From Streptomyces sp. NBC_00271 (lineage in GTDB: Bacteria > Actinomycetota > Actinomycetes > Streptomycetales > Streptomycetaceae): a stretch of DNA of 64,000 nt. Made by a program: the position numbers and the translations under genes. Under the pieces are notes generated by a model. It was not told where the DNA came from. It made no database searches and saw only the letters and a list, made by a program, of their open reading frames with translations. The stretch is taken from positions 7,564,001 through 7,628,000 of the forward strand of contig NZ_CP108070.1 of assembly GCF_036178845.1 (NCBI RefSeq), written 5' to 3'. Below, in pieces: positions 1-64,000 of this stretch (the stretch's first letter is position 1; each line of letters begins with the position of its first letter).

Positions 1-1
1 G

Positions 2-790
2 GGGCACCGTGAGGCCGCGAACGCGCTGGCGATCCTGTTGCTTCAGGTCGGGGACTCGGCCGGGGCCGAGCCGTGGTTCTCCAAGGCCGCGGAGGCCGGG
101 AGTGTGGACGCCGCGTTCAATCTCGGGATCCTGCATGCCGGGCGGGGGAGCGAGGAGGACGAGGAGGCGGCGCTGCGGTGGTACGAGCGGGCGGCTTCCG
201 CCGGGCACACCGAGGCGGCGCTGCAGGTCGGGATCGCGCGGCTGCGGGACGGGGACGAGCTGGAGGCGGAGCGGCATCTGAGGTGTGCGGCGGGGGGCGG
301 TAGCGCGGAGGCCGCGTACCGGCTGGCCGCCGTGCTCGACGCTCGGCGGCCGCCGGCGCCCGCGCATGAGCTCGGGGAGCCGGCGCAGGAGAAGAGCGAG
401 TGCGAGGAGTGGTACGAGCGCGCTGCCTCCCTCGGGCATCGGCGGGCGCAGGTGCGGGTCGGGATGCTCGCCGCGGCTCGGGGTGATGTGGTGGAGGCGG
501 CTCGGTGGTACCGGTCGGCCGCGGAGGCCGGGTCTCGGAACGGGGCCTTCAATCTGGGGCTGCTGTTGGCTCGGGAGGGGAGCGAGCCGGAGGCCGCGTT
601 GTGGTGGACCCGGGCGGCGGATGCGGGGCATGGGCGGGCGGCGCTTCGGCTTGCGCTCGTGTATGCGCGGCGGGGGGAGTTGGCGGAGGGGCAGCGGTGG
701 GCTGATCGGGCGGTTGCGCTGGGGCCTGCGGAGGTGGCTGAGCGGGCGGCTCGGTTGCGGGATGCGTTGCGGCAGGAGTTGTCCGCGTGA
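2..790 (+). CDS. TPR/Sel1-like repeat protein, 5' end outside the window
   Basis: The frame is open from base 2, so the N-terminus lies upstream. About 262 residues remain. They are helical repeats of roughly 35 residues built on the pattern AAFNLGxLxAxxGxxxEAxxWYxRAAxAG (for example around 110-210 and 545-640), the signature of Sel1/TPR solenoids. Such solenoids are protein-interaction scaffolds, and no catalytic domain is visible. The last repeats are more G-rich than the first. The stop is TGA at 788-790. No partner can be named from the context, and the function is unknown. Confidence 0.8.
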   Translation, partial: GHREAANALAILLLQVGDSAGAEPWFSKAAEAGSVDAAFNLGILHAGRGSEEDEEAALRWYERAASAGHTEAALQVGIARLRDGDELEAERHLRCAAGGGSAEAAYRLAAVLDARRPPAPAHELGEPAQEKSECEEWYERAASLGHRRAQVRVGMLAAARGDVVEAARWYRSAAEAGSRNGAFNLGLLLAREGSEPEAALWWTRAADAGHGRAALRLALVYARRGELAEGQRWADRAVALGPAEVAERAARLRDALRQELSA

Positions 791-854
791 GGTTGTGGCG
801 GTGGGTGGGGGCTGGTCTCGGCTTGTTCTCGCCCCCGCCGCCCCTACCCGACCC

Positions 855-960
855 ATCCCCGGGGCTCCGCCCCGAACCCCACCAGGGGCTCCGCCCCTGC
901 ACCCCGCCGGGCCCTGCCCCCGGACCTTCGCGGGGCGCCCCGAACCCCATCAGGGGCTCC
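855..960. repeat. GGGGCTCCGCCCC-type G+C-rich intergenic repeats
   Basis: Two perfect copies of the 13-base hairpin GGGGCTCCGCCCC lie at 861-873 and 885-897. Degenerate relatives follow to about 960, including GGGGCGCCCC and a repeated AACCCCA-CAGGGGCTCC. This short palindrome is widespread in Streptomyces intergenic DNA. Here it follows the TPR gene and may act as its terminator. Confidence 0.55.
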
Positions 961-1016
961 GGCGTCTATGGGATTTGCACTGGTCCACCTGGTTGACGTA
1001 ATGTTCAGTTCATCGA

Positions 1017-1090
1017 CGCGGGGTGGAGCAGCTCGGTAGCTCGCTGGGCTCATAACCCAGAGGTCGCAGGTTCAAATCCTGTCCCCGCTA
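1017..1090 (+). tRNA. tRNA-fMet (CAU), initiator
   Basis: A full cloverleaf is visible: acceptor CGCGGGG pairs with CCCCGC except at position 1, the anticodon stem is CTGGG/CCCAG around loop CTCATAA, and the T arm is GCAGG-TTCAAAT-CCTGT. The C1-T72 mismatch and the three consecutive G-C pairs at the base of the anticodon stem are the hallmarks of the initiator, not elongator, methionine tRNA. The discriminator is A1090. CCA is not encoded, which is common in Streptomyces. Confidence 0.94.
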
Positions 1091-1100
1091 CTTGAAGGCG

Positions 1101-1131
1101 AAGGGCCCAGATCATTTTGATCTGGGTCCTT
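1101..1131 (+). terminator. Terminator behind tRNA-fMet
   Basis: A 14-bp stem (one G-T pair), AAGGGCCCAGATCA / TGATCTGGGTCCTT, encloses a TTT loop and is followed shortly by a T run. It sits 10 bases after the tRNA. Confidence 0.8.
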
Positions 1132-1198
1132 CGGCGTTTTCGGGGTGCGGGGGGCAAGGGGAAGCCCCGGCGTCCGTGGAGGCCGGGGCTTCGGGGAG

Positions 1199-1615
1199 TC
1201 AGGCTGAGGCGCAGTTGGGGCACAGGCCCCGGTATGTGACCTCTACGTCCGAGACGGTGAAGCCGAAGCGCTCCGAGTCGGGGAGGTCGGCGAGCGGGTT
1301 GCCGCTCGGGTGGACGTCGCGGATCGAGCCGCACTGGGCGCAGACCAGGTGGTGGTGCGGACGGTGCGCGTTCGGGTCATAGCGCTTGGCGCGCTTGTCC
1401 GTCGCGACTTCCAGCACCTCGCCTAGCGAGACCAGCTCACCCAACGTGTTGTAGACGGTCGCCCGGGAGATCTCGGGCAGCTTGGCGACGGCCCGGGCAT
1501 GCACCTCGTCGGCCGTCAGATGGACGTGATCGCCGTCGAGGACCTCGGCCACGACACGCCGCTGCGCGGTCATTCGCCATCCGCGTCCGCGCAGTCGTTC
1601 CAAGAGGTCACTCAT
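1199..1615 (-). CDS. catR: Fur-family peroxide regulator, CatR-like
   Basis: A 138-residue Fur/PerR-type metal-dependent repressor. The N-terminal winged helix contains the recognition segment SRATVYNTLGEL. The C-terminal metal domain has HRPHHHLVC, followed by two CxxC pairs (CAQC and CPNC) that form the structural zinc site. The ATG at 1615 gives the usual family length; the longer open frame continues into the catalase 5' region and looks spurious. The gene is divergent from a catalase, the arrangement known for CatR-catA in Streptomyces, where the reduced metal-bound protein represses catalase and peroxide releases it. The role is inferred from family and context. Confidence 0.88.
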   Translation of the reverse strand: MSDLLERLRGRGWRMTAQRRVVAEVLDGDHVHLTADEVHARAVAKLPEISRATVYNTLGELVSLGEVLEVATDKRAKRYDPNAHRPHHHLVCAQCGSIRDVHPSGNPLADLPDSERFGFTVSDVEVTYRGLCPNCASA

Positions 1616-1680
1616 GCAGGCCAGCTTAACAGCAAGGTGACCAGATCCCGAATGGGTGTGACTTTGGATGAATGCTTGAA

Positions 1681-1695
1681 TTAGATTGTGTCTAA
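1681..1695. promoter_or_regulatory. Fur/CatR-type operator between catR and catA
   Basis: The inverted repeat TTAGA-N5-TCTAA is centred between the divergent regulator and catalase starts. It resembles the A+T-rich palindromes bound by PerR/CatR proteins and stands out from the G+C-rich surroundings. It probably overlaps one of the promoters. Binding is inferred. Confidence 0.6.
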
Positions 1696-1745
1696 TGTAG
1701 GATCGGTTCGGCATTGGGTGATCCGTAATGACGCAGGAGGCGCAC

Positions 1746-3197
1746 GTGACGCAGGGACCGCTTACGACAGAGGCCGGCGCGCCGGTGGCCGACAACCAGA
1801 ACAGCGAGACCGCGGGCGTCGGCGGCCCGGTGCTCGTTCAGGACCAGCTGCTTCTCGAGAAGCTCGCCCACTTCAACCGTGAGCGCATCCCGGAGCGTGT
1901 CGTGCATGCCCGGGGCGCCGCCGCCTACGGCACCTTCACGGTCACCGCGGATGTCACCCCGTACACCCGTGCCACGTTCCTCTCCGAGGTCGGCAAGCAG
2001 ACCGAGACCTTTCTGCGGTTCTCGACGGTGGCCGGCAACCTCGGCTCCGCGGACGCGGTCCGTGACCCCCGCGGCTTCGCGCTGAAGTTCTACACCGAGG
2101 ACGGCAACTACGACCTCGTCGGCAACAACACCCCGGTGTTCTTCATCAAGGACGCCATCAAGTTCCCCGACTTCATCCACACGCAGAAGCGCGACCCGTA
2201 CACCGGTTCGCAGGAGGCCGACAACGTGTGGGATTTCTGGGGCCTCAGCCCCGAGAGCACGCACCAGGTGACCTGGCTCTTCGGCGACCGGGGGATTCCT
2301 GCCTCCTACCGGCACCTCAACGGGTACGGCTCGCACACCTACCAGTGGAACAACGAGGCCGGCGAGGTCTTCTGGGTCAAGTACCACTTCAAGACCGACC
2401 AGGGCATCAAGAACCTCACTCAGGCGGAGGCCGACAGGCTCGCCGGTGAGGACCCCGACTCCCATCAGCGGGACCTGCGCGAGGCCATCGAGCGCGGTGA
2501 GTTCCCGTCCTGGACCGTGCAGGTGCAGATCATGCCGGCGGCCGACGCGGCGACCTACCGGTTCAACCCGTTCGACCTCACCAAGGTGTGGCCGCACGAG
2601 GACTACCCGCCGATCGAGATCGGCAGGCTGGAGCTCAACCGCAACCCGGAGAACATCTTCGCCGAGGTCGAGCAGTCGATCTTCTCGCCGGCGCACTTCG
2701 TGCCGGGTATCGGGCCTTCCCCCGACAAGATGCTTCAGGGGCGGCTCTTCGCCTATGGCGACGCGCACCGCTACCGCGTCGGCATCAACGCCGACCACCT
2801 GCCGGTGAACCGCCCGCACGCCGCCCAGGCACGCACGAACTCCCGTGACGGCTCCCTGTACGACGGTCGCCACAAGGGCGCGACGAACTACGAGCCGAAC
2901 AGCTTCGGCGGTCCCTTCCAGACGGACCGTCCGCTGTGGCAGCCGATCGCGGTGACCGGCCACACCGGTGAGACCGAGGCGCCGTCCCACTCCGAGGACG
3001 ACGACTTCGTGCAGGCGGGCAGTCTGTACCGCCTGATGTCGGAGGACGAGCAGGGGCGTCTGATCGCGAACCTGGCGGGGTTCATCGCCAAGGTCTCCCG
3101 TGATGACATCGCCGAGCGCGCGATCAACAACTTCCGTCAGGCTGACGAAGACTTCGGCAAGCGGCTGGAGGCCGCGGTCCAGGCCCTGCGCGGCTGA
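1746..3197 (+). CDS. catA: Vegetative monofunctional haem catalase
   Basis: A 483-residue small-subunit (clade 3) catalase that converts H2O2 to water and oxygen in the cytoplasm. His54 in VVHARGA is the distal catalytic histidine. NNTPVFFI carries the active-site Asn, and Tyr337 in [12 protein letters not shown] is the proximal haem ligand. GTG 1746 was chosen because AGGAGG at 1735-1740 lies 5 bases upstream; an ATG six codons earlier would place this Shine-Dalgarno inside the gene. It is divergent from a Fur-type regulator with a palindrome between them, so peroxide-inducible control is expected. Confidence 0.95.
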
Positions 3198-3229
3198 CAA
3201 TCAGCACTGGATCGCTTGTCGTGGGCGGT

Positions 3230-3272
3230 GGGCCGGATCCCCTCTGAGTTCTGAGTGAGGGGGGTCCGGCCC
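3230..3272 (+). terminator. Terminator of catA
   Basis: A 15-base arm GGGCCGGATCCCCTC is complementary, with one bulge, to GAGGGGGGTCCGGCCC, and the loop is 12 bases. It starts 32 bases after the catalase stop and may serve both convergent genes. Confidence 0.7.
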
Positions 3273-3333
3273 GTCGGCATGTGCGGGCCCGGCGGTGGTG
3301 CCCGGGAGGGGCGCCTGGGGGGCGCCTGGGCGC

Positions 3334-3726
3334 CTACGCGGGTACCCGCTGCCGCTTCGGAGCCCAGCAGCGGATGATGTCGCGGACCGAGACGATGCCG
3401 ACCGGGCCGTTGTCGTCGAGCACGATCAGGTGTCGGAAACCGCCGTGTGCCATCGCCGCCGCGGCTTCCTCCAGGGTCCAGACGGGGGCGGCGAAGACGA
3501 CGTCGGTCGTGGTGTGGGTGCTCGCGGTCTCGGTGTCCGGGTTCTGACCGAGGGCGATCGAGTTGAGGATGTCGCGTTCGGTGAGGATGCCGAGGCCGGA
3601 GGAGTCTTCGTCGTGGACGACGGCCGCGCCTACGCGGCGGGAGGACATCAGGCAGGCCGCCTGACGGAGTGTGTGTGCCGGGCCGATGGTGAGGACCACC
3701 GTGCTCATGGCGTCGCGGACGAGCAT
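3334..3726 (-). CDS. Two-CBS-domain protein
   Basis: A 130-residue protein consisting of two CBS motifs only: residues 1-60 (MLVRDAMSTVV..LGILTERDIL) and about 70-125 (ending VGIVSVRDIIR). CBS pairs bind adenosine nucleotides and usually regulate a partner. Stand-alone versions of this size are common in Streptomyces and respond to energy or redox state, but the ligand cannot be told here. AAGGAGGTG lies 11 bases before the ATG. The gene is convergent with the catalase. Confidence 0.85.
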   Translation of the reverse strand: MLVRDAMSTVVLTIGPAHTLRQAACLMSSRRVGAAVVHDEDSSGLGILTERDILNSIALGQNPDTETASTHTTTDVVFAAPVWTLEEAAAAMAHGGFRHLIVLDDNGPVGIVSVRDIIRCWAPKRQRVPA

Positions 3727-3884
3727 GGGCTGGAGCCACCTCCTTGGTGAAGCGCCAAGAGAAGCGATTCACAAGTTCACAAGTGGGGGGACTCTCAGAG
3801 TCGCAGTTAAAGGGAGGGTCAACAAGAGGGCGTGCGGAGACTTTCGGGGGCGCCCATGGATCACAAGGGCGCGCCTTCGGCTCT

Positions 3885-4685
3885 TCAGTACCGCTGGTTC
3901 AGGTAACCCAGCAGCTCGTCGTGGAGGATGCCGTTCGACGCGGCCGCGTTGCCGCTGTGCGGGCCCGGGCGGCCGTCGAGGCCCGTGAAGGATCCGCCCG
4001 CCTCGGTCACCACGATCGCGTTCGCCGCCATGTCCCACAGCGACAGCTCGGGCTCCGCGCAGATGTCCACCGAGCCCTCCGCCACCATCATGTACGGCCA
4101 GAAGTCGCCGTACCCGCGCGTGCGCCAGACCGCCTTCGTCAGGTCCAGGAAGCCGTCGAGGCGGCCCTGGTCCTCCCAGCCGGACAGTGAGGAGTACGCG
4201 AAGGACGCGTCGGCCATCCGCGAGACCTGGGAGACCTTCAGGCGGGTGGCCGAGGACAGGCTGCGGCCGGTGAACGCGCCGTGCCCCTTCGCCGCCCACC
4301 AGCGGCGGCCCAGCGCGGGCGCCGAGACCACTCCGACCACCGGCTGGTAGCCGCCCTCCCCCGCTTCCATCAGGGAGATCAGCGTGGCCCAGACGGGCAC
4401 CCCGCGGACGTAGTTCTTGGTGCCGTCGATCGGGTCGATCACCCAGCGGCGCGGGCCGGTGCCCTCGATGCCGTACTCCTCGCCGAGGATCGCGTCGCGT
4501 GGCCGTGCCCGCTGGAGGTGGCCGCGGATCAGCTCCTCGGCGGCCTTGTCCGCCTCGCTGACCGGTGTCATGTCCGGCTTGGTCTCGACCTTGAGGTCGA
4601 GCGCCTTGAACCGGTCCATCGTCGCCGCGTCGGCGGCGTCCGCCAGGACATGGGCCAGGCGCAGGTCATCGCGATAGTCGGGCAT
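3885..4685 (-). CDS. hisN: Inositol-monophosphatase-family phosphatase, likely histidinol-phosphatase
   Basis: A 266-residue Mg2+-dependent phosphatase of the IMPase fold. The metal-binding motifs are all present: GEEYG (Glu ligands), [12 protein letters not shown], and the C-terminal [16 protein letters not shown]. The order and length match HisN, which removes phosphate from L-histidinol phosphate in Actinobacteria that lack the HisB-type phosphatase. Activity on inositol phosphate cannot be excluded. ATG 4685 is preferred over upstream in-frame codons because [16 protein letters not shown] begins the conserved helix. Confidence 0.82.
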
Positions 4686-4919
4686 GACTGCACCGTATAT
4701 GGCCCACTCGGGCCACAGCCATACGGCCCGGGGGATCATCGGGCACGTTCATGGGGCTCGGGGGCGCCTCTGGGGCGCGGGCCGTACGGCCGGATTGATC
4801 ATCGCGGCGTGCGGGGGTCGACGTACGCCCCTCGACGCCGCCGCGAACCCTTGACAGTGCCCCTGCGCGCGTCAAATCTGAGCTGCAGTGCCGCCCGCTC
4901 GCCCCCAGGGAGGCGAAAG

Positions 4920-5525
4920 ATGCCTGCAGCGCGGGAATCCCTTCTGGATGCCGCCTATACGGCGCTCGCACACCGCCCGTGGTCCACGGTGCGGATGGTC
5001 GACGTCGCCGCCGTGGCCGGTGTGTCCCGCCAGACGCTCTACAACGAGTTCGGAAGCAAGGAAGGGCTCGCGCGCGCCCTCGTGCGGAGGGAGGCCGACG
5101 GCTATCTCGCCGGTGTCGAGCGCGCGCTGGCCGCCCACGCGGACGCGCGCGAGCGGTTGGTCGCGACCGCCGAGTGGACCACGTCGGCGGCCCGGGGCAA
5201 CGCGCTCGTACGGGCCATGCTGACCGGGTGCTGGAGTGAGCGGCTGCCGTCGCCGACGCTCTCAGCGGTGCCGTCGTCGTCCGCGGTGCCCGCGCAGCGC
5301 AGGGCCGACGGGCCGTTGCCCTCGCCCGCCGACTTCGTGGCGCTCGTACGGGATCGGGCCGTCGCGGCGTTGTCCGGGCCCGGGGCGATGTGGGGGGACG
5401 TGGGGGAGTTGGCGGGGGCGTGTGAGTTGGTGGTGCGGTTGTCGTTGTCGTGTGTGGCGGCTCCGCCGGGGGAGGGTGGGGTGACGGAGCTGGTGCGAGG
5501 TGCGTTGCCGCGGCAGTGGAGATGA
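4920..5525 (+). CDS. TetR-family transcriptional regulator
   Basis: A 201-residue regulator. Residues 1-50 form the TetR helix-turn-helix (VAAVAGVSRQTLYNEFGSKEGLARAL). The C-terminal ligand-binding half is divergent and rich in Ala, Pro and Ser. GGGAGG precedes the ATG by 7 bases. It is divergent from the hisN-like gene and upstream of, but opposed to, an SMR transporter gene, which is a possible target. The ligand is unknown. Confidence 0.85.
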   Translation: MPAARESLLDAAYTALAHRPWSTVRMVDVAAVAGVSRQTLYNEFGSKEGLARALVRREADGYLAGVERALAAHADARERLVATAEWTTSAARGNALVRAMLTGCWSERLPSPTLSAVPSSSAVPAQRRADGPLPSPADFVALVRDRAVAALSGPGAMWGDVGELAGACELVVRLSLSCVAAPPGEGGVTELVRGALPRQWR

Positions 5526-5577
5526 CTCGCCTACTGGGGTGCCGGGGAGCGGGCGTCGGCGGGTGCGGCGTCGTTGT

Positions 5578-5615
5578 GGCTGGTCGCGCGGTTCCCCACG
5601 CCCTTAAAGGGGCGC
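5578..5615 (-). repeat. Streptomyces G+C-rich hairpin repeat
   Basis: The GGCTGGTCGCGCGGTTCCCC motif followed by ACGCCCTTAAAGGGGCGC matches the arms of the larger inverted repeat at 28123-28215. It lies just past the 3' end of the SMR gene and can fold, so it may terminate that transcript. Confidence 0.5.
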
Positions 5616-5616
5616 T

Positions 5617-5940
5617 TCAGTGAGCGGAGCCCGAGAGCTGTAGGCCGATGACGCCGATGATGACGAAGCTGATGGAGACGATCTTGAGCGTCGACACCAG
5701 GTCGCCGAGGAAGATCATGCCGTAGATGGCGGTGCCCGCCGCGCCGATGCCGGTCCACACCGCGTACGCCGGGCCGACGTCGAGCTTGCGCAGGGCGAGG
5801 GTCAGCAGGCCGAAGCTGCCCAGCGCGAAGACGCAGAAGGCGATCGTCGGCCAGAGTCTGGTGAAGCCGTGCGAGAGCTTCAGACAGACGGCGAAGCCGG
5901 TTTCGAGCAGTCCCGCCACAACGACCAGCAGCCACGCCAT
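5617..5940 (-). CDS. Small multidrug resistance (SMR) family transporter
   Basis: A 107-residue integral membrane protein with four predicted helices. It has the SMR features: the membrane-embedded Glu in the first helix (VAGLLETGFAVCLKLS) and GPAYAVWTGIGAAGTA in helix three. Family members are dual-topology proton-coupled exporters of quaternary cations or guanidinium. This single-gene form with a G-L-L-E helix resembles the SugE/Gdx branch, but the substrate is not provable from sequence. A TetR gene lies immediately downstream in the opposite orientation. Confidence 0.88.
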   Translation of the reverse strand: MAWLLVVVAGLLETGFAVCLKLSHGFTRLWPTIAFCVFALGSFGLLTLALRKLDVGPAYAVWTGIGAAGTAIYGMIFLGDLVSTLKIVSISFVIIGVIGLQLSGSAH

Positions 5941-6085
5941 GTCTCGTCCTCCCGTGTCCGCACGTCGACTGCTTCGCCTGGCCTGGGTCCGGCTTGGTGC
6001 GATTATGCATTTGCCGACCGGCTAAGCACTTACCGACGGGCCGCCCACGCAAACAACGCGGAGGTCACAAGGGGGCGCAGGGGAC

Positions 6086-7096
6086 TCAGTCACCTTCCGT
6101 GCGTTCCCGCGTCGCCAGCAGCCGGCGCAGGGAGTAGAGCCGCTGCGGGTCCGCGTGGCCGTCCGCCACCCACTGGTCCAGCGCGCAGTCCGGCTCGTCG
6201 TGGCTGCACGCGCGCGGACAGCCCTCGGTACCGGGTTCGAGGTCGGGGAAGGCGTGGATGACCCGGGACGGGTCGACGTGGTGCAGGCCGAAGGAGCGGA
6301 CGCCGGGGGTGTCGATGACCCAGCCCTCACTGCCCGGCAGCGGGATCGCGCGCGCCGAGGTCGTGGTGTGCCGGCCGCGGCCCGTGACGGCGTTCACGTG
6401 GCCGGTGCTGCGCCGTCGCTCCTGCGAGACCAGCGCGTTGACCAGGGTCGTCTTGCCGACGCCGGAGTGCCCGACGAACGCCGTGATCTTGCCGTCCAGC
6501 TGCTTGCGCACCCGGTCCACCGCCGCGCCGCTCTCCAGCTCCGCACGGCTCGTCACGACGTAGGGGACGCCCAAGGCCCCGTACAGCTCGAGGAGTTCGT
6601 CGGGCGGGGCGAGGTCCGACTTGGTCAGCACCAGCAGGGGCTCCAGGCCGGCGTCGTACGCCGCGACCAGGCAGCGGTCGATCAGGCGGGGGCGCGGCTC
6701 GGGGTCGGCGAGGGCGGTGACGATGGCGAGCTGGTCGGCGTTGGCGACGACCACGCGCTCGTAGGGATCGTCGTCGTCGGCCGTGCGGCGCAGTACCGAG
6801 CTGCGCGGCTCGATGCGGACGATGCGGGCGAGGGTGTCCTTCTCGCCGGACAGGTCACCGACGATCGCGACGTGGTCCCCGACGACGGCGGCCTTGCGGC
6901 CCAGCTCGCGGGCCTTCATCGCCATCACGAGGCGGTCCTCGACGAGGCAGGTCAGACGGCCCCGGTCGACGGTGACGACCATGCCCTCGACCGCCTCCTC
7001 GTGCTTGGGGCGGATGTTCGTACGCGGACGGTTGCCCTTGCGGTTCGGGCGCTGGCGGATGTCGTCCTCGTCGGTGTTCTTGCCGTAGCGGCGCAT
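6086..7096 (-). CDS. rsgA: Ribosome small-subunit-dependent GTPase RsgA
   Basis: A 336-residue circularly permuted GTPase that acts in late 30S assembly. An N-terminal OB-fold (GMVVTVDRGRLTCLVED) is followed by permuted G motifs: G4 LTKSD, then G1 GHSGVGKTTLVNAL and G3 DTPGVRSFG. A C-terminal zinc knuckle (CPRACSHDEPDC) completes it. MRRYGKNTDEDDIRQRPNRK is the typical basic actinobacterial start. It lies 16 bases after aroA on the same strand, so the two are probably cotranscribed, as in other Streptomyces. Confidence 0.95.
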   Translation of the reverse strand: MRRYGKNTDEDDIRQRPNRKGNRPRTNIRPKHEEAVEGMVVTVDRGRLTCLVEDRLVMAMKARELGRKAAVVGDHVAIVGDLSGEKDTLARIVRIEPRSSVLRRTADDDDPYERVVVANADQLAIVTALADPEPRPRLIDRCLVAAYDAGLEPLLVLTKSDLAPPDELLELYGALGVPYVVTSRAELESGAAVDRVRKQLDGKITAFVGHSGVGKTTLVNALVSQERRRSTGHVNAVTGRGRHTTTSARAIPLPGSEGWVIDTPGVRSFGLHHVDPSRVIHAFPDLEPGTEGCPRACSHDEPDCALDQWVADGHADPQRLYSLRRLLATRERTEGD

Positions 7097-7112
7097 GATC
7101 CCGGTCCGCCCG

Positions 7113-8453
7113 TCAGTTCCCGAGCATTCCGGACCACATGTCAGGGAAGTCCGGCAGGGTCTTGGCCGTCGTCGCCACGTTCTCGATCTGGACGCCCTCC
7201 ACCGCCAGCCCGATGATCGCGCCGGCGGTCGCCATGCGGTGGTCGTCGTAGGTGTGGAAGATGCCGCCGTGCAGTCGGCGCGGGCGGATGTGCAGCCCGT
7301 CGGCGGTCTCGGTGACGTCACCGCCGAGTTCGTTGATCTCCTTGGTGAGCGCGGCCAGCCGGTCCGTCTCGTGCAGGCGCAGATGGGCCACCCCCCGCAG
7401 GGTGGACGGGGAGTCGGCGAGAGCCGCGACCGCCGCGATGCCCGGGGTCAGCTCGCCGACCTCGCTCAGGTCCACGTCGATGCCGTGGATCGCACCCGAA
7501 CCGGTGAACTCCAGACCGCTCTCGGTCAGTTCGCAGGAGCCGCCCATCTCGGTGAAGATCTCCCGCAGCCGGTCACCGGGCTGGGTGGTGTGCGAGGGCC
7601 AGTCGGGGATGACGACCGTGCCGCCGGTCACCAGGGCCGCCGCCAGGAACGGCTGGGCGTTCGACAGGTCCGGCTCGATGATCAGGTCACGGCCGAGCAG
7701 CGCGCCGGGCGTGACCCGCCAGACGTTGGGCTCGCCGCCCGACTCCGGGGTGTCCACCTGCGCGCCGACCGCGCGCAGCATGTCGACCGTCATCCGGATG
7801 TGCGGCATCGAGGGCAGCGTCGAGCCGATGTGGCGGACCTCCACCCCCTGGTTGAAGCGTGGGCCGGACAGGAGGAGAGCGCTCACGAACTGGGACGACG
7901 AGGACGCGTCGATCTCCACCGGGCCGCCGTCCAGGGCGCCGCCGCCGTGCACGGTCAGCGGCAGCGCGCCGCGGCCGTCGTCGTCGATGCGGGCGCCGAG
8001 CAGACGCAGCGCGTCGATCACACCGTTCAGCGGGCGCTCGTACGACCGGGGGTCGCCGTCGAAGCGGATGGGGCCGTCCGCGAGGGCGGCGACCGGGGGC
8101 AGGAAGCGCATCACGGTGCCGGCGTTGCCGACGTCGACCGTGGCCGGGCCCTGGAGACCCGAGGGGATGACCCGCCAGGCCTCGCCGGAGGCGTCCGGGC
8201 CCGCGGCGACCGTGGAGCTGGACGCCACCGTCTCCTCGATGCCGACGCCCATCGCGCGCAGCGCGCCCGCCATCAGCAGCGTGTCCCGGGAGCGCAGCGG
8301 GCGGCGCAGCCAGCCCGGCTCCGAGGCGAGCGCGGCAAGGACGAGGGCGCGGTTGGTGACCGACTTGGACCCCGGCACGTGGACCGTCGCGTCGACGGCT
8401 CCGCTCGCGTGCGGGGCGGGCCAGAGGGCGGTGTGGGCGGGGTTCGCGGTCAT
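7113..8453 (-). CDS. aroA: 5-enolpyruvylshikimate-3-phosphate synthase
   Basis: A 446-residue EPSP synthase, the sixth step of the shikimate pathway: shikimate 3-phosphate plus phosphoenolpyruvate gives EPSP. The N-terminal [16 protein letters not shown] contains the substrate-binding Lys and Ser. [12 protein letters not shown] is the PEP/glyphosate loop. [15 protein letters not shown] and the C-terminal [17 protein letters not shown] (catalytic Asp-Asp-His-Arg) are intact. The length is normal. It is followed by rsgA and preceded by an M50-like gene on the same strand. Confidence 0.96.
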
Positions 8454-8532
8454 GCGCCCACTTTAGTGGGTGGGGGTGGGGGTAGATCTTGATCAAAAGT
8501 GACGGAATGTGATCGAAAGTTGCTGGGGTGCC

Positions 8533-9255
8533 TCAGTGCCCCAGCAGCCAGCGGCCGCCGCCCAGCAGGGAGCACAGGGACACCGCGTGGAACAGGAACA
8601 GCCACAGCCCCGCCGGGACGTGGGTGAGGCGGGAGAGCTGGTCGGCGTCGGAGTCGCCGGCGCCGCCCCGGCTGCGCTTGGCCTGGAGCTCGAAGGCCGG
8701 CCGGACGCCGCCGAGCAGCAGGAACCACACCACGGCGTACGCGAAGGCCGCCTGTACCTGGGGTCCGGTGAGCCAGGACACCACCAGGAACGTACCGCCG
8801 GTGAGGACCACCGTGAGCGCCCCGTAGGCGTTGCGGATCATCACCAGCATCGCGACGAGCAGGGCCGTGGCCAGCCACAGCAGCAGGGTGATGCGGCCCA
8901 CGCCCAGCAGCGCGGCGCCGCCGAGGCCGAGCAGCGGGGGAGCGGTGTAGCCGGCCGCCGCGGTGAGGATCATGCCGAGGCCGGTGGGCTTGCCGCGGCT
9001 GACGGTGAGACCGCTGGTGTCGGAGTGCAGCCGGATACCACTGAGGCTCCGCCCGGTCAGCAGCGCCACCAGCCCGTGGCCGCCCTCGTGCGCGATGGTG
9101 ATGGCGTTGCGGGAGAGACGCCACACGCCGTGCGGGACGATCACCGCGAGAGCGGCGACCAGGGTGGCTATCACCACCCACAGGTCGGGGTCCGGCTGGG
9201 TGCCGGAGACCTGGTCCCAGAGCGAGGCCAGCGAGGTGGATGCGGTGCTGTCCAT
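8533..9255 (-). CDS. M50-family-like membrane metalloprotease
   Basis: A 240-residue protein with several hydrophobic helices and the zinc motif HEGGHGLVALLTGR (HExxH) about 45 residues from the start. This is the layout of the M50B-like family common in Actinobacteria. These are thought to cut substrates in or near the membrane, but targets of this branch are not known. A second Asp/Asn zinc ligand is not obvious to me. ATG 9255 is preceded by GAGGGAGCC. It is divergent from the SRAP gene with only 50 bases between starts. Confidence 0.75.
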   Translation of the reverse strand: MDSTASTSLASLWDQVSGTQPDPDLWVVIATLVAALAVIVPHGVWRLSRNAITIAHEGGHGLVALLTGRSLSGIRLHSDTSGLTVSRGKPTGLGMILTAAAGYTAPPLLGLGGAALLGVGRITLLLWLATALLVAMLVMIRNAYGALTVVLTGGTFLVVSWLTGPQVQAAFAYAVVWFLLLGGVRPAFELQAKRSRGGAGDSDADQLSRLTHVPAGLWLFLFHAVSLCSLLGGGRWLLGH

Positions 9256-9305
9256 TGTCTGCGGTGGCTCCCTCTGGTGGCGCGGAATCTGGCAGTGTGG
9301 CACGT

Positions 9306-10121
9306 ATGTGCGGACGGTATGCAGCGAGTCGTAGGCCCGAGGATCTCGCAGGAATCTTTGAGGTCGAGAAGTGGGAGCCCGAGGAGACCTTGGACCCCGA
9401 CTACAACGTGGCTCCGACCAAGGACGTCTATGCCGTCCTCGACCGCCCCCTTAAGGACGCGGAGAGTCCGAAGCCGGTTCGCCAGCTGCGCAGGCTCAAG
9501 TGGGGGCTCGTCCCGTCCTGGGCCAAGACGCCCGAGGGCGGCGCCCGGATGATCAACGCCCGCGCGGAGACCGTGCACGAGAAGCCCTCGTACCGCCGTG
9601 CCTTCGCCACCCGGCGTTGCATCGTCCCCGCCGACGGCTACTACGAGTGGGTCACCGCGTCCGCCGAGCGCGATCTCGAGGTCGAGGGCAAGAAGAAGCG
9701 GCCACGCAAGCAGCCGTACTTCGTGCTCCCCGCGGACGGCTCGGTCTTCGCGATGGCCGGGCTGTACGAGTTCTGGCGCGACCGGACGCTCCCCGACGAC
9801 CACCCCCGGGCCTGGTGGGTGACGTGCTCGGTGATCACGACCGAGGCGGAGACCTCACCGCTCGCGGTCGCGCCCGCCGAGGGGCCGCACGCCCTCGCCG
9901 ACATCCACCCCCGGATGCCCCTGATGCTCACCCCGGACCGCTGGGACGCCTGGCTCGACCCGGCCCGTACGGATGTCGACGGCCTGCGCGAGCTGCTCGC
10001 GCCGCCGCCCGCCGGTCTGATGCGCGCCTATCCCGTCTCCACGGCCGTCAGTAACGTCCGCAACAACGGGCCGGAGCTGCTGAAGGAGCTGGAGGGCCCC
10101 GAAGAGGGCACACTCTTCTGA
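9306..10121 (+). CDS. SRAP-domain abasic-site shield protein (YedK/HMCES family)
   Basis: 271 residues. It begins MCGRYA, so Cys2 becomes the N-terminal catalytic residue after Met removal. This residue forms a thiazolidine crosslink with abasic sites in single-stranded DNA. Conserved Asn (MINARAETV), Glu (YYEWV) and His (DIHPRMPLML) follow in the family order. It protects replication-fork abasic sites from cleavage. A Lys-rich insert around residue 130 (EGKKKRPRKQ) fits DNA binding. The start is fixed by the MCGR signature. Confidence 0.93.
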   Translation: MCGRYAASRRPEDLAGIFEVEKWEPEETLDPDYNVAPTKDVYAVLDRPLKDAESPKPVRQLRRLKWGLVPSWAKTPEGGARMINARAETVHEKPSYRRAFATRRCIVPADGYYEWVTASAERDLEVEGKKKRPRKQPYFVLPADGSVFAMAGLYEFWRDRTLPDDHPRAWWVTCSVITTEAETSPLAVAPAEGPHALADIHPRMPLMLTPDRWDAWLDPARTDVDGLRELLAPPPAGLMRAYPVSTAVSNVRNNGPELLKELEGPEEGTLF

Positions 10122-10215
10122 CGTGACGGAGGTCATGGAAGCCTTCCGTGGCAGAGATCATGGAAGCCGTGACTGAGATCATGGAAGGCTGACGTGACGG
10201 AGATCATGGACGTGA
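10121..10215 (+). repeat. Four imperfect copies of a gene-start segment
   Basis: GTG-ACGGAGATCATGGA recurs with start-like GTG codons at 10123, 10148, 10169 and 10194, spaced 25, 21 and 25 bases apart. Only the last is in frame with the hydrolase. The copies at 10148 and 10169 share a 14-codon frame ending at TGA 10190-10192, one base before GTG 10194. The unit seems to have duplicated the gene's own translation start. Confidence 0.7.
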
Positions 10216-10838
10216 TCGAGACGGTCGAGACGGACGCCGGTACGGCCCGCGTCACCTGGCACCGGGCCAAGAAGCCACGCCTCGTGCTCGCTGTGAGTCA
10301 CGGCGCGGGCGGCGGTATCGAGGCGCGCGATCTCCAGGCGCTGGCCGCGGTGCTGCCCGGGCACGGCGTGAGCGTCGCGCTGGTCGAGCAGCCCTGGCGG
10401 GTGGCCGGGAAGAAGGTGGCGCCCGCGCCGAAGACCCTGGACGTCGGATGGCGGGGCCTGTGGTCCACGGTCGCGAAGCCCGGAGTGCCGGTGGTCGCGG
10501 GCGGGCGCAGCGCCGGGGCCCGCGTCGCCTGCCGTACGGCGACGGAACTCGGCGCCACCGCCGTCCTCGCCCTCAGTTTCCCGCTGCACCCGCCCGGCAA
10601 GCCCGAGAAGTCCCGCGCCGACGAGCTCCTCGGCGCCGGGGTGCCCACCCTTGTCGTCCAGGGTGGCAACGACCCGTTCGGCAGGCCGGCGGAGTTCCCG
10701 AAGGGCTCGCACGAGCTGATCGAGGTGCCGTACGGAGATCATGGCTTCGCCGTGCCGAAACGGGCACCGATCGACCAGGACGCGGCCCTGGAGATCGTCA
10801 CCGACGGCGTTGTGAGGTGGATCGCGTCACTCGGGTGA
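10194..10838 (+). CDS. Alpha/beta-hydrolase-family protein (dienelactone-hydrolase-like)
   Basis: A 214-residue single-domain hydrolase. An N-terminal SHGAGGG oxyanion-hole strand, the nucleophile elbow GGRSAGARVA (Ser near residue 103), and C-terminal Asp (QGGNDPFG) and His (YGDHGF) make a complete triad. The family is annotated KANL3/Tex30-like or dienelactone-hydrolase-like, and no substrate is known. The GTG start has GGAAGG upstream. The start region is repeated in the leader. It is followed by the sigR promoter. Confidence 0.8.
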   Translation: MTEIMDVIETVETDAGTARVTWHRAKKPRLVLAVSHGAGGGIEARDLQALAAVLPGHGVSVALVEQPWRVAGKKVAPAPKTLDVGWRGLWSTVAKPGVPVVAGGRSAGARVACRTATELGATAVLALSFPLHPPGKPEKSRADELLGAGVPTLVVQGGNDPFGRPAEFPKGSHELIEVPYGDHGFAVPKRAPIDQDAALEIVTDGVVRWIASLG

Positions 10839-10843
10839 CGCAC

Positions 10844-10870
10844 GGGAATGTCGGGCGGTGGACCACTGTT
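10844..10870 (+). promoter_or_regulatory. SigR-dependent promoter of sigR (sigRp2-like)
   Basis: GGGAAT at 10844-10849, an 18-base spacer and GTT at 10868-10870 match the known sigma-R consensus GGGAAT-N18-GTT exactly. It lies about 60 bases upstream of the long-form start of sigR, so sigma-R amplifies its own synthesis under thiol oxidation, as described for S. coelicolor. Confidence 0.88.
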
Positions 10871-10928
10871 GTGTCGAGCAGACAGCACGGAGCGTGCTGA
10901 ACCGTTCGAACGAGAGGAAGTCCGCCGC

Positions 10929-11777
10929 ATGGGTTCGACCATCTGCCCGAACCGCAGCAGTAGCCCTGAGCTGGACTGGACGGTGCTGCACGCGGCGAAG
11001 ACCGCCCCCGTTCGAGCGGCGGCGGGTGTGGATGTTCGTCTATCCTCCGATTCGAGTGGGACCGGTTTCGGTCCTGCCACGTCGCTGGAGGAGGTGGGTC
11101 CGGTCACTGGGACCGACGCAGGGACCGATCACGGCCAGGCGGAGCAGCCCGAGGGCCAGGGCACGAGCACGGAGTCGTCCGCCGAGCGCACCGCGCGCTT
11201 CGAGCGGGACGCGCTCGAATTCCTCGACCAGATGTACTCGGCCGCCCTGCGCATGACGCGCAACCCGGCCGACGCCGAGGATCTGGTGCAGGAGACGTAC
11301 GCGAAGGCGTACGCGTCCTTCCACCAGTTCCGCGAGGGCACCAACCTCAAGGCTTGGCTGTATCGCATTCTCACCAACACCTTCATCAACTCGTACCGCA
11401 AGAAGCAGCGCGAACCCCAGCGCAGTGCGGCCGAGGAGATCGAGGACTGGCAGCTCGCGCGTGCCGAGTCGCACATGTCGACCGGTCTGCGCTCCGCGGA
11501 GTCGCAGGCGCTCGACCACCTGCCCGACTCGGACGTCAAGGCTGCACTGCAGGCGATCCCCGAGGAATTCCGCATCGCGGTCTATCTCGCTGATGTAGAA
11601 GGCTTTGCGTACAAGGAGATCGCGGACATCATGGGGACACCCATCGGTACGGTGATGTCCCGGCTGCACCGGGGCCGTCGCCAACTGCGCGGCATGCTCG
11701 AGGACTACGCCCGTGACCGCGGGCTGGTCCCGGCCGGCGCCGGAGAGTCGAACGAAGCGAAAGGCTCGGGCTCATGA
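10929..11777 (+). CDS. sigR: Thiol-oxidative-stress ECF sigma factor SigR, with long and short forms
   Basis: The short form starts at GTG 11094 (GGAGGAG just upstream) and is 227 residues, the length known for S. coelicolor sigma-R. The listed long form starts at ATG 10929 (GAGAGGAAG upstream) and adds exactly 55 residues. That matches the unstable sigma-R' isoform made from the stress-induced promoter. Region 2 is [20 protein letters not shown], and region 4 is [20 protein letters not shown]. It directs thioredoxin, mycothiol and proteostasis genes. It overlaps rsrA by ATGA. Confidence 0.95.
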
Positions 11778-12076
11778 GCTGCGGAGAGCCGCACGAGACG
11801 GATTGCAGTGAGGTACTCGACCACCTGTACGAGTTCCTCGACCATGAGATGCCGGACTCGGACTGCACCAAGTTCGAGGTGCACTTCGAGGAGTGCTCCC
11901 CGTGTCTCGAGAAGTACGGACTCGAGCAGGCCGTGAAGAAGTTGGTCAAGCGGTGCTGCGGCCAGGACGACGTGCCGACCGATCTGCGCGCCAAGGTCAT
12001 GGGTCGTATCGACCTGATCCGCTCCGGTCAGACCGTGCCCGAGCACGACGTCACCGCGACGCCCCAGGAGTCCTGA
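11774..12076 (+). CDS. rsrA: Zinc anti-sigma factor RsrA
   Basis: A 100-residue ZAS-family redox switch. Residues C11, H37, C41 and C44 (HFEECSPC) form the zinc site, and C61-C62 follow, all at the positions known for S. coelicolor RsrA. Reduced zinc-bound RsrA holds sigma-R inactive; disulfide formation ejects zinc and frees it. The ATG overlaps the sigR TGA, so the pair is translationally coupled, which keeps stoichiometry. Confidence 0.96.
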
Positions 12077-12116
12077 ACTCCCCGGGAAGATCGTCCGGTT
12101 ATCACCCGAACGTGCT

Positions 12117-12143
12117 AATCCGCGGGCTCCGAGCCCGCGGATT
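12117..12143 (+). terminator. Terminator of sigR-rsrA
   Basis: A perfect 13-base inverted repeat AATCCGCGGGCTC / GAGCCCGCGGATT around a single C lies 40 bases after rsrA. There is no T run, which is usual for Streptomyces. Confidence 0.75.
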
Positions 12144-12231
12144 CGGCCATTGCCGCCCCCGTACCGTTCCCACCGCCCTAGGCTCCGGAGCCTGACCGGG
12201 GCAGGAGACGTCCGGGGGAGGGAACGAGGCG

Positions 12232-13713
12232 ATGGGGTCGATTCCGACGTGGGCCCGTTTCTACGTCGTCTGTGTCGTCCTGGCCGCCGTGGCCTGCCTG
12301 GCTCCGCTGCCCGCCGTTCACGCACCCTGGTGGATCGTCGCCCTGCTCGCCGCGCTGTACGCCGGCTGCGAGCGGATCCCCTTCCCGCACAGCCCCAAGG
12401 GTGCCGCCACCCGCGTCGCCGAGCGGGGCGCCCCCAGAGGGCTGGGCACCTTCCTGCCCGTGCTGCTCGCCGGGGCCTTTCTGCTGCCGCCGGCGGCAGC
12501 CGCGCTCGTGGCGCTGCCGGGCGCGCTGCTCGCCCGTGTGGAGCAGCGGCCGCGGTGGCTGCGGCGGGTCTGGCGCGCGGCCCAGCTCGCCGTCGCGGTC
12601 TGGGCGGCGTCCCGGGTGCACTGGGCGCTGGGCGGCCGGGACGCGGTCGCCCTTCCCCACTTCCCGTACGCGCTCGTGCCCGCCGGGGCCGCGGTGCTCA
12701 CCTTCTGCGTGGTGCTGACCGCGCTCGACGGCGGGATCCTCGCGCTCGCCGAGCGGGTGCCGGTGCGGGGTGCCTGGCGCGGGCTCTTCTCGCGCTCCCT
12801 CGCCTCCGTCGCCGTGCACGGGCTCGCCGGGCTGATGATGGCGGTGCTGTGGCGCAGTCCGTACGGTCCCGTCGCCGCGTTGCTCGTCCTGCTGCCGATG
12901 TACGTGTCCTGTTGGGCGTTCGCCCAGTACCACCGGGAGCGGGCCGCCCACCAGGCCACCATCCGGGCCCTCGTGCAGGCCGTCGACATCAAGGACGGGT
13001 ACACGCGCGGGCACAGTGAGCGGGTCGGGCAGGCGTCCATGATGATCGCCCGTGAGCTGGGCATGGACGACGAGCGTGTCGAAGTGCTGCGCTTCGCCGG
13101 GATCCTGCACGACGTGGGGAAACTGGGCGTGCCCACGCGGCTCCTGCGCAAGGACGGGCCGCTGACGCCGGAGGAACGGCGGATCATCGAGCTGCATCCC
13201 GAGTACGGGCACGAGATGGTGCGCGGCATCGGCTTCCTCGGGGAGGCGCGGTCGGCGATCCTGCACCACCATGAGCGGATCGACGGGAGCGGGTACCCGT
13301 ACGGGCTGGTGGGACGCCAGATCCCGGAGTTCGCACGCGTGGTGGCCGTCGCCGACGCGTTCGACGCGATGACGTCGACCCGGTCCTACCGGCGGGCCAG
13401 GCCGGTGCCGGTGGCGCTGGAGGAACTGGAACGGTGTGCGGGGGCGCAGTTCGATCCGGGGATGGTACGGGCCCTGGTGCGAGCGCTGAACCGACACGGG
13501 TGGCATCCTGCGGTGACCGCGGGGGTTTACCCGCCCTCCCCCGAGTTCTCGACTTCGCTCGAACAGGGGGGACCCCCATCGCCCGTTTCCAGTCGGACAG
13601 AGGGGAACCCGACAGACAAAGACGCATCCCCGACGAGGACGACGGGTACGCGTCCCTTGGGCGCCGACGAGTCCCCTCCGTCGGGCGGTGGCGTCGGGCG
13701 GGGGCGGTCATGA
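12232..13713 (+). CDS. Membrane HD-GYP-domain protein
   Basis: 493 residues. The N-terminal half (about 1-245) is a membrane region of six or more helices with no known sensor motif. Residues 255-430 form an HD-type phosphohydrolase domain with RGHSERV, LHDVGKLGVP and HHHERIDGSGYPYGL. The HDxGK and GYP signatures are those of HD-GYP cyclic-di-GMP phosphodiesterases. The C-terminal ~65 residues are low-complexity Ser/Pro/Thr. Its stop overlaps the next gene's start (ATGA), so the two are made together. Confidence 0.88.
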   Translation: MGSIPTWARFYVVCVVLAAVACLAPLPAVHAPWWIVALLAALYAGCERIPFPHSPKGAATRVAERGAPRGLGTFLPVLLAGAFLLPPAAAALVALPGALLARVEQRPRWLRRVWRAAQLAVAVWAASRVHWALGGRDAVALPHFPYALVPAGAAVLTFCVVLTALDGGILALAERVPVRGAWRGLFSRSLASVAVHGLAGLMMAVLWRSPYGPVAALLVLLPMYVSCWAFAQYHRERAAHQATIRALVQAVDIKDGYTRGHSERVGQASMMIARELGMDDERVEVLRFAGILHDVGKLGVPTRLLRKDGPLTPEERRIIELHPEYGHEMVRGIGFLGEARSAILHHHERIDGSGYPYGLVGRQIPEFARVVAVADAFDAMTSTRSYRRARPVPVALEELERCAGAQFDPGMVRALVRALNRHGWHPAVTAGVYPPSPEFSTSLEQGGPPSPVSSRTEGNPTDKDASPTRTTGTRPLGADESPPSGGGVGRGRS

Positions 13714-14990
13714 GTGCCGTCGGGGTGGAGATTTCCGGGTACGGGATCGTCGGGCGAGCCCCGTTCACCCTCACCCTCGTTCACGCGGTCGCCCTGCTCC
13801 TCGCCGTTGTCTCGCTGGCCGTCGTCTTCTGGCACGGTCTCGACGAACGAGGTGTCGCGCTCGCCTTCGGGATCCTCATCGCCGTGGGGGAGCTGGCCCG
13901 CTGGAGCGGGGCCGAGGAACGGGAGTCGGCGCCCCTCGCCGCCGCCGGAGCCCTCGCCTACGCGCTGCTCGGCGAGAACGCCGGACACCGCGCCGACCAC
14001 GGCGTCCTCGAGATCGTCGCCGTCGTCGTGGCCGCGGCCCTCATCGGCTGCGTACCGCACGTCGCCCGGGGCCGCGGGCCCACGGCCGACCACCTCACCC
14101 GGCGCGTGCTCACCGTCGGCTTCGCCGCGGTCTGCTTCCAACCCCTCTACAACCAGGGGAGGTTGATGGGCTGGGGCGGCCCCTCGTACGCCCTGTTGCT
14201 GGTCTCCCTGCTGGTGCTCACCGCGCTGTGCGACGCCGTGCTCGCGGCGGCGATGGCGCACGCCCGGACCCGCTGGCCCTTCGGACCGCTGCTGCGGGAC
14301 GAGCTGCGGGCCACGCTCGGCATCGGGTCGGCGGTCTGCGCGACCGGGGCCGTGATGTCGCTCGCGGTGGCGGTCGTCGGGCTGTGGGCGCTGCCCGTGT
14401 TCTCGCTGCCCCTGCTGCTCACCCAGCTCTCCGTTCGGCGGTACGCCGCCGTGCGCGTCACCTATCGGCAGACGATCGCCTCACTCGCGCGGGCGACCGA
14501 GATCGCCGGGTACACCCCCACCGGGCACGCCCGGCGGGTCGCCGAGCTCAGCCGGGCCGTCGGCCGTGAGCTGGGCCTGTCCGAGCCCGATCTGACCGTC
14601 CTGGAGTACGCGGCGCTCATGCACGACATCGGACAGCTCAGCCTCGTCGACCCGGTGCCGGCCGGAGCCACCTCCGTGCTCTCCGCCGACGAGCAGCGGC
14701 GCATCGCCCTCCTCGGCGGCGCCGTCGTACGTCAGACCGGCGTGGACGCCGAGGTCGCCGTGGTCGTGGAGCGGCAGGCCGATCCGTACCGGGAGCAGCC
14801 GGTCACGGCACGGATCGTGCGGGCCGTCAACGCATACGAGGAGATGGCCAGGGAAGCAGGCCCGGGAGGGCCCCTCACCGCCCTGGAGAAGCTGCGCCTG
14901 GCCACCGCCCGCGACTATCAGCCCGAGGTCGTGGAGTCGCTGGCCAGGGTCCTGTTGCGGGGCACCCTTACCCTGCCCCAGGCTGGGTAA
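13710..14990 (+). CDS. Membrane protein with degenerate HD domain
   Basis: A 426-residue partner of the preceding protein with the same plan: hydrophobic N-terminal half (1-240), then an HD-like domain with TGHARRVAELS and LMHDIGQLSL. HD is kept, but the Lys of HDxGK is Gln, and the HHE-GYP region is replaced by VVVERQADPYREQ. It is therefore probably inactive on cyclic-di-GMP and may be a regulatory pseudoenzyme. It arose by tandem duplication, judged by layout. The ATG overlaps the upstream TGA. Confidence 0.82.
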   Translation: MSAVGVEISGYGIVGRAPFTLTLVHAVALLLAVVSLAVVFWHGLDERGVALAFGILIAVGELARWSGAEERESAPLAAAGALAYALLGENAGHRADHGVLEIVAVVVAAALIGCVPHVARGRGPTADHLTRRVLTVGFAAVCFQPLYNQGRLMGWGGPSYALLLVSLLVLTALCDAVLAAAMAHARTRWPFGPLLRDELRATLGIGSAVCATGAVMSLAVAVVGLWALPVFSLPLLLTQLSVRRYAAVRVTYRQTIASLARATEIAGYTPTGHARRVAELSRAVGRELGLSEPDLTVLEYAALMHDIGQLSLVDPVPAGATSVLSADEQRRIALLGGAVVRQTGVDAEVAVVVERQADPYREQPVTARIVRAVNAYEEMAREAGPGGPLTALEKLRLATARDYQPEVVESLARVLLRGTLTLPQAG

Positions 14991-15143
14991 CCCATGGGTA
15001 ATGAGCGCCCGTCCAACGGTCCGTGGTTGGATGCGAGGAAGAGGGCGTTCGGGGGCACGGGCCAGCCCGGGGCTGCGCTGTCTTCAGGAAACTCTTCAAA
15101 GGACCGGCAGGCGGGAAACGCAAGGAACTGGCAGGCGGGAATC

Positions 15144-16124
15144 GTGAGGATCTTCGGCAAGGGACGACACCGGCCCTCCGCCTCATGGCGGCAGGCCACC
15201 GATCGCGCGTTCACGCTGATCGGCGACGGCCGGTACGAGGACGCGGGAGCGCTGTTGACGCGCGCCGCGGACCTGGAGCCCTGGCTGTCGGAGTCCTGGT
15301 TCAACCTGGCCCTGCTGCACAAGTTCCGGCACGACTGGGAGCAGGCGCGGGCCGCGGGCCTCAGGGCCGTCGCACTTCTCGACCGGGAGACGGGCGCCCC
15401 CGACTGGTGGAACGTCGGGATCGCCGCCACCGCCCTGCAGGACTGGCCGCTGGCCCGCCGTGCCTGGCAGGCGTACGGGCTGCGGGTGCCCGGCGGGGCC
15501 GCCGTCTCCGGGGAACCGGTGGGCATGGACCTCGGCAGTGCGGCCGTACGGCTGTCGCCGGAGGGCGAGGCCGAGGTCGTGTGGGGGCGCAGGCTCGATC
15601 CGGCCCGGGTGGAGGTCCTGTCCATTCCGCTGCCGTCCTCGGGGCGGCGCTGGGGCGAGGTCGTGCTGCACGACGGTGTCCCGCACGGGGAGCGGACGAC
15701 CGCCGCCGGGCACGCCTATCCCGTCTTCGACGAGATCGAGCTGTGGGCGCCCTCCCCGGTGCCCACCTGGGTGGTCCTCCTGGAGGCCGCCACCGAGGAG
15801 GACCGCGACGCCCTGGAGCAGCTCGCGGCGGACGCCGGCTTCGCCGCGGAGGACTGGTCCTCGTCCGTACGGCTGCTGTGCCGGATGTGTTCCGAGTCGC
15901 GGATGCCGTCCGACGAGGGCGACGGTGAGCATCTCGACCCGCACGACCACAGCGAGCCCGGGCATCCGGGGCCGCTCGGTCACCGCACCGACGGGCAGCT
16001 GTGGGTGCCGGAGCGGGAGTGCGGGGTGGCTGCGCCGGCCGGGCTGGTGCGGGGGCTGTTGGACGGGTGGGTCGCCGACAGTCCGGACTCCCGGGACTGG
16101 CGGGATCTCGAAGAGGTTTGCTGA
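15144..16124 (+). CDS. TPR-containing protein of unknown function
   Basis: 326 residues from GTG 15144 (GGCGGGAATC upstream). Two TPR units near residues 20-115 (ALLTRAADLEPWLSESWFNLALL; WWNVGIAATALQDWPLARRAW) precede a conserved Streptomyces domain with no motif I know, ending in an acidic stretch with HDHSEPGHPG. An upstream ATG at 14994 would add 50 low-complexity residues and is less likely. It precedes def on the same strand. The function is unknown. Confidence 0.75.
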   Translation: MRIFGKGRHRPSASWRQATDRAFTLIGDGRYEDAGALLTRAADLEPWLSESWFNLALLHKFRHDWEQARAAGLRAVALLDRETGAPDWWNVGIAATALQDWPLARRAWQAYGLRVPGGAAVSGEPVGMDLGSAAVRLSPEGEAEVVWGRRLDPARVEVLSIPLPSSGRRWGEVVLHDGVPHGERTTAAGHAYPVFDEIELWAPSPVPTWVVLLEAATEEDRDALEQLAADAGFAAEDWSSSVRLLCRMCSESRMPSDEGDGEHLDPHDHSEPGHPGPLGHRTDGQLWVPERECGVAAPAGLVRGLLDGWVADSPDSRDWRDLEEVC

Positions 16125-16274
16125 GCGTCGCGGGTTCACCGCGGGCCGGTGGGTGCTTGTCGCGCCCACGCGGCGGAGCCGCAGATCAACACAGTCCCGC
16201 GCCCTCGCCGGGCGCCACCCCCGTACCCTGTATGAGCACCACACCCCTGGTTTCGAGGAAGGCGTACGTCGGTC

Positions 16275-16925
16275 ATGGCGCAGCAGGACACCGAGCAGCA
16301 GCACTCTGGAGTGCTCCCCGTGGACGACGAGGGTTTCGTCAACGACACCGAGGACGGTGAGGAGCGCGAGGCGGCCTACCGTGAGCGCGGTACCTCGCGG
16401 CCGATCACGGTCGTCGGCAACCCGGTGCTGCACAAGGAGTGCAAGGACGTCACCGAGTTCGGGCCCGAGCTCGACCAGCTGGTCGCCGACATGTTCGCCA
16501 GCCAGCGCACCGCCGAGGGCGTGGGCCTGGCGGCGAACCAGATCGGTGTCGACCTGAAGGTCTTCGTCTACGACTGCCAGGACGACGAGGGCAAGCGGCA
16601 CGTCGGTGTCGTCTGCAACCCCGTCCTCGTCGAGCTGCCCGCCGAGCAGCGCCGCCTCGACGACAGCAACGAGGGCTGCCTCTCGGTGCCGACCGCCTAC
16701 GCGCCGCTGGCCCGCCCCGACTACGCGGAGGTCACCGGGCAGGACGAGAAGGGCAACCCGATCAAGGTGCGCGGCACCGGCTACTTCGCGCGCTGCCTCC
16801 AGCACGAGACCGACCACCTGTACGGCTACCTCTACATCGACCGGCTCTCCAAGCGCGAGCGCAAGGAAGCCCTGCGGCAGATGGCCGAGAACGAGCCCCG
16901 CTACCCGATCGTCGCGAACGACTGA
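16275..16925 (+). CDS. def: Peptide deformylase
   Basis: A 216-residue iron/zinc peptide deformylase that removes the N-formyl group from nascent proteins. All three motifs are intact: [17 protein letters not shown] (metal Cys) and [12 protein letters not shown] (metal His pair and catalytic Glu). The first ~40 residues are an acidic extension found in actinobacterial type 1 enzymes. Streptomyces usually carry several def copies, and which one is the main housekeeping copy is not shown here. Confidence 0.95.
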
Positions 16926-16970
16926 GTCGCGGCAGGACAGTTGGGGCTCGCGCGCACGCGCGGGTCGGTT

Positions 16971-17016
16971 CGAGCGGCGTCTGGTCAGGGGGAACTCCTT
17001 GACCAGGCGCCGTTCG
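16971..17016 (+). terminator. Terminator of def
   Basis: The arms CGAGCGGCGTCTGGTCAGGG and CTCCTTGACCAGGCGCCGTT pair over about 20 bp with a few G-T or mismatched positions, 46 bases after def. It isolates the terpene locus. Confidence 0.7.
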
Positions 17017-17117
17017 CATGTGCGTCGCACATCCGATCCCTTGTGCTCCTCTAGTGATCCATATTCAGTCACACAAGGGGAGATTCTCAGCACTGTGGGG
17101 TAGCGAGTGGAGTAAAT

Positions 17118-17132
17118 CCGTTCCCAGAACGG
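17118..17132. promoter_or_regulatory. Palindrome in the terpene-operon leader
   Basis: CCGTTC-CCA-GAACGG is a perfect 6+6 palindrome about 100 bases before the terpene synthase start. The surrounding 100 bases are A+T-rich for this genome and hold the likely promoter. It is a candidate operator; the regulator is unknown. Confidence 0.4.
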
Positions 17133-17234
17133 TCAGTTGTGGTGCTGAATGGGAAGTGCGGGGATACGCAACGGCGCACGCCCGGCACAGCGGGAGGGGC
17201 GCGGCGTCAACTGGCGGCTGAGAGGGGTTTGTTC

Positions 17235-18320
17235 GTGCATGCATTCTCACACGGCACTTCATCGACACCGACCGTGGTCGCGGTTCCACCGGCGCTCTCT
17301 CTCCCGGTGATCGAGTCCGCGTTTCCCCGCCAACTGCACCCGTATTGGCCGAGGCTTCAGGAGAACACACGTTCGTGGCTGAGGGAAAAACGCCTCATGC
17401 CGGCGGACAAGGTCGACGAATATGCCGACGGCCTTTGCTATACGGACCTGATGGCGGGCTACTACATTGGCGCTCCCGACGAGGTCATGCAGGCGATAGC
17501 GGACTACAGCGCGTGGTTCTTCGTCTGGGACGACCGCCACGACCGCGATGTCATCCACGGCAGGCCCGGCGCCTGGCGGAGGCTCCGGTTCCAGCTTCAT
17601 GCGGCTCTCGACTCCCCGAGGGAGCACCTGCACCACCGGGATCCCCTGGTCGCGGGGTTCGCGGACACCATGGTGCGCCTGTACTCGTTCCCGACCAGGA
17701 AGTGGAACGCGCGCTTCGCCCGGCATTTCCACGCGGTGATCGAGGCGTACGACCGGGAATTCCGCAACCGTGTCAACGGCACCGTGCCCACGGTCGAGGA
17801 ATATCTGGAACTGCGGCGGCTCACCTTCGCGCACTGGATCTGGACCGACCTTCTGGAGCCGAGCGCGGGCTGCGAACTTCCCACCGCCGTGCGGAACCAT
17901 TTCGCATATCGGCGGGCGGCGCTGCTGAGCCAGGAATTCGCGGCCTGGTACAACGATCTCTGCTCGCTCCCGAAAGAAATCGCGGGCGACGAGGTCCACA
18001 ATCTCGGAATCAGCCTCATCCATCACGAGGGGCTGACACTCGAAGAAGCGGTCCAGGACATCCGGCGGCGGATCGAGGAATGCATCACCGAATTCCTCGA
18101 CGCGGAAAAGGACCTCAACCGGTTCGCCGAAACACTCGCGGACGGCACCGTGCACGGCAAGGAATTGAGCCTCGCCGTGAAAGCGTGCCTCGGCAATATG
18201 CGGAACTGGTTCAGCTCCGTGTACTGGTTCCACCACGAGTCCGGCCGGTACACCGTCGACAGCTGGGACGACCGCTCCACACCCCCGTACGTCAACAACG
18301 AAGCGGCAGGTGAGTCATGA
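17235..18320 (+). CDS. Epi-isozizaene synthase (sesquiterpene cyclase)
   Basis: A 361-residue class I terpene synthase that cyclises farnesyl diphosphate to epi-isozizaene, the precursor of the antibiotic albaflavenone. The Mg2+ motif D99-DRHD and the NSE motif NDLCSLPKE are intact, and the C-terminal [20 protein letters not shown] matches the S. coelicolor enzyme as I recall it. GTG 17235 ([15 protein letters not shown] 7 bases upstream) gives the known length. Its stop overlaps the P450 start (ATGA). Confidence 0.95.
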
Positions 18321-19687
18321 CCGTCGAGTCCGTGAAGCCCGCGCAACCCGCGGCACCGCAGCTGCCCGTCCCACCCCTGGCCGGGGGCGGCGTACCCGTC
18401 CTGGGCCACGGCTGGAAACTGGTCCGCGACCCGCTGGGCTTCCTCGCCCGGCTCCGCGACCACGGCGACGTCGTACGGCTCAAGCTGGGCCCCAAGACGG
18501 TGTACGCGCTCACCTCGCCGGCCCTCACCGGAGCGATGGCGCTCAGCACCGACTTCAAGATCGACGGACCCCTCTGGGAGTCCCTGGAAGGCCTGCTCGG
18601 CAAGGAGGGCGTCGCCACCGCGAACGGGCCCAGGCACCGTCGTCAGCGCCGCACCATCCAGCCCGCGTTCCGACTCGACATCATCCCCGAGTACGGACCG
18701 ATCATGGAGGAGGAGGCGCGTGCGCTCGCCGAGCGCATGGGGTCGGGCGAGCCCGTCGACTGCACCTCCGAGTCGTTCCGCGTCGCCGTGCGCATCGCGG
18801 CCCGCTGTCTGCTGCGCGGCGAGTTCATGGACGAGCGCGCCGAGCGGCTGAGCGTCGCGCTCGCCACCGTGTTCCGCGGCATGTACCGGCGCATGGTGAT
18901 CCCGGCGGGCCCGCTCTATCGGCTGCCGCTTCCGGCCAACCGCAAATTCGACCGCGCATTGGCCGATTTGCATCTCCTAGTCGACGAGATCGTCGCCGAG
19001 CGCCGCGCATCCGGTCAAAAGCCGGACGATTTGCTGACGGCATTGCTGGAAGCGAAGGACGAGAACGGCGAGCCGATCGGCGAACAGGAGATCCACGACC
19101 AAGTCGTAGCGATACTCACGCCCGGCAGCGAAACCGTGGCGTCCACGATCATGTGGCTGCTGCAAGTCCTCACCGAACACCCAGAACACGCCGCGCGGGT
19201 GGCCGAGGAGGTCAAATCCGTCGTCGGGGACCGGCCCGTCGCATTCGACGACGTCCGGAAGCTGTCGTACACCAACAATGTCGTTGTCGAGTCGATGCGG
19301 CTGCGCCCCGCCGTATGGATTTTGACCCGGCGGGCGGTGACCGAAACCGAACTCGGCGGCTATCGGATACCCGCAGGTGCCGACATCGTCTACAGTCCGT
19401 TCGCCATCCAGCGTGATCCGCGCTCGTACGACGGGCATCTGGATTTCGACCCCGACCGCTGGCTTCCGGAACGCGCCAAGGACGTCCCGAAGCACGCCAT
19501 GAGCCCCTTCAGCGTGGGCAACCGGAAGTGCCCGAGCGACCACTTCTCGATGGCGCAGCTCAGCCTGATCACGGCGACGGTGGCGTCCCGGTGGCGGTTC
19601 GAGCAGGTCTCCGAGTCCAATGACGCGACCCGCGTCGGCATCACCCTGCGTCCGTACCGGCTGCTGCTGAGGGCCCTGCCGCGATGA
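18317..19687 (+). CDS. CYP170-family cytochrome P450 (albaflavenone monooxygenase)
   Basis: A 456-residue P450 that oxidises epi-isozizaene through albaflavenols to albaflavenone. The haem loop [14 protein letters not shown] has Cys405 as thiolate ligand with Pro-Ser instead of the usual Gly, a trait of this family. I-helix [10 protein letters not shown] and K-helix ESMRLRP are present. The S. coelicolor CYP170A1 is reported to have a second, terpene-synthase activity; the region near that site here reads EAKDENGEP. It is translationally coupled to the cyclase and needs ferredoxin and reductase from elsewhere. Confidence 0.94.
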
Positions 19688-19734
19688 CCGCGCGACGTCG
19701 TCCGCGGTGACCCCGTGTCCGTACCGGTGCGCCT

Positions 19735-20697
19735 TCAGGCAGCCCGCGGGCCCCTGAACGTGCGCCGGTACGCCTGCGGGGTCGTCCCCAGGCTCCGGAC
19801 GAACTGGTGGCGCAGCGCGGCCGCGGTGCCGAACCCGGTGCGGCCCGCGATCGCGTCCATCGTCTCGTCCGACGCCTCCAGCAACTCCTGTGCCAACAGC
19901 ACCCTTTGGCGCAGGATCCAGCGGTACGGGGTGGTGCCGGTCTCCTGCTGGAACCGGCGTGCGAAGGTGCGCGGGGACATGTGGGCGCGGGCCGCGAGCT
20001 GCTCGACGGTCACCTCCCGGTCGAGGTGGCGCTCCATCCATACCAGCACCTCGCCGACCGTGTCGCAGGTGGAGCGGGGCAGCGGGCGCTCGATGTACTG
20101 GGCCTGCCCGCCGTCCCGGTGCGGGGGCACCACCATACGGCGTGCGATGGCGTTGGCGACCTCGGGGCCCTGTTCCTTGCGGACGATGTGCAGACAGGCG
20201 TCGATTCCGGCGGCGGTGCCGGCCGAGGTGATCACCGGGTCCTCGTCCACGTACAGCACGTCCGGTTCGACGATCGCCTTCGGGTACTGCCGGGTGAGCT
20301 CCTCGGCGTGGTGCCAGTGCACGGCGCAGCGCCGCCCGTCGAGGAGCCCGGCCGCGCCGAGCACGAAGACACCGGAGCAGACGCTGAGCACCCGGGCGCC
20401 GCGGTCCGTGGCGCGGTGCAGGGCGTCGAGCAGTTCGGGCGGATAGGACCGGGTCACATAGGAGTTCCCGGCGGGGAGAGCGATGAGGTCGGCGCTCTCC
20501 AGCCGCTCCAGGCCGTGCTCCGTGGTCAGCGAGAACCCCGCGTGGGTGCTCAGGGTCGGGCCCTCGGCGGAGGCGACCGCGAAGTCGTAGACGGGCAGGC
20601 CGTCGTCGCTGCGGTCGATGCCGAACACCTCGCAGACGACCCCGAGTTCGAAGGGGTGCACACCGTCGAGCAGGACCGCGGCCACGTTTTTCAGCAT
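19735..20697 (-). CDS. GlxA-type AraC-family regulator (possible nrdS)
   Basis: 320 residues. Residues 1-190 are a DJ-1/PfpI-like domain with a conserved SVCSGVFVLGAAGLLDG elbow. Residues 215-315 carry the AraC double helix-turn-helix (VEQLAARAHMSPRTFARRFQ; TMDAIAGRTGFGTAAALRHQF). In S. coelicolor an AraC-like gene, nrdS, follows nrdAB in this neighbourhood. Here 3.2 kb of other genes and a terminator separate them, so cotranscription is unlikely. The effector is unknown. Confidence 0.85.
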   Translation of the reverse strand: MLKNVAAVLLDGVHPFELGVVCEVFGIDRSDDGLPVYDFAVASAEGPTLSTHAGFSLTTEHGLERLESADLIALPAGNSYVTRSYPPELLDALHRATDRGARVLSVCSGVFVLGAAGLLDGRRCAVHWHHAEELTRQYPKAIVEPDVLYVDEDPVITSAGTAAGIDACLHIVRKEQGPEVANAIARRMVVPPHRDGGQAQYIERPLPRSTCDTVGEVLVWMERHLDREVTVEQLAARAHMSPRTFARRFQQETGTTPYRWILRQRVLLAQELLEASDETMDAIAGRTGFGTAAALRHQFVRSLGTTPQAYRRTFRGPRAA

Positions 20698-20713
20698 GTC
20701 CGCCAGTGTGCCT

Positions 20714-20760
20714 CGTCAGTGGCAGGAAATCGAGGGTGTGCGGCAGTCCTGCCACTGACG
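20714..20760. promoter_or_regulatory. 14-bp inverted repeat upstream of the AraC gene
   Basis: CGTCAGTGGCAGGA (20714-20727) and TCCTGCCACTGACG (20747-20760) are perfect inverse copies separated by 19 bases. The repeat starts 16 bases before the regulator's start codon, between it and the divergent small ORF. It is the obvious candidate operator for autoregulation. Confidence 0.6.
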
Positions 20761-20791
20761 CCGAAGGGCGAGTGGTACGACAGTGGTGTTC

Positions 20792-21097
20792 ATGAAGATG
20801 CTCATCGACAACTCGGACACCACCGTCGGAATCCTGACCGTCCTCGCGCTCTTCGTGGTCCTGGCCCTGCCCGCGTTGATCGGCACGGCCCGCGAGCGGC
20901 GCATCGACCGTCAGCTAGGACTTCGTGACCAGCACCGTGACCGTCCACTCCTGAATGCCCTTGCACGACACCTTGCCCGGGGCGGTCGCGCAGAGCGGCC
21001 GGGAGGAGGCGAGGTGGACCGTTCCCGCCGAGACCGCCTTGAAGGCGGAGCTCGCGTCGCCCGGCTGAAGGACGACGCCGCTGTTGGTGGCCTCTAG
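20792..21097 (+). CDS. Small membrane protein of uncertain extent
   Basis: ATG 20792 begins a ~42-residue segment typical of small Streptomyces membrane proteins: polar start, one strong helix (VGILTVLALFVVLALPALIG) and a basic tail ARERRIDRQL. The frame then stays open through 183 bases antisense to the lipoprotein gene, giving a Arg/Gly-rich tail unlike the first part. Either an ancestral stop was lost near 20915, or the protein really overlaps. Another start at GTG 20783 is possible. The function is unknown. Confidence 0.45.
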   Translation: MKMLIDNSDTTVGILTVLALFVVLALPALIGTARERRIDRQLGLRDQHRDRPLLNALARHLARGGRAERPGGGEVDRSRRDRLEGGARVARLKDDAAVGGL

Positions 21098-21373
21098 CCC
21101 GGTGCCGCTGACCTTGACGGGTGTCCACGGCCGACTGGTGGTGCCGTCCAGGGTGAGGCGGAGTACGCCGCCGGCCGTGAGGCAGTACGTGTGGCCGGTG
21201 TCGGCGGCGCCGAGCTCCGCGGGAGCCGTGTCACAGCTCGGGTGGCTCGTCGTGGGGGACGGCGACACGCTGCGGCTGCCGCCCGCGTCACCGCCGCCCT
21301 GTGTGCCGCAGCCCGCGAGGAGCAGCGTCAGGGCCGTGAGGGCGAGGATCCGATGGTGGGTCGTACGGCGCAT
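20915..21373 (-). CDS. Secreted lipoprotein, unknown function
   Basis: A 152-residue lipoprotein. The signal peptide MRRTTHHRILALTALTLLLAG is followed by the lipobox LLAGC, a Gly/Ser/Thr/Pro linker and a ~110-residue domain with four Cys (SCDTAP, TYCLT, PLCAT, VSCKG) that could form two disulfides. ATG 21373 is preceded by a near-perfect Shine-Dalgarno AAGGAGGTG. It lies 100 bases downstream of the sedolisin gene on the same strand and may be its partner. No family recognised. Confidence 0.75.
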   Translation of the reverse strand: MRRTTHHRILALTALTLLLAGCGTQGGGDAGGSRSVSPSPTTSHPSCDTAPAELGAADTGHTYCLTAGGVLRLTLDGTTSRPWTPVKVSGTGLEATNSGVVLQPGDASSAFKAVSAGTVHLASSRPLCATAPGKVSCKGIQEWTVTVLVTKS

Positions 21374-21472
21374 GGGGTGGCACCTCCTTGTCGCTTGGAC
21401 GTGCCACCCCCGCATCAGGATCCACACAGGGACACAGGGCCCTGGCCGCGACGCCGGCCAGGGCCCCACTGG

Positions 21473-23554
21473 TCAGCTGGTCGTGACGGCGGTGTCGTCG
21501 ACGACGAAGCTGGTCTGGAGGGAGGAGTCCTCGACACCGCTGAACTTCAGGGTGACGGTGGACCCGGCGAACGAGGACAGGTCGAAGGTCTTCTGGGCGT
21601 AGCCGGAGGCGGTGTTGAGGTTCGAGTACGTCGCCAGGGTGGTCGATCCGGCGGTGACCGTCAGCTTGTCGTACTGGCTGCTTGTGGTGGTCTCCGCGGT
21701 GTCGATGTGCAGGTAGAAGGTGAAGCTGGCCTTGCAGCCGGACGGGATCGTCACCGACTGGGAGAGCGTGTCGGTGTGCGTCGAGCCGTAGCCGTCCAGC
21801 CATGCCTTGTACGAACCGGCGTGCGCGGCCTCACTGCTGGAGTTGGTGATCACGCCGCTGCTGGCGCTCCAGGTGGTGTTGCCCGACTCGAAGCCCGGGT
21901 TGCCGAGCAGCTGCGCCGAGGTGCAGGTGCCGCCGCCGGAGGTGCTGACGGTCCAGGTGAAGGAGGCGGAGCCGGAGGCGCCCGTGCTGTCGGAGGCGGA
22001 GACGGTGACGCTGTACGTACCGGCCGTGCTCGCGGTGCCGGAGATCAGACCGGTGGAGCTGCTGATCGAAAGGCCGGTCGGCAGACCGCTCGCGCTGTAG
22101 GTGAGGGTCGCGCCCGCGCTGTCGCTCGCCGAGATCTGCAGGCTGACCGAACCGCCGGTGGTGGTGGACTGGCTGCCCGGGTTGGTGACGGTCACCGTGT
22201 TGCCGGTGCTGGTGCCCGACGCGAAGGCGGTGGTGCCGTTCGGGGTGCCCCAGCCGGTCGGGCCGTCGTAGCCGGTGGCCGCGGTGCAGAAGTACGAGGG
22301 CGAGCAGGAGCCGTTGTTGCCGCTGGTCACGTCGTACAGGTTCGAGGTGTGGGAGTACGGGTACTTCGCCGGGTAGTCGCTGGAGCCCGGGGTGCCCGCG
22401 AGGGCGTACACACCCGCGATGATCGGCGAGGAGGCACTCGTGCCGCCGTAGACCGCCCAGCCGGAGCCGCCGTAGGTGTCGTAGACGGCCACGCCGGTGG
22501 CGGGGTCGGCGACCGCGGAGACGTCGGACTCCATGCGCTTGGAACAGCCGGTGTCGGTCTGCCAGCTCGGCTTCGCGTCGTAGGCGGAGCAGCCGGAGCC
22601 GGTGCCCTCGGTGCTGCTGGTCTTCCACACGGACTCGGTCCAGCCGCGGCTGTTGGAGCTGGTGGACAGCGCGGTGCCGCCGACTGCCGTCACGTACTGG
22701 GACGTGGCCGGGTACTCGGCGCCGTAGGCGGAGTCACCGGAGGAGACGGTGATGGCGACGCCCGGGTGCTTGAAGTACGAGGTGTCCTCGCTGGTCTGCG
22801 AGGAGGACTCGGAGCCGCCCCAGCTGTTGGAGACGAACTTCGCGCCCAGCGTCACGGCCTCGTTCTCGGCGGTGCCGAGGTCGGAGTCGGTGGCCGAGTT
22901 GGCCTCGACGAGGACGATGTTGCAGTTCGGGCAGACCGCGCTGACCATGTCGATGTCGAGCGCCTCCTCACCCGCCCAGCCGGTGTCGTTGGTCGGCAGG
23001 GAGCTGGTCGAGCCGGTCTGGCTGACCTGCTTGAAGCAGCCGTTGGCCTTGGTGCAGGCCGACAGGCCGAACTGCGAACGGTAGGTCGCGAGGTCCGACT
23101 CCGCGTTGGGGTCGTTGTACGCGTCGACCACGGCGACGGTCAGGCCGGAGCCGCCGGTGGAGGGCAGGTTGTAGGCGCTGTGCAGGTTGGCCGGGCTCAG
23201 ACCGGACACCGCGGCGGCGGCGTTCGGCGAGATCGTGGCGGCCAGCTTCTGCTTGATGTCGGTGCGGCGCTGCGCGAAACAGGCCGCGTGACCGGCCGTC
23301 GGGGCACCGCACAGGTGCGTGGTCGGCACCTTCTGGCCCGCCTTGCCCGTGGAGTGCACGGCCTGCGCGGCCGGGGCGGTCAGGGCCTTCGCGTTCTGGG
23401 CGGCCCGGGAGGGCTTGGCGGTGGTCGGCGCCGGCTGCGCGTTCGCGGCCGGGGCCGCCATGAGTCCGGCGACCGTGAGGGCGAGGGCGGGCGCGGCGGC
23501 GGTCAGAAGTCTTCGCAGTCGCCGGGCGGGCCTGCTGGGGGGTGTCTCACGCAT
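21473..23554 (-). CDS. Secreted sedolisin-type (S53) serine-carboxyl protease with Ig-like and C-terminal domains
   Basis: 693 residues. A signal peptide (cleaved near residue 39, AANA) precedes a propeptide. The S53 catalytic domain has E196/D200 in WAGEEALD, D274 in SSGDSAYG and S373 in [10 protein letters not shown] putative-Ig domain (about 455-540, [15 protein letters not shown]) and a C-terminal beta-sandwich (about 550-693, [10 protein letters not shown]) follow, both likely substrate-binding. ATG 23554 has GGAGGC upstream; the longer frame has no such site. As I recall, S. coelicolor has no such gene at this position. Confidence 0.88.
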
Positions 23555-23961
23555 GGGTGCTGCCTCCATCGGTTTGAGGCGGGTGCCGTGCGGGCCGGGG
23601 TAGGGCCGTGCACGGCTCCACAGCCGGAAGTGGGGGTTCTCGGCGTTGCGTGGCAGGCCCGTGACGCGCGTAGCGTGAGAGAAGAGCGGATGTGCCATGG
23701 GCATGCCAATTCAGTTGCCCTGTCGTGCCGCTGTACGTGACATGTCAGGACGGCCAGAACCTAACCGGGGCCGATGACGCCCGGATAGCCACGCCCGAAG
23801 AACTTTGCCGCCCCATAGGGGGTCCATGGACGGTGCATGGACGGTCCATGGACGAGACGCGGTGATGCCGGGCCGCGACATGCGGCCCGGCATCACCGGT
23901 GTCGTACCGTCAGAAGTCCTCGTACCGACGGAAGTTCTTGCCCGTCAGAGGTCCTCGTCCG
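23555..23961. other. Gene-free stretch between the sedolisin and nrdB
   Basis: It contains the sedolisin promoter region, a triple 11-base direct repeat (GGTCCATGGAC, GGTGCATGGAC, GGTCCATGGAC at 23821-23853), the nrdB terminator hairpin, and degenerate copies of the nrdB 3' end (23908-23958). No coding frame with codon bias is visible. Confidence 0.6.
23861..23897 (-). terminator. Terminator of nrdA-nrdB
   Basis: A perfect 16-bp stem GGTGATGCCGGGCCGC / GCGGCCCGGCATCACC with a 5-base loop lies 65 bases after the nrdB stop. It separates nrdAB from the downstream genes. Confidence 0.82.
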
Positions 23962-23976
23962 TCAGAAGTCCTCGTC
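23908..23976 (-). repeat. Tandem copies of the nrdB 3' end
   Basis: On the minus strand, the nrdB terminus GACGAGGACTTCTGACG (stop included) is followed by GACGAGGACCTCTGACG, a degenerate AAGAACTTCCGTCG, and TACGAGGACTTCTGACG. The units duplicate the codons of the NrdB C-terminal peptide plus stop, but are out of use behind the first stop. Confidence 0.6.
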
Positions 23977-24975
23977 GAAGCCGACCGAGCCCTCCACCGC
24001 CACCTGGTACGCCGAGGGGCGGCGCTCGAAGAAGTTGGTCAGCTCCTGGACGCCCTGGAGCTCCATGAAGGAGAAGGGGTTCTCGGAGCCGTACACCGGG
24101 GCGAAGCCGAGACGCTGGAGACGCTGGTCGGCCACGCACTCCAGATACTGGCGCATCGAGTCGGTGTTCATGCCCGGCAGACCCTCACCGCACAGGTCGC
24201 GCGCGAACTGCAGCTCGGCCTCGACGGCCTCCCTCAGCATGTCGGTGACCTGCTGCTGGAGCTGGTCGTCGAAGAGCTCCGGCTCCTCCTTGCGCACGGT
24301 GTCCACCACCTCGAAGGCGAAGGACATGTGCATCGTCTCGTCGCGGAACACCCAGTTGGTGCCGGTGGCGAGACCGTGCAGCAGACCCCGGCTGCGGAAC
24401 CAGTAGACGTACGCGAAGGCGCCGTAGAAGAAGAGGCCCTCGATGCACGCGGCGAAGCAGATGAGGTTGAGCAGGAAGCGACGCCGGTCCGCCTTGGTCT
24501 CCAGACGGTCCAGCTTCTCCACCGAGTCCATCCACTTGAAGCAGAACTCGGCCTTCTCGCGGATCGAGGGGATGCTCTCGACGGCGTCGAAGGCGGCGGC
24601 GCGGTCCTCCGGGTCGGGAAGGTAGGTGTCCAGCAGGGTCAGATAGAACTGGACGTGTACTGCCTCCTCGAACAGCTGCCTGGAGAGATACAGGCGCGCC
24701 TCGGGGGAGTTGATGTGCTTGTAGAGGGTCAGCACGAGGTTGTTCGACACGATCGAGTCACCCGTCGCGAAGAACGCGACCAGCCGGCCGATCATGTGCT
24801 GCTCGCCCTGCGAGAGCTTCGCGAGGTCGGCCACGTCCGAGTGGAGGTCGACCTCCTCCACGGTCCAGGTGTTCTTGATGGCGTCCCGGTAGCGCTCGTA
24901 GAAATCGGGGTAGCGCATGGGGCGGAGCGTGAGTTCGAAGCCCGGGTCGAGCAGGTTCTTTTCGATGGAGCTCAT
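23962..24975 (-). CDS. nrdB: Class Ia ribonucleotide reductase small subunit (R2)
   Basis: A 337-residue diiron protein that makes the tyrosyl radical for NrdA. The iron ligands follow the E. coli pattern: Asp in ATGDSIVSNN, Glu and His in EEAVHVQFY, Glu in ACIEGLFFYG, and Glu plus His in RDETMHMSF. The radical Tyr is four residues after the first His, so it is not a Phe-type (class Ic) enzyme. The acidic tail VGFDEDF is the R1-binding peptide. Its ATG overlaps the nrdA stop by one base. Confidence 0.95.
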   Translation of the reverse strand: MSSIEKNLLDPGFELTLRPMRYPDFYERYRDAIKNTWTVEEVDLHSDVADLAKLSQGEQHMIGRLVAFFATGDSIVSNNLVLTLYKHINSPEARLYLSRQLFEEAVHVQFYLTLLDTYLPDPEDRAAAFDAVESIPSIREKAEFCFKWMDSVEKLDRLETKADRRRFLLNLICFAACIEGLFFYGAFAYVYWFRSRGLLHGLATGTNWVFRDETMHMSFAFEVVDTVRKEEPELFDDQLQQQVTDMLREAVEAELQFARDLCGEGLPGMNTDSMRQYLECVADQRLQRLGFAPVYGSENPFSFMELQGVQELTNFFERRPSAYQVAVEGSVGFDEDF

Positions 24976-27374
24976 TACTGGCAGGCCTCGCAGGACTCGG
25001 GGTTCTCAAGGGAGCAGGCGACGGCGTCCTCGTCGGGGATCACCTGCACGGGGATGGTCTTCTCGGGCTGGGCCTGCGCCTGGGCGGCGCGCGCGATACG
25101 GGTCGCCGGGCGGGAGCGCAGGTAGTACGTCGTCTTCAGGCCCGACTTCCAGGCGTACGCGTACATCGAGGAGAGCTTGCCGATGGTCGGCGTCTCCAGG
25201 AAGAGGTTCAGGGACTGGGCCTGGTCCAGGAACGGGGTGCGGGCGGCGGCCATGTCGATCAGGCCACGCTGCGGGATCTCCCAGGCCGTGCGGTACAGGT
25301 CGCGGACGTCCTGCGGCACCCAAGTGAAGCCCTGCACCGAGCCGTTGGACTCACGCAGCGCCTCGCGGGTCTGCGCGTCCCACACGCCGAGCTTCTTCAG
25401 CTCGTCCACCAGGTAGGAGTTGACCTGGAGGAACTCACCGGAGAGCGTCTCGCGCTTGAACAGGTTGGACACCTGCGGCTCGATGCACTCGTACACACCC
25501 GCGATGGACGCGATGGTGGCGGTCGGCGCGATGGCGAGGAGGAGGGAGTTGCGCATGCCGACCGCGGCGATACGTTCCCGCAGGGCCGCCCAGCGCTCCG
25601 GCCAGGTCAGCTCCACGCCGTAGTGGTCGGGGTGCAGGACGCCACGGGCCGTACGGGTCTTCTCCCAGGCCGGGAGCGGGCCGCTGCGCTCCGCGAGGTC
25701 GGCCGAGGCCTCGTACGCGGCGAGCATGATCCGCTCGGCGATCCGGGTGGAGAGGGCCTTGGCCTGCGGGGAGTCGAAGGGGACGCGCAGCTTGAAGAAG
25801 ACGTCCTGCAGCCCCATCGCGCCGAGGCCGACGGGCCGCCACTTCGCGTTCGACCGGCCGGCCTGCTCGGTCGGGTAGAAGTTGATGTCGACGACACGGT
25901 CGAGGAAGGTGACGGCGGTGCGGACCGTCTCGTCCAGCCGCTCCCAGTCGATGTCCCCGTCGACCACGAAGGCGCCCAGGTTGACCGAGCCGAGGTTGCA
26001 GACCGCCGTCTCCCCGTCGTCCGTGACCTCCAGGATCTCGGTGCAGAGGTTCGAGGAGTGGACGGTGTGGCCCGGCTCCGCCGTCTGGTTGGCGGTGCGG
26101 TTGGCGGCGTCCTTGAAGGTCATCCAGCCGTTGCCGGTCTGCGCGAGGGTACGCATCATGCGGCCGTAGAGGTCACGGGCCGGGATGGTCTTCTTGGCGA
26201 GGCCGGCCGCCTCCGCCCTGCGGTACGCCGCGTCGAACTCGTCGCCCCACAGGTCGACCAGCTCGGGCACGTCGGAGGGCGAGAAGAGGGACCACTGCCC
26301 GTCGGTGTCGACCCGGCGCATGAACTCGTCCGGGATCCAGTGCGCGAGGTTCAGGTTGTGCGTACGGCGGGCGTCCTCACCGGTGTTGTCGCGCAGCTCC
26401 AGGAACTCCTCGATGTCGGAGTGCCAGGTCTCCAGGTAGACCGCGGCCGCGCCCTTGCGCCGGCCGCCCTGGTTCACCGCGGCGACCGAGGCGTCGAGGG
26501 TCTTCAGGAACGGGACGATCCCGTTGGAGTGCCCGTTCGTACCGCGGATCAGCGAACCGCGCGAACGGATCCGGGAGTACGAAAGTCCGATGCCACCCGC
26601 GTGCTTCGAGAGGCGGGCCACCTGGTGGTAGCGGTCGTAGATGGAGTCCAGCTCGTCCAGCGGGGAGTCGAGGAGGTAGCAGGACGACATCTGCGGGTGC
26701 CGCGTACCGGAGTTGAACAGCGTGGGGGAGGAGGGGAGGTAGTCGAGGCGGCTCATGAGCCCGTAGAGCGCCGCGACCTCGTCCAGGGCCCGGTTCGTGT
26801 CGTCCTCGGCCAGGCCCGACGCCACGCGCAGCATGAAGTGCTGGGGCGTCTCGACGACCTTGCGGGTGATCGGGTGCCGGAGCAGATAGCGGCTGTGCAG
26901 GGTGCGCAGGCCGAAGTAGCCGAAGCGGTCGTCGCCGTCGGTGTCGATCAGCGCGTCCAGCCGGGCCGTGTGCAGCCGGACGAACTCCGCCGTGCGGTCG
27001 GCGATCAGGCCCTCGCGGTGACCCGTGGCGATCGACCCGGAGAAGGACGTGACGCCCTGCGAGGCGGCCTCCGCCGCGATGCTGATCGTCAGCAGCCTGG
27101 CCGCCAGCCGGGAGTAGACGGGGTCCTCGGAGATGAGGCCCGCGGCCGCCTCGGTGGCCAGTTCGCGCAGCTCCGTGTCGTCCGCGTGCGCGGACCGGCC
27201 GCGCAGCGCGGCGGCGGCGACCCGGCCGGGGTCGGCGTCGGGGAGGTCGGCGGTGAGGTCGGTCAGGGTACGCAGCAGAGTGGTACCGGGACCGTCCGTC
27301 TCCACCAGGACCTGCTTCCGCTCCTGCTGTGCGAAAGCGGTAGCTGAAGCCGGGTCGGCTGGCGCGATGGTCAC
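24975..27374 (-). CDS. nrdA: Class Ia ribonucleotide reductase large subunit (R1)
   Basis: 799 residues from GTG 27374 (GAGGGAG upstream). It reduces ribonucleoside diphosphates. It has an N-terminal ATP-cone-like region, the active-site Cys in SSCYLLDSP, the loop ASVAAVNQGGRRKGAAAVYLE, NLCTEI (Asn, thiyl Cys, Glu) and a C-terminal CSLENPESCEACQ redox Cys pair. It is preceded by a cobalamin riboswitch and NrdR-like boxes, so it is shut off when the B12-dependent class II enzyme NrdJ (elsewhere) can work. Confidence 0.95.
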   Translation of the reverse strand: MTIAPADPASATAFAQQERKQVLVETDGPGTTLLRTLTDLTADLPDADPGRVAAAALRGRSAHADDTELRELATEAAAGLISEDPVYSRLAARLLTISIAAEAASQGVTSFSGSIATGHREGLIADRTAEFVRLHTARLDALIDTDGDDRFGYFGLRTLHSRYLLRHPITRKVVETPQHFMLRVASGLAEDDTNRALDEVAALYGLMSRLDYLPSSPTLFNSGTRHPQMSSCYLLDSPLDELDSIYDRYHQVARLSKHAGGIGLSYSRIRSRGSLIRGTNGHSNGIVPFLKTLDASVAAVNQGGRRKGAAAVYLETWHSDIEEFLELRDNTGEDARRTHNLNLAHWIPDEFMRRVDTDGQWSLFSPSDVPELVDLWGDEFDAAYRRAEAAGLAKKTIPARDLYGRMMRTLAQTGNGWMTFKDAANRTANQTAEPGHTVHSSNLCTEILEVTDDGETAVCNLGSVNLGAFVVDGDIDWERLDETVRTAVTFLDRVVDINFYPTEQAGRSNAKWRPVGLGAMGLQDVFFKLRVPFDSPQAKALSTRIAERIMLAAYEASADLAERSGPLPAWEKTRTARGVLHPDHYGVELTWPERWAALRERIAAVGMRNSLLLAIAPTATIASIAGVYECIEPQVSNLFKRETLSGEFLQVNSYLVDELKKLGVWDAQTREALRESNGSVQGFTWVPQDVRDLYRTAWEIPQRGLIDMAAARTPFLDQAQSLNLFLETPTIGKLSSMYAYAWKSGLKTTYYLRSRPATRIARAAQAQAQPEKTIPVQVIPDEDAVACSLENPESCEACQ

Positions 27375-27489
27375 TTGGGGCTCTCCCTCGCTCGGCACGG
27401 GGCCTGGCGGAGGGCAGGGCAGCTCACGAGCGCACACGGCGTCGCGTCCACCGGCCCATTCCGCGAGGCCCGGACGTCATGCACCCGGG

Positions 27490-27628
27490 CCGGATGGCCG
27501 GGCGCGCTGTCGGCAGGTCCTCGGACTGACGCGAGTACATGGGCGCGGGCGTGCGAACACGTACAAGTACACCGTTGCGGGACAGTTCCGGATTTGCACC
27601 GGATTCCCCTGCGGCGACAGCGAGCATG
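27490..27628 (-). promoter_or_regulatory. Cobalamin (B12) riboswitch upstream of nrdA
   Basis: Read on the minus strand, the leader has GGGGAATCCGGTGCAAATCC, then GGAACTGTCCCGCAACGGT, and the B12 box AGTCCGAGGACCTGCCGAC (27509-27527). A G+C-rich hairpin follows and can act as expression platform. These are the core elements of the cobalamin riboswitch. A B12-repressed nrdABS operon controlled this way is described in S. coelicolor. Boundaries are approximate. Confidence 0.92.
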
Positions 27629-27675
27629 AGCATACATCTTGTGCCGGGCTGCCGTGACACCACCAGATGTTGTGT
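27629..27675 (-). promoter_or_regulatory. Two NrdR-type boxes over the nrdA promoter
   Basis: On the minus strand, ACACAACATCTGGTGG (27660-27675) and GCACAAGATGTATGCT (27629-27644) are related 16-mers exactly 31 bases apart, three helical turns. That is the spacing known for paired NrdR boxes in Streptomyces. They overlap the probable promoter just before the riboswitch. The NrdR repressor itself is not in this window. Confidence 0.72.
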
Positions 27676-27685
27676 CGTGCCGGTG

Positions 27686-28023
27686 TCAGAGTGTCAACTC
27701 GTAGGTGAGGAGAGTGATGTCGTCGAGGTCCGGGAGCGGGTTCCAGTCACGGTCGGGGGTGCGGGTGAAGCCGAGGCGTTCGTAGATGCGGTGGGCGGCG
27801 TGCATGGTGCGCTGGGTGGAGAGCACGACGCGTACGCAGCCGTCGGTGGCGCGTGCGGGGTCGACGCGGGCGCGGACGAGGGTCTCGCCGGCGCCTCGGC
27901 CGCGGGACTCGCGTGCGACGGCGAGCATGCGGATCTCGGCTTCGCCGGGGCAAGCCAGGTCGGTCGTGGTCGATGGCGACGAGGACCTCCGCGGCGGTGG
28001 GCTTCTCCGATGCGGATGTCCAT
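27686..28023 (-). pseudogene. Decayed GNAT acetyltransferase
   Basis: The last ~85 codons encode a good GNAT C-terminal half: GEAEIRMLAVARESRGRGAG (acetyl-CoA loop) and THERE-like end AAHRIYERLGFTRTPDRDW. The N-terminal half is broken: ATG 28023 opens MDIRIGE, then a frame change gives PTAAEVLVAID. The stretch expected between that strand and the CoA loop is missing. At least one frameshift and one internal deletion are needed. It is convergent with nothing, and lies behind the nrdA promoter. Confidence 0.75.
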
Positions 28024-28122
28024 GCCGGCGAGTGCGCAACAGGGTGCGGAACGGGCCGCCGGATTTGTGTCCGACGGCCCGTGGGGGTTGTTGGCGCGGT
28101 TCTTCGGCTGCGGGGCGGTGGG

Positions 28123-28215
28123 GGCTGGTCGCGCAGTTCCCCGCGCCCCTAAAAGCCTGGGGCACCGGGGCGCAGCCCCGTGCCCCAGGGGCGCGGGGGA
28201 ACTGCGCGCCAAGCC
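28123..28215. repeat. Nested G+C-rich inverted repeat
   Basis: The outer arms are GGCTGGTCGCGCAGTTCCCC with CGCGCCCCT, and AGGGGCGCGGGGGAACTGCG with CGCCAAGCC. Inside sits a second perfect hairpin, CCTGGGGCACCGGGGC-GCA-GCCCCGTGCCCCAGG in two arms of ~15. The outer arm is the same family as 5578-5615. It probably acts as a strong terminator or a transposition-derived cruciform. Confidence 0.7.
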
Positions 28216-28242
28216 CCCACCCACCCGCAGCCAACACGCTCA

Positions 28243-28271
28243 CCCGGGGGTCTGGGGGCGCAGCCCCCGGG
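28243..28271 (-). terminator. Terminator of the symporter operon
   Basis: CCCGGGGG (28243-28250) pairs with CCCCCGGG (28264-28271), immediately after the symporter stop at 28273. Confidence 0.6.
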
Positions 28272-28272
28272 C

Positions 28273-29883
28273 TCAGTGGGTGGAACCGGCCGTGGCCGGT
28301 GGGAGCTCCGTCTCGACGCCCGGGTCGCCCGCGTCCGCCGTGTAGTCCTCCGGAGACGTCTCGTCGACGCCGTCCGGCGCGTTGAAGGCGCGGAGGGCGA
28401 GGGTGAGGACGACGCTGACCACGACGTTCAGGACGAACGCCGTCAGACCGATGTAGCCGATCTCCCCGATGCCCGGGATCTCCTTCGAGCTGCCGCCGAA
28501 GTGCTTCTGGGTGGGAGAGGCGACCCCGTACGCGGCGAGCGTGCCGTACAGCATGCCCACCGCCCAGCCACCGAGCAGCGCCCAGCGGTGGAACCAGCGG
28601 GTGAACAGGCCACCGACCAGCGCCGGGAAGGTCTGGAGGATCCAGATCCCGCCCAGGAGCTGGAAGTTGATCGCGACCGTCTTGTCCATCGTCAGGACGA
28701 AGACCAGCGCGCCCACCTTCACAAGGAGCGACACCAGTTTCGAAACCTTGGTCTCCTGCTGCGGAGTCGCGTCCGGCTTGATGAAGTCCTTGTAGATGTT
28801 GCGGGTGAAGAGGTTCGCGGCCGCGATGGACATGATGGCCGCCGGCACGAGCGCTCCGATGCCGATCGCCGCGAAGGCCACCCCCGCGAACCAGTCCGGG
28901 AACATGTTCTCGAAGAGCTGGGGTATGGCGAGCTGGCCGTTGGTGACCTTGACCCCGGCCGCGATCGCCATGAACCCGAGCAGGGCAAGCAGCCCCAGCA
29001 TCAGGGAGTAGAGCGGAAGGATCGTGGTGTTGCGGCGGATCACCTCACGGCTGCGGCTGGAGAGCGTCGCCGTGATCGAGTGCGGGTACATGAACAGCGC
29101 GAGCGCCGAGCCGAGCGCGAGCGTGGCGTACGTCCACTGGCCCGCTTGGGCGGGCACGAGCCCGCCCGCCCCCGCCGCCGTGTACTTGTCGCTCGCCGCC
29201 TTGAAGATCTCGTCGAACCCGCCCAGCTTGATCGGGATGTAGATGATGGCCACCGCGATCACGATGTAGATCAGGGTGTCCTTCACGAACGCGATCAGGG
29301 CGGGCGCCCGCAGCCCCGAGGAGTAGGTGTACGCGGCCAGCACGCCGAACGCGATGAGGAGCGGAAGGTCCTTCACGAACCAGTTCGTGTTCTCGCCGCC
29401 GCCCACGCCCATCACGTCCAGGACGGCCTGGATGCCGACCAGCTGGAGCGCGATGTACGGCATGGTCGCGAGGATGCCGGTCACGGCCACGGCGAGGGAC
29501 AGACCCTTCGAACCGAAGCGCCCGCGCACGAAGTCCGAGGTCGTCACGTATCCGTGCTTGTGGGAGACCGACCACAGGCGGGGGAGGAACGTGAAGATCA
29601 GCGGGTAGACGAGGATCGTGTACGGAACGGCGAAGAAGCCGGCCGCGCCCGCCGCGTAGATCGCCGCCGGTACGGCGACGAAGGTGTACGCCGTGTAGAG
29701 GTCGCCGCCGAGCAGGAACCAGGTGACCCAGGTGCCGAACGACCGTCCGCCCAGGCCCCATTCGTCGAGGCTGTGCTCGTCGTCCGCCCTGCGCCAGCGC
29801 GCGGCCAGGAAGCCCATGACCGTGACGGCCAGGAAGAAGAAGATGAAGACGCCGAGCGCGACGCCGTTCACGCCGTCCTTCAC
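28273..29883 (-). CDS. Sodium:solute symporter (SSS family, monocarboxylate-type)
   Basis: A 536-residue transporter with about 13 membrane helices. The SSS signature region is visible (GGRSFGTWVTWFLLGGDLYTAYTFVAVP near residues 45-75, and the long RSREVIRRNTTILPLYSLMLG segment). It resembles MctP-like carriers for lactate, pyruvate or acetate. The GTG start overlaps the stop of the small DUF3311 gene (GTGA), a pair conserved in Actinobacteria, where the small protein is probably an accessory subunit. The substrate is inferred only. Confidence 0.87.
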   Translation of the reverse strand: MKDGVNGVALGVFIFFFLAVTVMGFLAARWRRADDEHSLDEWGLGGRSFGTWVTWFLLGGDLYTAYTFVAVPAAIYAAGAAGFFAVPYTILVYPLIFTFLPRLWSVSHKHGYVTTSDFVRGRFGSKGLSLAVAVTGILATMPYIALQLVGIQAVLDVMGVGGGENTNWFVKDLPLLIAFGVLAAYTYSSGLRAPALIAFVKDTLIYIVIAVAIIYIPIKLGGFDEIFKAASDKYTAAGAGGLVPAQAGQWTYATLALGSALALFMYPHSITATLSSRSREVIRRNTTILPLYSLMLGLLALLGFMAIAAGVKVTNGQLAIPQLFENMFPDWFAGVAFAAIGIGALVPAAIMSIAAANLFTRNIYKDFIKPDATPQQETKVSKLVSLLVKVGALVFVLTMDKTVAINFQLLGGIWILQTFPALVGGLFTRWFHRWALLGGWAVGMLYGTLAAYGVASPTQKHFGGSSKEIPGIGEIGYIGLTAFVLNVVVSVVLTLALRAFNAPDGVDETSPEDYTADAGDPGVETELPPATAGSTH

Positions 29884-30161
29884 TTCGCCGCACCCCCGCC
29901 CTGGGACGCGCGGGCGCGCTGGTCACGCTGCCACAGCTGGTACGCGGTCACGGTGAGCGCCGTGGACACGAGCACCCACAGCATCTGGTACCAGTAGAAG
30001 AACGGGATGCCGATGAACGCCGGGTCGGTCTTGGCGTAGGAGCCGACCCACAGCATCGCCACGAACGGGGCTATCAGGCACAGGGCGATGACCACCCGGA
30101 TCGGTGTCACCACCGGCGGTTCGACCTTCGGCGCGTCTGACACGTCCGACACGTCTGACAT
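29880..30161 (-). CDS. DUF3311 small membrane protein, symporter partner
   Basis: A 93-residue protein with two helices (VVIALCLIAPFVAMLWVG and FYWYQMLWVLVSTALTVTAYQLW) and the P-F-F-Y-W-Y-Q motif of DUF3311. It always precedes an SSS symporter gene in Actinobacteria. It is translationally coupled to it here by a GTGA overlap. The N-terminus has an Asp-Val-Ser triplicate (SDVSDVSDA). Confidence 0.85.
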   Translation of the reverse strand: MSDVSDVSDAPKVEPPVVTPIRVVIALCLIAPFVAMLWVGSYAKTDPAFIGIPFFYWYQMLWVLVSTALTVTAYQLWQRDQRARASQGGGAAK

Positions 30162-30277
30162 ACGGCGACTCCGTCCCCTCGCTGTTCACCTGTGCAATGC
30201 GCAGGCAATCTAGGCGACGGTGTCAGCCAAGCGGAACCCCTCGTCCGTATCTCGGTCCGCGCAACGTGGCAGGTGCG

Positions 30278-31090
<813 letters not shown>

Positions 31091-31176
31091 TCACGGCTCA
31101 CATCGTGGCACGGCTTCGTGTGCGAGTGTCCCCCGCACGCTCCGTGATCCCCTCTATATACCGTCGGCGTACCCGT

Positions 31177-31188
31177 TGGTCTAGTCCA
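31177..31188. promoter_or_regulatory. DasR operator (dre) near dasR
   Basis: TGGTCTAGTCCA differs at one base from the dre core TGGTCTAGACCA. It lies 135 bases upstream of dasR and probably serves its autoregulation. Confidence 0.7.
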
Positions 31189-31332
31189 TAGTGTGGACTC
31201 GGGTCGACCGAGAGGCACGTGAGGCCGCTGAACGGCCCCGCCGTTTATGCCACTTACCTACTTAAAGGTCCTTGCATATGTAGGTCCCATAACGGACGAC
31301 CAGTCGGGCTTACACACCCTTGACACCCCTCT

Positions 31333-31386
31333 AGGTCTAGGCCAAGCTCCCCGTACTGGTCTACACCATTGGTCCAGTCCCAGTCC
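31333..31386. promoter_or_regulatory. dre cluster upstream of dasA
   Basis: Three sites in 54 bases: AGGTCTAGGCCA (about 31335-31346), ACTGGTCTACACCATT (31355-31370), which matches 12 or 13 of the 16 dre positions, and TTGGTCCAGTCCCAGT partly overlapping it (31369-31384). Two adjoining dre sites before dasA are known in S. coelicolor. Confidence 0.75.
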
Positions 31387-31466
31387 CACGGGCAGTACTC
31401 GGCAGCGCTTCGGCATGTGTCACCGCGGTGGGCAGGGGGGTTTATGGCATCCCTGAGGAGGGTGGC

Positions 31467-32753
31467 GTGAAGCGGAAGCTGGCAGCCGCGATCGGTATCG
31501 CGGGCATGATGGTCTCCATCGCGGCGTGCGGGAGCAGCGACGACAAGTCCGGGGGGTCGGACAAGGGCGCGGACGCCAAAGCACTGACCGTCTGGCTCAC
31601 GGTGGACGCGCAGAACAACTGGCCCGAGCTGGTGAAGGCCGCCGACGCGGCGGTGCAGAAGGCGCACCCGGGCGTCAAGATCAACCACGAGTACTACGGC
31701 TGGCCGGACAAGAACACCAAGCTCGACGCGGTCCTCGCCACCGACAAGGCGCCCGACGTGGTCGAGATGGGCAACACCGAGATGCTCAGCTACATGGTCA
31801 AGGGTGCCTTCGCCCCCATCGACGCGTCGAAGCTCGACAACTCGGCCGCGTGGCTGGACGGCCTGAAGGCCTCCGTCACCTACGACGGCAAGACCTACGG
31901 CGTGCCGTACTACGCCGGTGGCCGCGTCGGCAACTGGCGCAAGGACGTGGCGGCTTCGGTCGGTGTCAAGACGCCCCCGAAGACGTACACGGAGCTCATC
32001 TCCGACCTGGACAAGATCCAGAAGAAGGAGGGGAGCAAGTTCAACGCCTGGTACCAGCCGACGCGTGACTGGTACGCCGCGATGTCCTTCGTCTACGACG
32101 CCGGCGGCTCCATCGCCAAGGAGGACGGCGGCCAGTGGAAGGCCAGCCTGTCGTCTCCGGAGTCCATCAAGGGACTCAACGACTGGAAGACCATCGTCGA
32201 CAAGTACATGCACGGAGACAAGACCAAGGACGAGTCCGACCGTTACATCGTCTACGGCCAGGGCAAGTCCGCCATGATCTTCGGCGCCGCGTGGGAGGGT
32301 GCGACCTCCGAGGACCCGAAGAACGACAAGACCGGCAAGCTCAAGGGCAACCTCGAGAACTTCGTGATGCCCGGCCCGTCCGGCAAGAACCTCCCCGTCT
32401 TCCTCGGCGGTTCCGACCTCGCCGTCCCGGTGAAGTCCAAGGCGCAGGCGCTCGCCGCCGAGTGGATCAACGCCTTCACGGGCTCCGCCGGTCAGAAGGG
32501 TCTGATGGCCAAGGGCAACCTGCCCAACAACAAGACCGACCTCGCCACCCTCAAGAACGACCCGGCGACCGTGGTTCCGGCCACCGCGGCCGAGTCCAAC
32601 TGGTTCGTGCCGATGGCTCCCGGCTGGGGCCAGGTCGAGAAGGCTCAGGTCCTGCAGACCATGCTGCAGAACATCGGCACCGGCAAGAAGTCGGTCGAGG
32701 CCGCCGCGAAGGACGCGGACGCCGCGATCGACAAGGTCATCAACACCAAGTGA
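31467..32753 (+). CDS. dasA: Chitobiose/GlcNAc-oligomer binding lipoprotein DasA
   Basis: A 428-residue ABC solute-binding protein. GTG 31467 has GAGGAGGGT upstream. The lipobox SIAAC puts the lipidated residue at Cys21. The mature family-1 binding fold has WPDKNTKLDAVLATDKAPDV and a C-terminal VEKAQVLQTMLQNI segment. It delivers (GlcNAc)2 to DasB-DasC; the ATPase MsiK is encoded elsewhere. It is controlled by DasR through the sites upstream. Confidence 0.95.
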   Translation: MKRKLAAAIGIAGMMVSIAACGSSDDKSGGSDKGADAKALTVWLTVDAQNNWPELVKAADAAVQKAHPGVKINHEYYGWPDKNTKLDAVLATDKAPDVVEMGNTEMLSYMVKGAFAPIDASKLDNSAAWLDGLKASVTYDGKTYGVPYYAGGRVGNWRKDVAASVGVKTPPKTYTELISDLDKIQKKEGSKFNAWYQPTRDWYAAMSFVYDAGGSIAKEDGGQWKASLSSPESIKGLNDWKTIVDKYMHGDKTKDESDRYIVYGQGKSAMIFGAAWEGATSEDPKNDKTGKLKGNLENFVMPGPSGKNLPVFLGGSDLAVPVKSKAQALAAEWINAFTGSAGQKGLMAKGNLPNNKTDLATLKNDPATVVPATAAESNWFVPMAPGWGQVEKAQVLQTMLQNIGTGKKSVEAAAKDADAAIDKVINTK

Positions 32754-32932
32754 CGTGAGCGCGGGGCGTGGTGGGACCCCGGGGCACGCCCGGGGCTTTC
32801 ACCCGGGGTCCGCCCCGGGTCCGCCCGGGGTGTGCCTCCAGGGGTACGTCCGAGTACGTCCGGGGCGATCCCGGGCTGTTCCCGGGCGCGCCTGCCGGGG
32901 CCCTCTTCGGGCCCGGGTTCCTGCCGCTTCCC
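32754..32932 (+). repeat. Cluster of G+C-rich hairpins after dasA
   Basis: Successive small inverted repeats: CCCCGGGGCACGCCCGGGG, ACCCGGGGTCCGCCCCGGGT, GCCCGGG/CCCGGGC around CTGTT, and CGGGGCCC-TCTTC-GGGCCCGGG. They lie between the dasA stop and the tandem array. They could protect the dasA 3' end from decay or attenuate transcription into dasB. Confidence 0.6.
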
Positions 32933-33745
32933 GTACGACCATGCGGGTCCCGGCGACGTACGACCGCGCGGGGCCCCGGCCACGTACGACCGTGCGAGGC
33001 CGGGCCGCGTACGACCGAATGGGTCCGGCCGGTATACGACCCGGGCGGCCCCCGACCGGAACCGACCGCACCAGGTTCGGATCACGCACGACCCGCACCG
33101 GACTCGGACCGGGCCAGGACCGGGCAGGGCAGGACCGGGCAGGGCGGGGCAGGACCGACCGGGCCGCCCCGCGCACGACCGAGAGGCCCCGCCCGGGCGA
33201 GCGCCCCGCGTACGACCGCGGGGGCCCGCCCCCGTGCATGACCTGCGCGGGCTCGGCCCGTGTGCGACCGCGGGGGTCCGCCCCTGTGCACGACCCGCGT
33301 GGGGTTCGAACTGCGCACGACCGCGCGGGGTTCGGACCGCGTACGACCGAGAGGGTCGGCCCCGGTGGGCGACCTGTTCGGGGCGGGCCGTGTGCGACCT
33401 GTGCGGAGTTCGGACCGTGCACGACCGTGCCGGGTTCGGACTGTGCACGACCCGTGCGGGGCTCGGACGGTGCACCACCGCGCGGGGCTCGGGCCGTGTG
33501 CGACCTGGGTGGCTTTCGCCCGGATACGACCGCGCCGGGCTTTGGGCCCTGTACGACCGCGAGGGTCCGCCCCGTGCGCGATCGCGAGGGTCCGCCCCCG
33601 CTCAGACCGTGCGGAGCCGGGCCGCGTACGACCGTGCGAGGCGCCGGCCGCGTACGGCCCGGGCGTGTTTCGCCTGTGTTCGACCGTGTGGGGCCTGCCC
33701 CGCGTACGACCCCGTGCGGGGCTTCGACCACGTACGACCTGAGGG
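32933..33745. repeat. Tandem array of ~28 degenerate 25-26 bp repeats between dasA and dasB
   Basis: The core GTACGACC (variants GCACGACC, GTGCGACC, ATACGACC) recurs about 28 times. The first starts are at 32933, 32958, 32984, 33009 and 33034, and the last at 33732. A consensus unit is GTACGACCGCGCGGGGTTCG plus GACCGC. Units vary in the second half. Several frames stay open through the array only because the unit lacks stops. Since 25-26 is not a multiple of three, no frame repeats per unit, and no start with a Shine-Dalgarno is seen. Confidence 0.9.
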
Positions 33746-33763
33746 ACCGCTGAGGAGCGCGCG

Positions 33764-34750
33764 ATGAGTGCCGCAGACACGACCACCCCCGCCAAGGTGC
33801 CGCCGCCGCGGCAGGCACCGCCACCGGCCGTCCCGAAGGCGCCACGCAGAGGGCGGACCTCGGGCGGAGCGGCGGCCCCTTGGGCCCTGCTCGCGCCCTG
33901 TCTGCTGATCCTCGCGCTGGTCATGGGCTATCCCCTGGTCCGCCTGGTCACCCTCTCCTTCCAGAAGTTCGGGCAGTCCCAGCTGTGGGGCTTCCAGCCG
34001 GCCGAGTCGGTCGGCTTCGACAACTTCGGCAAGGTGCTGGGCGACAGCGAGTTCTGGACGGTCGTCGTCCGAACGATCGTCTTCGCCGTCGGGTCCGTCG
34101 TCTTCACCATGGTCATCGGCATGCTGATCGCGCTGCTCCTCCAGCGCGTCTCGGGCTGGGTGAAGACGCTGATCAACATCGCGCTGGTGGCCAGCTGGGG
34201 CATGCCCATCATCGTGGCCACCACCGTCTTCAAGTGGCTCTTCGACTCCGACTACGGCGTCTTCAACGCGCTGCTGAGCAAGCTGCCTGGCGTCGACATG
34301 ATCGGCCACAACTGGTTCGCGAGCGGCCCCCAGGGACTGGCCGTGATCATGCTCCTGGTGGTGTGGGGCGCGGTGCCCTTCGTGGTCATCACGCTCAGCG
34401 CGGGGCTCACCCAGGTGCCGAGCGAACTGGAGGAGGCGGCCCGACTGGACGGCGCCGGCGCCTGGGGCGTCTTCCGTTACGTCACGCTCCCGATCCTCAA
34501 GCCCATCGTCGTGATGCTCACGACGCTCTCCGTCATCTGGGACATGGGCGTCTTCCCGCAGGTCTTCGTGATGCGGGGCGGCCACCCGGAGGCGGAGTTC
34601 CAACTGCTCACCACGTACTCCTACGACCGCGCCTTCGTCGTCAACGACTACGCGCAGGGGTCGGCGATCGCCCTGCTGACCGTGCTGTTGCTGCTGGGCG
34701 TGGTCGCCGTGTACATGCGTCAGATGCTGCAGATCGGAGAGGTCGAATGA
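33764..34750 (+). CDS. dasB: Chitobiose ABC transporter permease DasB
   Basis: A 328-residue inner-membrane permease of the MalF type: Pro-rich cytoplasmic N-terminus (1-35), six helices, and the EAA loop ELEEAARLDGAGAWGVFRYVTLP (about 222-244) that contacts the ATPase. GAGGAGCGCGCG precedes the ATG. It overlaps dasC by ATGA. It is separated from dasA by a 1-kb repeat region, so its expression may be uncoupled from dasA. Confidence 0.93.
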   Translation: MSAADTTTPAKVPPPRQAPPPAVPKAPRRGRTSGGAAAPWALLAPCLLILALVMGYPLVRLVTLSFQKFGQSQLWGFQPAESVGFDNFGKVLGDSEFWTVVVRTIVFAVGSVVFTMVIGMLIALLLQRVSGWVKTLINIALVASWGMPIIVATTVFKWLFDSDYGVFNALLSKLPGVDMIGHNWFASGPQGLAVIMLLVVWGAVPFVVITLSAGLTQVPSELEEAARLDGAGAWGVFRYVTLPILKPIVVMLTTLSVIWDMGVFPQVFVMRGGHPEAEFQLLTTYSYDRAFVVNDYAQGSAIALLTVLLLLGVVAVYMRQMLQIGEVE

Positions 34751-35595
34751 GCACCCTCGCCACGGCGGGCCGGCGCCGGGGGAAGTCCAAGCTCGGCTGG
34801 AACCTCCTCGGCCTCCTCGTCTTCGTCACCGCGGGCTTCCCCGTCTACTGGATGCTGAACACGGCGTTCAAGCCGGCGAAGGACGCCATCGACCCGGACC
34901 CGAGCCTGTTCCCCACGGGGCTCACGCTCGACAACTTCCGTCGCGCGCTGGACATCGCGGACTTCTGGGGCCCCGTCGGCCGCAGCCTGATCGTCTCCCT
35001 GTCGGTCGTCGTGATCGGCGTCGTGGTGGGAATGCTGGCCGCGCTGGCCATCTCCCGCTTCGCCTTCCGCGGCCGCAAGATCGTGATCGTCGGCATCCTC
35101 GCGGTCCAGATGATCCCGCTGGTCGCCATGATCATCCCGGTCTTCCTGCTGCTCAACGACCTGAATCAGTACGACAAGCTCACCGGCCTGATCATCACGT
35201 ACCTGACCTTCATCCTCCCCTTCACGGTGTGGACGCTGCGCGGCTTCATCGTCAACATCCCGAAGGAGCTGGAGGAGGCGGCCATGGTCGACGGCTGCTC
35301 GCGCACCGGAGCCTTCATACGGGTGGTCTTCCCGCTGCTCGCGCCCGGCATGGTCGCCACGTCCGTGTACGCGTTCATCCAGGCCTGGAACGAGTACCTC
35401 TACGCCCTGATGCTCATGAGCCAGGAGCACCAGACCGCCACCGTCTGGCTCGGCAACTTCACCACCAAGCACGGCACCGAGTACGCCCCGATGATGGCCG
35501 GCGCCACGATGATGGCCGTGCCGATCGTCGTGCTCTTCCTCATCGTCCAGCGCAAGATGGCCGCGGGGCTGACCGCGGGCGCCGTGAAGGGATAA
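34747..35595 (+). CDS. dasC: Chitobiose ABC transporter permease DasC
   Basis: A 282-residue MalG-type permease with six helices and the EAA loop ELEEAAMVDGCSRTGAFIRV (about 177-196). It pairs with DasB as the membrane channel for (GlcNAc)2. It is translationally coupled to dasB (ATGA) and followed by dasD after 9 bases, so dasBCD form one unit. Confidence 0.94.
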   Translation: MSTLATAGRRRGKSKLGWNLLGLLVFVTAGFPVYWMLNTAFKPAKDAIDPDPSLFPTGLTLDNFRRALDIADFWGPVGRSLIVSLSVVVIGVVVGMLAALAISRFAFRGRKIVIVGILAVQMIPLVAMIIPVFLLLNDLNQYDKLTGLIITYLTFILPFTVWTLRGFIVNIPKELEEAAMVDGCSRTGAFIRVVFPLLAPGMVATSVYAFIQAWNEYLYALMLMSQEHQTATVWLGNFTTKHGTEYAPMMAGATMMAVPIVVLFLIVQRKMAAGLTAGAVKG

Positions 35596-35604
35596 CGCCC
35601 CCCG

Positions 35605-37116
35605 ATGACGACACTCGCCAGTGGTACGACCGCGTCCTCTTCCGACCAGAACGGCCTGGCACGCGACGCGCTCACCGTCCTCCAGCCCGGCTTCACCGGA
35701 ACCACCGCCCCCGACTGGCTGCTGCGCCGCCTCGGCGAAGGGCTGGCCGCCGTCGGCCTGTTCGGCCGGAACATCGCCTCTCCCGAACAACTCGCGGCCC
35801 TGACCGCCCAGTTGCGCGCGGAGCGCGACGACGTCCTGGTCGCCATCGACGAGGAGGGCGGCGACGTCACCCGCCTCGAGGTCCGCGCCGGCTCGTCCTA
35901 CCCCGGCAACCACGCGCTGGGCGCGGTCGACGACGTGGAGCTGACGCGGGAGGTGGCCTCGGCACTCGGCCACCGCCTCGCGGCCTGCGGGGTGAACCTG
36001 AACTGGGCCCCCTCCGCGGACGTGAACTCCAATCCCGACAACCCGGTCATCGGCGTACGGTCCTTCGGCGCCGACACCGACCTGGTGGCCCGGCACACCG
36101 CCGCCTACGTCACCGGGCTCCAGTCCGCGGGCGTCGCGGCCTGCACCAAGCACTTCCCCGGCCACGGCGACACCGCGGTCGACTCGCACCACGCGCTGCC
36201 GCGCATCGACGCCGACCTGTCGGTCATCGAGGCCCGCGAACTCGCCCCGTTCCGTGCCGCGATCGCCGCGGGCACACGCGCCGTGATGAGCGCGCACATC
36301 CTGGTCCCGGCGCTGGACCCGGACCGCCCGGCCACCCTCTCCCGCCGCATCCTCACCGGCCTGCTCCGCGAGGAACTCGGCTACGACGGCCTCATCGTCA
36401 CCGACGGCATGGAGATGCAGGCGATCGCCGGGACGTACGGCATCGAGCGGGGCAGCGTCCTCGCCATCGCGGCCGGCGCGGACGCGATCTGCGTGGGCGG
36501 CGGGCTCGCGGACGACGAGACGGTACGACGCCTGCGCGACGCCCTCGTCACGGCGGTGCGCACCGGTGAACTCCCCGAGGAGCGCCTCGCGGACGCGGCG
36601 GAGCGGGTACGGGCGCTGGCCCGTTGGACGGCGGCGGCCTCCGCGGCCCCGCCGGCCGCCGAGCGGGAGCCGGCCGACGTGGGGCTCGTCGCCGCCCGAC
36701 GCGCGCTGACGGTGACACGCGCGCCGTCGTACGAGCCGGTGGGCGCGGCGCCGTTCGTCGCCGCCTTCACCCCCGTGGCGAACATCGCCGTCGGTGACGA
36801 GACCCCCTGGGGCGTGGCCGCGGAACTGGCCCGGCTGCTGCCCGGCACGGAGACGGGCAGCTTCGCGGGGGAGGGGGCGGCAACGGCTGTCCTGGCCGCC
36901 GCGGGCCGCCGCCGCGTCGTCGCCGTCGTCCGCGACGAACACCGGCACCCCTGGATGGCGGCCGCCCTGGACACACTGTTGGGGGAACGCCCCGACACGA
37001 TCGTGGTCGAGATGGGCATCCCCCAGGCCCCGCCCCGAGGCGCCCTCCACATCGCCACGCACGGCGCGGCGAGGGTGTGCGGCCGGGCGGCGGCGGAGGT
37101 CATCGCGGGGGAGTGA
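35605..37116 (+). CDS. dasD: Family 3 beta-N-acetylglucosaminidase DasD
   Basis: A 503-residue glycoside hydrolase with no signal peptide, so it hydrolyses imported chito-oligosaccharides in the cytoplasm. The NagZ-type dyad motif KHFPGHGDTAVDSHH (general acid His/Asp loop) and the nucleophile Asp in LIVTDGMEMQAIA are intact. A C-terminal domain (about 370-503) has no catalytic motif. It ends the das operon, before a bidirectional terminator. Confidence 0.93.
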   Translation: MTTLASGTTASSSDQNGLARDALTVLQPGFTGTTAPDWLLRRLGEGLAAVGLFGRNIASPEQLAALTAQLRAERDDVLVAIDEEGGDVTRLEVRAGSSYPGNHALGAVDDVELTREVASALGHRLAACGVNLNWAPSADVNSNPDNPVIGVRSFGADTDLVARHTAAYVTGLQSAGVAACTKHFPGHGDTAVDSHHALPRIDADLSVIEARELAPFRAAIAAGTRAVMSAHILVPALDPDRPATLSRRILTGLLREELGYDGLIVTDGMEMQAIAGTYGIERGSVLAIAAGADAICVGGGLADDETVRRLRDALVTAVRTGELPEERLADAAERVRALARWTAAASAAPPAAEREPADVGLVAARRALTVTRAPSYEPVGAAPFVAAFTPVANIAVGDETPWGVAAELARLLPGTETGSFAGEGAATAVLAAAGRRRVVAVVRDEHRHPWMAAALDTLLGERPDTIVVEMGIPQAPPRGALHIATHGAARVCGRAAAEVIAGE

Positions 37117-37145
37117 CGGCCCGCGAGAAGGAGAACCGAGAAGGA

Positions 37146-37192
37146 GAACGAGGAAGGTGCCGGACCTCAGTGGTCCGGCACCTTCCTCGTTC
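37146..37192. terminator. Bidirectional terminator between dasD and nagB
   Basis: A perfect 21-bp stem (37146-37166 with 37172-37192) has a TCAGT loop; the arm ends GGTGCCGGACC. T- and A-rich bases flank both sides. It serves the convergent dasD and nagB. Confidence 0.9.
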
Positions 37193-37231
37193 TTCTACTT
37201 CCCCGCCGTGCCCTTCTTCGCGCCCTCGGGG

Positions 37232-38017
37232 TCAGATCCCCTGCCAGTCCGGCTTGTTCGCGAACGTGTGCCGGAAGTAGTCCGCCAGCTTCAGCTTGGA
37301 CGCGGCGGCCTCGTCCACGACGACCGTGGCGTGCGGGTGGAGCTGGAGCGCCGAGGCGGGGCACACCGCGGCCACCGGCCCCTCCACCGTCGCCGCGACC
37401 GCGTCCGCCTTGCCCTCGCCCGTGGCCAGCAGGACGAGATGCCGCGCCTCCAGGATCGTGCCGATGCCCTGGGTGATGACGTGGTGCGGCACCTGCTCGA
37501 TGTCGCCCCCGAAGAACCGCGCGTTGTCGACCCTGGTCTGCTCGGTCAGTGTCTTGATCCGGGTCCGCGAGGCCAGCGAGGAGCAGGGCTCGTTGAACCC
37601 GATGTGCCCGTCGGTGCCGATCCCGAGCAGCTGGAGGTCGACGCCGCCGGCCGTGGCCAGCGCCTTGTCGTACGCCGCGCACGCGGCCTGCACGTCCACG
37701 GCGGTGCCGTCCGGGCCCATGAACGCGTCCATGCCCAACCCGAGCGGTTCGAGCACCTCGCGCCGCAGCACCGACCGGTACGACTCGGGGTGCTCGGCCG
37801 GCAGTCCCACGTACTCGTCGAGCTGGGCGACCCGCGCCCGCGAGGCGTCCACGGCACCGGAGCCGACCTTCGCCGCCAGCGCCTGGTAGATGGGCAGCGG
37901 CGTCGAGCCGGTGGCCACGCCGAGCAGAGCGTCGGGCTTGCGCCGGAGCAGCTCCGCCATGGCCTCGGCGATCAGTTCGCCGCCCGCCTTGGCGCCGGGA
38001 ACGATGACAACTTCCAC
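37232..38017 (-). CDS. nagB: Glucosamine-6-phosphate deaminase NagB
   Basis: A 261-residue enzyme that converts glucosamine-6-phosphate to fructose-6-phosphate and ammonia. ATGSTP (phosphate loop), LDEYVGLP (catalytic Asp) and LLGIGTDGHIGFNEP (Asp/His/Glu) are all present. GTG 38017 (VEVVIVPGAKAGG) gives the standard length; the long upstream frame is spurious. A dre site 53 bases upstream places it in the DasR regulon, and it removes the DasR effector. Confidence 0.96.
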   Translation of the reverse strand: MEVVIVPGAKAGGELIAEAMAELLRRKPDALLGVATGSTPLPIYQALAAKVGSGAVDASRARVAQLDEYVGLPAEHPESYRSVLRREVLEPLGLGMDAFMGPDGTAVDVQAACAAYDKALATAGGVDLQLLGIGTDGHIGFNEPCSSLASRTRIKTLTEQTRVDNARFFGGDIEQVPHHVITQGIGTILEARHLVLLATGEGKADAVAATVEGPVAAVCPASALQLHPHATVVVDEAAASKLKLADYFRHTFANKPDWQGI

Positions 38018-38344
38018 GCTGGGCCTGCCGATCTGGAGAGGGGCTCGCCGGGAACCGCGAGGGAACACATGTGGTGTAGACCAATCTAGCAAAGGAGTTC
38101 CACCCGCGGCCCGTCGTCCGTCGCCGGCTTCTCGATGCGTCCAGGCCCGCCGCCCGGACGCCCGCTCGCCACCCCCATGAGTAACGGCACACCCGACAAA
38201 GTCCTGCCCACAGGCGATGAGATGCTGATACCGATCCTCGAGATCCGCACCGCACGCACCGCACGCACCACCCCGCACCACCGCGCTCCACCCCGTACCG
38301 GCCCACGGTCGACGCGTACGACCGGAACGTCCCCAGGAGGCCCC
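38018..38344. other. nagB-SIS divergent control region
   Basis: 327 bases containing the nagB dre site and promoters for both divergent genes. No coding frame is credible. Confidence 0.6.
38070..38085. promoter_or_regulatory. DasR operator (dre) of nagB
   Basis: TGTGGTGTAGACCAAT contains the dre core TGGTGTAGACCA. It lies 53 bases upstream of nagB. This is one of the best-known DasR target types. Confidence 0.82.
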
Positions 38345-39421
38345 ATGTCCGCCCCTACCCCGGACCCCCGGACCGACGACGACCGCCCGGGTCGGATCAT
38401 GGCCCGCGAGATGGCCGAGCAGCCCGACGTGCTGCGCCGGATCCTGGAGGCGGGCGCGCCGCGGATCCAGGAAGTGGCCCGGCAGATCGCGGCCCGCGAG
38501 CCCCGCTTCGTCCTGCTCACCGCCCGCGGTACCTCCGACAACGCCGCCCTGTACGCGAAGTACCTGCTGGAGATCCAGCTGGGCCTGCCGTGCGGGCTCA
38601 CCTCGATGTCGACGACCACGGCGTATGGCGCGCGGCCCGATCTCACCGACGTCCTGGTCGTCACCGTCAGCCAGTCCGGCGGCTCCCCGGACCTGGTCGC
38701 CTCGACCCGGGCCGCCCGTGAGGCCGGCGCCATCACGCTCGCGGTGACCAACAACCCGGACTCACCGCTGGCGGCCGTCTCCGAGTACCACCTCGACATC
38801 ATGGCCGGACCCGAGAAGGCCCTGCCCGCCACCAAGACCTACACGGCCTCCCTCCTCACCCTCTATCTCTTCGTCGAAGGACTGCGCGGCGGCGACGGCG
38901 CCGCGGCCAAGGCGCTGCCCGATCTCGCCGCGCACCTCCTCACCCGCCAGGACGAGATCCGCACGCTCGCCTCCCGCTACCGCTTCGCCGAGCGGATGGT
39001 GATCACCTCGCGCGGCTACGGCTACCCCACGGCCAAGGAAGCCGCCCTGAAGCTGATGGAGACCAGCTACATCCCCGCCCTCTCGTACTCCGGCGCCGAT
39101 CTGCTGCACGGCCCCCTCGCCATGGTCGACAACATCTCCCCGGTCATCGCGGTCGTCACCGACGGCAAGGGCGGCGAGGCGCTCCAGCCCGTGCTCGACC
39201 GGTTGCGCGGGCGCGGCGCCGACCTGGTCGTCATCGGCCCCCGGGCCCAGGTGGAGCAGGCCTCGGCCGGGTTCGTCCTGCCCACCGAGGGGGTGGCCGA
39301 GGAGCTCCAGCCGATCCTTGAGATCCTTCCGCTCCAGCTCCTGGCCTACGAGGTCACCATCGCCCGCGGCCAGGACCCGGACGCGCCGCGCGCCCTGGCG
39401 AAGGTGACGGAGACCCGCTGA
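38345..39421 (+). CDS. Double-SIS-domain sugar-phosphate isomerase/deaminase-like protein
   Basis: A 358-residue protein with two SIS domains: residues 30-170 (LTARGTSDNAALYAKYLLE; VVTVSQSGGSPDLV) and 195-350 (ITSRGYGYPTAKEAALKLMET). It resembles the isomerase half of GlmS without the glutaminase domain. Such proteins act as glucosamine-6-phosphate deaminases or aldo-keto isomerases. AGGAGG lies 5 bases before the ATG. Its position opposite nagB under a shared dre region points to amino-sugar metabolism. Confidence 0.87.
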   Translation: MSAPTPDPRTDDDRPGRIMAREMAEQPDVLRRILEAGAPRIQEVARQIAAREPRFVLLTARGTSDNAALYAKYLLEIQLGLPCGLTSMSTTTAYGARPDLTDVLVVTVSQSGGSPDLVASTRAAREAGAITLAVTNNPDSPLAAVSEYHLDIMAGPEKALPATKTYTASLLTLYLFVEGLRGGDGAAAKALPDLAAHLLTRQDEIRTLASRYRFAERMVITSRGYGYPTAKEAALKLMETSYIPALSYSGADLLHGPLAMVDNISPVIAVVTDGKGGEALQPVLDRLRGRGADLVVIGPRAQVEQASAGFVLPTEGVAEELQPILEILPLQLLAYEVTIARGQDPDAPRALAKVTETR

Positions 39422-39529
39422 CCGACGCGTCCTCCGGGCGGGTGGACGAGCCACGGCGATCCGGCTCCGTTCATGAGCCGATCCGGTCCCCACCGGGGGC
39501 CGAACCGGGCTAGTCTGCGTGGTGGATGC

Positions 39530-39770
39530 TGTTGGAAGTTCGATAAAGAGACAACAACAAACATCCGCAGGCGCATGGACGCGGCACGTGGTCTAGTCCA
39601 CAATGTGCAGGTAAAGCCTTCGATCGACGAAGCGTCGCTTACGGCGAGGCGTTGATCCACACAAGCATCCGTCTTCCCCGCACAGGAAGGCGGACCGAGG
39701 AACCGGCGCTCTCTGCCCTGACTGCTCCGGGTCCTCTCCTTCGGCCGACCGGGATCGCACACCCCGCGGC
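39530..39770 (+). ncRNA. Small RNA locus, scr5239-like
   Basis: In S. coelicolor the conserved ~159-nt small RNA scr5239, which represses agarase dagA and metE, is encoded just upstream of the SCO5239 kinase. The gene downstream here is the same kinase. The segment folds into several hairpins: CTTCG-ATCGA-CGAAG, TCCGTCTTCC/GGAAGGCGGA and a G+C-rich one near 39730. Its base use differs from its neighbours. The identity rests on recalled synteny, and ends and strand are approximate. Confidence 0.45.
39587..39602. promoter_or_regulatory. dre-like site in the small RNA region
   Basis: CGTGGTCTAGTCCACA contains TGGTCTAGTCCA, the same 12-mer as the dasR-side operator at 31177-31188. It could place the small RNA under DasR, or be an RNA hairpin (GTGG-TCTAGT-CCAC). 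Confidence 0.55.
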
Positions 39771-39878
39771 CGTTGCTGCTCCGGGCTGCGGTGCCGGGAG
39801 GGTTGAGGGTCCCTCCCAGGCGCCGCGGCCCGCGGGTGTTTTCGGAGCCGGGCCAAAGCCCCAGGTACGCTCGCAGAT

Positions 39879-41354
39879 GTGCCCTCCATGAACGACCTCG
39901 TCCGCCAGCACACCGCTCTCGGTGACTCCGATCTCGAGTGGTTGCATCTGCTGGTCTCGGAGTGGCAGTTGCTCTCCGACCTCTCCTTCGCCGACCTCGT
40001 GCTGTGGGTTCCCACCCGCGACGGCACCCGCTATGTCTCCGTCGCGCAGATGCGGCCCAACACCGGCCCGACCTCGTACCAGGACGACATGGTCGGCCAC
40101 CTCGTCCCACGCGGCCGCCGCCCGCTGCTGGACGCCGCGCTGGACGAGGGCCGGATCGTGCGCGAGGGCGATCCCGAATGGCGGGAGGAGGTGCCGGTAC
40201 GGGTCGAGTCCATTCCGGTACGGCGGGAGGGGCGCGTCCTCGGTGTCATCGCGCGCAACACGAATCTCCTCACCGTGCGCACCCCGAGCCGGCTGGAGCT
40301 GACGTATCTCCAGAGCGCGTCCGACCTCGCCCAGATGATCGCCGCCGGCTCCTTCCCGTTCTCCGGCCAGCAGGTCGACATGGACGCCTCCCCGCGGGTC
40401 GGCGACGGACTGATCCGCCTCGACGCCGACGGCATCGTCCAGTACGCGTCCCCGAACGCGCTGTCCGCGTACCACCGCCTCGGCCTCGCCTCCGACCTGG
40501 TGGGCCACCACCTCGGTGTGACCACCGCGGAACTCGCCCCGTCCCGCGGTCCGGTGGACGAGGCCCTGTCCAAGGTCGCCAGCGGTTGGGCACCCCGCGA
40601 GTTCGAGATCGAGAGCGCCGACGGGGTGATCCAGCTGCGCGCGATCCCGCTCAAGCCCAAGGGCACCCGGGTCGGTTCGCTCGTCCTGCTGCGCGACGTG
40701 ACCGAACTGCGGCGCCGCGAACGCGAGTTGATCACCAAGGACGCGACCATCCGGGAGATCCACCACCGGGTCAAGAACAACCTCCAGACGGTGGCGGCGC
40801 TGCTGCGGCTCCAGGCCCGGCGCATCGAGTCGGAGCGCGGTCGTGAGGCCCTGGAGGAGGCCGTACGGCGGGTCGGCTCGATCGCCATCGTGCATGAGAC
40901 GCTGTCTCAGAACCTGGACGAGCGGGTGGAGTTCGACGAGATCGCCGACCGGGTGCTCGCCATGGTCGCCGAGATCTCGCCCGGCAAGGTCACCGGCCGC
41001 CGCACCGGCCGCTTCGGCATACTCGACGCCGAGGTCGCCACCCCGCTCTCCATGGTTCTCACCGAGATCCTTCAGAACGCGCTGGAGCACGGCTTCCGCG
41101 AGGGCGACCGGGGCACGGTCGAGGTCTCGGCGGTGCGCGGCGGCACCAGCAAGGAGGCCCGCCTGCTGGTCACCGTCCAGGACGACGGGGTCGGCCTCCC
41201 GGAGGGCTTCGACCCGCACCGCTCGGGCAACCTCGGGCTGCAAATCGTACGGACGCTGGTGGAGGGCGAGTTGGGGGGCAGCTTCGACATGGTGGCGGCC
41301 CCGGAGCGCGGCACACAGGTCATCCTGGACATTCCGGTACGAGCGCACAAGTAG
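39879..41354 (+). CDS. PdtaS-type sensor histidine kinase
   Basis: 491 residues. An N-terminal GAF-like domain (about 5-150), a PAS domain (about 165-285), then HisKA_2 with phospho-acceptor His296 in EIHHRVKNNLQTVAALLRLQ and a HATPase domain (EILQNALEHGF, DDGVGLP, GNLGLQIV). The layout is that of PdtaS/EutW kinases, which usually signal to ANTAR RNA-binding antiterminators. No response regulator is adjacent. Starts at GTG 39879 or ATG 39888 are equally possible. It is convergent with wblE. Confidence 0.9.
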   Translation: MPSMNDLVRQHTALGDSDLEWLHLLVSEWQLLSDLSFADLVLWVPTRDGTRYVSVAQMRPNTGPTSYQDDMVGHLVPRGRRPLLDAALDEGRIVREGDPEWREEVPVRVESIPVRREGRVLGVIARNTNLLTVRTPSRLELTYLQSASDLAQMIAAGSFPFSGQQVDMDASPRVGDGLIRLDADGIVQYASPNALSAYHRLGLASDLVGHHLGVTTAELAPSRGPVDEALSKVASGWAPREFEIESADGVIQLRAIPLKPKGTRVGSLVLLRDVTELRRRERELITKDATIREIHHRVKNNLQTVAALLRLQARRIESERGREALEEAVRRVGSIAIVHETLSQNLDERVEFDEIADRVLAMVAEISPGKVTGRRTGRFGILDAEVATPLSMVLTEILQNALEHGFREGDRGTVEVSAVRGGTSKEARLLVTVQDDGVGLPEGFDPHRSGNLGLQIVRTLVEGELGGSFDMVAAPERGTQVILDIPVRAHK

Positions 41355-41406
41355 GCATATCTGACGCACCCACAAGTCGCGCATGCCGGTGGCAAGTCGC
41401 GCATGA

Positions 41407-41440
41407 CAGTGGCCCCGGACCAGAAGGTCCGGGGCCACTG
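41407..41440. terminator. Bidirectional terminator between the kinase and wblE
   Basis: A perfect 15-bp stem CAGTGGCCCCGGACC / GGTCCGGGGCCACTG with an AGAA tetraloop. It is preceded by a direct repeat of CAAGTCGCGCATG. Confidence 0.88.
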
Positions 41441-41547
41441 CTTACGTTGCTATGCGCATCGGGGGTACTGCGCGCTGCGGCTCGGGGGCGGGAGATGCGT
41501 ACTCGCTGTACGCGCCGCCGGGCTCAGGCTCGTTACGGGGTGGGGTG

Positions 41548-41805
41548 TCAGGCGGTGGCCTGACGGGCCCGGTTGCGGGCGGCACGGCGCTTCATAGCGC
41601 GGCGCTCGTCCTCGCTGAGGCCACCCCAGACGCCGGAGTCCTGGCCGGACTCGAGCGCCCACTGCAGGCACTGCTCCATGACGGGGCAGCGGCGGCAGAC
41701 GGCCTTGGCTTCCTCGATCTGCAGCAGCGCAGGACCGGTGTTGCCGATGGGGAAGAAGAGCTCGGGGTCTTCCTCGCGGCAAACGGCGTTGTGACGCCAG
41801 TCCAT
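41548..41805 (-). CDS. wblE: WhiB-like iron-sulfur regulator WblE
   Basis: An 85-residue Wbl protein. C9, C37, C40 and C46 coordinate a [4Fe-4S] cluster, then comes the GVWGGLSEDERR turn and a basic tail (MKRRAARNRARQA) for DNA binding. The close fit to the short WhiB1/WblE class and its place beside the SCO5239-type kinase support WblE. Such proteins act with the principal sigma factor. The Shine-Dalgarno GGAGAGGTAGC precedes the ATG. Confidence 0.93.
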   Translation of the reverse strand: MDWRHNAVCREEDPELFFPIGNTGPALLQIEEAKAVCRRCPVMEQCLQWALESGQDSGVWGGLSEDERRAMKRRAARNRARQATA

Positions 41806-42124
41806 GGCTGCTACCTCTCCTTGGTATTACATGCACGTTGCTTGTGAATGTGAACGCTTTCACGAATCCCTCAACAAGTGAAGGGCCGACTGCCAGGATT
41901 CCCTGACGTGGTCCTGTGATTTGAGGAGGGGTTCTGGCTCTCTGTGGGGCCGATGTTGCGGGCCGTCCCGATCGCCACGTAGAGACTCGCAAACCTCAGC
42001 GGCGGATACAACCCCTTCTGGAAAGTTTTTTTTGATTCCTCGGTGTCGACTAGGTCACAGCCGTACTTCCATGGGGTGGACCCTGGTCTAAACGTTCGAG
42101 TGAAAGGACTTTGGGCCCTTCCGC
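41806..42124. other. wblE upstream region
   Basis: 319 bases without a gene. They are A+T-rich for this genome (for example a T8 run near 42028, AACGCTTTCACGAATCCC near 41852), consistent with a strong wblE promoter and a long leader. I see no sigma-R-type match. Confidence 0.5.
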
Positions 42125-43093
42125 TCACACAATCACACGCAGTGCACGGCGTACGCCTGTGAACGTCACGCTGGTGCGCAGTCCCAGGTGGTCGCCGTCC
42201 ATCTGGAGGGGGAGCGGCGCCTTCGAATGCAAGGTGAAGTCGGTCAGGTCATGCAGAGACAGGGCGTGCTTGCCATGGGGTCCGCGCTCGGGGGACGAAG
42301 TGAGCAACTGGGTGGCATACCGGGCAACCGCGCCCGTCGACATGCGGTTGAGAGCGAGTACGTCGAGCCCGGTATCGAACGAAGCCTTAGGTGACGCGTA
42401 CACCGGACGATTGCCGAGAAACGTCCAGGGCGAGGTGTTGCAGATTATGGACAACACAAGATCGGTGACCGGGTCCTGGCCGGGCCGCTCCAGTGTGATC
42501 GTTCCGTGCCTGCGGTGAGGTTCGTCCAAAAACTGACGTGCCACTTGGCGCAAATAGAGGGCGTGGGTGGAACGCTTGCCGCGCTCGCGCTGCTGTTCGA
42601 CCCGGCCGATCACCCCCGCGTCGAAGCCGAGTCCCGCGCAGAAGGTGAACCAGCGGGAGGGGACGGCTTCGTCCTCGGTGCCGGGGGTGCCCGCGGCGAG
42701 ACCGAGGCCGATCGTGCGCTCACGGTCCTCTCTGAGCGCGTCCAGCAGGGCGCCGGTGGCCTCCACGGCGTCGTTGGGCAGGCCCAGGGCGCGGGCGAAG
42801 ACATTGGTGGATCCGCCGGGGACCACCGCGAGGCGGGGCTGGCGGTCCAGGTCGGGGCCGTTGTGCAGGAGACCGTTCACGACCTCGTTGACGGTGCCGT
42901 CGCCGCCGAGCGCGACCACCAGTTCTATGTCCTCGCTCTCCGCGGCCTGCCGGCCGAGGTCCCGGGCGTGCCCGCGGTACTCGGTCGTGACCACCTCGAG
43001 CTTCATCTCGCTCGCCAGCGCGTGGATCAAGACATCGCGCGTGCGCGCACTTGTGGTGGTAGCTGCCGGATTGACCACGAGAAGTGCACGCAT
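42125..43093 (-). CDS. Diacylglycerol-kinase-family lipid kinase
   Basis: A 322-residue protein of the DagK/YegS fold. The nucleotide motif VALGGDGTVNEVVNGLL (about 62-78) and VVPGGSTNVFARALGLP (about 88-105) are intact, followed by the beta-sandwich lipid domain. It probably phosphorylates diacylglycerol or a related lipid for phospholipid recycling. The start MRALLVVNPAAT is typical. Monocistronic, on the same strand as wblE. Confidence 0.88.
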   Translation of the reverse strand: MRALLVVNPAATTTSARTRDVLIHALASEMKLEVVTTEYRGHARDLGRQAAESEDIELVVALGGDGTVNEVVNGLLHNGPDLDRQPRLAVVPGGSTNVFARALGLPNDAVEATGALLDALREDRERTIGLGLAAGTPGTEDEAVPSRWFTFCAGLGFDAGVIGRVEQQRERGKRSTHALYLRQVARQFLDEPHRRHGTITLERPGQDPVTDLVLSIICNTSPWTFLGNRPVYASPKASFDTGLDVLALNRMSTGAVARYATQLLTSSPERGPHGKHALSLHDLTDFTLHSKAPLPLQMDGDHLGLRTSVTFTGVRRALRVIV

Positions 43094-43251
43094 GCGATGC
43101 AGCGTACCTACCGAGGGGTACCGGTCCCAGACAGAGTTAGGGATCCGGTAAGAGATAGGGGCGTGAGTCTCGACACGGTGAGGTGCGGGTGGCGGTGGGG
43201 TGGCGGCCGGGGTCGGGCCGCGTGCCGAGGCCCGAGGGATACCCTTCGGGG

Positions 43252-43701
43252 GTGAGCGCTGAGCAGATCCCCACCCCTGACGCCCCGACCGCAGAGCCCC
43301 GTCCCGGACGGCTGACCGCCGCGGCCGCGCTGGCCGCGCTGGAGGGATTGGTCCTCGCCGTGGGGGGCGTGTGGATGCTGGTCCTGGGGGCCACGGGTGG
43401 CTCGGGGGACCGGCAGCAGGGCGTGACCCTGGGAGTGACGCTGATCGTGCTCGCGCTGCTGCCCCTGCTGGCCGCCCGCGGCCTGCTGCTGCGCCGCAGC
43501 TGGAGCCGGGGGCCCGCGGTCATCACCCAGATCATGGCGCTGCCCGTCGCCTACAGCTTGCTTCAGGCGGACAGCGTGGCGATCCCCGCCGGAATCGCCC
43601 TCGCGGTGGTCGCGATCACGGCGCTGGTCCTGCTCGTCAATTCCGAGACCACCCGGGCGCTGGGCATCCGTGGCCCCGGTGCCGCCGAGGAAACCAAGTA
43701 G
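43252..43701 (+). CDS. Small integral membrane protein
   Basis: 149 residues from GTG 43252. A Pro/Thr-rich N-terminus is followed by four hydrophobic helices (AAALAALEGLVLAVGGVWML; VTLIVLALLPLLAARGLLL; ITQIMALPVAYSLL; ALAVVAITALVLLV). It is a conserved Streptomyces hypothetical membrane protein. It is convergent with sigH. No function recognised. Confidence 0.75.
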   Translation: MSAEQIPTPDAPTAEPRPGRLTAAAALAALEGLVLAVGGVWMLVLGATGGSGDRQQGVTLGVTLIVLALLPLLAARGLLLRRSWSRGPAVITQIMALPVAYSLLQADSVAIPAGIALAVVAITALVLLVNSETTRALGIRGPGAAEETK

Positions 43702-43757
43702 CTTCGGCCCGCCGACGGGGTCCTCACCGGTTGCGCCCCCGCTCGGCGGCTGCCCGG

Positions 43758-44852
43758 TTACTCCTCGACCAGGAGCTTTTCGCGGAGCTGGGCGAGGGTA
43801 CGGGCCAGCAGGCGGGAGACGTGCATCTGGGAGATGCCGACCTCCTGTGCGATCTGCGACTGGGTCATGTTGCCGAAGAAGCGAAGGAGCAGGATCCGCT
43901 TCTCTCTCGGGGGGAGGTCCTCGAGCAGGGGCTTCAACGACTCCCGGTACTCGACGCCCTCCAGGGCCTCGTCCTCCGCACCCAGCGTGTCCGCGACCGC
44001 CGGGGACTCGTCGTCCGTGTCGGGGACGTCCAGCGACAGCGTGGAGTACGCGTTGGCGGACTCCAGGCCCTCCAGGACCTCCTCCTCCGAGATGGCCAGC
44101 TTCTCGGCCAGCTCGTGGACCGTGGGGGAGCGCCCGTGCTGTTGCGACAGCTCGGCCGTCGCCGTCGTCAGGGCCAGGCGCAGTTCCTGCAGGCGCCGCG
44201 GCACCCGCACCGCCCAGCCCTTGTCGCGGAAGTGCCGCTTGATCTCGCCGACGACCGTCGGAGTCGCGTACGTCGAGAACTCGACGCCGCGCTCCGGGTC
44301 GAAGCGGTCGACCGACTTGATCAGGCCGATGGTCGCGACCTGGGTGAGGTCGTCCAGCGGCTCACCGCGGTTGCGGAAGCGGCGCGCGAGGTGCTCGACG
44401 AGCGGGAGGTGCATGCGGACCAGCTGATTGCGCAGCTCCGCGTACTCCGCGCTGCCGTCCTGCAGCTTGCGCAGCTCGATGAACATCGCCCGCGCGCCGC
44501 TGCGGTCCTGCGGGTCGTGCTGGATGTGCTGGGCGCTCGGCCCGTGCTGCGTGCCCTGCACGCTCTGCACCCCTGGCTTGTCGTGTCGCTCGTGCTCGCT
44601 CATAGTCCCGCCCGTCACCAGCCGCCGCCCTTCCGAGGACGTGCTCGGCGCGGCACCCTCCGGATCCCGTTGCCCGTCGTCCTGGCCGGAGAGGCTCTCC
44701 TGTGCGTCCTCCGGGTGCGGCCGGGCCTGTTCGGGGATGCCGTCGACGCCTTCCACCGCGCGCCGCGGCCCGTCGAGGCCGTCGACGCGTCCGGCGGGAA
44801 GCTCCCGTGTGCCGCGCTCTTCGTCCCGCACCGGCCCGTCCCCGTTCCTCAC
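43758..44852 (-). CDS. sigH: SigB/SigF-family stress sigma factor SigH, with N-terminal extension
   Basis: 364 residues from GTG 44852, whose GTGA overlaps the ushX stop. Residues 1-83 are an acidic, Pro/Arg-rich extension. A second start, ATG 44603 (MSEHERHDK), would give a 281-residue form. Region 2 (LVRMHLPLVEHLARRFRNRG; RFDPERGVEFSTYATPTVVG) and region 4 (ITS-like QSQIAQEVGISQMHVSRLLA) are intact. In S. coelicolor SigH acts in osmotic stress and septation and exists in several sizes. It is held by the anti-sigma factor UshX. Confidence 0.92.
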   Translation of the reverse strand: MRNGDGPVRDEERGTRELPAGRVDGLDGPRRAVEGVDGIPEQARPHPEDAQESLSGQDDGQRDPEGAAPSTSSEGRRLVTGGTMSEHERHDKPGVQSVQGTQHGPSAQHIQHDPQDRSGARAMFIELRKLQDGSAEYAELRNQLVRMHLPLVEHLARRFRNRGEPLDDLTQVATIGLIKSVDRFDPERGVEFSTYATPTVVGEIKRHFRDKGWAVRVPRRLQELRLALTTATAELSQQHGRSPTVHELAEKLAISEEEVLEGLESANAYSTLSLDVPDTDDESPAVADTLGAEDEALEGVEYRESLKPLLEDLPPREKRILLLRFFGNMTQSQIAQEVGISQMHVSRLLARTLAQLREKLLVEE

Positions 44853-45262
44853 GCCGGCCCGGGTCCCGCGCCGCGCTGTTTGTAGAGGCTGATCGAAACG
44901 GTCTTGTCCTCGGCGACGGTGGAGTCGACCTTGCCCGCGAGCGCCGACAGGACGGTCCACGCGAACGTGTCCCGTGACGGAGCGTGACCATCGGTGGTCG
45001 GAGCGGAGACCGTCACCTCGAGCGAGTCGTCGATGAGCCGGAAGACACAGCTGAGCACCGATCCGGGGACGGCCTGCTGCAACAGGATCGCGCAGGCCTC
45101 GTCCACCGCGATGCGGAGGTCCTCGATCTCGTCGAGGGTGAAGTCCAAACGGGCCGCGAGACCGGCCGTAGCCGTACGCAGCACCGACAGGTAGGCACCC
45201 GCGGCCGGCAGCCGGACTTCCACGAAGTCCTTCGTCGCGGGCTCGCCTGCGATCTGGGACAC
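44849..45262 (-). CDS. ushX: RsbW-type anti-sigma factor UshX (PrsH)
   Basis: A 137-residue GHKL-fold kinase/anti-sigma factor. The N-box is RIAVDEACAILLQQA. The G-box region is degenerate (SAPTTDGHAPSRDTFAW). It binds SigH and can be released by an anti-anti-sigma factor such as BldG, encoded elsewhere. GTG 45262 (GGAGG 5 bases upstream) gives the known length. It is translationally coupled to sigH. Confidence 0.92.
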   Translation of the reverse strand: MSQIAGEPATKDFVEVRLPAAGAYLSVLRTATAGLAARLDFTLDEIEDLRIAVDEACAILLQQAVPGSVLSCVFRLIDDSLEVTVSAPTTDGHAPSRDTFAWTVLSALAGKVDSTVAEDKTVSISLYKQRGAGPGPA

Positions 45263-45405
45263 CCTCACCTCCAAGGTGGTACAAGCTCTTTCGAGCTCTT
45301 TTCGGGGGCCGAGGGTCGCCCCCCGGGGTAACGCGCTAGGTGGTTCAGCGGTGACGCTACCGCGCTCCCAACTTTTCTGTCCTGGGGACCCCGCCCCTTG
45401 CTGTC

Positions 45406-45426
45406 ACTCATAGTAAGCCTATGAGT
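45406..45426. promoter_or_regulatory. 8-bp inverted repeat upstream of ushX-sigH
   Basis: ACTCATAG-TAAGC-CTATGAGT is a perfect palindrome 145 bases before ushX. It is A+T-rich and unlike its surroundings. It is a candidate operator in a region where sigH is known to have several regulated promoters. The binder is not identified. Confidence 0.5.
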
Positions 45427-45523
45427 ACGCACAGTGGCTAGGGGTCTGCGGGCCCAAATAGGAAGAGCGCGCGCCGGGTTGACGTACCCAGGCGTCAGAC
45501 GGTCGAACCGTCCGGGCCGTGGG

Positions 45524-45784
45524 TCACGCCAGTACGTGGTCGACGAAGCACCAGCGCCAACTTTCACCGGGCTCGAAGGTCCGCATCACGGGATGTCCGG
45601 TCTCCTTGAAATGCTCCGTCGCGTGCCGCAGCGGCGAGGAGTCGCAGCAGCCGAGGTGCCCGCAGCTCAGACACAGTCGCAACTGCACCGGATGTGTACC
45701 GGCGGCCTGGCACTCCAGGCAGGTCTCGCTCAGCGGCCCAGGTTCGGGGTGCGGCAGCTCGTCGGCGTGCGTGCACTGTTTCAT
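45524..45784 (-). CDS. UBP-type zinc finger protein
   Basis: An 86-residue stand-alone ZnF-UBP domain: C4-T-H6, CLEC, CLSCGHLGCCD, HATEHFKETGHPVM and the end WCFVDHVLA. In eukaryotes this domain binds the free ubiquitin C-terminus. The bacterial role is unknown; a link to the Pup system in Actinobacteria would be speculation. It is divergent from the antiporter gene with 61 bases between starts. Confidence 0.87.
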   Translation of the reverse strand: MKQCTHADELPHPEPGPLSETCLECQAAGTHPVQLRLCLSCGHLGCCDSSPLRHATEHFKETGHPVMRTFEPGESWRWCFVDHVLA

Positions 45785-45845
45785 GATTGCCAGGTTACGT
45801 CGGGCGTGCGGGATGTCGCGCGAAAACGAGGGCGGGCGGAAGACG

Positions 45846-47441
45846 ATGGACGTATTGCCACTGCTGTTGCTGGTCGCGGGGAGCGCCGCGGTCGCCGGGC
45901 TGGCCCGTCGCACCCCGGTGCCGGCGCCGCTGTTGCTCGTTGCGGCGGGCCTGGTCGTCTCGTACATCCCTGGAGTGCCCGGATACGAACTCGACCCGGA
46001 GATCGTGCTCCCGCTGGTGCTGCCCCCGCTGCTGTACACGGCGGCCACCGACAGCTCGTACCTCGATCTCCGGGCACATCTGCGGCCCATCGCGCTGCTG
46101 TCGGTGGGGTACGTGCTCTTCGCGACGCTGGCCGTCGGCTGGGCCACCTATCTGCTCGTGCCGAGCCTGCCGCTGCCCGCGGCGCTGGTCTTCGGGGCGG
46201 TGGTGGCGCCGCCAGACGCGGTGGCGGCCACGGCGGTGGCGCGCCGGGTGGGGCTGCCCTCGCGGATCACCACGATCCTTCAGGGCGAGTCCCTGGTGAA
46301 CGACGCGACCGCGATCACCGCCTACAAGGTGGCCCTCGCCGCCGCGGTCGGCGAGGGCGCGACCTGGGCGGGCGGCGTCCGTGAGTTCCTGCTCGCGGCG
46401 GTCGGGGGTGTCGTCGTCGGTCTCGTCCTGATGGTTCCGATCCACTGGTTGCGCACGCACCTGAATGAGGCACTTCTCCAGAACACCCTCTCCTTGTTGA
46501 TCCCCTTCGTCGCCTACGGGATCGCCGAGAAGGTGCACGCCTCCGGAGTGCTCGCGGTGGTCGTCGTCGCGCTCTACCTCGGGCACCGTGCCTGGGAGGT
46601 GGACTTCGCGACCCGGCTCCAGGAGGAGGCGGTGTGGAAGATGGTCGCGTTCGTCCTGGAGTCGGCGGTGTTCGCCCTGATCGGACTCCAACTGCCGGTC
46701 GTCCTCAAGGGCCTCGGCCAGTACCAGGGAGCGCAGGCCGCCTGGTATGCGGTGGCCGTCTTCCTGGTCGTGGTCGCCGCCCGCTTCGTGTGGGTCTATC
46801 CCGCCACCTTCCTGCCCCGGATCCTGTCGGCGCGCGTCCGGGAGCGCGAGGGGGCCCCCACCTGGAAGGGCCCGTTCATCATCGGCTGGGCCGGCATGCG
46901 CGGGGTGGTCTCGCTCGCCATCGCCTTCTCCATCCCGCTCACCGTGCACGGTGGTGCCTCCTTCCCCGATCGCAACCTGCTCCTCTTCCTCACCTTCACC
47001 ACCGTGATCGGGACCCTGGTCGTCCAGGGGCTGACCCTGCCCCCTCTCATCCGCCTGCTGAAGCTGCCGGGGCGCGACGTCCAGGCCGAGACGCTCGCCG
47101 AGGCGAACGCCCAGGCGCAGGCGTCCCGGGTCGCCGAGGAGCGCCTCGACGAACTCCTCACCGACGAGCGCAACGCCCTGCCCCCGCCGCTCGCCGACCG
47201 GCTCCGCTCGGTCCTGGAACGCCGCCGCAACGCCGTCTGGGAACGGCTCGGCGCCGTCAACCCGGTGACCGGGGAGACCGCCGACGACACCTACCGCCGC
47301 CTGTCCCGCGAGATGATCAGCGCCGAACGCGAGATATTCGTGAAACTCCGCGACCACCGCTACATCGACGACGAAATGCTCCGCACGCTCCTGCGCAGAC
47401 TCGACCTGGAGGAGGCGGCGGCCTACCGGGAAGCGGCGTGA
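45846..47441 (+). CDS. Na+/H+ antiporter, CPA1/NhaP family
   Basis: 531 residues. The first ~400 form about 12 membrane helices with the CPA1 motif VVAPPDAVAATAVARRVGLP and LVNDATAITAYKVAL (ion-binding Asp residues), plus GWAGMRGVVSLAIA. A C-terminal cytoplasmic region (about 410-531) is helical and charged (AEANAQAQASRVAEERLDEL) and likely regulatory. It exports Na+ in exchange for H+. Location next to the osmotic sigma factor sigH fits a salt-stress role, but no shared promoter is seen. Confidence 0.92.
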   Translation: MDVLPLLLLVAGSAAVAGLARRTPVPAPLLLVAAGLVVSYIPGVPGYELDPEIVLPLVLPPLLYTAATDSSYLDLRAHLRPIALLSVGYVLFATLAVGWATYLLVPSLPLPAALVFGAVVAPPDAVAATAVARRVGLPSRITTILQGESLVNDATAITAYKVALAAAVGEGATWAGGVREFLLAAVGGVVVGLVLMVPIHWLRTHLNEALLQNTLSLLIPFVAYGIAEKVHASGVLAVVVVALYLGHRAWEVDFATRLQEEAVWKMVAFVLESAVFALIGLQLPVVLKGLGQYQGAQAAWYAVAVFLVVVAARFVWVYPATFLPRILSARVREREGAPTWKGPFIIGWAGMRGVVSLAIAFSIPLTVHGGASFPDRNLLLFLTFTTVIGTLVVQGLTLPPLIRLLKLPGRDVQAETLAEANAQAQASRVAEERLDELLTDERNALPPPLADRLRSVLERRRNAVWERLGAVNPVTGETADDTYRRLSREMISAEREIFVKLRDHRYIDDEMLRTLLRRLDLEEAAAYREAA

Positions 47442-47457
47442 GGCGCCGGACGAGGGC

Positions 47458-48432
47458 TCAGAACGGTGCCCCCGTGATCACCGCCGCCACCGTCGTCCCC
47501 TGTGTGAACGCCCCCTCCTCCACCAGGGTGACAAGTCCGTAGAGCATCTTGGCGACATAGAGACGTTCCACGGGCAGGCCGTGGCGCTGCTCGAAGTCCG
47601 CGGCGAAGGTGTCGAGTTCGGGCGAGGTGCGGGCGTAGCCGCCGAAGTGGAAGCGGTCGTCCAGTGACCAGGCGCCGCGCAGGCCGCCGAAGGCGGCTTC
47701 CTGGAGAGCGCTTATGTCACTCCTCAGGAAGCCGCCCTTGAGGACGGGGATCCCCAGGGCCCGCTGGTCGGGGGCGATGCCGGCGGCCAGGCCGGCGAGA
47801 GTGCCGCCGGTGCCGCAGGCCAGGGCGGCCACGTCGACACCATCATGGCCCCGCAGCTCCGCGCCGAGTTCCCGGCAGCCGCGTACGGCAAGGGAGTTGC
47901 TGCCGCCCTCCGGGACGACGTACGCGTCCTCGGCGTCCACCGAGCGCAGCAGGGCGGCCAGCGTCTCCGGTTCGCTCTTGCGGCGATACGTCGATCTGTC
48001 GACGAAGTGCAGTCGCATGCCGTCGGCCGCGCAGCGGGTCAGGGAGGGGTTGAGAGGGCGGTCGGCCAGCTCCTGGCCGCGGACCACCCCCACGGTCGTC
48101 AGCCCGAGGAGGCGGCCCGCGGCGGCGGTGGCGCGCAGATGGTTGGAGTACGCACCGCCGAACGTGACCACCGTGCGGCCCGCCGCCGCGCGGAGGTTCG
48201 GGGCGAGCTTGCGCCACTTGTTGCCGATCAGCTCCGGGTGGATCAGATCGTCCCGCTTGAGCAGCAGCCGCACGCCATGGCGTGTGAAGCGCTCGTCCGT
48301 GACCTGACACAGCGGCGAGGGCAGCCTCGGCCGCAGAACGGTCGGGTCGAGCGCTTCGGGGACGTCCGGAGTGGCCGGGGTGGTCGGGCCGTCCGGGGTT
48401 GCGGGGCTGGGCACCCCACCATTGTCGGACAC
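47458..48432 (-). CDS. PLP-dependent ACC deaminase / D-cysteine desulfhydrase family enzyme
   Basis: A 324-residue fold-type II PLP enzyme. The Schiff-base Lys lies in LIGNKWRKL, the Asn/Ser motif is FGGAYSNHLRATAAA, and the phosphate loop is ACGTGGTLAGLAAG. The first ~30 residues are Pro/Thr-rich and the true start may be further in. The family includes 1-aminocyclopropane-1-carboxylate deaminase and D-cysteine desulfhydrase, and I cannot separate them from sequence. It is convergent with the antiporter (16-base gap). Confidence 0.85.
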   Translation of the reverse strand: MSDNGGVPSPATPDGPTTPATPDVPEALDPTVLRPRLPSPLCQVTDERFTRHGVRLLLKRDDLIHPELIGNKWRKLAPNLRAAAGRTVVTFGGAYSNHLRATAAAGRLLGLTTVGVVRGQELADRPLNPSLTRCAADGMRLHFVDRSTYRRKSEPETLAALLRSVDAEDAYVVPEGGSNSLAVRGCRELGAELRGHDGVDVAALACGTGGTLAGLAAGIAPDQRALGIPVLKGGFLRSDISALQEAAFGGLRGAWSLDDRFHFGGYARTSPELDTFAADFEQRHGLPVERLYVAKMLYGLVTLVEEGAFTQGTTVAAVITGAPF

Positions 48433-48469
48433 CTGTCCGGTATGCGGGCGGCCACCCCGTGTCCGTCCG

Positions 48470-49060
48470 TCACTTGAGGCGGTCGCGGACCCGCTCTCTC
48501 ATCGAGGCCATCGTGAAGCCGCGCGGGTCGACCTTGCCCGGCTGCCACTCCAGGTGGCCGATGACCGAGCGCTCCGTCCAGCCGTGGTGGCGGCAGATCG
48601 CGGCCGCGACCTTCTCGATGGCCTCCAGCTGCACCTCGGGCCACGGATCCTTCCCGTCGCCGAGGTTCTCGCACTCGAAGCCGTAGAAGTGGCGGTTGCC
48701 GTCCGTGTCCGCCTCGTTGTCCGGCGGGAGCGCCTTCTCCGCGATCACGGCGCGCAGCACGTCGTCGTCACCCAGGCCCGCGTGGTTGGCCCGGCCGTAG
48801 CCCACGAGGTGCAGGACACCGTCCTTGGTGATGACGCCGTGGCACAGCGGACCGGGCAGGTCCGGGCGGCCCGCACGGCAGATCCCGACGGTGTGCTCGC
48901 TGCCCGACGTCACCGAGTGGTGGATCATCACGCCGTGCACCGGACCCCAGGGCCCCTTGTGATTGCGGTTGTGATGCTCCCAGTCGCCGACCTCGACGAC
49001 GGTGACGCCTTCCTCCCTGAGCCGGTTCAGGAAACCGCCCGCGGACATGGGTGGGGCCAT
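48470..49060 (-). CDS. N-acetylmuramoyl-L-alanine amidase (Amidase_2/PGRP fold)
   Basis: A 196-residue protein whose zinc ligands fit the amidase_2 fold: His in VMIHHSVTSG, the second His in ICRHHGW/VIGHLEWQPGKVDP, with the catalytic Lys of PGKxDP. It begins MAPPMSAGGFLNRLREEG and shows no signal peptide. It therefore looks like a domesticated phage-type endolysin or a non-classically exported enzyme. No other phage gene is nearby. It cuts the amide bond between muramic acid and the peptide stem. Confidence 0.85.
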   Translation of the reverse strand: MAPPMSAGGFLNRLREEGVTVVEVGDWEHHNRNHKGPWGPVHGVMIHHSVTSGSEHTVGICRAGRPDLPGPLCHGVITKDGVLHLVGYGRANHAGLGDDDVLRAVIAEKALPPDNEADTDGNRHFYGFECENLGDGKDPWPEVQLEAIEKVAAAICRHHGWTERSVIGHLEWQPGKVDPRGFTMASMRERVRDRLK

Positions 49061-49241
49061 GACCGCCTCCTTCGCACTGCGCGGCGGCCACCGGTCGCGG
49101 CCGTCTCGTACCGCAGCTTGTACCCGGAACCCGGGGCTCCGGCCCAGCCGTTCGTACGGCGTGCGAGTCGATCCGGTCAGAGGCGTGGGCGCGTCTGACC
49201 AGCGCGTTCACGGCGCGTTCGCGGTGCGTCCGCGAGGCCCG

Positions 49242-49475
49242 TCAGGAGTGCAGGAACGCGTCCCCGTTCACCGCGATGTGGCTCTCCAGCGCCTGCAGGG
49301 CCTGCTGGGTCGCCTCGGGGGAGCCGCTGCCGCGCCGCTCCGCGTAGTACGCCGCGCCCAGTTTCTTCAGGAGGTCGCCACCCGCACGCTGCGCCTGCAC
49401 CTCGTCGATCTTCTGCTTGCCCTGCGTGAGCCCTCGCTGCGCCTGTTCCTTGGCACGGTCCAGGAAGCCTGCCAT
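49242..49475 (-). CDS. Small conserved hypothetical protein
   Basis: 77 residues, soluble and helical: AGFLDRAKEQAQRGLTQGKQKIDEVQAQ followed by AYYAERRGSGSPEATQQALQALESH. It looks like a short coiled-coil plus helical hairpin, common in Streptomyces. It lies upstream of, and divergent from, the encapsulin gene. GGAGACGGCA precedes the ATG. The function is unknown. Confidence 0.78.
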   Translation of the reverse strand: MAGFLDRAKEQAQRGLTQGKQKIDEVQAQRAGGDLLKKLGAAYYAERRGSGSPEATQQALQALESHIAVNGDAFLHS

Positions 49476-49552
49476 TGCCGTCTCCTTCGTCGTCCGTCAC
49501 CGCGTCAAACGGTTGGCCTGATCTCGGAGTTCCCGCCCGCAACGGCTCCGCG

Positions 49553-49613
49553 CTGTTCGAAGGCGACGCCTCCGGCTGTTCGAGGACGACGCCTCCGGCT
49601 GTTCGATCGATCG
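49553..49613. promoter_or_regulatory. Three 23-bp direct repeats upstream of the encapsulin gene
   Basis: CTGTTCGA occurs at 49553-49560, 49576-49583 and 49599-49606, exactly 23 bases apart. The segment GACGCCTCCGGCTGTTCGA is identical in the last two units. They end in the palindrome TCGATCGATCGA. They lie 135-190 bases before the encapsulin start and look like a multi-site operator. Confidence 0.6.
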
Positions 49614-49740
49614 ACAAAAGCGGACCCTCTGCCCAATCCAACCGTGATCCATTCCCCCTCATTCGTGTAATAGCACCGGCACGCTCCGTGATGGAAGGCT
49701 GGTCGGCGCAGATCAGTGCACGACCGGGAGGGCAATTTTC

Positions 49741-51147
49741 ATGTCGGTAGGCGAAGAGGTCCGTGCGGGTCAGGGCAAGCCGCAGCAGAGTCTCGGCACA
49801 TCCGCCGCGCGGAACCTGGCCACCACCACCAAGTCCGCGCCCCAGATGCAGGAGATCAGCTCACGGTGGCTGCTGCGCATGCTTCCGTGGGTGAACGTGC
49901 AGGGTGGCACGTACCGCGTGAACCGGCGGCTCAGCTACTCCGTGGGCGACGGCCGCGTGACGTTCGTGAAGACCGGTGACCGTGTGCAGGTCATCCCCGC
50001 GGAGCTCGGCGAGCTGTCCGTGCTCCGCTCGTTCGAGGATCAGGAGGTGCTCGGCGAGCTCGCCCAGCGGTGCCAGCAGCGGGAGTTCGTACCGGGCGAA
50101 GTGCTCGCCTCGTTCGGCAGCCCGTCCGACGAGGTGTTCCTGCTCGCGCACGGCAGGGTGGAGAAGATCGGTACCGGCCCGTACGGCGACGACGCGGTCC
50201 TCGGCGTCCTCGCCGACGGCGCGTACTTCGGCGAGCAGGCGCTCATCGACCCGGACGCCATCTGGGAGTACACGGCCCGCGCCGTCACCGCGGTCACCGT
50301 GCTCGCGTTGCCCCGCCAGGACCTCGAGCAGGTCGCCGAGCGCTCCGAATCCCTGCGCGAGCACCTCACGTCGCTGCGCGCGATTCCGGAGCAGCGCACC
50401 AACAAGTACGGCGAGAAGGAGATCGACCTCGCGGCCGGCCACACAGGGGAGCAGGACATCCCCGGCACCTTCGTGGACTACGAGGCCGCGCCGCGCGAGT
50501 ACGAACTGAGCATCGCCCAGACCGTGCTGCGCCTGCACACGCGCGTGGCCGATCTCTACAACCAGCCGATGAACCAGACGGAGCAGCAGCTCCGCCTCAC
50601 CGTCGAGGCGCTGAAGGAGCGCCAGGAGCACGAGCTCATCAACAACCGGGAGTTCGGACTGCTCAACAACTGCGAGTACGACCAGCGGCTCCAGCCGCAC
50701 GACGGCGTACCCAGCCCCGACGACCTGGACGAGCTGCTCAGCCGCCGGCGTGGCACCAAGCTGTTCCTCGCCCACCCGCGCGCGATCTCCGCGTTCGGCC
50801 GCGAGTGCAACAAGCGCGGACTGGTCCCCGAGAGCGTCGAGATCGCGGGCAACCGCGTCCCGACCTGGCGCGGTGTGCCGCTGTTCCCGTGCAACAAGAT
50901 CCCCGTCAGCGACACCCGTACGACCTCGATCATCGCCATGCGTACCGGCGAGGCCGAGCAGGGTGTCATCGGCCTCCAGCAGGCGGGCATCCCGGACGAG
51001 ATCGAGCCGAGCCTGTCGGTGCGCTTCATGGGCATCAACGAACAGGCGATCATCTCCTACCTGGTGACGGCGTACTACTCGGCGGCGGTTCTCGTGCCGG
51101 ACGCCCTCGGCATCCTGGAGAACGTCGAGATCGGCCGCTGGCGGTGA
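49741..51147 (+). CDS. eshA: Family 2B encapsulin shell protein with cyclic-nucleotide-binding domain (EshA type)
   Basis: 468 residues, the size of Streptomyces griseus EshA. An N-arm (about 1-60) precedes an HK97-type shell fold interrupted by a cNMP-binding domain (about 95-215: [44 protein letters not shown]). The shell region resumes with [40 protein letters not shown] and the end [16 protein letters not shown]. Such proteins assemble into ~30-nm compartments holding isoprenoid enzymes. GGGAGG precedes the ATG. It overlaps the next gene (GTGA). Confidence 0.93.
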
Positions 51148-52346
51148 CCTTCCCGACGCCGGCCGCCGTGTTTCCGCCCGATCAGGCGGGAACACCGGGG
51201 GCGAGGCGGAGTCCGGCCGAGACCCTGGACAGGCGGGGCCTCATCGGCAAGCCCATGGAGGGCGGGCCCTTGGACGACGGTGCCGCGGACGGGAGGCCCA
51301 TGGATCGGCAGGTCGCGCCCGGCTCGCTGGACGGACAGGAGGCGGCGGGCATCCTGGAGTACGCCCGGGCGTCCGTCGACCCCGAGCTGCGCAGGGCTGT
51401 CGACTCGCTGCCGGGATCCATGCGCCGGATCGCGCTCTACCACTTCGGCTGGGAGCACGCGGACGGCACCCCGGCGGCGGGCAACGCGGGCAAGGCGATC
51501 CGCCCGGCCCTGGTGCTCACCGCCACGGGAGCGCTCGGCGGTCAGCACGCGGCCGCCGTACAGGCGGCGGCCGCCGTGGAGTTGATCCACAACTTCACGC
51601 TGTTGCACGACGACGTCATGGACCGGGACACCACCCGCAGACACCGCCCCACCGCGTGGACCGTGTTCGGCGACGCCGACGCGATCCTCGCCGGGGACGC
51701 CATGCAGGCGCTCGCCCAGCGGCTGCTCGCCGAGGACTCGCACCCGGCGTCCGGGGCCGCCGCCGCCCGGCTCGCGTCCTGCGTCGTCGAGCTGTGCGAG
51801 GGGCAGCACGCGGACACGGTCATGGAGAAGCGCGGACCCGCCGAGGTCACCCTCGACGAAGTGCTCGCCATGGCCGAGGCCAAGACCGGCGCGCTGCTCG
51901 GCTGCGCCTGCGCGCTCGGCGGGCTGTACGCGGGAGCGGACGAGGAGGACGTCGACGCGCTGGACGCGTTCGGCCGGGAGGCCGGGCTCGCCTTCCAGCT
52001 GATCGACGACGTGATCGGGATCTGGGGGGACCCGAGCCGCACCGGCAAGCCGGCCGGGGCGGACCTCATCGCCCGCAAGAAGTCCCTGCCCGTGGTCGCC
52101 GCGCTCGCCTCCGGCACCCCGGCGGCGACGGAGCTCGCAGAGCTGTACGGAGTTCCCTACGAGGAAGGGGAGCTGGAGCGCACGGTGCTGGCCGTCGAGC
52201 GGGCGGGCGGCCGTGACTGGGCGCAGCTCCAGGCGGCCGACCGGATGTCCCGGGCGATGCACGAGCTGTCCCGGGCGATCCCCGACCCGGAGGCGGCGGG
52301 CGGCCTCCTCGCACTCGCGGAGTTCGTGACGCGGCGCAGCAACTGA
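51144..52346 (+). CDS. Polyprenyl diphosphate synthase, likely encapsulin cargo
   Basis: 400 residues. Residues 1-75 are Pro/Gly/Asp/Arg-rich and probably disordered. The all-alpha isoprenyl synthase domain has [10 protein letters not shown], the first Asp-rich motif D156-DVMD, the second D288-DVIGIWGD, and ARKKSLPV. It condenses IPP with allylic diphosphates to GPP, FPP or GGPP. GTG 51144 overlaps the encapsulin stop, so both proteins are made together. The disordered N-terminus fits the cargo-loading tails known for family 2 encapsulins. Later ATGs (51255, 51300) are possible. Confidence 0.9.
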
Positions 52347-52598
52347 CCCGTCCGAACCTTCGGATGATCCGTTCGACCTTTCAGAAGGGCGGTTGAAGAC
52401 CCCGGGGCCTCCGGGACCGTACGGCACCTGACCTCCGTACGGCACGGGGCTCCGGCCGGGGCGGGTCCCGCGCATCCCCACGGTGCGCGGGGCCCACCCC
52501 TCTCAGGCCCCGACAGCCCCGACAGGCCCGACGGACCCGGCAGGCCCTAGGCTGCAACAGCCGTACGATCAGCGGCGGTTGAGGCGAGAGGGTGGGAC

Positions 52599-53210
52599 AT
52601 GGGCGTGGTGATCCGGACGGCGGACGAGGGCGACCAGGAGCTGGTCACCCGGCTGCTCGACGAGGCGTTCCAGGACGACCCGGTGAGTGTCTGGGTCTTT
52701 CCGGACGCGGCGCACCGACGTGCCAAGCACCCCGGCCTGATGGGGATGTTCACCGAGATCGTGCTCGCCGAGGGCCGCATCGACGTCACGGAGGACGGCA
52801 CGGCGTGCGCGCTGTGGCTGTCCGTGCCCGCCGACGCCGGCCACGCCGACGACGAGGACGACGGTCCCGTACGGCTGCGTGAGGCCGTCGACCCGGACAA
52901 CGAGCGGGTCGAGCTGATAGGCCGCCTGACGGCCGGGATCCACCCCGCGGGCCGCGCCCACGAGTACCTGTGGATGATCGGCGTGGCGCCGGGGCGCCAG
53001 GGCGAGGGCCTCGGCACCGCGCTCGTCCGGTCGGTTCTCGACCGCTGCGACCGCGAGGGCCTGCCCGCCTATCTGGAGGCGAGCAACGCCGACAGCCGCA
53101 GGCTCTACGAACGTCTCGGCTTCGACATCACGGGGCGCCCTCTCGACCTGCCGGACGGTCCGCGGATGTGGCCGATGTGGCGCGAGCCGCAGCCCGGGCG
53201 GGGGGCCTGA
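52599..53210 (+). CDS. GNAT-family N-acetyltransferase
   Basis: A 203-residue acetyltransferase. The CoA-binding motif A is WMIGVAPGRQGEGLGTALV (about 128-146), followed by motif B EASNADSRRLYERLGFDITG. The N-terminal half carries an acidic insert (AGHADDEDDGP). The substrate is unknown. It begins 252 bases after the polyprenyl synthase and is probably a separate transcript. Confidence 0.88.
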   Translation: MGVVIRTADEGDQELVTRLLDEAFQDDPVSVWVFPDAAHRRAKHPGLMGMFTEIVLAEGRIDVTEDGTACALWLSVPADAGHADDEDDGPVRLREAVDPDNERVELIGRLTAGIHPAGRAHEYLWMIGVAPGRQGEGLGTALVRSVLDRCDREGLPAYLEASNADSRRLYERLGFDITGRPLDLPDGPRMWPMWREPQPGRGA

Positions 53211-53368
53211 TCGGGCAGGTCGTAGGACAGCGGGCTCGGCATCTGTCTGTGCGGCGGTGTACGGCTCGCGGGGGCGCTGCTCGACGGGGCGCGTGCGTTC
53301 AAGAACGGCGTCTTCGTGCGGACGTACAGCAGGAAGCGCTGAAGCTTCTCCCGCCCTACCCTGAAAGC

Positions 53369-53665
53369 ATGGGCACCGATGAGCATGTCTGCCCCGCCTG
53401 CCGGCAGCCGGTCACCACCACCGTCGTGCGGCGCCACAAGACGCTGGGCGCGTTCGTTCCCGTATGGGGTCCCGGCCCCTGTCACAACCCCGAGTGCGAG
53501 GCGTACGTCGGCGAGCCCGGCGCCGCAGTCGGAGCAGGGTCCGGAGCCGGGGTCGGGGCCGTAGGCAGCGCGGGGTCCCGGTCCGTACCCGGGACCGGAG
53601 CCGAACCCGGCAGGGACACCGGGGAGCCCAGGGAGCATCCCGGGGAGTCCGTCGCGGAGAAATGA
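53369..53665 (+). CDS. Small zinc-ribbon protein with low-complexity tail
   Basis: 98 residues. The first 50 form a probable zinc site with CPAC and CHNPEC (Cys 8, 11, 41 and 46, approximately). The rest is Gly/Ala/Ser/Pro repeats (GAGSGAGVGAVGSAG). It is conserved in Streptomyces without a known role. It lies 21 bases before the YCII gene and may be coexpressed. Confidence 0.7.
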   Translation: MGTDEHVCPACRQPVTTTVVRRHKTLGAFVPVWGPGPCHNPECEAYVGEPGAAVGAGSGAGVGAVGSAGSRSVPGTGAEPGRDTGEPREHPGESVAEK

Positions 53666-53686
53666 GGAAGCCGAGGGAGCCGACTC

Positions 53687-54100
53687 ATGAAGTACCTGGT
53701 GATGGTGCAGGGCGCGCAGGCGGACTACGAGGGCATGCGGGGCAAGGGCTCCGCGCACGCCCCGGCCTGGAGTGAGCAGGAGCTGCAGGCGATGTACGCG
53801 TACATGGGCGCGATCAGCGACGACCTCTCGAAGTCCGGTGAGCTCGTCGACGGGCAGGGGCTGGCCGAACCGGCACAGACCCGCCTGGTCACGGCCGGGC
53901 AGGACGGGAAGGCCGTCGTCACCGACGGGCCGTACAGCGAGACCAGGGAGCTGATCGCCGGCTACTGGGTACTGGAGTGCGAGAGCCTGGAGCGGGTCAC
54001 CGAGATCGCCGAGCGCGTCACCCGCTGCCCCGGCCCCGAGGGTGCCACGAACTACCCGGTGGTCATCCGCCCCATCCTGGACGGCGCCGGAGACATCTGA
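53687..54100 (+). CDS. YCII-related (DGPF-domain) protein
   Basis: A 137-residue protein with the dimeric alpha/beta-barrel YCII fold. It has MKYLVMVQG at the start, the VVTDGPYSETRELIAGYWVLE signature (DGPF/Y motif, about 78-99), and a C-terminal VVIRPIL strand. These domains often accompany SigJ/ECF sigma factors or act as small-molecule lyases; no sigma gene is adjacent. GAGGAAGCCG precedes the ATG. Confidence 0.87.
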   Translation: MKYLVMVQGAQADYEGMRGKGSAHAPAWSEQELQAMYAYMGAISDDLSKSGELVDGQGLAEPAQTRLVTAGQDGKAVVTDGPYSETRELIAGYWVLECESLERVTEIAERVTRCPGPEGATNYPVVIRPILDGAGDI

Positions 54101-54178
54101 GCGGGATGCGCCCGCGGTCTCCCCGAGCGGCGCCGATTGGAGACACGGGCGGCCCGGCCGAGGCCGTAGCGTGTCGGC

Positions 54179-54511
54179 ATGTCCGAACCCCTGTTGCACC
54201 TCACCGAGCGCTCCCTGTGGGACGCGGCGCGCGCGTCCGGCGCGTACGAGATGTCCACCCGTGGCCGCACCCTCCAGGAGGAGGGCTTCATCCACTGCTC
54301 GCTGCGGCACCAGGTCCCCGGGGTCGCCTCCTTCCTGTACGGCGGGTACGACGGCCCCGACGAGCTGGTGCTCCTGGTCATCGATCCCGAACGGCTGGAC
54401 GTGCCGCTGCGCTACGAGGCGGTCAAGCCCGGGGGAGAGGAGTTCCCGCACGTCTACGGGCCGATTCCGGTGGCGGCCGTGGTGGACGTGGAGGTGTGGG
54501 AGTCCGCGTAG
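54179..54511 (+). CDS. DUF952 family protein
   Basis: A 110-residue DUF952 protein. LLHLTERSLWDAARASGAY starts the domain, GFIHCSLRHQVPGVASF contains the conserved Phe-Ile-His-Cys-Ser, and FPHVYGPIPVAAVV ends it. The fold resembles ADP-ribosyltransferase-like or RNA 2'-phosphotransferase folds in some analyses; the function is unknown. Compact gene order with the preceding YCII gene. Confidence 0.88.
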   Translation: MSEPLLHLTERSLWDAARASGAYEMSTRGRTLQEEGFIHCSLRHQVPGVASFLYGGYDGPDELVLLVIDPERLDVPLRYEAVKPGGEEFPHVYGPIPVAAVVDVEVWESA

Positions 54512-54581
54512 GGCTGTCCGCCTCGGGCCGTCCGCTTCGGGCCGTCCGCCTCGAGCCGTCCGCTTCGGGTCGTTCTTCGGA

Positions 54582-55340
54582 TCAGGCCGGGGCCGGGAGG
54601 CTGCCCGTCGCCGGGTCCCGGCCGGTCAGGCAGTACGTGCCGCCGACCGGGTCCCGCATGACGGCCCAGCGGGCGCCGTGACCGACGAGCACGGCTCCGA
54701 GCCGCTCGTGGTCGGCGCGTACCGCCTCGATGTCCGAGCAGGCGATGTCGAGGTGGGCGGCGGCGGGGCGGGCGGTGTCGAGGCGTTGCAGGAGGATGCG
54801 GAAGGGGAGCCCGGCGGGCGGCCTGAGCAGGTGGAACTCCGGGAGCGCGCCGGGGTGCGACTCCCATCCGGTCAGGGCGCTCCAGAAGGCGACTTCGGCC
54901 TCGAAGCGGGTGGGCGCCACGTCCAGGCACACCTGGTCGAGGCGGCTGGTGGCGCCGGTGGGGCCCGGAACGACCGCAGGCCGCGCCGACTCGCCGTGCC
55001 AACGGACCGCGCAGAACGGCTGACCACCGGGGGAGCGCAGGACGACCAGGTCCTCTTCGGTGGTGACGAGCTCGGCGCCAAGCCGCCGGGCCGACTCCGC
55101 CAGCGCCGGTACGTCCTCGACGGCGAGGTCGAGATGGGCGCCGCCGTCGCCCGCGTCGACGCCCTGCGCCTTGACGCAGGCGTCGGTGCCGTCGGGCAGC
55201 AGCGTCACGAACTCGCCCTGCTCACCGCGCGGTTCGGACAGCTTCGTCGCCGTGACCGCGGTCCAGAAGCCGCAGGCGCGATCGAAGTCCTTCATGGGCC
55301 GGTCGACGAAGGCGTAGGTCCATCGAATGAGGTCAGCCAT
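54582..55340 (-). CDS. Two-domain VOC (glyoxalase-like) protein
   Basis: A 252-residue tandem of two vicinal-oxygen-chelate domains: about 1-120 (WTYAFVDRPMKDFDRACGFWTAV) and 130-252 (LDQVCLDVAPTRFEAEVAFWSALTGWESHP). Metal-ligand positions are only partly kept (HLDLAVED; HLDIACSD). It may be an inactive binding protein or an antibiotic-sequestering type. It is 19 bases downstream of the ATP-grasp gene and likely in its operon. Confidence 0.83.
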   Translation of the reverse strand: MADLIRWTYAFVDRPMKDFDRACGFWTAVTATKLSEPRGEQGEFVTLLPDGTDACVKAQGVDAGDGGAHLDLAVEDVPALAESARRLGAELVTTEEDLVVLRSPGGQPFCAVRWHGESARPAVVPGPTGATSRLDQVCLDVAPTRFEAEVAFWSALTGWESHPGALPEFHLLRPPAGLPFRILLQRLDTARPAAAHLDIACSDIEAVRADHERLGAVLVGHGARWAVMRDPVGGTYCLTGRDPATGSLPAPA

Positions 55341-55359
55341 GGGCCGTTACCGCTCCCTC

Positions 55360-56214
55360 TCAGATGCCGTGTGCGGCTCGTACCGTCTCCTGTCCGATCA
55401 GCCCGCGCAACGATGTTTTCACCCGTGAGACGAAGGCGTCCCGCGCGTCGGGGGAGAGGACGTCCAGGGACAGATACGGGTTCAGGTCCTCCAGCTCCAC
55501 GAGGAGCAGTTCGCCGTCGGGGGCCCGGCAGGCGTCGACGCGCTGGATGCCGTACGCGATGTCGTTCCAGTCGACGAACCGCTGCGCGAACTCCCGGTCC
55601 CGCTCGGTCGGCTCGTACGGTTCCAGGGCCCAGCGCTCGTCCGGGCGGGGGGCGTACAGGGCGTACTGGAGGGTGTGGTCGACGAAGTAGAAGGACACCT
55701 CGTAGCGGAAGTCGATGCGCGGCTGGACGAGGATGTTGCCGTACGACAGTTCGGGCAGCCGGTCGCGCGGTACGAATTCCAGGCCGATGGAATCCGCTCC
55801 CAGCTTGGGCTTCACGACGTAGGTGTCGACGTCCGGGAGCCGGTCGAGGTCCTCCGCGCGGTCGATGGTCGGGATGACCGGAAACCCCGCCGCGGTGAGG
55901 TCCAGCAGGTACCCCTTGCCCGCCATGTCCCCCTTGCCGGACAGCTGGTTGTACACGCGGACACCTTCCGTGACCGCCTGCTTCCGGAACGCGTCGTACT
56001 GCGCCTGGTAGTGCAGCACGGGCCCGCTGTTGCGCACGACCACGGCGTCGAAGCCGGTCATCAGCGCGGCCGCGTCCAGGGGGTGGCACACGGCGAGGTC
56101 GAACTCCTCGCGCAGCCGGGAGGTGAGGAAGATGTCCTCGTCGCAGTACCGCCGCCCCTTGGCCGGGTAGGCCAGGTCACTGACGTAGAGGACGCGGGGG
56201 CGCGCGGACGGCAT
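55360..56214 (-). CDS. ATP-grasp family ligase-like protein
   Basis: 284 residues. The N-terminal Rossmann part (RVLYVSDLAYPAKGRRYCDEDIFL) is followed by an ATP-grasp core: Lys in YVVKPKLGADSIGLEFV, QPRIDFRYEVSFYFVDH and the metal site LLVELEDLNPYLSLD. It resembles RimK/GshB-like ligases and could attach an amino acid or peptide, but the partner is unknown. ATG 56214 has CGAGGAG 8 bases upstream. It is the first gene of a two-gene unit with the VOC gene. Confidence 0.83.
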   Translation of the reverse strand: MPSARPRVLYVSDLAYPAKGRRYCDEDIFLTSRLREEFDLAVCHPLDAAALMTGFDAVVVRNSGPVLHYQAQYDAFRKQAVTEGVRVYNQLSGKGDMAGKGYLLDLTAAGFPVIPTIDRAEDLDRLPDVDTYVVKPKLGADSIGLEFVPRDRLPELSYGNILVQPRIDFRYEVSFYFVDHTLQYALYAPRPDERWALEPYEPTERDREFAQRFVDWNDIAYGIQRVDACRAPDGELLLVELEDLNPYLSLDVLSPDARDAFVSRVKTSLRGLIGQETVRAAHGI

Positions 56215-56327
56215 CGATGACTCCTCGGACCACGGGACTTCAGACGTTTCATTCCATGGGCGACCCGCTCCCACGGAACACACGGACGTAGTCTCCCTCC
56301 CGGCGGCCTATGCGGGGGTGGCCGGGG

Positions 56328-56744
56328 TCAGGCATCGGGGCGTTCGGTGAAACGGAGGAGGTTGCCCGCCGGGTCGCGGAAGGCGCAGTCGCGGACGCCG
56401 TACGGCTGGTCCATCGGCTCCTGGAGGACATCGGCGCCCGAGGCGCGGACGCGTTCGTAGAGGGCGTCGCAGTCGGCGGTGGAGAAGATGACGCCGCGCA
56501 GGATGCCCTTGGCGAGGAGCTCGGCCATGGCCTGTTTGTCGGCCGGGGAGATGTCCGGGCTCGCGGCGGGGGGCTCCAGGACGATCTGGACGTCTGGCTG
56601 GAGCGGGGAGCCGACCGTCACCCAGCGCATCCCCTCGAAGGCGACGTCACCCCGAACCTCCAGGCCGAGGACGTCCCGGTAGAAGGCGAGCGCTTTGTCA
56701 TGGTCGTCCACGGCGATGAAGCACTGTGAGAGTTTCAGGTCCAT
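56328..56744 (-). CDS. VOC-family (glyoxalase/bleomycin-resistance-like) protein
   Basis: A 138-residue single VOC domain. QCFIAVDDHDKALAFYRDVLGLEV opens it, and QPYGVRDCAFRDPAGNLLRFTE closes it. The closing GN-x-x-x-F-E-type motif is that of glyoxalase I-like proteins. In Actinobacteria, this type sits beside a small AraC regulator, as here. The substrate is unknown. Confidence 0.87.
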   Translation of the reverse strand: MDLKLSQCFIAVDDHDKALAFYRDVLGLEVRGDVAFEGMRWVTVGSPLQPDVQIVLEPPAASPDISPADKQAMAELLAKGILRGVIFSTADCDALYERVRASGADVLQEPMDQPYGVRDCAFRDPAGNLLRFTERPDA

Positions 56745-56753
56745 GGCCCCACG

Positions 56754-56829
56754 CTAGGACCTGTCCGGCCGATCACGCCGGAGAGGCGCCGCAGCTTTCC
56801 TCCACCGTGATCGGCCGGACAGGCCCTAG
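56754..56829. mobile_element. 76-bp MITE-like inverted repeat
   Basis: The 23-base ends at 56754-56776 and 56807-56829 are inverse copies with one mismatch. They begin CTAGGRCCTGTCCGGCCG (R = A or G) and enclose a 30-base centre. The right end includes the AraC stop codon. Short size, long terminal repeats and CTAG termini suggest a non-autonomous element or a transcription terminator derived from one. No transposase is near. Confidence 0.5.
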
Positions 56830-57251
56830 AGGCGTGTACCCGGTTCCGCTTCCGGGTTGCGGTGGCGGGCCGGGCGGGTCAGGCGCTGGGCCACGCACGG
56901 CGGGATCGGGGCGCCGTGGTCGTGCGGCCGGGCCCGGTACGCGCTCGGGGTCTCGCCGACCAGCTCCGTGAAGCGGGAGCTGAACGAACCGAGCGACGTA
57001 CAGCCCACGGCGAGGCAGACCTCCGTGACCGTCAGGTCGCCCCGCCGCAGCAGGGCCTTGGCCCGCTCTATTCGGCGGGTCATGAGATAGCTGTACGGCG
57101 TCTCCCCGTACGCCGCCCGGAAGCTCCGCTGGAAGTGCCCGGGTGACATCAGCGCGGTGCGCGCGAGCGCGGCGATGTCCAGCGGCTCCGCGTACTCGCG
57201 GTCCATCCGGTCGCGTGCCCGGCGCAGCCGGACCAGATCCTCCAGAGTCAT
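56826..57251 (-). CDS. Small AraC-family regulator
   Basis: 141 residues: an N-terminal AraC DNA-binding domain (DIAALARTALMSPGHFQRSF; TVTEVCLAVGCTSLGSFSSRF) and a ~35-residue disordered tail, with no ligand domain. Its stop codon lies inside the inverted repeat at 56754-56829, so the present C-terminus may have been set by that element. It probably regulates the downstream VOC gene. Confidence 0.88.
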   Translation of the reverse strand: MTLEDLVRLRRARDRMDREYAEPLDIAALARTALMSPGHFQRSFRAAYGETPYSYLMTRRIERAKALLRRGDLTVTEVCLAVGCTSLGSFSSRFTELVGETPSAYRARPHDHGAPIPPCVAQRLTRPARHRNPEAEPGTRL

Positions 57252-57291
57252 TTCCTCAGGATGGCACGCGCCACTGACAGAGACCGGTGGG

Positions 57292-58185
57292 TCAAGGCCG
57301 TGGACGGGACGCAGCCGCCGGGCCGGGAGTGACGAGCAGGCCGGCGAGCAACTGGAGACGCTCGGCGTCGGGCCCGCCCTCCTCGGCGGTGAAGGCGATG
57401 AGTACGGGGCCGGTGGCGTCCGGCATCGGGTACGCGTCCCAGTCCAGGTTCAGCTCCCCGATCAGCGGGTGACGGACGCGCATCCGGCCGCGGGTGGTCT
57501 CCGCCACGTCATGACGCGCCCACAGGCCCGCGAACTCGTCGCTGCGGACGGCGAGTTCACCGACCAGCTCGACGGCGCGCGGATGTCCCGGCTCGGCCGC
57601 GACCTGCGTACGCAGCATCGCGACCAGCTCGGCGACGGTGGCGGCCCGATCCGGGCACGTCCGGTCGGCCTCCGGGTGCAGCAGCAGCGACAGCAGATTG
57701 CGTTCGCTCCGCGGGCGCTGAGTGAGCTCGCCGAGCAGGGCACCGGCGAGCGGGTTCCACGCCAGTACGTCCAGGAAGCGGCCGACGACCACGGAGGGCG
57801 AGGTCATCGTGCGCAGCAGCCGCAGGGTGGTGGGTGGCACCTCCTCGGGCGCGTGGTGGCGCGGGCGCCTCGCGGGCGTGCGCGCGGCGGCGGCGAGGCT
57901 GTGCAGATGCCGGGTCTCCTCGGCGGAGAAGTCGAGGGCGCGCGCGAGGGCGTCGAGGACCTGCTCGGAGGGGCGTACGTCGCGGCCCTGCTCCATGCGC
58001 TGGTAGTAGTCCGAGCTGACCCCGGCCAGCAGGGCCAGTTCCTCGCGCCGCAGCCCGGCGACGCGCCGCCGCGGACCGGGTTCCAGACCGACGTCCTCGG
58101 GCCGCAGCCGGGTGCGGCGAGTCCGGAGGAACTCCCCGAGTTCGCGTCGGGGATCGTCGCTCACCGCGACGGGCTTGTCGGTCAC
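57292..58185 (-). CDS. XRE-family regulator with MmyB-like ligand domain
   Basis: 297 residues from GTG 58185. The helix-turn-helix lies in RRVAGLRREELALLAGVSSDYYQRMEQGRD (about 38-67). Residues 100-290 match the MmyB-type domain with VLAWNPLAGALLGEL and MRVRHPLIGELNLDWDAYPM. Members respond to lipids or other small molecules and typically repress a divergent oxidoreductase gene, exactly the context here. Confidence 0.9.
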   Translation of the reverse strand: MTDKPVAVSDDPRRELGEFLRTRRTRLRPEDVGLEPGPRRRVAGLRREELALLAGVSSDYYQRMEQGRDVRPSEQVLDALARALDFSAEETRHLHSLAAAARTPARRPRHHAPEEVPPTTLRLLRTMTSPSVVVGRFLDVLAWNPLAGALLGELTQRPRSERNLLSLLLHPEADRTCPDRAATVAELVAMLRTQVAAEPGHPRAVELVGELAVRSDEFAGLWARHDVAETTRGRMRVRHPLIGELNLDWDAYPMPDATGPVLIAFTAEEGGPDAERLQLLAGLLVTPGPAAASRPRP

Positions 58186-58332
58186 GGCTTCAGTATGCCC
58201 GCGGCGCGGCCCGCGAGGGTGGGTCCGCCGGACCCAGGAAAGCCGAACCCGGGAAAAGGCGAACGACCGTGATACCGCGGCCCGGTACCAGGATCTGAAC
58301 CGCAACAGCAGACCGCGGAGAGGAACAGCGCC

Positions 58333-59286
58333 ATGAAGGCCGCTCAGATCACGAGTTACGGCGACGCGGCGGACGTGCTGCGGATCAATGACGTCGACCG
58401 GCCCGCCCCCGGCGCGGGTGAAGTACTGGTCCGCGTCGAGGCGTCCAGCGTGAACGGCCACGACGTGATCATCCGTTCCGGGGAGATGAAGATCGTCTCA
58501 GGGCGCCGGTTCCCGCTCGGCACGGGGCTGGACTTCGCCGGCGTCGTCACCGAATCCGGCACCGGCGTCGAGGGCCCGCGGGTCGGGGACCGGGTGTGGG
58601 GCACGGTGCACCCCCGGCAGCGACACACCATCGCCGGGGCGGCCGAGTACGTCGTCGTCCCCACGGACCGGCTCGCGCCCGCCCCGGCGGGGCTCTCCGC
58701 GGCCGACGCGGCCTCCCTGGTCGTCGCCGGCGCGACGGCGCTGATCGCGGTGCGGGACACCGTGCGCCTCGCGCCCGGAGAGAAGGTCCTGGTCCGCGGC
58801 GCGGCGGGCGGCGTCGGCACGGCCGCCGTCCAACTCGCCCACGCCCTGGGCGGCCACGTGACCGCGCTGGCCCGCGCCCGTCACGCCCCCGCCCTCACCG
58901 ACCTCGGCGCCGACGAGGTCCTTGACCACGGCTCCACCACCTCGGACCGGATCGGTCCCTTCGACGTCATCGTCGACACGGTCGGCACGGAACTGAACTG
59001 CTACCGCAGCCGGTTGGCCAAGGGCGGCCGGATGGTCACCGTCGGACTGTCGGCCCCCGCCCTGGCCGCGATCGCGGCATCGAGCGTGTACGGCGCCCGC
59101 CGCATCCGCACCTTCAGCGCCAACCCCGACGCCACCGTGCTGCGCGCCCTGGCCGACCATGTCACCTCGGGAGCGCTGCGCCCGGTGGTGAACAGCGTGT
59201 ACCCACTCGCGGACATCGCCGCGGCGCACCAGGCTTTCGAACGGGGCGGCGTCGTCGGCAAGCACGTGGTCGCCGTATCCGAATGA
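58333..59286 (+). CDS. NADPH:quinone-reductase-type oxidoreductase (zinc-free MDR)
   Basis: A 317-residue medium-chain reductase. The GroES-like half opens KAAQITSYGDAADVLRIND and has SSVNGHDVIIRSG without zinc cysteines. The NAD(P) fold has VLVRGAAGGVGTAAVQLAHALG. It is probably an NADPH-dependent quinone or enone reductase. AGAGAGGAAC precedes the ATG. It is divergent from the XRE regulator, which likely controls it. Confidence 0.9.
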   Translation: MKAAQITSYGDAADVLRINDVDRPAPGAGEVLVRVEASSVNGHDVIIRSGEMKIVSGRRFPLGTGLDFAGVVTESGTGVEGPRVGDRVWGTVHPRQRHTIAGAAEYVVVPTDRLAPAPAGLSAADAASLVVAGATALIAVRDTVRLAPGEKVLVRGAAGGVGTAAVQLAHALGGHVTALARARHAPALTDLGADEVLDHGSTTSDRIGPFDVIVDTVGTELNCYRSRLAKGGRMVTVGLSAPALAAIAASSVYGARRIRTFSANPDATVLRALADHVTSGALRPVVNSVYPLADIAAAHQAFERGGVVGKHVVAVSE

Positions 59287-59289
59287 AGT

Positions 59290-59385
59290 CCCACGAACGA
59301 AGCCCCGACGAAGGACGAACGAAACGCGGGCGAACGAAACGCGGGCGAAAGAAGCCCGGTGAAAGAAGCCAGGCGAAAGAAGACC
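59290..59385 (+). repeat. Short A-rich direct repeats after the quinone reductase
   Basis: GGGCGAACGAAACGC-type units recur, then CGAAAGAAGCCCGG, TGAAAGAAGCCAGG and CGAAAGAAGACCGC (period about 14). They are unusually A-rich here. The stretch 59287-59499 carries no gene. Confidence 0.5.
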
Positions 59386-59499
59386 GCACCCGGACCGTCG
59401 TGGACGCCGTGTTCGGCGCCCCGCGGGCCGGGTGCGGGCAGAGGGACCGTGCGACCGGAGAAACCGAACAGGTCGCGGGTCGAGCCGTATGACCAAAGG

Positions 59500-59895
59500 T
59501 CAGGCCTTCTTGGTCTCCCAGAAGATCTTGTCGATCTGGGCGATGTAGTCCAGCGCCTTCTGGCCCGTGGCCGGGTCCGTGGACGCCTTGGCGGCCGAGA
59601 GGGCCTTCAGGGTGTCGTTGACCAGCTGGTGCAGCTCCGGGTACTTCTCGAAGTGCGGGGGCTTGAAGTAGTCGCTCCAGAGCACCGACACGTGGTGCTT
59701 GGCGAGCTCGGCGCGCTGCTCCTTGATGACGGTGGCGCGAGCCTGGAAGTGCGGGTCGTCGTTGCCGGCCATCTTTTCCTGGACGGCCTTCACCGACTCC
59801 GCCTCGATGCGGGCCTGGGCCGGGTCGTACACGCCGCAGGGCAGGTCGCAGTGCGCGCTGACCTTGACCTTGGGGGCAAACAGGCGGGAGAGCAT
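59500..59895 (-). CDS. sodN: Nickel superoxide dismutase
   Basis: A 131-residue NiSOD precursor. The 14-residue leader MLSRLFAPKVKVSA is removed so that His15 becomes the N-terminus. The nickel hook HCDLPCGVYDP (His15, Cys16, Cys20) is intact, and the four-helix domain follows. The length equals that of S. coelicolor SodN. It dismutates superoxide in the cytoplasm. The divergent sodX encodes the processing protease. Nickel-dependent expression is expected, but I did not find a clear Nur box. Confidence 0.97.
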   Translation of the reverse strand: MLSRLFAPKVKVSAHCDLPCGVYDPAQARIEAESVKAVQEKMAGNDDPHFQARATVIKEQRAELAKHHVSVLWSDYFKPPHFEKYPELHQLVNDTLKALSAAKASTDPATGQKALDYIAQIDKIFWETKKA

Positions 59896-60039
59896 TGAGC
59901 TGTCCTTCCTCGTGATCGTCTTCTCAGGTGGGACATTACTCCGTGGGAGACGTCTTTTCTCGAGTGCCCCCATGGGCTTAGGACAAAAGTCCGGGGTGAG
60001 ACTGGGACTGGTGGAGGATGGACCGGGGAGGTGCCGGTG

Positions 60040-60474
60040 ATGCCGGAGCTGTCGCAGGAGACCGAGCGTGGGAGGGCCGTGCTGCCGTTCGGGGCGGCCG
60101 AGGTGACGGGGCCCTCCATGGTGCCCACGCTCCAGCACGGAGATCGGCTCGTCGTGCAGTACGGGGCCCGGGTCAGGCCCGGTGACGTGGTCGTTCTGCG
60201 CCATCCGTTCCAGCAGGACCTGCTGGTCGTGAAACGGATCGCGGAGCGGCGCGAGGGGGGCTGGTGGGTGCTCGGGGACAACGCCTACGCGGGTGGGGAC
60301 AGCACCGACTACGGGACCGTGCCCGAGGACCTCGTCCTCGGGAAGGTGCGTTTCCGCTACCGGCCCTACCTGCCGGGTCAGCGCTCGCCGTTCGCAGTCG
60401 TCCGCTGGGCGCTGGGCGCCGCCAGGCCGGTGCTTTCCGACCGGTCGGCCTCCAGGCGTTTGCGGGCCCGGTAG
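60040..60474 (+). CDS. sodX: NiSOD maturation protease SodX (S26 family)
   Basis: 144 residues from ATG 60040 (GGGGAGG upstream); GTG 60031 or 60037 are alternatives. It has the signal-peptidase-like dyad: Ser in VTGPSMVPTLQHGD and Lys in LLVVKRIAERR, then GDNAYAGGDSTDYG. No membrane anchor is evident, fitting a cytoplasmic protease that trims the SodN leader. The last 97 bases overlap the convergent CGNR gene. Confidence 0.93.
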   Translation: MPELSQETERGRAVLPFGAAEVTGPSMVPTLQHGDRLVVQYGARVRPGDVVVLRHPFQQDLLVVKRIAERREGGWWVLGDNAYAGGDSTDYGTVPEDLVLGKVRFRYRPYLPGQRSPFAVVRWALGAARPVLSDRSASRRLRAR

Positions 60475-61007
60475 GCCGCCACGTTGGCGCGCGTCGCGCA
60501 GCGGTCCGAGCAGTAGCGCCGGGAGCGGTTCGTCGACGTGTCCAGGTACGCGTTGCGGCAGGGGGCCGCCTCGCAGAGGCCCAGGCGGTCCACGCCGTAC
60601 GAGGTGAGGTGGAAGGCGAGTCCCATGGCGGCGATCGCCGCGTAGCCCGCGGTCGCGTTCGACGGGTGGTCCGCCAGGTGCATGTGCCACAGCGGGCGCC
60701 CGTCGTCGTCCCGGTGGTCGTGCCCGGAGATCTGCGGGCTGACGGGGAACTCCAGGAGAAGTGAGTTCAGCAGGTCCACGGACAGGGTCTCGTCGCCGCC
60801 GTCGGCCGCCTCGAAGACGGCGCGCAGCCGGGCGCGGACCGACCGGAAGCGGGTGACGTCCGCGTCCGTGGCGCGGCGGGCCGCGGAGGAGTTCCCCTCG
60901 AAGAGGTCCCGGACCGCCTCGACCGAGGTGAGCGAGTCCTTGCCCCGGGTCGGCTCCTCGGTGTTGACGAGGCGTACCGCGTAATCCGAGTAATAGGCCA
61001 GTTCCAC
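60378..61007 (-). CDS. CGNR zinc-finger regulator (ABATE domain)
   Basis: 209 residues. The N-terminal ABATE stress-sensing domain (about 1-150) is followed by the CGNR finger: CEAAPCRNAYLDTSTNRSRRYCSDRCATRANVAAYRARKR in two halves, with Cys pairs near residues 148 and 170. Such proteins are thought to be DNA-binding stress regulators. Its 3' end overlaps sodX in antisense by 97 bases; the overlapped part is the low-complexity tail after the finger. Confidence 0.88.
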   Translation of the reverse strand: MELAYYSDYAVRLVNTEEPTRGKDSLTSVEAVRDLFEGNSSAARRATDADVTRFRSVRARLRAVFEAADGGDETLSVDLLNSLLLEFPVSPQISGHDHRDDDGRPLWHMHLADHPSNATAGYAAIAAMGLAFHLTSYGVDRLGLCEAAPCRNAYLDTSTNRSRRYCSDRCATRANVAAYRARKRLEADRSESTGLAAPSAQRTTANGER

Positions 61008-61117
61008 TTGTAGTCCTTACGGAGGCGCTCTATCGTCGTGCGTGCGGTCAGGTAACGGCTGATTGCGCTTCCAGGGTATTACGCGGGCGAGTGAAGACGA
61101 ACGGAGAAGGGGTTTCC

Positions 61118-61906
61118 ATGACCGTCGGCATCGGAATCGACAGCGACGAGATCCATGGCAACGGCACCGACTGGCACGCCTGGCAGGAGAGCTGGGACCG
61201 GCAACAGGAGTGGTACATGCCGGACCGCGAGGAGCGCTTCCGGGTGATGCTCGACATGGTCGAGGCCCTGTGTGGCCCGGAGCCGCGCGTCCTCGACCTG
61301 GCCTGCGGCACCGGCACCATCACGGCCCGGCTCCTCGACCGCTTCCCGAAGGCCACCAGTACCGGCGTCGACCTCGACCCGGCGCTGCTCACCATCGCCG
61401 AGGGCACCTTCGCGGGCGACGAGAGGGTCTCCCTCGTCACGGCCGACCTCAAGGATCCGCACTGGGCGACCCGGCTGCCGTACGACTCGTACGACGCCGT
61501 CCTGACCGCCACCGCCCTCCACTGGCTGCACAGCGAACCCCTCGCGGTCCTCTACGGCCAGATCGCGGAGCTCGTCCGCGACGGTGGCGTCTTCATGAAC
61601 GCCGACCACATGATCGACGAGTCCACGCCCCGGATCAACGAGGCCGAGCGCGCCCAGCGGCACGCCCGGATGGACCAGGCCAGGGTGCGCGGGGCGCTCG
61701 ACTGGGCCGCCTGGTGGGAGCTGGCGGCCCAGGACCCCGTCCTCGCCGCGCCGACCGCCCGCCGCTTCGAGATCTACGGGGAGCACGCCGACGGCGACAT
61801 GCCGTCCGTCGACTGGCACACGCGTGTGCTGCGCGAAAAGGGCTTCGGGGAGGCGCGGGCGGTGTGGCGGTCGCCGTCCGACGCGCTGGTGCTCGCGGTC
61901 AAGTAA
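61118..61906 (+). CDS. Class I SAM-dependent methyltransferase
   Basis: 262 residues from ATG 61118 (GGAGAAGGGG upstream). Motif I is VLDLACGTGTITARLLDRFP, motif II has STGVDLDPALL, and YDAVLTATALHWL follows. It belongs to the broad methyltransferase-12/25 group, with small molecules as likely substrates. It is divergent from the CGNR gene. No biosynthetic cluster is nearby. Confidence 0.88.
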   Translation: MTVGIGIDSDEIHGNGTDWHAWQESWDRQQEWYMPDREERFRVMLDMVEALCGPEPRVLDLACGTGTITARLLDRFPKATSTGVDLDPALLTIAEGTFAGDERVSLVTADLKDPHWATRLPYDSYDAVLTATALHWLHSEPLAVLYGQIAELVRDGGVFMNADHMIDESTPRINEAERAQRHARMDQARVRGALDWAAWWELAAQDPVLAAPTARRFEIYGEHADGDMPSVDWHTRVLREKGFGEARAVWRSPSDALVLAVK

Positions 61907-62040
61907 TCCGCGGGGCGGTTCGGTTGAGGCGGTACGGGACTCGTACCGCCTTTTCCGCGCCCTGCGCGGCCTCCCGCCGCTGCGCGGGTAAGTGCCGCCG
62001 CAACTGGACGAGTTGACTCCGAATTCACAGTTGCGCAGAT

Positions 62041-62556
62041 GTGCGAGCATATTGGATGATCTTTCCTCGCATGGGGCGGCCTCCATGCCGCCCGTCAAAC
62101 GAGGGAAGGTTGTGCAATGCATGGGGGACCGCCGTCGCGGCGGCCATGTGCGCGGTCGTGACGTTCGCCGGACTGGCCACGGCGCCCATGGCGTACGCGG
62201 AGTCCGGCAAGGGAGGTTGCTCCACCTACTCGAACGTGGACACCTTCCCCGACAACGACCACGCGGTCATCTGGAAGTCCTGCCTCAGCAAGAAGTCCAA
62301 GGGCGTGGGGCACCCGAGCGCGATCGTCTCCATGGGGAAGAAGCACGCGAAGTGCACGATCCTGATCAGGGTCCTCACGACGGGCGAGAGGATCGTGTCC
62401 AAGAAGTCGTACCCCTGCCCCACGGGCAAGGTGGTCAACAAGCACTACGCCGGCAAGGACTTCCACGGTAAGGGGCAGTTCACGACCTTCGTGCAGCTGC
62501 AGGGGCTCAACACCGAGGGCAACCTCTCGCCGCGCAGCCCCTGGTTGAACCTGTAG
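62041..62556 (+). CDS. Small secreted protein, unknown function
   Basis: A signal peptide (AVAAAMCAVVTFAGLATAPMAYA, in two pieces, cut before ESGKGG) precedes a ~119-residue mature protein. It is Lys-rich with four Cys (GGCSTYS, KSCLSKK, AKCTILI, YPCPTG), suggesting two disulfides. The start is unsettled: GTG 62041, ATG 62056 or TTG 62110 are in frame, and only the last has GGGAAGG close by. No family recognised. Confidence 0.6.
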   Translation: MRAYWMIFPRMGRPPCRPSNEGRLCNAWGTAVAAAMCAVVTFAGLATAPMAYAESGKGGCSTYSNVDTFPDNDHAVIWKSCLSKKSKGVGHPSAIVSMGKKHAKCTILIRVLTTGERIVSKKSYPCPTGKVVNKHYAGKDFHGKGQFTTFVQLQGLNTEGNLSPRSPWLNL

Positions 62557-62569
62557 TGATCCGGAACGT

Positions 62570-62607
62570 CGGATGCCGCCCACCCCTTCACGGGCGGGCG
62601 GCATCCG
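62570..62607. terminator. Bidirectional terminator
   Basis: CGGATGCCGCCC pairs perfectly with GGGCGGCATCCG around a 14-base loop, between the convergent secreted-protein and ABC-transporter genes. Confidence 0.82.
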
Positions 62608-62620
62608 GCTGTCGAAACCC

Positions 62621-63415
62621 TCAGAGCACCTTGGACAGGAACGACTGCGTCCGCTCGTGCTGCGGGTTCGTCAGTACGTCACGCGGGTGGCCGGACTCGA
62701 CCACCACACCGCCGTCCATGAAGACCAGCGAGTCGCCCACCTCGCGGGCGAAGCCCATCTCGTGGGTGACGACGATCATCGTCATGCCGGACTCGGCGAG
62801 GTCGCGCATGACGTCGAGGACGTCACCGACCAGCTCCGGGTCGAGCGCCGAGGTCGGCTCGTCGAAGAGCATCAGCTTCGGGTCCATCGCCAGCGCGCGG
62901 GCGATGGCGACACGCTGCTGCTGACCGCCGGACAGCTGCGAGGGGTAGTTCTTCGCCTTGTCGGCCAGGCCGACGCGCTCCAGGAGCTGCTCGGCACGCG
63001 CCCGGGCCTGGGTCTTGCTGATGCCCTTGACCTGGACCGGGGCCTCCATGACGTTCTCGAGCGCCGTCATGTGCGGGAACAGGTTGAAGCGCTGGAAGAC
63101 CATGCCGATGTCCCGGCGCTTCAGTGCGACCTCGCTGTCCTTGAGCTCGTACAGCTTGTCGCCCTTCTGGCGGTAGCCGACCAGCTCACCGTCGACGGAC
63201 AGCCGGCCGGCGTTGATCTTCTCCAGGTGGTTGATGCACCTCAGGAAGGTCGACTTGCCGGAGCCGGAGGGGCCGATGAGGCAGAAGACCTCGCCGGGCT
63301 TGACCTCCAGGTCGATGCCCTTGAGGACCTCGACCGCGCCGAAGGACTTGTGGACGCCTTCGGACTTCACCATCGGCGTACCGGAAATGTCTTTGGTGGT
63401 TTCGTTCTCGGTCAT
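62621..63415 (-). CDS. Polar amino-acid ABC transporter ATPase (GluA/GlnQ type)
   Basis: 264 residues. Walker [11 protein letters not shown]-loop [11 protein letters not shown], signature [15 protein letters not shown], Walker [15 protein letters not shown] and H-loop VTHEMGFA are all intact. It powers uptake of glutamate, glutamine or a similar polar amino acid. It follows its permease with an ATGA overlap. The first ~20 residues are an extension typical of Streptomyces copies. Confidence 0.93.
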
Positions 63416-64000
63416 GCCGCCGCTCCCTGACGGTTGGACAGGGACGTCAGATTGGCCTTGATCTTCTGCAACGGGGTAGGCGGCAGCTGACGGCTCGAAC
63501 CGCGGGCGTAGTACCGCTCGACGTAGTACTGGCCCACGCTCAGGACCGAGGTCATGATCAGGTACCAGGCGGCGGCCAGGAAGAGCATCTCCACCGGGGC
63601 GCCGGAGGTCTGTCCGATGTCCTGGGCGTACCGCAGGAGCTCGTAGTACTGCACCGCCGACACGAGGGAGGTCGTCTTGAGCATGTTGATGACCTCGTTG
63701 CCCGTGGGCGGCACGATCACGCGCATCGCCTGCGGGATGATGATCCGCCGCAGTGTCTTGCCGTGGCTCATGCCCAGCGCGTGCGAGGCCTCGGTCTGGC
63801 CCTCGTCGACCGAGAGCAGACCGGCACGGCAGATCTCGGCCATATACGCGGCCTCGTTCAGACCCAGGCCGAGCAGCGCCGTCAGGAACGGCGTCATGAA
63901 GCTGGACCAGTAGTCCTTGTAGATCGGCCCGAGGTTGATGTACTCGAAGACCAGACCCAGGTTGAACCAGACGAACAGCTGGACGAGGACCGGGGTGCCG
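63412..64000 (-). CDS. Polar amino-acid ABC transporter permease, N-terminus outside the window
   Basis: About 195 C-terminal residues of a HisMQ-type permease; the frame stays open to the window edge ([20 protein letters not shown]). The EAA loop [23 protein letters not shown] and helices around it are intact. It forms the channel for the adjoining ATPase. A binding protein and second permease are expected upstream, beyond base 64000. The stop overlaps the ATPase start. Confidence 0.92.

Follow-up and report, generated by a model that had tools for sequence, protein, structure and literature searches.

A PT-type family 2B encapsulin operon of Streptomyces whose probable cargo synthase is predicted to carry a lineage-specific N-terminal tail

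Family 2B encapsulin operons were surveyed by Andreas and Giessen in 2021, and the available text of that survey gives 904 operons of the TC type, which hold a terpene cyclase, and 900 of the PT type, which hold a polyprenyl transferase (888 of these in Actinobacteria), with 165 systems holding both (PMC8346489). Because only those 165 systems have both, the PT operon that lacks a cyclase is the standard form. In such operons a shell protein with an inserted cyclic-nucleotide-type domain (CBD) is encoded near a PT, usually with no cyclase, and acetyltransferases are enriched nearby; the encapsulin-linked PTs are described as having a disordered N-terminal domain of 50–100 residues. For family 2 cargo in general, disordered termini are candidates for loading, and an N-terminal domain is responsible for the loading of the cysteine desulfurase (PMC8346489). 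Structures are available for the S. griseus family 2B encapsulin (9bhu) and for S. lydicus shells (9BIX and 9BJE). The latter are two-component shells encoded by the two shell genes of an XK-type operon, and their loop named diagnostic motif 2 is luminal and a candidate cargo contact, according to the accessible part of that report (PMC12407261).

The locus described here lies in a stretch of 64,000 nucleotides of Streptomyces sp. NBC_00271 (contig NZ_CP108070.1, positions 7,564,001 to 7,628,000), which is called the window; all features located below are on its plus strand. A family 2B encapsulin shell gene of HK97-type fold with an inserted CBD (49741–51147, 468 residues; NF041163, PF19307, PF00027) encodes an EshA-type protein, and it matches the NF041163 profile with 778 bits against a cut-off of 400, over profile positions 1–450 of 450. 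The solved chain closest to it by sequence is 9bhu, and both the S. griseus 9BHU and the S. lydicus 9BIX/9BJE shells match it over nearly the full length, with equal domain order; unlike the S. lydicus system, the window operon has one shell gene. The shell stop is overlapped by GTGA, the first four bases of the frame of a polyprenyl diphosphate synthase, the likely cargo (51144–52346, 400 residues when read from the overlapping GTG), which scores 493 bits with NF041169 (cut-off 450) and also matches polyprenyl_synt (PF00348). The overlap of the two genes reported in the initial annotation was thus recovered at 51144, with both proteins over their NCBIfam cut-offs. A GNAT acetyltransferase gene follows (52599–53210; PF00583). 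No class I cyclase adjoins the pair: the nearest of the six PF19086 matches in the genome is an epi-isozizaene-type synthase 31 kb away (17397–18320; NF045483, 633 bits, just below the cut-off of 675), which agrees with that annotation. Its view of the missing cyclase as something unusual gives way to the 900 PT operons and the 165 systems with both in the published survey, on which the cyclase-less state was rejected as a novelty (PMC8346489). The pair is of an already known, common encapsulin type, both proteins being named by NCBIfam. Against the PT-type operons as the accessible survey text describes them, no difference in kind was found, and the long tail discussed below is predicted here in one clade alone (PMC8346489).

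By family membership, the window locus is a PT-type family 2B encapsulin operon that probably specifies an isoprenoid compartment, which supports the earlier proposal for this pairing. The reading that we prefer, with a probability of roughly 0.7, is that the shell packages the adjoining synthase, that GGPP is made, that the tail is specific to a lineage, and that the loading contact shared by the family lies in the core or the short N-terminus. The shell protein would assemble into a closed protein shell that likely packages the synthase encoded beside it; IPP and allylic diphosphates would enter and be condensed inside to GGPP (C20), and the product would then pass out to enzymes whose genes lie at other sites, so that the pair would need no cyclase beside it. 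An N-terminal tail, a lineage-specific addition, is probably present on the synthase in the lineage of the window and may aid its loading. A broader proposal combines a near-core Streptomyces compartment, loading of a GGPP synthase by contact between its core and the luminal loop, a single lineage as the origin of the tail, and a stem-loop that sets the shell-to-cargo ratio; it is rather unlikely to hold in all its parts. Orthologues at the syntenic site, some predicted to have a tail and others predicted to lack one, amount to a natural experiment, by which the loading of PTs into family 2B shells is testable through clade swaps. In addition, independence from the 2-methylisoborneol operons and the type-I GGPP synthase pattern, both set out below, narrow the purpose of the compartment.

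The family 2B shell is found over its cut-off in 147 of 150 genomes of the genus, and the PT cargo family in 114 of the 150. From other genomes, the best-scoring 80 of 113 over-cut-off PT loci were fetched, and a same-strand shell adjoins the PT in 78 of these 80. After five were dropped, the remaining 75 and the window made up a comparison of 76 loci, and the counts per 76, and per 41 or 35 for its two clades, refer to this set drawn from the best 80 of 113. Upstream of the pair, in both clades, there are a PALP-fold gene (73/76), a gene matching the one at 45813–47441 (72/76), presumably an antiporter, an RsbW-like gene (64/76, with a match under the cut-off) and a SigB/F/G-type sigma factor (60/76); downstream, again in both clades, a GNAT gene stands on the same strand in 53 of the 76 loci, at a median of about 180 nt past the synthase. 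Since these surroundings are common to both clades, the pair has mostly been inherited in place. Two further genes on the opposite strand upstream of the shell (in L088, L153 and others), which from their N-termini we take to be an Rrf2-like regulator and a globin-like gene, each occur in 23/35 short-clade loci and 0/41 tailed loci. Likewise, a conserved same-strand open reading frame after the synthase (301 residues in L129, MTGEPWAGWYRDREG...) is present in 21/35 short-clade and 0/41 tailed loci.

Regarding the domain inserted in the shell, it spans residues 114–201 (50080–50343; PF00027, 64.5 bits, and alignment to solved CNB domains) and is followed by the SrpI-like PF19307 match at residues 216–466. 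Canonical domains of this type hold a phosphate-binding Arg at the position aligned with residue 175, and this Arg, taken as the mark of a cyclic-nucleotide sensor, is absent from the window shell: the position is Trp (W175, codon 50263–50265) there and in all 76 shells compared, and the nearby Glu165 position is Asp in 46 of the 76. The window domain is accordingly predicted to be unable to bind cyclic nucleotides canonically, and a 2025 paper, in its available text and citing a preprint, states that the family 2B domain binds no cyclic nucleotide (PMC12407261). The cyclic-nucleotide gating suggested in the initial annotation, that by cAMP included, was rejected on these alignment columns and on that published statement. 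The CNB-like domain would then be a divergent relic or possibly a binder of some other ligand, and binding of cAMP or cGMP is not expected.

The synthase core carries a first Asp-rich motif, DDVMD (residues 156–160; 51609–51623), with Phe151 five residues before it, and a second, DDVIG (residues 288–292; 52005–52019), which ends in G rather than D, as in the solved homologue 3nf2. Phe151 at position -5 and DDVMD without an insertion are invariant in 31 aligned sequences. The rule published for type-I GGPP synthases, an aromatic residue at position -4 or -5 relative to a first Asp-rich motif that lacks an insertion, describes the window enzyme as far as the accessible text defines it (PMC7261888), and the product is predicted to be GGPP (C20). 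This is only a prediction, and the product may instead be FPP (C15), because a type-II enzyme given large residues at -4 or -5 made the shorter FPP according to the same text (PMC7261888), and because the model of the GGPP synthase IdsB, NF045549, gave 358 bits, under its cut-off of 475. The Streptomyces synthase 3nf2 and another PT of the same genome (L264) belong to the same fold family and also begin their core with the YHFGW segment; the latter, unlike the window synthase, stays under the NF041169 cut-off of 450 with 410.7 bits, and no shell was found in its 11-kb stretch.

A maximum-likelihood tree of the 76 synthases, built on sequence from 35 residues before the YHFGW motif, splits these syntenic, shell-linked proteins into 41 tailed members, the window included, and 35 short ones, with support of 100/100. 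The two groups were defined on sequence similarity, and tail length turned out to go with them. Upstream of the first core helix, every one of the 41 tailed-clade loci has an open frame with room for 38–147 residues, and the farthest in-frame ATG gives 21–105 residues, such an ATG being present in 39 of the 41; the corresponding ATG in the short clade gives 8–21 residues (31 of 35 have one). The short start of the short clade is a prediction from a repeated SD-ATG arrangement (GGGAGTGACCGTGACCATG and similar), since a GTG or TTG farther up would give 30–54 residues in 12 of the 35 loci and a GTGA overlap start is possible in 4. In L139, L151, L153 and L157, four of the 35, the core motif stands only 134–140 nt past the shell stop, so a tail there is impossible unless translation starts deep in the shell gene. 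Outside the genus, the PT passes its cut-off in eight genomes of the class. In four of these eight loci the shell precedes the PT (three of them have two shell matches), and all four shell-linked pairs are predicted to have a short N-terminus, the core motif lying 140–157 nt after the shell stop; for the remaining four, no shell beside the PT was found within the stretch examined.

Because short N-termini are predicted in the sister clade and in 4/4 outgroup pairs, the published N-terminal domain of 50–100 residues, as described in the accessible survey text, is apparently not general in the family (PMC8346489). On the same grounds, the 35 synthases of the sister clade and the four outgroup pairs, the long tail is unlikely to be a general loading tag. 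With some 10–20 residues before the first core helix in the short syntenic and outgroup orthologues, we infer that the shared loading contact would lie in the core or the short N-terminus; loading without a tail presupposes that the short-tailed orthologues are cargo, which is itself an assumption. Among the open-licence papers searched, no report of a tail-less PT cargo was found, and a predicted tail whose presence differs by clade at one syntenic locus appears to be a new finding. The shells differ between the clades as well. In the loop that aligns in 9bix with the S. lydicus diagnostic motif 2 (residues 366–375; 50836–50865), the clade of the window has about GNRIPTWRG, with Asn371 in 40/41, and the short clade mostly GHHVPAWRG, with His371 in 25/35. 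Likeness between the clades is 0.70 over segment 351–385 against 0.81 and 0.85 for its neighbours, and the CBD is lower still, at 0.62. This difference could mean two loading modes, and it cannot be separated from common descent because the tree has one split.

The initial annotation gave the window synthase a disordered tail of about 75 residues, and the candidate translation starts are GTG 51144, the GTG at 51168–51170 (codon 9 of the 400-residue frame) and the ATG at 51300–51302, which would yield a form of 348 residues. The ATG of codon 38 (51255–51257) is an unlikely start, the codon being AAG in L160 and ACG in L161 and encoding Thr in P0001–P0003. In favour of the tail, the overlap frame is open in the nearest relatives, L160 (S. 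olivochromogenes), L161 (S. diastatochromogenes), L162 and L164, and the indels of near relatives within codons 38–52, of 24 and 15 nt, are both multiples of three. Third-position GC is raised over the window tail frame (0.88 vs 0.73 and 0.67, p = 0.015), and in four relatives, which are not independent, p ranges from 0.004 to 0.05; over codons 2–20 of the window there is almost no such bias (0.79 vs 0.74 and 0.74), and the pattern suggests translation after about codon 20. It is a weak yardstick, as tails past the MTET start in other tailed loci reach only 0.83 vs 0.80 and 0.69. The tail pN/pS is mixed: it is 0.22 in codons 2–20, a stretch shared with the stem-loop, and 1.35 in codons 38–52, codons 21–37 having undergone no synonymous change, and the test has little power, because the control of helix codons 67–98 gave 0.93. 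On balance, translation of the window tail is probable, the open frame, the indels and the GC pattern after about codon 20 speaking for it. In 17 of the 41 tailed-clade loci, however, an in-frame stop intervenes between shell stop and core, so the overlap start is impossible there; only 12, the window among them, could start at an overlapping ATGA or GTGA, and in another 12 the frame is open with no overlap start. The sister clade is predicted to be almost tailless.

The possibility that the long tail is the loading tag of the cargo synthase, as implied in the initial annotation, and that short-tailed orthologues load otherwise or ceased to be cargo, deserves tentative consideration. It is consistent with the room for 38–147 residues in 41/41 tailed-clade frames, with the luminal loop that differs between the clades, with the preference for disordered termini in the accessible survey text (PMC8346489) and with a recurrent tail motif, ERRxPIG, whose loose form is present in 24 of 84 non-redundant tails (mean after shuffling, 0.6). 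Set against this, length and sequence vary greatly over the 84 tails, and the sister clade and all four outgroup pairs are predicted to be tailless. As a tag, ERRxPIG was itself rejected: although above the shuffles, its loose form is missing from 60/84 tails, and the window has a degenerate copy (51219–51251; consensus E-[TI]-[LP]-E-R-R-[GS]-P-I-[GAT]) with Leu for Pro, outside the 24 matching tails. The most conserved stretch, MGEFMTET, found in its strict form in 41 of 118 tailed loci at a median of 112 nt past the shell stop, looks like start-site DNA, because GGT codons, used in 23 of 36 distinct copies among those 41 matches, place GGTGAG ahead of the second ATG. MGEFMTETQQ was for this reason discarded as a peptide tag, despite a motif-search score of 499.6, where six shuffles gave no more than 131.1, and an 11-residue tail model (67/84) was set aside since it blended the start segment with the ERRxPIG motif. 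It is also conceivable, if doubtful, that the window synthase starts at ATG 51300, has no long tail and resembles the proteins of the short clade. GGGAGG precedes that ATG, as it does an ATG in L160, L161, L163 and L080, and the 348-residue entry P0004, which stands for 51 member sequences, begins there; the in-frame stops in the matching stretch of the 17 tailed-clade loci and the nearly flat third-position GC of codons 2–20 point the same way. The distance of GGGAGG to the ATG is only three bases, however, and both the three-fold indels in codons 38–52 and the GC raised over the whole tail frame, in the window and in its four non-independent relatives, argue against this start.

Two more explanations concern the enzyme as a whole. 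The synthase might merely be co-transcribed and act free in the cytosol, the shell holding another cargo, as the predicted lack of a tail in the short clade and the four of eight over-cut-off loci outside the genus with no shell in the stretch examined would allow; yet the shell adjoins the synthase in 78/80 loci of the genus (best 80 of 113), and the pairing is kept on both sides of the deep split in the synthase tree, which makes this improbable. A supply of GPP to the separate 2-methylisoborneol compartment of the genome was also considered. About 6.6 Mb from the window pair, a second family 2B shell (718 bits; G000:C1:1028066 onward, L020) is followed by an NF041167 cyclase (423 bits, cut-off 400) and an NF041943 GPP 2-C-methyltransferase (449 bits, cut-off 400), an operon that its gene content identifies as the 2-methylisoborneol type; its shell is of the same family, and its cargo is instead a terpene cyclase with the GPP methyltransferase. 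At the window locus no adjoining cyclase with GPP methyltransferase, the mark of the TC type, was found, the nearest PF19086 match being the one at 31 kb. Across 150 genomes, 63 have both PT and TC, 51 only PT, 18 only TC and 18 neither (Fisher p = 0.70), so the two systems occur independently and the synthase is therefore no dedicated feeder of the 2-methylisoborneol system. With the type-I rule pointing to C20 in addition, as far as its source text goes (PMC7261888), the supply of GPP was rejected as very improbable.

Directly 3' of the shell stop the window has an 11-bp stem-loop (51168–51195), which falls inside the tail frame if translation begins at GTG 51144. In the short clade a stem-loop at or above all 20 shuffles was seen in 20 of 31 loci, four of the 35 being too short, and it is often very strong, with 18-bp stems in L085 and L092. 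The same level was reached in 10/41 loci of the tailed set and 31/77 named tailed loci, against 8/76 coding controls, and the median z of the 41-locus set was 0.14 (control 0.22). The short clade shows a strong signal and the clade of the window a weak one, and the element may set the shell-to-cargo ratio.

Several smaller observations can be added. In one tailed locus, L166 on a contig of S. spongiae, 973 nt separate the shell stop from the core motif, and the open tail frame, rich in Ala/Gly/Pro/Ser, greatly exceeds most others in length. Elsewhere in the genome, L007 (G000:C1:8592446–8596045) encodes a cyclase of 779 residues with two PF19086 matches and GSAGFGTSAVDIG between the domains, which we take to be geosmin-synthase-like. 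From it, both of the shell genes are at a distance of about 1 Mb or more, and its GSAGFGTSAVDIG recalls the GPTGLGTSAAR of encapsulin-linked GS-like cyclases in the available survey text (PMC8346489). No match to G[LI]GT[SA]A, a pattern for a GPTGLGT-type tag, was found in the cyclases L007, L009–L012 and L020. In the window shell itself (49741 onward), SLGTSAAR in the N-terminal extension resembles the cyclase cargo motif GPTGLGTSAAR as given in the accessible survey text (PMC8346489), and shell and cargo might mimic one site.
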